Below are positions 1 to 25,271 of a DNA stretch of 25,271 nucleotides, one piece after another. The notes below the pieces were generated by a model. That model ran no database searches and had not been told where the DNA came from. It was given only the letters and a program-made list of their open reading frames with translations. The stretch spans positions 1-25,271 of IMG/VR virus record IMGVR_UViG_3300042319_001320, one strand, 5' to 3'. The position numbers were made by a program, and so were the translations under genes. Every line of letters begins with the position of its first letter. The first letter of the stretch is position 1. The stretch is from a virus.

Positions 1-1
1 C

Positions 2-247
2 CATAAGGGGTATTGGACTAAACCAAACATCGTGGAGGCTTGGGGATTTGCCACCAAAATCGCCATTATCTTCCCTGGTCTGCTTCTTGGTCAACAGTGG
101 TGGTGGGTTTACATATTTGCCATCGCTTCCAGCATTGCCCTCATTTGGTCGTCCACGGAAAAGACCCTTCCAACAATCATTCTTTTCAATGTCGCGTGGG
201 TAATTCTGGCTAGTCTGTCTATCCTAAAACACTTCTGGTGGTTCTAG
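2..247 (+). CDS. Small multi-pass membrane protein, 5'-truncated by the window edge
   Basis: The frame is open from base 2 to the TAG at 245-247, so the gene very probably starts outside the window. A GTG at 32 is the first possible internal start, but the ten codons before it (HKGYWTKPNI) read smoothly into the protein, so I do not trust GTG as the real start. The visible 82 residues are strongly hydrophobic. There are two clear membrane segments, one beginning WWWVYIFAIASS and one LPTIILFNVAWVILA, and a possible third around IAIIFPGLLLG. I know similar short membrane proteins from phage structural regions only as hypothetical proteins. A holin is possible by size, but no endolysin lies nearby. 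It sits 34 bases upstream of the first fibre gene, on the same strand. Confidence 0.75.
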   Translation, partial: HKGYWTKPNIVEAWGFATKIAIIFPGLLLGQQWWWVYIFAIASSIALIWSSTEKTLPTIILFNVAWVILASLSILKHFWWF

Positions 248-281
248 GTCGCTAACTACCCATGGAGTAAACTAGGTAATC

Positions 282-1304
282 ATGGCTATTGATTTCCCAA
301 ACGCACCATCTCCGGGAGCGTCTTTTACCGCGAACTCCAAGACGTGGACATTCACTGGAGGTAAATGGGTTCTTAACGTCAGTACAGTAGGCGTTGTTGG
401 CCCGACAGGTCCAATAGGAGCAACAGGGCCTGCAGGGGGTCCCACTGGGCCTACTGGTATAACTGGACCAACAGGTTTGACTGGGGCAACAGGGCCAACA
501 GGAATTACCGGACCAACTGGTGTTACTGGACCAACAGGGATAGCTGGGCCCACTGGTCTGACAGGTCCGACTGGTCCGACTGGCTTAACGGGAGCCACGG
601 GTCCTGCGGGAGGACCGACCGGTGTAACAGGCCCACAAGGTGTCTCTGGTGTTAGTGGCGTGCCTGGGGTTAGCGGAGTGCCTGGGGTCAGTGCTGTGGA
701 CCCCAAAATTTATGTTACAAAGTACACAACAAACGGAAGCGGAACATGGACTTGTCCTGCTGGTGTCACACAAATAAAATTGACACTTATTGGTGCAGGC
801 GGGGGAGGGGGATTTGCCACAGCAACGGCAACCTCTAATGGGCAATCAAGCGTTGCTTCCCTTACAGGCTACGAAGATGGTGGCTCAACGACCTTTGTTG
901 TTGGCGGCACTACATATACGGCTCTTGGTGGGGTAATGGGGGCAATTGACACCACTACTGCTCCTGGTGGCTCTTTTGGAACTAAACTTGCAGGAAGTTC
1001 TAGCACTCAAACAGGTTCTTGGACCGCAGAAAATAGATACCCTGGCTCTGGGGGTGTTGGGGGCTGGGCAACTGCTTCAGCGAATGCAGCCGTGGAGCAG
1101 GAATTTGGTGACTATGTAAGCGTGGTGGTTACTGCAAAGGCGTATGCAGGTCGTGGGCAAGATGGAGTAACGGAAGTTTTTCAAGTAACCACTGTTCCAT
1201 CTACTGTCTACTCGTTTAATGTAGGCATGGCTAACGGCTACACAGGAACTACCCCTGCAAAAATGGGTTCAAATGGCGCTGTCATTATTGAGTATGTAGT
1301 TTAA
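282..1304 (+). CDS. Collagen-like tail fibre with glycine-rich C-terminal tip
   Basis: A 340-residue putative adhesin with three parts. Residues 1-34 form a short module (MAIDFP, then KTWTF and GKWVLNVS) almost repeated in the collar fibre at 1672. Residues about 40-137 are Gly-X-Y collagen repeats, mostly GPT, GVT, GLT and GAT, expected to form a trimeric rod. Residues about 143-340 form a glycine-rich domain that opens with [20 protein letters not shown] and ends [10 protein letters not shown], the pattern of glycine-rich phage receptor-binding tips. The reading frame is ATG-initiated, with GGAG about 16 bases upstream. Inference: the N-terminus docks on the baseplate or another fibre, collagen forms the shaft, and the tip binds the host. 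The Gly-X-Y register breaks twice at PAGGPTG. A proline-rich open frame on the opposite strand is only the reverse complement of the repeats. Confidence 0.88.
399..692 (+). repeat. Gly-X-Y collagen repeat tract, locus 1
   Basis: About 32 nine-base units encode Gly-X-Y triplets inside the fibre gene at 282. The Y position is mostly Thr; the X position is Pro, Ala, Val, Leu or Ile. Register interruptions occur at PAGGPTG near residues 49-55 and 108-114, and the last part changes to [10 protein letters not shown]. The units are similar but not identical, so this is coding repetition rather than simple satellite DNA. Confidence 0.9.
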
Positions 1305-1313
1305 GGAGACATT

Positions 1314-1580
1314 ATGGAATACACATATGAAGTAGACGACAAAAATGAAGCAACCATTACATGGACTGGGGAAATTAATGGTTCTTCTTTTTCTCGCACA
1401 ATAAGTCAATTTAACTTCCCCCATAACTGGATGCCGTGGACAAAAGAAGACGCTGAACAATGGGCTGAAGAAACCATTCAGGCAATAAAGGACAACGGGG
1501 ATGCTTATGACGCTCCCGTGTATGACCAAAATGAGCAGAGAGCAGCATACCTAGCTGCTAAAGCAGCGTTGGAAGCGTAA
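1314..1580 (+). CDS. Hypothetical 88-aa protein in the fibre cluster
   Basis: An acidic 88-residue protein with a strong ribosome site (AAGGAGAC, four bases before the ATG) and a 9-base gap from the preceding fibre gene, so they are probably co-expressed. The first half looks beta-rich (ATITWTGEINGSSFSRTI). The second half holds an aromatic motif, NWMPWTKEDAEQWAEE, followed by an alanine-rich helix at the C-terminus. I do not recognise a named family. Small proteins directly after a fibre gene are often fibre assembly factors or accessory virion proteins, so a chaperone role for the collagen-like fibre is a reasonable guess from position only. No membrane segment or signal peptide is visible. 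Confidence 0.75.
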   Translation: MEYTYEVDDKNEATITWTGEINGSSFSRTISQFNFPHNWMPWTKEDAEQWAEETIQAIKDNGDAYDAPVYDQNEQRAAYLAAKAALEA

Positions 1581-1606
1581 CGACCATAGTTTTTGATTTC
1601 TTCAAT

Positions 1607-1622
1607 TGGCATTATATTGCCA
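1607..1622 (+). terminator. Short hairpin in the 91-bp gap, possible weak terminator or attenuator
   Basis: TGGCA (1607-1611) and TGCCA (1618-1622) form a perfect 5-bp stem around a TTATAT loop, followed by a mixed CCTTGTTTCTT rather than a true T-run. It sits between the 88-aa gene and the collar fibre, the longest gap in the window. The stem is short and could arise by chance. Confidence 0.2.
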
Positions 1623-1658
1623 CCTTGTTTCTTATGGTTCCCCTTAATCAGTTCAGGG

Positions 1659-1664
1659 TATAAT
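1659..1664 (+). promoter_or_regulatory. -10 element (TATAAT) for a likely leaderless collar-fibre transcript
   Basis: A perfect TATAAT lies 7 bases before the ATG at 1672, which puts the expected transcription start at or within a base of the A of ATG. No usable Shine-Dalgarno is present (only AGG one base from the ATG), whereas most neighbouring genes have one. The 91-base gap upstream also suggests an independent transcription unit. No convincing -35 box is visible. The pattern matches leaderless actinobacterial genes. Confidence 0.45.
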
Positions 1665-1671
1665 TGCAGGC

Positions 1672-3789
<2,118 letters not shown>

Positions 3790-3792
3790 GTC

Positions 3793-5055
3793 GTGACCAC
3801 AAAGGAATATCTCCGTACGGCTTTACAGCCCTATAAGTCCACAAAACTTATTGATATCCCCATGCCCAACGCCCCCACTTCTGGAGGCAGCGTTGAAGGT
3901 GACCAACACTTTCCTTCTGTAAAAGACTTTGCTGAGTACATTCTCAAATTTGGAATTGCAGGAAAACAAGCACCAACTGGGAACCTTTGGATTAACGGAG
4001 CAAACCTTGGGGCATATGAGTACTACTACTCTGCATCTTCTCTTTCTATTACAACAATGGAAACATCAGGAGTTAATACATATTCCTCTACAGATAGAAG
4101 TAAATGTTTTTTCTTGGTTGTTAATGGTGATATCTCACTGTCTCCTGGTTTGTATTTTTATACAGGTTCTTTAAATGCGGATATTGTAGGAAAAAAACTA
4201 ACTTGTATTTACGCTAACGGGAACATATCAAATGGTTCGCTTGTTTCTGGTGGCGGTATTGCAGGGTTTTATTTTCACGGAAGTAACTCCACCGACCAGC
4301 CTGCGGAAGACATAACTATCATATCTTCTCCTGCGGGAGCGTATTATTATCCAAGAATTGCAAAGACAGGAGACGCTACTTATGCACAGGCTCAGTACAT
4401 AGTGTCTTCTGCGTATTCCAGTACTGAAGGCACTCAACCACCTTCTAAGAGGTCCCCGTCAGCGGACGGAAAGATGTTTTTTGGCAATGGAGGCTCAGGG
4501 ATGAGTGCATCGGAAAATTCAGTTGGAGGGATTGGTTCTGCAGGGTTTAGGGCAACTGCATGGGGAGGCGGAGGCGGTGGCGGTGGGTCTTACTCAGTTA
4601 TCCATACTTATCAAAACAGCGGGGTAGGGGTTGCTGGTTCTCATGGAGAGTCAGCAGAAAACCCAAACGGGAAAGTTGGAACAACAATTACCGTTACTGG
4701 AGGTGGAGGAATGCCTCAAGGTAATTCACTAGACATTTCGCCTACTAGGATTTATGGTTATTCTTTAGTGTCGCGCGTCGGCGGGTCAGGAATTGTGTTT
4801 GCAAGAGGAGCAATCGCAAATATTTATTTTAGCGCGACTGGCGGTCGCGCGCCAGATAATAATAATTACAACAATGCACCGCAATTTGTCGGCAGCGGTG
4901 GTAGCGGCGGCGGTTTAATTTTTTATATGGCGCAAAGTGTTGTGTCGTCTAATGCAAATACCGACCCAGGCTCTGGTAGTACTGTTAACAGCATTCTTTC
5001 AGGCGGAAATGGTGCTCAAGGCGCAGTTATTGGTTTTGAAGAAGCGTATTTTTAA
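3793..5055 (+). CDS. Glycine-rich tail fibre / receptor-binding protein
   Basis: A 420-residue protein starting with GTG 3 bases after the previous stop, so it is probably translated by coupling. Residues 1-60 form an N-terminal region (MTTKEYLRTALQPYKSTKLI, then a conserved-looking PSVKDFAEYILKFG helix) that could attach to the virion. Residues about 70-180 look beta-rich. From about residue 220 the chain is very glycine-rich, with AWGGGGGGGGSYSV, VTGGGGMPQG, RVGGSGIVFARGA and GSGGSGGGLIF, ending GAQGAVIGFEEAYF. Glycine-rich sandwich tips of this kind are known receptor-binding regions of phage fibres; the assignment here is by composition. It shares the style, but not the N-terminal module, of the fibre at 282. 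Its stop overlaps the start of the next gene (TAATG). Confidence 0.8.
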   Translation: MTTKEYLRTALQPYKSTKLIDIPMPNAPTSGGSVEGDQHFPSVKDFAEYILKFGIAGKQAPTGNLWINGANLGAYEYYYSASSLSITTMETSGVNTYSSTDRSKCFFLVVNGDISLSPGLYFYTGSLNADIVGKKLTCIYANGNISNGSLVSGGGIAGFYFHGSNSTDQPAEDITIISSPAGAYYYPRIAKTGDATYAQAQYIVSSAYSSTEGTQPPSKRSPSADGKMFFGNGGSGMSASENSVGGIGSAGFRATAWGGGGGGGGSYSVIHTYQNSGVGVAGSHGESAENPNGKVGTTITVTGGGGMPQGNSLDISPTRIYGYSLVSRVGGSGIVFARGAIANIYFSATGGRAPDNNNYNNAPQFVGSGGSGGGLIFYMAQSVVSSNANTDPGSGSTVNSILSGGNGAQGAVIGFEEAYF

Positions 5056-5750
5056 TGAATACAAACATTAAATTTTATGTTTCTAAGTTTTTGCCGTATT
5101 TGTCTATACACAATGACGGAGTGTTTGCAATAGTTGCAGCAAAACTCATCAACGACTCGGAAGCATCGGATAGGTGCGATTTTAATAACTGGGGTCCGAT
5201 TGCTCCAAGAAATAACGAAACGGATTTAAACAAATCTATGGGAACGGTTCTATTTTCGTCTCTTGACGAAATAGACAAGTTTGAAATTCTTTACTCTCTC
5301 CCACCTCATGGCTACATCATTTATTTGAAACTCAAAGACGATGAAGTGAATCAGCAAATCAAATCTCAAGCACTGCCTTTTGGAGCAAACTCATTTGGTG
5401 AATTAATTAGGCTTATGGTTGAATGGTCAATAGTGGCTAAAGAGCCGTTCAACAACTTGGATAAGTGCAGTGAAATTTCTACCGCCCTTTTAGAAGACAT
5501 GAATATGCCCGAAGAACTAATTCAGCACATTCTTAACGCGTATCCTCCAATGCAAATTTCTAAGTACTTGACGGGCGACACAAAAGCGCAACTCCAGAAC
5601 GAAGACGCCTTCTTGATTGACGAATCCTTACAGGATTGGCTTATCTCACAAGCCGTCCCTGATGATTTTGTGGAACTAAATGGGGAGAGAATTTCTATTG
5701 ACGACCCTAGGATTTTTCATTCTCTCTCATTGCGGGATACTGATAAATAA
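5055..5750 (+). CDS. Unrecognised 231-aa protein coupled to the glycine-rich fibre
   Basis: An acidic, apparently soluble protein whose ATG overlaps the stop of the fibre gene (TAATG), which implies translational coupling and a matched amount of product. I recognise no domain. Visible traits are a region containing FNNWGPIAPRNNETD, a predicted helix with GELIRLMVEWSIVAK, and two further helices with EELIQHILNAYPPMQISKYL and DESLQDWLISQAVPDDFVEL. It has only two Cys and no repeats, so it does not look like a fibre itself. Coupling to a fibre gene suggests a fibre-specific chaperone or connector, but this rests only on position. The glycosyltransferase gene follows after 15 bases. Confidence 0.75.
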   Translation: MNTNIKFYVSKFLPYLSIHNDGVFAIVAAKLINDSEASDRCDFNNWGPIAPRNNETDLNKSMGTVLFSSLDEIDKFEILYSLPPHGYIIYLKLKDDEVNQQIKSQALPFGANSFGELIRLMVEWSIVAKEPFNNLDKCSEISTALLEDMNMPEELIQHILNAYPPMQISKYLTGDTKAQLQNEDAFLIDESLQDWLISQAVPDDFVELNGERISIDDPRIFHSLSLRDTDK

Positions 5751-5753
5751 GAG

Positions 5754-5759
5754 TAGTAT
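5754..5759 (+). promoter_or_regulatory. -10-like hexamer (TAGTAT) before the glycosyltransferase
   Basis: TAGTAT ends 6 bases before the ATG at 5766. No clear Shine-Dalgarno precedes this ATG. The spacing is nearly that of TATAAT at 1659, so a leaderless start is possible. The match to TATAAT is 4 of 6 with no -35 box, so read-through from the upstream genes is an alternative. Confidence 0.28.
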
Positions 5760-5765
5760 TTCTGC

Positions 5766-6824
5766 ATGAGATTTCATGTAGTTTCCCTTCCTCACACAAA
5801 CACGACTGAAGACTTCACGGCATGTGCCTATACGGAGAAAGTCCGTAAGTTCTGCATCATGATGAAAGACCTCGGGCATACCGTGTTTCTGTATGGCGGC
5901 GAGTTCAACGAAGCCCCCTGTGACGAGCACATCACCTGTATTACCGAAGAACAGCGTCTAGAAGCCGTAGGACCGAATCATTACTCGGCTGCGTCGTTTG
6001 ACTGGAACCTCCCACATTGGGTTGAGTTTAATGGCAACGTAGTCAAAGGCATTCAAGAGCGCCTGGAGCACAAAGACTTTATTTGCCTTATTGCTGGTTT
6101 TGCATCCAAGCCAATAGCCGATGCTTTTCCTGACGAACTAAGCGTGGAGTTCGGAATTGGTTATGGCGGGTCGTTCGCTCCATTCAAGGTCTTTGAGTCC
6201 TATGCGTGGATGCACTCCTGCTACGGGTCGAAAGTGACCGACCCCCATGCCCTTGATGGAAAGTTCTACGACACGGTAATCCCAAGTTATATTGATATTC
6301 AAGACTTCCCTTTACAGGAAACGCCAGATGACTACTATTTGTTCATAGGACGCCTTATTGAGCGCAAGGGCTATCAGATTGCAGTTGACACCTGTAAGGC
6401 CCTAGGAAAGCGTCTGGTGGTCGCTGGACAGGGTTCTGCGCCCAACTATGGGGAGTATGTTGGAGTTGTAGGGACAGAAGAGCGAGCCAAGCTAATGGGT
6501 GGTGCAATTGCCACATTTACGCCAACTATTTACGTCGAGCCTTTTGGAACCGTAGCTATCGAAGCGATGGCCTGTGGGTCTCCAATTATCTCTACAGACT
6601 GGGGTGCTTTCACTGAAACAGTCATCGACGGAGTGACCGGATTTCGCTGTCACACGATGCAAGAGTTCGCTGACGCAACTGAGGACGTCAAGACTCTTGA
6701 TAGAGCGGCGATTAGTAAATACTCAAAAGACCGCTACGGATTAGACACCGTGGGAAAGATGTACGAGAAGTATTTTACTCGTTTGCAGGGTCTATGGGGA
6801 AAAGGTTTCTACGAGCTTTCGTAG
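5766..6824 (+). CDS. GT-B glycosyltransferase, family 4 / group 1 type
   Basis: A 352-residue glycosyltransferase predicted to move a sugar from a nucleotide-sugar donor to an acceptor in the host cytoplasm. The C-terminal domain is diagnostic. YLFIGRLIERKG (about residues 191-202) is the usual entry strand and loop, VVAGQG follows, and the E-x7-E motif lies in EPFGTVAIEAMACGSP with Glu258 and Glu266, which bind the donor in this family. The N-terminal domain is compact, with HVVSLPHTNTTEDFTACAYT at the usual acceptor-side start. No membrane segment is visible. It closes the plus-strand adhesin cluster. Possible acceptors are Thr residues of the collagen-like fibres, other virion proteins, or a host surface glycan; the sequence does not decide. 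The last codons lie in a hairpin at 6801-6829. Confidence 0.9.
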   Translation: MRFHVVSLPHTNTTEDFTACAYTEKVRKFCIMMKDLGHTVFLYGGEFNEAPCDEHITCITEEQRLEAVGPNHYSAASFDWNLPHWVEFNGNVVKGIQERLEHKDFICLIAGFASKPIADAFPDELSVEFGIGYGGSFAPFKVFESYAWMHSCYGSKVTDPHALDGKFYDTVIPSYIDIQDFPLQETPDDYYLFIGRLIERKGYQIAVDTCKALGKRLVVAGQGSAPNYGEYVGVVGTEERAKLMGGAIATFTPTIYVEPFGTVAIEAMACGSPIISTDWGAFTETVIDGVTGFRCHTMQEFADATEDVKTLDRAAISKYSKDRYGLDTVGKMYEKYFTRLQGLWGKGFYELS

Positions 6825-6829
6825 CCTTT
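6801..6829. terminator. Hairpin at the convergent gene junction, possible bidirectional terminator
   Basis: CTACGA (6809-6814) pairs with TCGTAG (6819-6824) around a GCTT loop. Outside it AAAGG (6801-6805) pairs with CCTTT (6825-6829), leaving a three-base bulge (TTT) on one side. The structure overlaps the glycosyltransferase stop and lies just beyond the stop of the opposing gene at 6833. No long T-run follows on either strand, so termination efficiency is doubtful. Confidence 0.35.
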
Positions 6830-6832
6830 AAA

Positions 6833-7057
6833 TCACCATTTGTTAACAGGACACTCAGCGTGAGCCAGTTTTGTTTTTATCTGCATGAAGCATCCACACT
6901 TAATGCATTGTTTTGTTATCGCTAAAAAATGAGGGCACTCAGTACAGATTGAGTATCTGCGCGTAGTCTCTTCTTCCGAAGAGTATTCAGTACTTTTACG
7001 AAAAAAATCAAGAGGACTTGCTTTACGTTCTGAATTTTTTCCCGTTTTGTCTCTCAT
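6833..7057 (-). CDS. Small Cys-rich, zinc-ribbon-like protein
   Basis: A 74-residue basic protein. The N-terminal half is charged and probably disordered (RDKTGKNSERKASPLDFFRK). The C-terminal half has six Cys at residues 38, 41, 51, 54, 56 and 69 in the pattern CTECPHF...CIKCGCFMQIKTKL...CPVNKW, which looks like a small metal-binding ribbon. Proteins with this C-terminal pattern recur in tailed-phage genomes as hypothetical proteins; I know no proven role. It is the last gene of the minus-strand tail unit, 11 bases after the Fn3 protein, and its stop lies 8 bases from the opposing glycosyltransferase stop. A DNA- or RNA-binding or regulatory role is possible but unsupported. Confidence 0.8.
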   Translation of the reverse strand: MRDKTGKNSERKASPLDFFRKSTEYSSEEETTRRYSICTECPHFLAITKQCIKCGCFMQIKTKLAHAECPVNKW

Positions 7058-7068
7058 GGCCTAATTTT

Positions 7069-8940
7069 CTATATTCCGTGTTTCCACTCAGTACCATCCC
7101 ACATGCGAGCCTGTGCGTCAACCCATGTGGTGCCATCCCATATTTTAGGCAACGTGGTTACCCATGAGGTGCCGTTCCATACCTTTGCCACGCCACCGAG
7201 AGATTTTATAGTTAAAGAAGCTTGAGTTCCTTCTCCAGCAGCGTTAACCGCGGTGACAGTGTATGAATAATCCGTATACGGAGATAGTCCAGTATGCGTG
7301 TATGACGTAGCAGTGCTGTTTTGTAAAACAGTAGAGCCGTTTCTTAATACGTAAGCACTAACTGCGTTTCCACCATTGCTGGATGGTGCTCCCCAAGATA
7401 AACCAATTTGGGCAAAGGTGGCATTGTTGCCTGCAAAAGATGTCGGTGCGCTAGGTGTTGTTCGAGGAGTGCTTGTTGCACTGGCCGAAGTTCCTCCACC
7501 TGCAGCGTTGACTGCGCGAACATAGATGGTAATAGCAGTTCCGTTTGTCCCAGAAATTGGGAAAGGATTGGAAGGAGTTGCAGTCCATGTAGAGTCGTTG
7601 GTTGAATATTGATAGGAAGATACAGCGTTGCCACCGTTAGACGAAGGTGCTCCAAAACCTATAGATACCGAACCGTTGCTAGGTGTTGAAGTTACGTTCG
7701 TTGGTGCGCCTGGAGTAGTTCGGGGAGTACTGGCTGTGCTCGCTGAAGTTCCACCACCGGCGGCGTTAACTGCTCTTACGTAGATAGTAATTGCGGTTCC
7801 GTTAGTGCCATTAATTGTAAACGGATTAGATGGCGTTGCTACCCAACTGGAGTTATCAGTTGAGTACTGATAAGAGGATACTGCGTTTCCGCCATCAGAA
7901 GATGGGGCTCCATAAGTGACGGTTATTGAGCCGTTGTTTGGGGTTGAAGAAACACTGGGGGCACCGGGGGTTGTGCGAGGCGTGCTGGTGGTTACTACTG
8001 AAGATGCTCCACCACCAGCAGCGTTTACGGCACGAACATAGGCATTTATCGCTGTTCCGTTGGCACCAGAAAGAGTGAAAGGGTTAGAGGGCGTAGCGGT
8101 CCATCCGCTAGTACCGTTTAGTGAGTATTCGTAGGAATCAATACTTTCTCCACCGTCAGACCCAGGAGCTCCGTAACTGACAGATATTGAGCCGTTATTT
8201 GGGGTTGAAGAAATACTTGGGGCACCCGGTGTGGTACGAGGCGTATTCGATGTAGAGGTTCCGCTACTGACTCCGTATGCGTTACGGGCACGAATGTAAT
8301 AAGTATAAGATGTGCCGTTTGAAAGACCCGTAAAAACAACAGGGTTAGTAGTTGCCGTTTGATAATAAACATCATTATCTGAGTATTCGTACGAAAGAGG
8401 GGCATAACCATCAAAGCCAGGTGCTGTGTAACTGACAGACACGGAGCCGTTCCCAGGAGAAGACGTAACCCCAGGAGCACCCGGTGTCGTTCCTGGCCTT
8501 GCAGGAATTGCGATGCTTCGACTATGACTAGGGGCTATGCCTGGGGCAGCGTCAACACCGCTAACCGATGCGCCAACCGTATGCGACCCTGGACTGGTAT
8601 GAAAGGCATGTGCTAGCGGATGGACTGGATAGGTGTATGTGTAGCTTCTTGTAAACCTCCATTTAGCGGCATCTGGAGCTGTGGTGTCTGAACCTGTAGT
8701 GTTTGAGTACGTCGTTGCATCGTTAGTGTTGACACCCGAGAAAGTCATGGTCTGAGTGTCGTTCATCCTGAAACGGTTTTGTGTCCAGAAGTTTGTCCGC
8801 AGGACTACCGTCGTGCCGCCATGGGTAGGGGTGTCCCACTCGAAATCAATACCAACACGCAAGCCTTGCGTGGATGCGTTCCCTGTATAATCCCAGTCAC
8901 CCCACGTACCACCAAAAACGGTTGTTGATGGTACTGCCAT
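7069..8940 (-). CDS. Tail protein with five fibronectin type III domains
   Basis: A 623-residue virion-type protein. Residues 1-150 form a beta-rich head (FGGTWGDWDY, RVGIDFEWDTP, TTVVLRTNFWTQNRF) with no family I can name. Residues 151-235, 236-322, 323-407, 408-493 and 494-581 are five Fn3 domains, each beginning near TTPGAP and carrying the YxYS and YVRAVNAAGGG signatures. Domains 3 and 4 are very alike. The end (586-623) holds three short copies of a W-x-G-T-x-W unit (VWNGTSW, IWDGTTW, MWDGTEW). Phage Fn3 domains are usually taken as weak carbohydrate or cell-surface binders displayed on tails. It has an AGGAC ribosome site and starts one base after the stop of the small fibre gene, so both are probably made together. 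Confidence 0.88.
   Translation of the reverse strand: MAVPSTTVFGGTWGDWDYTGNASTQGLRVGIDFEWDTPTHGGTTVVLRTNFWTQNRFRMNDTQTMTFSGVNTNDATTYSNTTGSDTTAPDAAKWRFTRSYTYTYPVHPLAHAFHTSPGSHTVGASVSGVDAAPGIAPSHSRSIAIPARPGTTPGAPGVTSSPGNGSVSVSYTAPGFDGYAPLSYEYSDNDVYYQTATTNPVVFTGLSNGTSYTYYIRARNAYGVSSGTSTSNTPRTTPGAPSISSTPNNGSISVSYGAPGSDGGESIDSYEYSLNGTSGWTATPSNPFTLSGANGTAINAYVRAVNAAGGGASSVVTTSTPRTTPGAPSVSSTPNNGSITVTYGAPSSDGGNAVSSYQYSTDNSSWVATPSNPFTINGTNGTAITIYVRAVNAAGGGTSASTASTPRTTPGAPTNVTSTPSNGSVSIGFGAPSSNGGNAVSSYQYSTNDSTWTATPSNPFPISGTNGTAITIYVRAVNAAGGGTSASATSTPRTTPSAPTSFAGNNATFAQIGLSWGAPSSNGGNAVSAYVLRNGSTVLQNSTATSYTHTGLSPYTDYSYTVTAVNAAGEGTQASLTIKSLGGVAKVWNGTSWVTTLPKIWDGTTWVDAQARMWDGTEWKHGI
7198..8490 (-). repeat. 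Array of five Fn3-coding repeats
   Basis: Five units of about 255-264 bases encode consecutive Fn3 domains. The central three (7462-8235) are the most alike, sharing ATPSNPF and YVRAVNAAGGG blocks. Units 3 and 4 differ at few residues, which points to recent duplication or gene conversion. Outer units 1 and 5 have diverged most. Confidence 0.85.
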
Positions 8941-8941
8941 A

Positions 8942-9568
8942 TTAGAGTCCTACTACCTGGAACCAAATATCACCGGTGGCAAGGGCTGTTGGGGTTGCGT
9001 TCTGCACAAATACAGTTCGGTTATTAATCTTCGCAGCATTGGTTGCTGTTCCTGTAAGGCTGGCTGTTATCGTTCCTGCTGAAAAATTACCAGAAGCGTC
9101 ACGAGCAACAATCGTGCTGTTTCCGCTATTTGCTGTTGCGGTGGTAGCGGAGTTGGAAACTTTACCAGCCGTGGAAATTGTAGCAAGTTTGGTATCAACA
9201 ATTCCTGCGGCTGAGTTAATGTCCACATTCATAATAGTGTCATTTGCTATTTTGGCCGACGTAACAAAGCCGTCAGGAATAGTGAACTGGTCTGAGTCTT
9301 GCCATGCGCTTCCGTCGTAGTACTGAACGGTTCGAACGGGGAATCCTGGCGTGCTTCCCGGACCTTCTAAAAGGAAACACATTCTTCCAGGAGCCAATGC
9401 TGGTAATCCGGACCCTCCTAGAGATACTGGTATTCCGTCTCCAAATGCGCCATCTCGTTCTTCATCGTCTAGGAAACGACAAACGGCCTGGTCCATTAAA
9501 TACTGGTTCACATCTGAAGCCGTAGCTATTTCACCAGATAAAAAAAGCTTTACTCCCTGTCCGGCCAT
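8942..9568 (-). CDS. Small tail fibre protein
   Basis: A 208-residue fibre-type protein with a strong ribosome site (AGGAG, seven bases before the ATG). Residues 1-90 form a head region with MAGQGVKLFLSGEIATASDV. Then comes VQYYDGSAWQDSD, the aromatic module seen in other fibres here. Residues about 99-170 carry shaft motifs (DGFVTSAKIANDTIMNVDIN, then the GNFSAGTITASLTGTATNA repeat) common in phage fibre shafts. The C-terminus reads RTVFVQNATPTALATGDIWF, a frequent virion-protein ending. It probably forms a trimeric baseplate fibre. It lies directly after the gpI-like gene, where fibre genes usually sit in P2-type tails. Confidence 0.82.
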   Translation of the reverse strand: MAGQGVKLFLSGEIATASDVNQYLMDQAVCRFLDDEERDGAFGDGIPVSLGGSGLPALAPGRMCFLLEGPGSTPGFPVRTVQYYDGSAWQDSDQFTIPDGFVTSAKIANDTIMNVDINSAAGIVDTKLATISTAGKVSNSATTATANSGNSTIVARDASGNFSAGTITASLTGTATNAAKINNRTVFVQNATPTALATGDIWFQVVGL

Positions 9569-9607
9569 TATTTTTCTCCTAAATCGTTCATAGATGAGTG
9601 TATCATT

Positions 9608-10819
9608 TTAGCCCCAACTGAAATTATCTAGCGCACCCAATGTTGGGTCGTCAAGCGAAAAGAAAAATTCGTCAAACGTTTGCACTGTTATTTTGTAACC
9701 CATTGGTTTCGCCCAATTAACTGACTCAGTCACCAAATGGCTAACTTCTCCTTCTTCAGCATCCGGGGTCTCGTTAGAGAGGGTTGCAACTCGAATTTCG
9801 AAAGGGTCGTCCAGATATCTTGCAAGAACTGCCACCGCCAGAGTGCTTGGAGTTCCATCTTTAGTTTTTATTAAAACTTGTCGCGCTGCTTCCGTAATGG
9901 CATTCCTGCTTCCTGCGGACCTTCCGTAGTGCGAGCTATTTAGTTGCCATTCAATAAAGTCTCTTTTGATTATCGGATTATCAAAAAATGGAGTACCGTC
10001 GGATTTTGAAATATTTTGCTTTATTAATGTACCAGTGAACTGAGAAAGCCACGGTACATAGGCGGCACGTACCGAACGAGACGACACAAGCGAACTGGAC
10101 GCCCAATATTCAGCTACCTGTGACGGAACTTGGACTTGTTGCTGCTCGACTTCATACATGCTGTCGTGTTCTTTCAGGGTCTCTCCGGCAGCCGAAGTGA
10201 GAATGTCTAGAAGTCTAAAAAATGGGAAAGATGGATAAAGCTGAGAAGAATCCACTTCAAAGTAAAAATCGGGCAAGAAAGTTCTTGCTCTTCCAACAAA
10301 AGGATTTTTATAAAAACCCAACTCATGTATTAGGTGAGGCAATGTTACAAAAATATTCACAGAAGAATGATTTGAAATTACAAACTTCATTGTGGCGGTA
10401 TGTTTTACTCCATCGTCTGGTACTGAAGCTTGGTTTGTATGAACTGCCGAGTATTTACCGCTAGTGAATGACTGAAGATTCGGTTCATATGCCGCCGAGG
10501 CAGAGTCAATATATAAAAGCGATGAAACACTGATTGGGGAACTTGCTTTTATCTTTACGTTTGCCGATATGGCTCGCCCGTTATCAGCAATATTGAGTGG
10601 AACATTGTTTAATCTTAAAGTAACATCACCTGAGTTGTTTGGTGCCAAACGAAGAACGTATCTAGTGTTTACTATAGATTCAGAGCTTGTTATAAAGAGG
10701 GCTGCATTGGTGGCGCTCCAATCGTAGGAAATCGAAGATATACCTACGAATTCTCCTTGCTGTGAGGAAAAAACCGATAGAGCATTGCTGTCTGATAAAA
10801 GATTAAAAGTACTGGCCAT
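9608..10819 (-). CDS. gpI-like baseplate tail protein with N-terminal beta-sandwich domain
   Basis: A 403-residue baseplate protein. Residues about 180-403 resemble P2 gpI-type proteins, which join the J wedge to fibres: FLPDFYFEVD, PSFPFFRLLDILTSAAGETL, AAYVPWLSQFTGTL and the C-terminal half with RNAITEAARQVLIKTKDGTP fit that role. Position supports it: it starts one base after the baseplate J stop, and a fibre gene follows. Residues 1-170 are additional and look like a carbohydrate-binding-type beta sandwich (SYDWSATNAALFITSSE, TRYVLRLAPNN, ISANVKIKAS, HTATMKFVISN). Inference: the N-terminal domain is surface exposed and may bind glycans. The gpI assignment is mostly from gene order plus these motifs, so it is less certain than J or W. 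Confidence 0.72.
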   Translation of the reverse strand: MASTFNLLSDSNALSVFSSQQGEFVGISSISYDWSATNAALFITSSESIVNTRYVLRLAPNNSGDVTLRLNNVPLNIADNGRAISANVKIKASSPISVSSLLYIDSASAAYEPNLQSFTSGKYSAVHTNQASVPDDGVKHTATMKFVISNHSSVNIFVTLPHLIHELGFYKNPFVGRARTFLPDFYFEVDSSQLYPSFPFFRLLDILTSAAGETLKEHDSMYEVEQQQVQVPSQVAEYWASSSLVSSRSVRAAYVPWLSQFTGTLIKQNISKSDGTPFFDNPIIKRDFIEWQLNSSHYGRSAGSRNAITEAARQVLIKTKDGTPSTLAVAVLARYLDDPFEIRVATLSNETPDAEEGEVSHLVTESVNWAKPMGYKITVQTFDEFFFSLDDPTLGALDNFSWG

Positions 10820-10820
10820 T

Positions 10821-12284
10821 TTAAGTCCCAGCGCTTATTGACGTATATGTAATGTCAATATCATCAAGAGAAAGAATGGGAAGAGTACCCTTGTCTCTGA
10901 ACAGAATGTCGACACCGTGCTTAGGCAACCATCCACTACCCGTAGGAGTCAAGCTCAGGGATTCAACATAAACGACTCCAGGAATATTGCTGATTAGAGA
11001 AATTATTTGAGTTTGTCTTACTCTGTCTAAACTAAAGGAAAATGATTGCGGGCTTAGGTATTCGACAATAACGTCTTCTATGGTTTCTACGAGAGCAGCC
11101 TGTTCGTATATGTCACTAATCACTACAGAGCCAGTAATCTCCAAGGTCACTAAAGTTGGGTCGACTATGTCCATAACCAATCCAGCTATAGACTTATCTC
11201 TTACGTCCGTAATCAATCCTAATTTTTCAACGCTGGTAAGTTCGGTTCCGTTTCCATAGGCCACTACTGTTACATAACCGGTTATATCTTGACCGGCATA
11301 AGCGGAGCCTGTTACGACCGTGCTTGCTGAGTTACCCACGTTTTTGGTAAAGCTAAAAGTAGTATTACTTGTACTGGTTATTGTGTGTTGGCCGTTAAAT
11401 GTTGCACTCACTGATGAGTTAAAAATATCCAAGTCCACAACGTCGCCAACTACATAAAGATGAGGCGCTTCTGTTTGTACCGTTGCCTCAAAAGCACTTA
11501 AAAAAGTTTTAACTACGCCAGACGGGCGGTATACGGTTAGGTTGCCGTCAAGGTCGTCTCCCCAAGTTAAGTCGAGGGTTTTTACTCTCGACACAATTGA
11601 TGGGTAGTTCGTAAGAAGGTAAGCATCGACCTGAGCTGGTGTCACCAAAACAGAACTGAGTGAACGAAGATAGGTGGAGGCTTTTGATAGATAGTCCTCG
11701 TCAGTATCTTCGTTTAAGCCGTTTGCAAAATTAGAAACTGTTGCAATTTCGGCCGAAATAATGTTCGTTCCAGAAGATATGATGCTTAATTCTATTCCTG
11801 GTACTAAGGGAGGAATAATGCCAGGCTCTAACGACCTGACTGTTATTACTGCCGACGGATAGGTATTTACTCCTGGAGCAACAGCAGGAATAGTCGTGGC
11901 AGATATGGTTTGAAATGCGTACTGTTCAGATTCGTCTTCAAAAGTCGAGTCATAGACAAATACGGTTCCGGCTGGAACGTTTCCACCGTCGTAAGAGCCT
12001 ATAGTTACTTCAACATTCACTTCAGCAGAAATTGCTTGCTGACGTTGATATCCAAGCATCTGAACAATGCCTGCCATTAGTCTGTCGGGCAATCTGTTAA
12101 TTGCGTTTATGTTCAGCGCGCTGACGTATGCAGCGGCCTGAAATATTGCGTCTTCAGGGGTTCCTGGGCGCAAGTTGAAGTCTGGCAAGGAAAGACGAGC
12201 GAGCTCTATTGAGTCTCTATAGATGTCTCCAGGTTCCTTATCAAATATTGATAGGTCTACGTATTCACTAAAATCTGCTGGCAT
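10821..12284 (-). CDS. J: Baseplate J-like wedge protein
   Basis: A 487-residue homologue of P2 gpJ / T4 gp6-type wedge proteins that form the ring around the tail hub. The N-terminal domain has LRPGTPEDAIFQAAAYVSAL and RLMAGIVQMLGYQR. The hallmark GLNEDTDEDYLSKASTYLRS with LVTPAQVDAYL follows at residues 189-224. The C-terminal domain runs from about residue 335 through VSVEKL-type and YLSPQSFSFSLDRVRQTQII stretches. Residues about 267-332 look like an inserted small beta domain (LYVVGDVVDL, FNGQHTITSTSNTTFSFTK) of a type common in tailed-phage structural proteins. The ATG has an AAGGACA ribosome site. It lies between W (upstream) and the gpI-like gene, as in P2-like tails. Confidence 0.9.
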   Translation of the reverse strand: MPADFSEYVDLSIFDKEPGDIYRDSIELARLSLPDFNLRPGTPEDAIFQAAAYVSALNINAINRLPDRLMAGIVQMLGYQRQQAISAEVNVEVTIGSYDGGNVPAGTVFVYDSTFEDESEQYAFQTISATTIPAVAPGVNTYPSAVITVRSLEPGIIPPLVPGIELSIISSGTNIISAEIATVSNFANGLNEDTDEDYLSKASTYLRSLSSVLVTPAQVDAYLLTNYPSIVSRVKTLDLTWGDDLDGNLTVYRPSGVVKTFLSAFEATVQTEAPHLYVVGDVVDLDIFNSSVSATFNGQHTITSTSNTTFSFTKNVGNSASTVVTGSAYAGQDITGYVTVVAYGNGTELTSVEKLGLITDVRDKSIAGLVMDIVDPTLVTLEITGSVVISDIYEQAALVETIEDVIVEYLSPQSFSFSLDRVRQTQIISLISNIPGVVYVESLSLTPTGSGWLPKHGVDILFRDKGTLPILSLDDIDITYTSISAGT

Positions 12285-12293
12285 GTCTTGTCC

Positions 12294-12596
12294 TTAATCC
12301 GCTATTTCAAAAGCTACTGAAATCTTGGCCGCCCCAGAGGACTGTTCGACGCCTGTCGTTTCCATTGCTGTAATAGTAATTTCTGGGACAAACTGGGCAG
12401 CGTTAAGAATAAACACGTTTTTGTCTATCTCTTGAAAAACTGGGTCAAAGGCTCCAAACCTAGGAGTCATCGGGTGGGTTCCGGGCTCTGTAAGCATGCA
12501 GATAGACAGCAACTGAGAGTAGTAGTCAGTTGTTCCGTCCTGGTGTTTTTTGATACCAGTACTGTCAAATTTTATTGGAAAAGCAAGAGAATCCAT
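12294..12596 (-). CDS. W: Baseplate wedge protein, gp25/W-like
   Basis: A 100-residue protein of the gp25/GPW family, the small wedge subunit that contacts the tail tube and sheath initiation site. It begins LAFPIKFDSTG, contains the family signature SICMLTEPGTHPMTPRFGAF at about residues 31-50, and ends with a beta region (PEITITAMETTGVEQ...KISVAFEIAD). The length is close to that of the shorter family members. It sits directly before baseplate J, as expected, with the 100-aa unknown gene 7 bases upstream. Despite the family's lysozyme-like name, I see no sign of enzymatic activity and none is claimed. Confidence 0.9.
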   Translation of the reverse strand: MDSLAFPIKFDSTGIKKHQDGTTDYYSQLLSICMLTEPGTHPMTPRFGAFDPVFQEIDKNVFILNAAQFVPEITITAMETTGVEQSSGAAKISVAFEIAD

Positions 12597-12603
12597 TTTT
12601 CAA

Positions 12604-12906
12604 TTATCCCACATCCGGATTTTCGGGCAGAGCAGGTGGAGGTGTATCTACTGGAAGCATGCTCTCTTCGTGGATTTCTTTGGCTGTTTTGATATCAGCG
12701 GCTAGAACTATAGCCTCACGGTCCGCGGGAATTGAAGTGGTAGATGGGTCAGCAACCATCCGCGCCACTTCCGCCGTAAAAATTTCTTCCATAGCAAGAC
12801 GACACCGCTCGCGAATCGCATTGTCCATCCAATCTTGAGGGTCGTAAGCGACAAAAGCAAGGGCTTTAAGTTCTGCATCTGTAAGTGTGATTGTAAATGT
12901 GTTCAT
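12604..12906 (-). CDS. Hypothetical 100-aa tail-region protein
   Basis: A small acidic protein with a good ribosome site (AGGA, eight bases before the ATG). It opens MNTFTITLTDAELKALAFVA, followed by DPQDWMDNAIRERCRLAMEE and further helical stretches, and ends in a proline-rich tail (PVDTPPPALPENPDVG). The body looks mainly alpha-helical and there is no membrane segment. I have seen similar short proteins in tailed-phage structural regions as hypothetical proteins, always without a function. Its place between spike and wedge genes suggests a baseplate assembly or accessory role, by position only. Confidence 0.75.
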   Translation of the reverse strand: MNTFTITLTDAELKALAFVAYDPQDWMDNAIRERCRLAMEEIFTAEVARMVADPSTTSIPADREAIVLAADIKTAKEIHEESMLPVDTPPPALPENPDVG

Positions 12907-12913
12907 AGTTTTC

Positions 12914-14437
12914 CTAACCTAAAAAATATCCACCATAGTAAAACTTGTGGGAACTTGTGCCGAGTTGCATCCCAACCGAAGAAAACATAGTCGTTCTCAT
13001 GTAGTCACCACTTGCCATATAGCGAACTACTGGCGACATCGCCAAAGGGCTATCTACCAGCGAGGTGTTGGCACCACTGATAAACGCCCAGTCTCCGCCT
13101 ACTGTTTGGTTGACAGAAAAACTGATTGCGTATCTGTTTCCAGCACCAGCATAGTTTCCCCAACCACCAGCATAAAACAGGTAGTAACCCGTAGCAGGAG
13201 CAGTAAATAACCCTGTTGAACTATTCCAATGCGAACCGTTGTTGTGGCTAACTATGGCAGTGCCACCAAGCAGGCTGATGTCCACCCAGTTTGCTGGGTG
13301 GTTATATCCACCTGTATAAATAAGAAAAGAAGGCTGACTTGGCTTCTTGACCAAGTTTGCAAAAGTAGTTGGTCCTGAACCTGCTTCAACAGTCATTCGT
13401 TGAGCGACACCCGATTCAACAAGCGCCCACGACTGATAGGAGGGGGTAACTTCATAATGCCATCTGTTGGTGCCATTTATCGAAAAATACTGAATGGCAT
13501 AACCGCTGGTGGAGTTAATTTTTATACTTGTATCCCCAGAACCGGATGCAGTTATGTTTCCGAAAGTTGGAGTCGCTGTGGTGGTAACCGATTGACCAAT
13601 ACTCACAGTAACGGCACCTGTTGCTCCAGAAACAGTCACTCCCGTACCGCCAGCTAGTGATGTAACACCATTTGAACCAGGAACACCCGAAGGTCCAGTT
13701 GCCCCAATGGGTCCAGTTGCACCGGTTGGACCACCAGCAGGACCAGTTGCGCCAGTAATTCCAGTAGGTCCTGTTGCGCCAGTTAAACCTGTGGGTCCAG
13801 TTGGTCCGGTTACTCCATCTAGCCCGGGCAAACCATTAAATCCCGGGTCGCCCTGGGGGCCAGTTGCGCCAGTTGTCCCAACCCCTGTCGGACCAGTTGC
13901 TCCAGTTGCGCCGATACCGGTAGCGCCTGCAGGACCAGTCGCACCAGTTAAACCAGTCGGACCGGTTGCTCCTGTAAGTCCAGTCGGGCCAGTTGGTCCA
14001 CCTGCAGGTCCGGTCGCTCCAGTTGCCCCAACAATACTTAGTGGTTGTGGTCCAATTTCAATCCAAGACGAGTCGTAGTAAATAAAAGTGGTACTCGTAC
14101 TTGAGTCAAACCATAAATCACCAGAGGATGGAGTTGATGGAGCCGCATCGGATATGGCTACTCCTGCTTGCGGCGCTTCTTTGATGGTTGCTAGTCCTAA
14201 AACAACTAGCTCAGTAAAGAACTCGTTAGAAAACGTACATTTAACTACGTCCCCAATAGTCAAGATTGAATTGCTATTTGTATTAAGAGGGACGACTCTT
14301 TCATAAGAAGATGCCAGCTCCTGAACGTATACAGTTACGGCACCGCGTGAATCAACTGCTTTTATTATTCCTGAATAAATGCGACCTGGGGCAAGCGGAT
14401 GGGATGACGATTTTACTCTGTCAATAATTTCTGCCAT
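12914..14437 (-). CDS. Baseplate spike protein with OB fold, collagen rod and C1q-like head
   Basis: A 507-residue mosaic. Residues about 15-85 ([20 protein letters not shown] to ELVVLGLA) look like the OB fold of gpV/gp5-type spikes, and the gene lies right after the hub gene, where a spike gene belongs. Residues 105-129 ([20 protein letters not shown]) are a short aromatic beta module. Residues 137-258 are Gly-X-Y collagen repeats. Residues 259-365 look like a fibre domain ([19 protein letters not shown]). Residues 368-507 resemble a C1q/TNF-type head: [35 protein letters not shown] and a final [10 protein letters not shown] match the family's strand pattern. No beta-helical needle repeat is visible. 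The ATG has AAGG nine bases upstream. The C1q call rests on motif pattern and should be checked by structure. Confidence 0.85.
13664..14029 (-). repeat. Gly-X-Y collagen repeat tract, locus 3 (in the spike gene)
   Basis: About 40 nine-base units encode Gly-X-Y, again with Thr favoured at Y. The interruptions PAGGPTG (twice) and GIGATG/GVGTTG (once each) resemble those of the two plus-strand collagen loci. A more mixed segment, [13 protein letters not shown], lies in the middle. The tract is in inverted orientation relative to loci 1 and 2. Confidence 0.9.
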
Positions 14438-14479
14438 GGCCGCTACCTTACTACGCCAAGTTTAATTAAAAATCGCGTA

Positions 14480-16210
14480 TTACAACTCACTGTTTACACC
14501 CCCAGGAGTGTTGGGAAAGTCTGCGGAATTAATGCCAGGGAATCGTTTTTCAATTATGAGAGATTGCTGTCTAGATAAAAGTAGTCCGTAGTCTCGTCCA
14601 TTAAGTATTGCGTCTTCCCTGGAACTACCCCTAACTACCGCCAGGTATTTTGCCGACCCCGAATATCCACCGTCAGCATCGTATTTCGCATAGACTTCCT
14701 CTACAGATTTAATCACAGCCTCTCCATTAACCGTGTAAACAAGAGGCAGTAAAATTGCCCTATATTCAGAACCAGCGGCTTCGATGCGCGATATTGTAAA
14801 AAGAGTGTGATAACCGATAGTCTTAGTGCTTGCTTGATTTAAGATAGGGATTATCGGTCTATTCCATAGGTCTATATTGCCGGTTAGTATTACTGAGTTT
14901 CTATTGTTTGTGCTCTTCGGTATTTTTCCATAAGTAGATGCATATGTGCGGGAGATGTTTGCGTACTCCATTTCTGGATAACGAAATGGGAATAGTTCTG
15001 TTGGAAGATTTTCTCCAATAATTCTTTTGTCTGGATTAGCTTTTGTTATTGGATTTCCAGCTGCGTCACGAACTGCTTCCTTTGTTGTACGCAAGGGAGC
15101 GTCTCGCACGAATGTCTGTTGATATTTTTCACCTAGAGGCAAGAGCTTTATGGCTTCTTTTTCTTCATCACGAGTAAGTGTTCTGAAACCAACAGCAACA
15201 GGTTCTGGCGTCATTTCCTTGAACGACACGGATTCTACTAAGTAGTAACCAGACGCATTAGGAACGGTACCAACATAGGCAGTCATTCCAGGACGAATCT
15301 GTACGCCATTAAATCGTTCAACTAAGCAGCTACCGTTTGCGGCATATGGGTCGTTTTGAGACTTTATAATCGTAGGTCTTTCGATAAGACGAAAGTACCC
15401 AGCAGTTCCTATATATTGAGGACCACTATTTGGCCACTGTAGAGGAATAAATCTTCTGGCGAGTTTTTTTATAGACTTTTTTTTAGTTTTTTTATCAACT
15501 ATTTTTTTGTCTATAAATCTTATGTTTGTGCCCCATTTGTGAAGCAGGAAAGTTTCGGAAGCAAAAACCAACACACCATCTACTTCAAATAAAACAAATT
15601 TTGCATCGCCTGCTAATCTAAGCAAAACATCCCAAACAGAATCCTGCTGCTTTGAACCTTTTGCTTTAGTTATATTTCTTGGTTTAGATGATTCTTCGCA
15701 GTAGAAGTCAAGGCCGTATTTTTTTGCAGCATTCTTAACGTACTGACTGCCGTTTCCTTTAATTGTTGCTGGAGTCTTGTCTCTCTTCATTTGCTGGTAC
15801 GCTTTTGAATAGCACTTAACACTGTAAACGGCGCTGCCGCCTGGTCCCTGCGCCACGGTGACGTCAGCTATCTCAAATAGCTGTCTAACCTGCCTCACTT
15901 CGCCAGTAAAAGAGTTAACCCTTCCTAAGGTTTGTGTCTCGTATATTACGTCTCTACCTAGTATAAAATAGTTGTTTCTTGACATCTTTAAATCGACATC
16001 TATGACGTCAAAAGATAATTCAGAAGCCTGACTAAGCGAGTAGCTAACCGACAAGTCCGTTACCATATCGGAAATATCTGATACCAAATTGTCAGGCAGA
16101 GAAGATATAACTATCTTTCTTTCAAAAGGTCCTCGAAAGTTAGGCCTAGTAGGGCCGGTCGTAGGTTTTCCGAAAGTGTCTACGCTGGACGGTAAAAATA
16201 ATTTAGCCAT
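14480..16210 (-). CDS. Baseplate hub protein, gpD/gp27-like
   Basis: A 576-residue protein in the position of the tail hub (P2 gpD, T4 gp27, 'late control' family), which caps the tube and carries the spike. The N-terminus (residues 20-110) has the hub pattern: RKIVISSLPDNLVSDISDMV, SYSLSQASELSFDVID, and NNYFILGRDVIYETQTLG, followed by FEIADVTVAQG. Residues 120-235 hold the second hub domain, with VKCYSKAYQQMKRDK, KNAAKKYGLDFYCEE and SVWDVLLRLAGDAKFVLFEV. A lysine-rich stretch at 247-262 (DKKTKKKSIKKLARR) is unusual and may be an exposed loop. The C-terminal 200 residues are an extension I cannot assign. The ribosome site GGAGTGA overlaps the preceding gene's stop. The spike follows 42 bases downstream. 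Confidence 0.82.
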   Translation of the reverse strand: MAKLFLPSSVDTFGKPTTGPTRPNFRGPFERKIVISSLPDNLVSDISDMVTDLSVSYSLSQASELSFDVIDVDLKMSRNNYFILGRDVIYETQTLGRVNSFTGEVRQVRQLFEIADVTVAQGPGGSAVYSVKCYSKAYQQMKRDKTPATIKGNGSQYVKNAAKKYGLDFYCEESSKPRNITKAKGSKQQDSVWDVLLRLAGDAKFVLFEVDGVLVFASETFLLHKWGTNIRFIDKKIVDKKTKKKSIKKLARRFIPLQWPNSGPQYIGTAGYFRLIERPTIIKSQNDPYAANGSCLVERFNGVQIRPGMTAYVGTVPNASGYYLVESVSFKEMTPEPVAVGFRTLTRDEEKEAIKLLPLGEKYQQTFVRDAPLRTTKEAVRDAAGNPITKANPDKRIIGENLPTELFPFRYPEMEYANISRTYASTYGKIPKSTNNRNSVILTGNIDLWNRPIIPILNQASTKTIGYHTLFTISRIEAAGSEYRAILLPLVYTVNGEAVIKSVEEVYAKYDADGGYSGSAKYLAVVRGSSREDAILNGRDYGLLLSRQQSLIIEKRFPGINSADFPNTPGGVNSEL

Positions 16211-16218
16211 AATCTATA

Positions 16219-17700
16219 TCACTCCGCAGGAACGGGAAGCCCGCGGTTCTTGTACCAGCACGGACTAAGTTTGATTCCGCCTTCCCGAGATGTTGGAGAA
16301 GAATCGGTTGCTAGTTCGGTACACAATTCTGGGTCAGGAGTATCCCCTGGAGCGTTTGGCACGCGGGGAACTTTACGAAGTTTTGGCATGAAAATAACAT
16401 TGTCCGGAGTAAGGCGAACTTCTTGGATTGTCATACTGACGGTCGCGCGACTTATGCTTCCTCCATTAGACGTGGAAGTGAGAGGAGTTCTTTGAATGGA
16501 AGAGATTGATATATCAAAAATCGCCCATTCCCTGTAGCTTTTTTCTTCTATTACTTTTGTGCTGCCACTAAACAGTGAGTCAAAATTCCTAAAGGTTACA
16601 AGTTCAGGAGTGTTCGCCATTCTCTGTAGTTTTGCAAGCTGGTCTTCACATGATTCGTGGATGCTTGACTTTCCACCAGAATGCTCTTCGACAACAAATT
16701 CAAATGAAATTTTCATAAGCTTATTGTTTTTGTAATCAACTAATCCGTAATTGTTTACACGGTCAATTTCCGTCCATGTAACTCCGATATTGCTGTATGA
16801 GATATTGTTAGGCCGTAAGTTGAACGTGTATTCATCTAATACAGTTTTTTCGGTAGAGTTAGACGTTGCCCTGCGCTGAATCATCTTTGGCAAATCTGGC
16901 AACGATGATGATTTCACGGTTGATACGGGTGAAGAAACAGAAATTGTTGCACTTTTTGTTGCCGTAGCGCTAGTGACATATGCAGTCATAAACGCGCTAT
17001 TCCTTGTAGACAGAGAATTTACCAAGCTTGTTGCAGCCGTAGCAGAAGTTCCTTGGGATATTAGTTCTCTAATTTGGGCGGAGTCAAAATTTTCAAGATT
17101 CATGTCTGCTGAATCGCCAACAAAACCATCCCATTTTGATTGTGATGCTTCGTCAAAATTAGGAAGTTCAGCTATTGCGTCCGTGGAATCCAAAAGAAAA
17201 AACAATTTAAGAAGAGGGTGATACCAGTATTGAGGCCAATTTTCGTCGGTATCCGTGAATTTGCGCCATTTTTTAATTTGTGATTGCTTGTATGGATTTT
17301 CGTTGCTTTGAAATTTAGTGAGACCCCACTCAAATGTGTACTGGGTTGCTACATAGATATTGCCTGCAAAAACAATTTTGTGACCGGTTACATAATTATT
17401 GTATTTTGTAGTTTTAGGGTTTGAGTATGGTATCTGTGGGGCTCTTAGATTGTCATCATCGTCCCACAGATATTCATCGCCTGCCGTATATTCGATGTAG
17501 TTGAAGTCTTGTTGAGAACCGCTTAGGAATGGGAGCCAATACTTCTGGGCAGAAACTTGAGTGTATGACGCAGGATACATGGGGGTGTTTGTGTTTTCCG
17601 TTTGCCTGAAAAGCTTTTTTATGGAATACCCTTTTCGCACGCTTGCGTTGTCTGTTTCGGTATAGCCGATAGTTATGTATGAGATGCTATTTAGTGCCAT
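16219..17700 (-). CDS. Baseplate/tail-hub region protein of unknown class
   Basis: A 493-residue protein whose ATG overlaps the tape measure stop (TAATG), so it is translationally coupled. The position between tape measure and hub is where proteins such as P2 gpU/gpX, T4 gp53 or XkdP-type hub-proximal proteins occur. Residues 1-170 are aromatic-rich (YWLPFLSGSQQDFNYIEY, EYLWDDDDN, KIVFAGNIYVATQYTFEW). A Ser/Thr/Ala-rich linker spans about 210-275. Residues about 285-430 form a beta-rich domain (YTFNLRPNNISYSNIGVTWT, then LMKISFEFVVEEHSGG and RATVSMTIQEVRL) that recalls the N-terminal part of XkdP-like proteins. The Pro-rich C-terminus has two Cys. No LysM repeat is visible. Which homologue it represents is not decided by the sequence. 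Confidence 0.7.
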   Translation of the reverse strand: MALNSISYITIGYTETDNASVRKGYSIKKLFRQTENTNTPMYPASYTQVSAQKYWLPFLSGSQQDFNYIEYTAGDEYLWDDDDNLRAPQIPYSNPKTTKYNNYVTGHKIVFAGNIYVATQYTFEWGLTKFQSNENPYKQSQIKKWRKFTDTDENWPQYWYHPLLKLFFLLDSTDAIAELPNFDEASQSKWDGFVGDSADMNLENFDSAQIRELISQGTSATAATSLVNSLSTRNSAFMTAYVTSATATKSATISVSSPVSTVKSSSLPDLPKMIQRRATSNSTEKTVLDEYTFNLRPNNISYSNIGVTWTEIDRVNNYGLVDYKNNKLMKISFEFVVEEHSGGKSSIHESCEDQLAKLQRMANTPELVTFRNFDSLFSGSTKVIEEKSYREWAIFDISISSIQRTPLTSTSNGGSISRATVSMTIQEVRLTPDNVIFMPKLRKVPRVPNAPGDTPDPELCTELATDSSPTSREGGIKLSPCWYKNRGLPVPAE

Positions 17701-20700
17701 TATGTTCTCTGCCTGTTAGAACGTTCTTTTTCTTGAATTTTGGCCATGACCATGTTGGCGATTACCTCAGGAGCAGCGTTGTTGCCATTTATTTCAAAAG
17801 TATAGTAATTATTGGTTCCGCCACCGGAACTAGATGCTGTAGAAACTGGCGTAGATGTTGCTGTGTCGCCCATCTTTCCGGCACCAGGAACAACATGAAG
17901 ATGACGATTAGCCATGGAACCGTGGAACTCAGCAAAGCCTCCATTTGCATGAACAAGCTTTGCGTATTGACCAAGGTTCTGTCCTGTGAGGTCGTAAGCA
18001 GAACCAGTTGCGTGGTCTGAGTTGATTGAACCAAGTGCATAGTCTCTAAGAGAAGAAGTGACTGTTCTTTTTCCTGTCAACTGACCGTTCATGGCGGCGT
18101 GACGGCCCATTGTTTGAGAAAGCTTGCTTGTTGCAGTGTCTCCGATTGCACCGCCGCGAGGGGTTGAAGTGTCTCCAGGCATTAGACGCATATCGTCACC
18201 CGTACCAGTAACCTTTAGTCCGGCCGACCACCATCCCGGTGCGTTGCCGAGAGGAGCCTTAAAGAAGCCATCCATATTGGTGTTAAAGGTGGTGACTGCT
18301 GTTTCTAAGCCTTTTGCAGCCGTAGAAAAATCAGTAGCAGCATCGGCGATTTTGTTAAGCTTGTCTGGGTCTTCGGCAGTAACAGTTACGCCGCTTCCCA
18401 GAAGGCCCTCAAGACCTGTCGTTACGTCTGCCGCGGTTTCTCCACCTATTGCTTTTTTCAGTTTGTTTTGTTCACCACCCTTTGGAACGCTACTGTCTTT
18501 GTCAAAATTTGAAATATTCTCTAATATGCCTGTTAGTTCTTGAGGAGTCTTTCCGGATAGTTTTGCTTCCAAGACACCTGGGGCAACGGTCATTCCTTTA
18601 TCTGCTAATCTTGCACGTATTTGCTCAGCGGCGTTACCTACTGCCCCCTCTTTTATGGCTGCTTGAGACGCTATAACGTCTTTGTCTTGCAGGACAGTTT
18701 TTCCTTGTCCCTCCAATGCCGCGCCTTTTGCAAAAAGACCCCCCGTTTCTCCTTGTCCATACATTTCGTTATAGGACAGATAAGCTTTTGTAGCGTCTCC
18801 ACCATTTACTGCTAGCAGCTGCGCAAATTGCTGCTCCATAGATGCACCAATGGCTTTCGATTTCTCAGCTTTGCTACCTTTGCCACGGAGAACATCACCT
18901 AAACCAGCTATGTTTTGATTAAGAGCGGCTTGACTTTCATCTTTTTCTCTGGTTTCCTTGAAGGGATTTGCTCCGGCAAGAAAATTATCAGTCAGCGCGT
19001 CATTGAGGGCTGCTCCTGTTTTTATAATGCCTGCAGTAAATTTTCCTAAAAGTTCGGTGTATTGTACGGTTGGGTTGTAAAGGTCAACACCCATTGTTTT
19101 AGCCATTTGCTCTAGCTCTGCACCACTCTTACCAGTAGCTCTAGATAACGCATCTATTCTTGCACTGTTTTGTTTATCTATTTCTCCAAGTTGCTTTTGA
19201 ACGGCTGGGTCGGTTTGTTCCAGCAGTGTTCGCAGCGTGCCGGTTGCCTTTTTTTTCTGCGTCTTTCTGTCTTCTTCGCTGACCTTGCTTCCTTCTGCAG
19301 TCTTGTAATACGCCTCAAGGGCTGCTACTGGGTTGGCAAATTCCTGCTTGCCGCCCAACATGTAGCTTCCGCCCGCGCCCGCTATTGCGCCTTCCACGGA
19401 ACCGCGAATACGGCTTTGAGTTTTTGCAAACCCCTTTCCAACCCCAAGCATGGTGGCACTTTTTCCGGCTAAGCTTACGCCTCTCTGAGAAGCTTCATAA
19501 TTTTCCTGGAATTTTGCATTTGCGCTTTTCATGGTTCCCATGTAAAGCTCTCCGAGGCTTTCCATGACTGTCGCTTTAGCCGCAGCAAGTTGAGCTTTAC
19601 CCTTATTTACGGCTCCCATTATTCCGCCGACAAGTAGACCTATTCCGGCACCAATCGCCGCACCATGTGGTCCCAACATTCCGCCAAGAGCCGCTCCACC
19701 AGCAGCACCAGACAGGGCACCTTTCATTGCGCCCTGAGCCTTCATGGCTCCACCTATTCCAGCAACACCGAGTCCAAGCATTGGGTTAATGGTGCCAACA
19801 GTTGCTCCAAGAGCCATGGCTCCACGCATTTCTTCTGGAGCGTATTGACTTGCCATTCCAAGTCCTATTCCTACACCAGCCCTTGCCCCCATACTGTTAT
19901 TGAACTTTTTTGTGCCGGCTCCAAATTTGCTATCATTTCGCAGCATTCTATTGGTTTCGCGAGCTCGATTTAATTTTGCGAACATTCTGCTGCCACGGTT
20001 ACGATTTGTATCGGCGCTGGTGGCTTTTTCGTATCTTTTGTTTATTTCATCACGTTGTTCTTTTGTGTTTTTGTATTCTCCTGTTTCAGGGTCGTATGCA
20101 CCAGATTGTAAAAAAGACATTGCGCCCCTGTAGCCACCCAATGCTCGCGCCCCACCATACTTAACCCTGCTGGCCCCACCTTTAGCAAAGCTTTTTAAAC
20201 GTTTAGCGTCATTACTAATCCCGGTTCCTATCCCAACAGGGCGAGGGTCGTTTTTAAACTCTGCAACTGAACCCTTTTTTGCAAGTATTTGTCTATTGAT
20301 TTCTTCTCTTGTAGATTTCTTGGTTATTCCAGTGACTCCCTTGTCTGCTGCTATTTGATGCAATTCGCGTCTGGAGCGACCGTTGAGAGATTGTTCGGCA
20401 CGAAAACGAGCAGACTTTGCAAGATTAAACTGAGGGTTTGGTTGAGGCTTTCCGTCACGACCCATAATGGTAGGCGACGAATATGGGTCCTTTGGCTGCC
20501 CAAAAGCCGCATAGCCAGCTCCTCGTCCCATTGCTTGTCTTTCCGCAAATCTTTCTGAGTGTCTTGTCTCGAAGTCGCTTCCACGGACCTGTACCTTGCT
20601 ACCGTCTCGGATATTTTGAATAAATCTCCGGTTTGGAGTGTCTCGCATAGCGGCAAATGCTTCTTTATTGGTGCTAGCTTTAAAAACACTTAATTGAGAT

Positions 20701-22493
20701 GACGGACCATAAACAGAAGGTGCAGAAATTTTTCCTAAAGCGCTACTACCAGGATAAACCATGGGAGAAGCGGTACTGCCCGAAGAAACTCTGCGGCCTT
20801 CATTTGTTGTCCCGGCATTCCTTGGACCAGCACCATTATTAATGCTTACGTTGGTAGCGGTTACGTTCATGTTTTGAGTGTGATTTCCAGACTTGGGCAT
20901 TAAGCGGCCCTTGACTCCGGCCAATCCTCTTCCCAAAACAGCAGCACCCATTAGTGGAGCAAGAGCTGCTCCGAGACCGCTTCCAGCTCCAACAGTCATG
21001 ATTCCGGTAAGAACTTTAAACACCTGATTAAGACCCGCCAAAAGGTCGTTTATAAATGGAGCCATCTGGGCAAAGTTTTTCTTGAGACCCATAAAGTATT
21101 CGGAAAGGGTGTCGATGATGTCTGCTATGCGTTGACCGAACTCTTCAACAAAAAAACTATTTTCTTCCAGGAGGTCCTTGAAAAGCGTAAGGTTTTGAGC
21201 GCCCCCCTTGATGGAATCCCATACCGGGTCCAAGGCCTTATACAGAACCTTTGCTCCGTCGATGAGCGGACGTGTTGCATCTAGAACAAGATTCCAACCA
21301 CGTTTGAATTTGGTATACCAATCACCGATTCTGTCAAACATGCCAATTGCGGCAGGTAGGTATTCGCGAATCATTTTTACTAGCCAGCCAGATGCTTTTT
21401 CTATAGCGCTTGCAAAGTTATTTATGCCTTCCTCTGCACCAAAGCTGTACTGAATTGCAGCAAAAACACGCATTAAGTCAGTTCTGACTTTGTCAAATAC
21501 GCGAGCGAATGCAACTTTTAACGGCTCAAGAAACTGGTCACCAAAATCTGCGAACTCACCACGTAGACGAGTGAAGTACCCTTTCATTTGGCTAATCAAA
21601 GTATTGTTCACTGCGTCAAACTGACCAGAAACTCCACCCTTCTTAGCAAGGTCTCCGGACATCAGAAGTTCTTGGAATTGTTTCTTGGTCTTGACGTTTG
21701 CCTTTTTTAAGGCGGATTCCATTTCTGGACCTAGTTTTTTTGCCTCAGTTATGACGTCACTGATGTTTTTCTTTTTGTCAGAAAGTGCGGCTATAACTAT
21801 AGATACTTGCTCAAGCCCTTTAGCTGGGTCTTGACCTGCCGAACCAAAGTCCATCAAAGCTTTGATTGCTCCACCGCTTTGGTTTATTTGTCCGGTGTTC
21901 ATTGACTTCGACATATTTCCATATGCCTTGTTGAGTGCTTCTATTCCGAGACTGGACAAAGCCGCGTCGGCTTGTAGGTTTCTCATCGCCATGCGAGTCT
22001 GATTCATTGCTGACCCAAAAGCTGGAGCACCTTTGCCTCTATAGGCGTATATTGCTGCTTGCTGTTCTCGTATTGCCGCTGAGGCTGCAGATATTGCAAC
22101 GACCACCCCCGCCGCGCCCGCCGAAAGCATCTGCATGGCACCCCTGTAGGCTTTAACTAGAAATTGTCCTGCAGCAAATAATGCGTGAATACCAATCATT
22201 GTTGCGCCAAGTATTGCCATTTCAGCAACAACACCCTTGACGGACATTCCCAGGAACTTGGTCAGGCCTTTGCCTGCCATCTTTGCGCCTTTATCTATAA
22301 AGTCAAAGCTTCTCTTCCAGCCATTAGTGACGCTTTTTAAGCTTTTGTTTGTACTGTTGGCAAATTTGTCTGTTCTGCCGCTAGAAAGCTTGTCTAGTCT
22401 TTTGTGTAAAACTGCAATTTCCGCAATTGCACGGCGAATTTCACCAGTTTGGGCATCAAATTTAATTTTTACATTAATATTTTCGTCTGCCAT
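17700..22493 (-). CDS. Tail tape measure protein with C-terminal M15-like peptidase domain
   Basis: At 1597 residues it is the longest gene in the window and lies directly after the chaperone pair, as tape measures do. Residues about 81-140 are strongly hydrophobic (MAILGATMIGIHALFAAGQF onward). A further small-residue hydrophobic block lies near 490-525, and a Gly/Ala-rich one at about 867-964. The rest is largely helical, as expected for a ruler inside the tube. Residues about 1470-1540 resemble an M15-type peptidase: SDHATGSAYDL gives His1494-x6-Asp1501, and RHLHVVPG gives His1531 and His1533, a candidate zinc site. The C-terminus after the domain (YYTFEINGNNAAPEVIANMV, then KERSNRQRT) has the usual tape measure ending. 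The domain could cut peptidoglycan during DNA entry. Expected tail length, at about 0.15 nm per residue, is near 240 nm (inference). Confidence 0.93.
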   Translation of the reverse strand: MADENINVKIKFDAQTGEIRRAIAEIAVLHKRLDKLSSGRTDKFANSTNKSLKSVTNGWKRSFDFIDKGAKMAGKGLTKFLGMSVKGVVAEMAILGATMIGIHALFAAGQFLVKAYRGAMQMLSAGAAGVVVAISAASAAIREQQAAIYAYRGKGAPAFGSAMNQTRMAMRNLQADAALSSLGIEALNKAYGNMSKSMNTGQINQSGGAIKALMDFGSAGQDPAKGLEQVSIVIAALSDKKKNISDVITEAKKLGPEMESALKKANVKTKKQFQELLMSGDLAKKGGVSGQFDAVNNTLISQMKGYFTRLRGEFADFGDQFLEPLKVAFARVFDKVRTDLMRVFAAIQYSFGAEEGINNFASAIEKASGWLVKMIREYLPAAIGMFDRIGDWYTKFKRGWNLVLDATRPLIDGAKVLYKALDPVWDSIKGGAQNLTLFKDLLEENSFFVEEFGQRIADIIDTLSEYFMGLKKNFAQMAPFINDLLAGLNQVFKVLTGIMTVGAGSGLGAALAPLMGAAVLGRGLAGVKGRLMPKSGNHTQNMNVTATNVSINNGAGPRNAGTTNEGRRVSSGSTASPMVYPGSSALGKISAPSVYGPSSQLSVFKASTNKEAFAAMRDTPNRRFIQNIRDGSKVQVRGSDFETRHSERFAERQAMGRGAGYAAFGQPKDPYSSPTIMGRDGKPQPNPQFNLAKSARFRAEQSLNGRSRRELHQIAADKGVTGITKKSTREEINRQILAKKGSVAEFKNDPRPVGIGTGISNDAKRLKSFAKGGASRVKYGGARALGGYRGAMSFLQSGAYDPETGEYKNTKEQRDEINKRYEKATSADTNRNRGSRMFAKLNRARETNRMLRNDSKFGAGTKKFNNSMGARAGVGIGLGMASQYAPEEMRGAMALGATVGTINPMLGLGVAGIGGAMKAQGAMKGALSGAAGGAALGGMLGPHGAAIGAGIGLLVGGIMGAVNKGKAQLAAAKATVMESLGELYMGTMKSANAKFQENYEASQRGVSLAGKSATMLGVGKGFAKTQSRIRGSVEGAIAGAGGSYMLGGKQEFANPVAALEAYYKTAEGSKVSEEDRKTQKKKATGTLRTLLEQTDPAVQKQLGEIDKQNSARIDALSRATGKSGAELEQMAKTMGVDLYNPTVQYTELLGKFTAGIIKTGAALNDALTDNFLAGANPFKETREKDESQAALNQNIAGLGDVLRGKGSKAEKSKAIGASMEQQFAQLLAVNGGDATKAYLSYNEMYGQGETGGLFAKGAALEGQGKTVLQDKDVIASQAAIKEGAVGNAAEQIRARLADKGMTVAPGVLEAKLSGKTPQELTGILENISNFDKDSSVPKGGEQNKLKKAIGGETAADVTTGLEGLLGSGVTVTAEDPDKLNKIADAATDFSTAAKGLETAVTTFNTNMDGFFKAPLGNAPGWWSAGLKVTGTGDDMRLMPGDTSTPRGGAIGDTATSKLSQTMGRHAAMNGQLTGKRTVTSSLRDYALGSINSDHATGSAYDLTGQNLGQYAKLVHANGGFAEFHGSMANRHLHVVPGAGKMGDTATSTPVSTASSSGGGTNNYYTFEINGNNAAPEVIANMVMAKIQEKERSNRQRT

Positions 22494-22560
22494 ATAGCCT
22501 GCCCAAAGTGATTTTTACATCACGTGAGTCTAAGGCGGTCAAGCTATGGGAGCAGTGTCC

Positions 22561-23276
22561 CTAAGTCTTCGACTTGCGCTCTTGCTCTTCGCGGTCGTTA
22601 CTTATTACTTTAGCACAGGCGAGAAGGACCAACCAGTCATTATCGTCAAAGTTCATAAGTTCCAAAGGATTAACGTGGAAAAGTTCTCCGAGTCTTGCTG
22701 CGGAGATGACTACGGAATCTTCAACTAGTTCGTCGAAGATTCCTTCGTAGGGTCCACCGCGGCAACAGTATCTGAATATCCAGCGGCGTCCAGGATTGCC
22801 AAAGCGGCTGATTCTATATGAGGGTCAACACCAAACATGGCACGCACGGCGTCTGGAACTGGACGGGTAGTGTCTGTCATTTCCAAAACCAACGGGTGAG
22901 CAAAGTTTAGGTTATTGCCACTCTCGTCATAGATTTCTTCATCGTCCATACAGATGCCTATGGTCGTATTACCAATAACCAGGCAGGCAAATTTGGTGGC
23001 ATCAAGACCATTTCGTGAGTCTTCGCCAGCAGATTTTCTCCAGTTTTTCATCTGTGACTGAGTAATGTTTGGGCTGACCTTAATGCTCACGCCATCACGT
23101 TCTGTGACAGGAATATGAACAACAGGGCGTTCAACTTTCTTTCTTACAACAGAACGCAAACGGTCAAGTTGTGTCTCTTCTTTTACAGAAGAAGTAAGTC
23201 CATCGCGCTGAACAGCCTTTTTGCTGCTCTTAACGTCGTCGGAGTCTTCGGTCGTGTACAGGGGATTATCGCTCAT
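22561..23276 (-). CDS. Frameshifted tail assembly chaperone (G-T type fusion)
   Basis: A -1 shift near the end of the 183-residue chaperone joins it to a 60-codon frame with no start codon of its own, ending at the TAG 22561-22563. The extension begins GIFDELVEDSVVISAARLGE and contains DNDWLVLLACAKVISNDRE, a helical, acidic pattern typical of the T part of lambda-type G/GT chaperones. The -1 frame is open only after a TGA at the VDP-HIE region upstream, which limits the slip window. If the slip occurs at CCT (Pro176), the fusion has 238 residues. No ATG, GTG or TTG lies early in the extension, so reinitiation cannot make it. In this family G and G-T bind the tape measure before tube assembly; gene order tube, chaperone, tape measure fits. 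The exact slip base is inferred. Confidence 0.8.
22714..22755 (-). promoter_or_regulatory. Programmed -1 frameshift signal: slip site GGACCCT plus 12-bp hairpin
   Basis: GGACCCT (22755 to 22749, read as G GAC CCT) is followed by five bases (ACGAA) and then a hairpin. The arms GGAATCTTCGAC (22743-22732) and GTTGAAGATTCC (22725-22714) pair over 12 bp with a single G-U, around a six-base GAACTA loop. The zero-frame stop TAG spans the loop and the 3' arm. A slip at CCT re-pairs Pro-tRNA perfectly on CCC; the preceding Asp codon re-pairs poorly, so the site is not a canonical X-XXY-YYZ. Confidence 0.65.
22725..23276 (-). CDS. Tail assembly chaperone, short (G-type) product
   Basis: A 183-residue acidic protein between tail tube and tape measure, the standard place for the G chaperone. 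The N-terminal 60 residues are charged and probably disordered (TTEDSDDVKSSKKAVQRDG). The middle has SQMKNWRKSAGEDSRNGLDA and a beta stretch FACLVIGNTTIGICMDDEEI. The C-terminus, AMFGVDPHIESAALAILDAA, ends with KESSTN. Normal termination at the TAG 22725-22727 gives this product; a minority of ribosomes should shift into the -1 frame (see the entry at 22561). The start ATG has no clear Shine-Dalgarno. An ATG 22 bases upstream is out of frame. In known systems G is made in large excess over G-T. Confidence 0.85.
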   Translation of the reverse strand: MSDNPLYTTEDSDDVKSSKKAVQRDGLTSSVKEETQLDRLRSVVRKKVERPVVHIPVTERDGVSIKVSPNITQSQMKNWRKSAGEDSRNGLDATKFACLVIGNTTIGICMDDEEIYDESGNNLNFAHPLVLEMTDTTRPVPDAVRAMFGVDPHIESAALAILDAAGYSDTVAAVDPTKESSTN

Positions 23277-23324
23277 GCTGAGAAGCTAGCACAGACATAT
23301 TGCCCGGCGTTGCAACTAGCGTAT

Positions 23325-23822
23325 TTAAGCGGCGTCTACGTCTGAGATTGCGAACGTTAATGCAAACGTGGCTGGAGCTCCAGATGACGAGTCACCTTCT
23401 GGCTCGGTCATTCCAACAAGCAGTGCATTTGTGTAAATGCGGTCGTTGGTTGGGTCCTTGATATCGCAGTCGTAAACAGATACTGTAAGGTTGAAGTAGG
23501 CCGTTCCGACAAATCGACGCAAGTCTTTGATTTTGCGTCCAATACCAGCACTTGTAAGTGAGGTATTCATATCGTCATCGTAATGAGCAGTCAGCGTGAT
23601 GTCGCCTATTTCTGAAGGGGCACACAGGACTGTCGGTCTAGACTTTCCGCCTTCGTAGATTTTCTCTACGGATGCTGTTATCTCGCCACCTGAAACCTGA
23701 GCAAAGCGGAATCCTTCCCACTTCGGCAGGTTGGCCTGCACGTTGGTTTGCTGTTTGGCATTATCGCTGAAAGTGCTTGGAACTATTGTTGCCAGTACTT
23801 GTCTTTGCGCTACTTTTGACAT
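23325..23822 (-). CDS. Tail tube protein
   Basis: A 165-residue tube subunit, directly downstream of the sheath gene as in most contractile tails. Features fitting the T4 gp19-like tube fold are LPKWEGFRFAQVSGGEITAS, the KIYEGGKSRPTVLCAPSEI loop, DITLTAHYDDDMNTSLTSAG and the C-terminal beta part (YFNLTVSVYDCDI to ATFALTFAISDVDAA). Its length is normal for the family. It has a strong ribosome site (AGAGGAAG) 8 bases before the ATG and is preceded by 16 bases from the sheath stop. It polymerises into the inner tube through which DNA passes, around the tape measure. A 48-base gap separates it from the chaperone gene. Confidence 0.92.
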   Translation of the reverse strand: MSKVAQRQVLATIVPSTFSDNAKQQTNVQANLPKWEGFRFAQVSGGEITASVEKIYEGGKSRPTVLCAPSEIGDITLTAHYDDDMNTSLTSAGIGRKIKDLRRFVGTAYFNLTVSVYDCDIKDPTNDRIYTNALLVGMTEPEGDSSSGAPATFALTFAISDVDAA

Positions 23823-23838
23823 GGGTAACTTCCTCTGT

Positions 23839-25271
23839 TTAAACCACTGTTGAGGTTAGGTTTGACTTGACAATATCGATTTCGATTCTGTCACCGACGC
23901 TGCTGACGCGAACGCCAACTTTCGCTTTGACCAATCCTTCAGACAACTGCAATGTTGGGTTAAGCGAAGAATCGCACTTCACAACATAACCGTTATCAAG
24001 TTGGCGGCCATTGGCATCAAAAGCTGGGTAAAGAGCCCCAATGCCACGCATGACCGACAAAATTGATATTAATCGCGACTCAATGTTAGCAAAAATAGTA
24101 TTTCTGCCGTCGATGGAACTGAATACAACATCTTCAATAGAACGGTAACACTCTGTAACGATTGTATTTACAACGTCCTGCTGGGTGATGTAGCGGAAGT
24201 TGTCAATGTCAGACGACAGTGAACGTGCACCGTATATTCTTATTGTGTTTTGAATGATTCTGATTGGGTTTACGTTATTGGCATCCAAGTCGTCACCAAC
24301 TGATTTGTTGATGTCAGCACTTAAGCCAACCACGAATCCAGCTGCAGAAATGAGACCAGCTGCAGGAAGGTGTGGGCCAGTTTGGTTGTGAGCAACCGCC
24401 CGCTTGCCGGCAACATATCCCACTGGTGGAATAAATCGAGTAACTCCTGGAACACTAGTTGGAACCTCTACCCATGGGTAGTACAGGGCTGCGTGTTCTG
24501 CACCGTCTTCAGCTTGGAGCGTAAGTGCTGTTGTTTTGACCGTAGCAACAGAGTCGTTTTCTCCAGCGAACAAAAGAGCAATTCTGCTGTATGTATTTGC
24601 ATGCGTAATTAAAGCAGCCGACATTGCGTCGCTGGAATTTTCTGGACAAACTACTGCACCAGAACCAAGAGCGTCATTAAAGAGCCCCAATTTTGATTCA
24701 TAGGCAGATTGGTTAACTAGGTTATTGTTTGATACCCCCGTAGTGAGAGGGGTTAAACCAACAGCGTCCGGGATGAGGGTCGTGCTGTTTACTGTTGCGT
24801 TTACGTATCTTTGGGCTATTGCGCTGAGATTTATTCTTCCCGCTGCCTGGGATGACGTAGACACTGTTCCTGTTGAGTACTTTTGTGCTCCGTCGTACCA
24901 GATGTCAATTTTAAACGTAGTTACCGTAGGCTGAGTGACTACGATTTCAACATCTGCGCTCCATGGGCCCGCTCCGTTTGCGGTAAGAGTGATAACGGGT
25001 TCTGCACTGTCGTAAAGCGTAAGGCTTCCCACTGTCGCAGATGCTCCAACGGCTCTTGCAACGTAAGCCCGTGTACCACCTTCTTCAAAAAATGTTTCTA
25101 GGGTTGAGTGAGTGTAGGTACCGGCTAGGTAGCCTCCAAACACGTCCTCGAACTCTCCCAGGTTTTGGATGAGTACAGGCTCGTCTGAAGGGCCTCTCTC
25201 TGTCAGGCCTACGACAAACAACTGTGACGACTCGCGTACTGTTGTGGTCGAAGGACCGGTTCTTACTGAAG
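23839..25271 (-). CDS. Tail sheath protein, N-terminus cut by the window edge
   Basis: A contractile tail sheath subunit whose reading frame runs off the right end of the window. In the visible part the family pattern LFVVGLTERGPSDEPVLIQN, NLGEFEDVFGGYLAGTYTH and FFEEGGTRAYVARAVGA opens the protein. The later part has SRIALLFAGEN and YYPWVEVPTS, then the conserved region ending PPVGYVAGKRA. The C-terminal domain, with DNGYVVKCDSSLNPTLQLSE and GVRVSSVGDRIEIDIV, is the usual sheath end. The TTG at 25219-25221 is not the true start: 16 further in-frame codons upstream (including RTGPSTTTVRES) read as sheath N-terminus. The sheath contracts around the tube to drive it through the host envelope. 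The tube gene follows after 16 bases. Confidence 0.93.
   Translation of the reverse strand, partial: SVRTGPSTTTVRESSQLFVVGLTERGPSDEPVLIQNLGEFEDVFGGYLAGTYTHSTLETFFEEGGTRAYVARAVGASATVGSLTLYDSAEPVITLTANGAGPWSADVEIVVTQPTVTTFKIDIWYDGAQKYSTGTVSTSSQAAGRINLSAIAQRYVNATVNSTTLIPDAVGLTPLTTGVSNNNLVNQSAYESKLGLFNDALGSGAVVCPENSSDAMSAALITHANTYSRIALLFAGENDSVATVKTTALTLQAEDGAEHAALYYPWVEVPTSVPGVTRFIPPVGYVAGKRAVAHNQTGPHLPAAGLISAAGFVVGLSADINKSVGDDLDANNVNPIRIIQNTIRIYGARSLSSDIDNFRYITQQDVVNTIVTECYRSIEDVVFSSIDGRNTIFANIESRLISILSVMRGIGALYPAFDANGRQLDNGYVVKCDSSLNPTLQLSEGLVKAKVGVRVSSVGDRIEIDIVKSNLTSTVV

Follow-up and report, generated by a model that had tools for sequence, protein, structure and literature searches.

A probable -1 ribosomal frameshift at an unusual slip site in the tail assembly chaperone gene of an actinobacteriophage-like myovirus

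What do the closest described systems look like? Phage lambda makes a short tail assembly chaperone, gpG, and a -1 extended form, gpGT, from a locus directly upstream of the tape measure gene; the lambda model has the short form bound to the tape measure, with the extended form bringing in the tube subunits (reviewed in PMC5009743). Most long-tailed phages shift frame in this manner; the frameshift itself is to be expected, and frameshifting in tail chaperones is a well-known phenomenon rather than a new system. For phages of Gordonia, the joined chaperone product is already annotated in the genomes (PMC4524720). In Escherichia coli, C_CC.U is one of six tetramers that are shift-prone in the presence of a stimulator, the six best tetramers shifting at 0.26-5.6% with the IS3 pseudoknot, that is, weakly (PMC4066793). 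The locus described here lies on the minus strand of a 25,271-base IMG/VR virus record, which was analysed as a whole and is referred to as the window; what is unusual about it is its slip motif.

Two sets of relatives were compared with it. In IMG/VR, protein-based scans identified 37 distinct metagenomic relatives in register, with 71-100% identity to the query across the part that aligned, drawn from the best 80 per scan of 254 detected there. The isolates comprise 22 phages, six of Gordonia, one of Brevibacterium (Cantare) and 15 of Arthrobacter. The bacterial and archaeal genome collection searched contained no relative of the window locus, and an IMG/VR scan with the Gordonia alignment had GMA6 itself as its sole match.

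The tail module and its chaperone gene

On the minus strand, the genes follow one another in the order sheath, tube, chaperone and probable tape measure. The tail sheath protein (23839-25271, running off the window; phrog_23, E 5e-32) is 31-37% identical to the sheaths of Brevibacterium, Gordonia and Arthrobacter phages, and its gene shows that the tail is, by prediction, a contractile one. The tail tube protein (23325-23822; phrog_5102, E 1e-18) adjoins the chaperone upstream. The G-like zero-frame product of the chaperone gene, 183 residues in length (22725-23276, with its TAG stop at 22727-22725), falls into the tail assembly chaperone family phrog_5088 (E 2.3e-16), and its predicted fold has the tail assembly chaperone of Cantare as its best viral match (E 4e-11); Pfam provided no family for the chaperone, and a Foldseek search of its model against the PDB no usable match. 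The next gene downstream encodes a probable tape measure protein of 1597 residues (17700-22493), assigned by its size and by its position, which is where the tape measure is annotated in the Gordonia, Brevibacterium and Arthrobacter relatives. The chaperone gene thus lies between those for tail tube and tape measure, and because this gene order is syntenic with annotated G/GT loci, it supports a frameshift. From the chaperone stop to the tape measure ATG (22493) there are 231 bases, not the 233 of the initial annotation.

Among the isolates, the nearest to the window, myoviruses of Gordonia, Brevibacterium and Arthrobacter, are about 20-33% identical to it in chaperone sequence and 30-37% in sheath sequence. 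As these infect actinobacteria, an actinobacterial host is likely for the window as well.

The module and its surroundings have further features. Near the C terminus of the tape measure, reading by eye finds DHATGSAYDLTG ... HLHV, which resembles a D-Ala-D-Ala carboxypeptidase (M15-type) motif; Pfam gave no support for it at the threshold used. Collagen-like Gly-X-Y repeats occur in three proteins (282-1304, 3049-3420 and 12914-14437), two of them on the plus strand and one inside the minus-strand tail module, the product of 12914-14437 scoring with Pfam Collagen and that of 282-1304 with tail-fibre PHROGs. A glycosyltransferase (5766-6824, plus strand; Pfam PF00534, phrog_3408) is encoded beside the tail-fibre genes. 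An Rfam search of the window returned no family.

The slip site and the hairpin

The candidate slip site is G_GAC_CCU (22749-22755, minus strand), where GGACCCT is read in phase as G GAC CCT (22755-22749) and the tetramer C_CCU (22752-22749) forms the core. The site is invariant in the 37 distinct relatives, and so is the 5-nt spacer ACGAA that follows it (22744-22748). Measured against the canonical heptamer X_XXY_YYZ, the YYY position is CCC but the XXX position is GGA, and the proline codon would re-pair fully and the aspartate codon partly; its earlier description as no textbook heptamer was apt. Judged by the motif names given for PRFect, none of its eight backward motifs fits GGACCCT, and the nearest, 'twoonefour', differs in the last base alone, as its name reads (PMC10885494). 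A literature search with the string GGACCCT returned unrelated papers only, and in the limited literature covered we found no description of a slip motif of this type.

The codon usage of the relatives singles out this site. Within the last 150 codons, 84 columns of the 37 distinct relatives have an invariant, degenerate amino acid; synonymous codon variation is seen in 81 of them, and the three without any are GAC, CCT and ACG. In 37/37, GAC is preceded by G, although this base ends a GTG codon in 30 and a TCG codon in seven. The wobble bases of GTG/TCG and of GAC precede the shift and are free of dual coding, and for this reason a mechanistic constraint is the natural reading of their conservation. 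The wobble base of ACG and the 5' arm of the stem provide weaker evidence, since both are dual-coded by the overlapping frames.

In the isolates, the tetramer is retained in other surroundings. An in-phase C_CCU, kept in the 37 metagenomic relatives, is also found in 22/22 isolates, 7-13 nt before the chaperone stop and followed by a -1 extension. In the six Gordonia phages and in Cantare it is part of a canonical heptamer, C_CCU_UUG or C_CCU_UUA; the 15 Arthrobacter phages are without one, 14 reading G GAC CCT and Abba C GAC CCT. The full motif proposed in the initial annotation is kept in the window lineage, but the deep core is C_CCU, with the first G replaced by C or T in the Gordonia phages and by C in Abba. 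In DalanDe, a -1-frame TGA stands immediately before CCC, and in ArV1 the stop follows CCT with a single codon, CAC, in between; for these two relatives, the shift can therefore be bracketed at or next to CCT.

Does the G_GAC part contribute to slippage? The same frameshift could be brought about by a single tRNA slipping on the tetramer C_CCU, with G_GAC taking no part in re-pairing, and we rate the chance of this a little short of even: the 22 isolates share no element other than CCCT, the first base of the site varying, and C_CC.U is shift-prone as a bare tetramer (PMC4066793). What speaks against it is the G before GAC, which is invariant in the 37 relatives across the change between GTG and TCG and is present in 14/15 Arthrobacter isolates as compared with 0/7 of those with a C_CCU_UUR heptamer, a contrast that is not independent as the groups are related. 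With the same reservation, the invariant G in heptamer-less lineages suggests that partial re-pairing of tRNA-Asp may help. We give even chances to a broader reading, in which G_GAC_CCU would be a distinct functional slip motif of actinobacteriophage-like myoviruses, tRNA-Pro re-pairing fully and tRNA-Asp partly, and in which relatives would have exchanged the recoding signal while keeping CCU, the Gordonia phages with heptamer and SD-like stretch, the window lineage with tetramer and strong hairpin.

The presumed frameshift stimulator is a hairpin (22714-22743, minus strand) that starts 5 nt after GGACCCT. As initially described, it has 12 bp, one of them G-U, and a 6-nt loop, and it encloses the zero-frame stop TAG. 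For the segment 22765-22680, the folding energy is -33.9 kcal/mol (z = -4.15, 0/200 shuffles as low), and none of the 8,414 30-nt windows tested on the same strand is as low as the 30-nt hairpin itself (-17.3). Stems of 12 bp are not rare as such, and the window has several more; it is the conservation among relatives, rather than the length of the stem, that lifts the feature above chance. Over 28 distinct sequences, the stem is paired in 92.9% of cells, with two inner pairs broken in 7/28 and 11/28 sequences. Two-sided changes are found at three pairs, as compared with 0-1 in slid controls: the closing G-C is C-G in one metagenomic relative (L048), pair 4 occurs as A-U, G-U or G-C, and pair 10 changes from G-C to A-U. 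Shuffles reached this pair count in 37/500 cases, and the cell count and covariation score in 2/500. All 19 distinct hairpin sequences fold (-11.6 to -19.4 kcal/mol). A stem 5-9 nt past the slip site with compensatory change is what a stimulator calls for, and the spacer here is 5 nt, or 6 if the first pair is lost. The comparison with relatives thus found GGACCCT invariant and the stem kept, with covariation that lends the stem modest support.

The hairpin is specific to the window lineage and is not common to the isolate relatives. In the window lineage, z ranges from -4.4 to -8.2, an exploratory figure that takes the best of many windows. For the isolates, a downstream hairpin common to them all was considered and rejected, as their z mostly lies between 0.5 and -2.3; those below are Zartrosa (-4.6), Lymara (-3.1) and Jinkies (-2.8), each the best of 15 windows.

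The -1 extension and the frameshift

The -1 frame of the minus strand is open from 22824 to its stop at 22563-22561, running beyond the chaperone stop, and has no start codon near its beginning. Counted from TAC (22749-22747), the T-like extension comprises 62 codons (22561-22749) and ends on TAG. A shift from CCT to CCC yields a fusion of 176+62 = 238 residues next to the 183-residue ORF, and the geometry of the anticipated 183/238-residue pair is thereby confirmed. In all 36 relatives with the full-length region, the extension is open, with 63-67 codons counted from CCC. Upstream, the mean entropies of frame-0 positions 1, 2 and 3 are 0.26-0.34, 0.03-0.18 and 1.27-1.30 bits; past the hairpin they are 0.46, 1.41 and 0.75, and then 0.23, 0.82 and 0.59. 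Maximum variation moves from the frame-0 third position upstream to the -1-frame third position downstream.

Homologues of the extension are the annotated frameshifted halves of Gordonia chaperones (hhalign probability 96%), and its alignment with Cantare starts exactly at the slip-point CCC (E 2e-6), these reference extensions being known by annotation. Together with the assignment of the G part to phrog_5088, this homology supports the earlier proposal of a -1 frameshift that adds a T-like domain to the tail assembly chaperone. Against PHROG and PDB sequences, the extension had no significant match; its AlphaFold model has three helices (pLDDT 87), and Foldseek found no match for it below E 0.1. 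Weak matches to phrog_14573 came from four members of the window's extension family (best E 0.01). This family, to which PHROG assigns no function, matches the shifted-frame half of the chaperone of Arthrobacter phage Sicarius2 (E 8e-13) and probably represents an inner segment of a frameshifted chaperone.

Could the extension instead be a small gene in its own right, with a start codon of its own and translational coupling to the chaperone? A short ORF is called here in some annotations (Cantare gene 23, Colucci gene 20). However, the first ATG, GTG or TTG of the window's -1 ORF lies 62 nt past the zero-frame stop and inside the conserved domain, the conserved residues begin at the slip point itself, and the entire -1 ORF is devoid of these codons in one metagenomic relative (L057) and in the isolates Brent, Jawnski and Jinkies, which contradicts a separate gene. 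We thus regard it as very unlikely; what is found is a conserved overlapping -1 ORF without a start of its own, as in G/GT loci. The patterns that would have spoken against the initial annotation were sought in the relatives, and they have no interrupting stops, no consistent start codon and no synonymous drift over the slip site. Transcriptional slippage would result in the same fusion, but this process usually takes place on homopolymer runs far longer than CCC, the longest that the site has to offer, and it has no need of a conserved hairpin and spacer; its probability is minute. An error in sequencing or the decay of a fused gene, for which nothing speaks beyond the broken frame, is refuted by the recurrence of the arrangement in 22 isolate genomes and in 37 distinct metagenomic sequences, which come from many samples, and its probability is practically nil. 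A +1 shift was rejected as well, as that frame stays open for no more than 4 to 88 nt past the stop.

Our characterization thus agrees, with high confidence, with a programmed -1 ribosomal frameshift by which two chaperones would be made from one gene. Points that weigh against it are the low shift rates of tetramers in E. coli, the share of the conservation that the overlapping frames impose, the modest covariation of the stem and the absence of a strong hairpin from most isolate relatives. The majority of ribosomes would read to the TAG at 22727 and produce the 183-residue G-like protein. A minority would be held up at the hairpin while tRNA-Asp occupies GAC and tRNA-Pro occupies CCU. The tRNA-Pro would then slip from CCU to CCC with a full match, and tRNA-Asp from GAC to GGA with what we reason to be a partial one, G-C in the first position, G-U in the second and a mismatch in the third. 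Reading in the -1 frame would continue as ...AVDP-YEGIFDELVEDS... to 22561, giving the 238-residue G-T fusion. By analogy with gpG and gpGT, the G part may serve to bind the tape measure protein, and the T part to recruit tube subunits.

Comparison with known frameshift systems

The window locus would work like that of lambda gpG/gpGT, with no claim of sequence similarity; the slip site of lambda is a canonical heptamer, unlike that of the window. The Z_ZZN motifs of the IS1 and IS3 families share with the window that C_CC.U is among the tetramers shift-prone in E. coli, but they belong to transposase genes, in which A_AA.G and U_UU.Y predominate (PMC4066793).

Closer in kind are the Arthrobacter myoviruses (Klausavirus, Marthavirus, Ayohtrevirus and relatives), which like the window have the C_CCU core without a canonical heptamer, usually as GTG GAC CCT, and a -1 extension, here of 63-73 residues. 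Their chaperones are 20-29% identical to that of the window; they differ in the distance from slip site to stop, 7-13 nt as compared with 25 nt in the window, and most have no comparable hairpin. Some of their records call an internal fragment of the homologous -1 extension as a hypothetical protein. As the slip motif lies outside the canonical heptamer, it is missed by motif-based searches and by annotators: in the 15 Arthrobacter records inspected, the extension is present yet never joined to the chaperone, a joined or frameshifted chaperone being annotated in 0/15.

The Gordonia myoviruses GMA6, ChisanaKitsune, UBSmoodge, DalanDe, Schomber and ScarletRaider have the same order of sheath, tube, chaperone and tape measure, a homologous G part (about 30% identity), a homologous -1 extension and GAC CCT at the junction. 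They differ in using the canonical C_CCU_UUG without a strong hairpin, whereas the window combines a tetramer, or non-standard heptamer, with a strong one, and in having a purine-rich upstream stretch that pairs with the anti-SD. In this exploratory comparison, stimulators seem to differ by lineage, with the strong hairpin in the window lineage and the upstream SD-like stretch in several Gordonia phages; in most Arthrobacter phages, neither seems clear, taking the best of many windows. The clade thus lends itself to comparison, with a CCU codon that never varies and surroundings (heptamer, SD-like stretch, hairpin) that do, making the contribution of each stimulator directly measurable.
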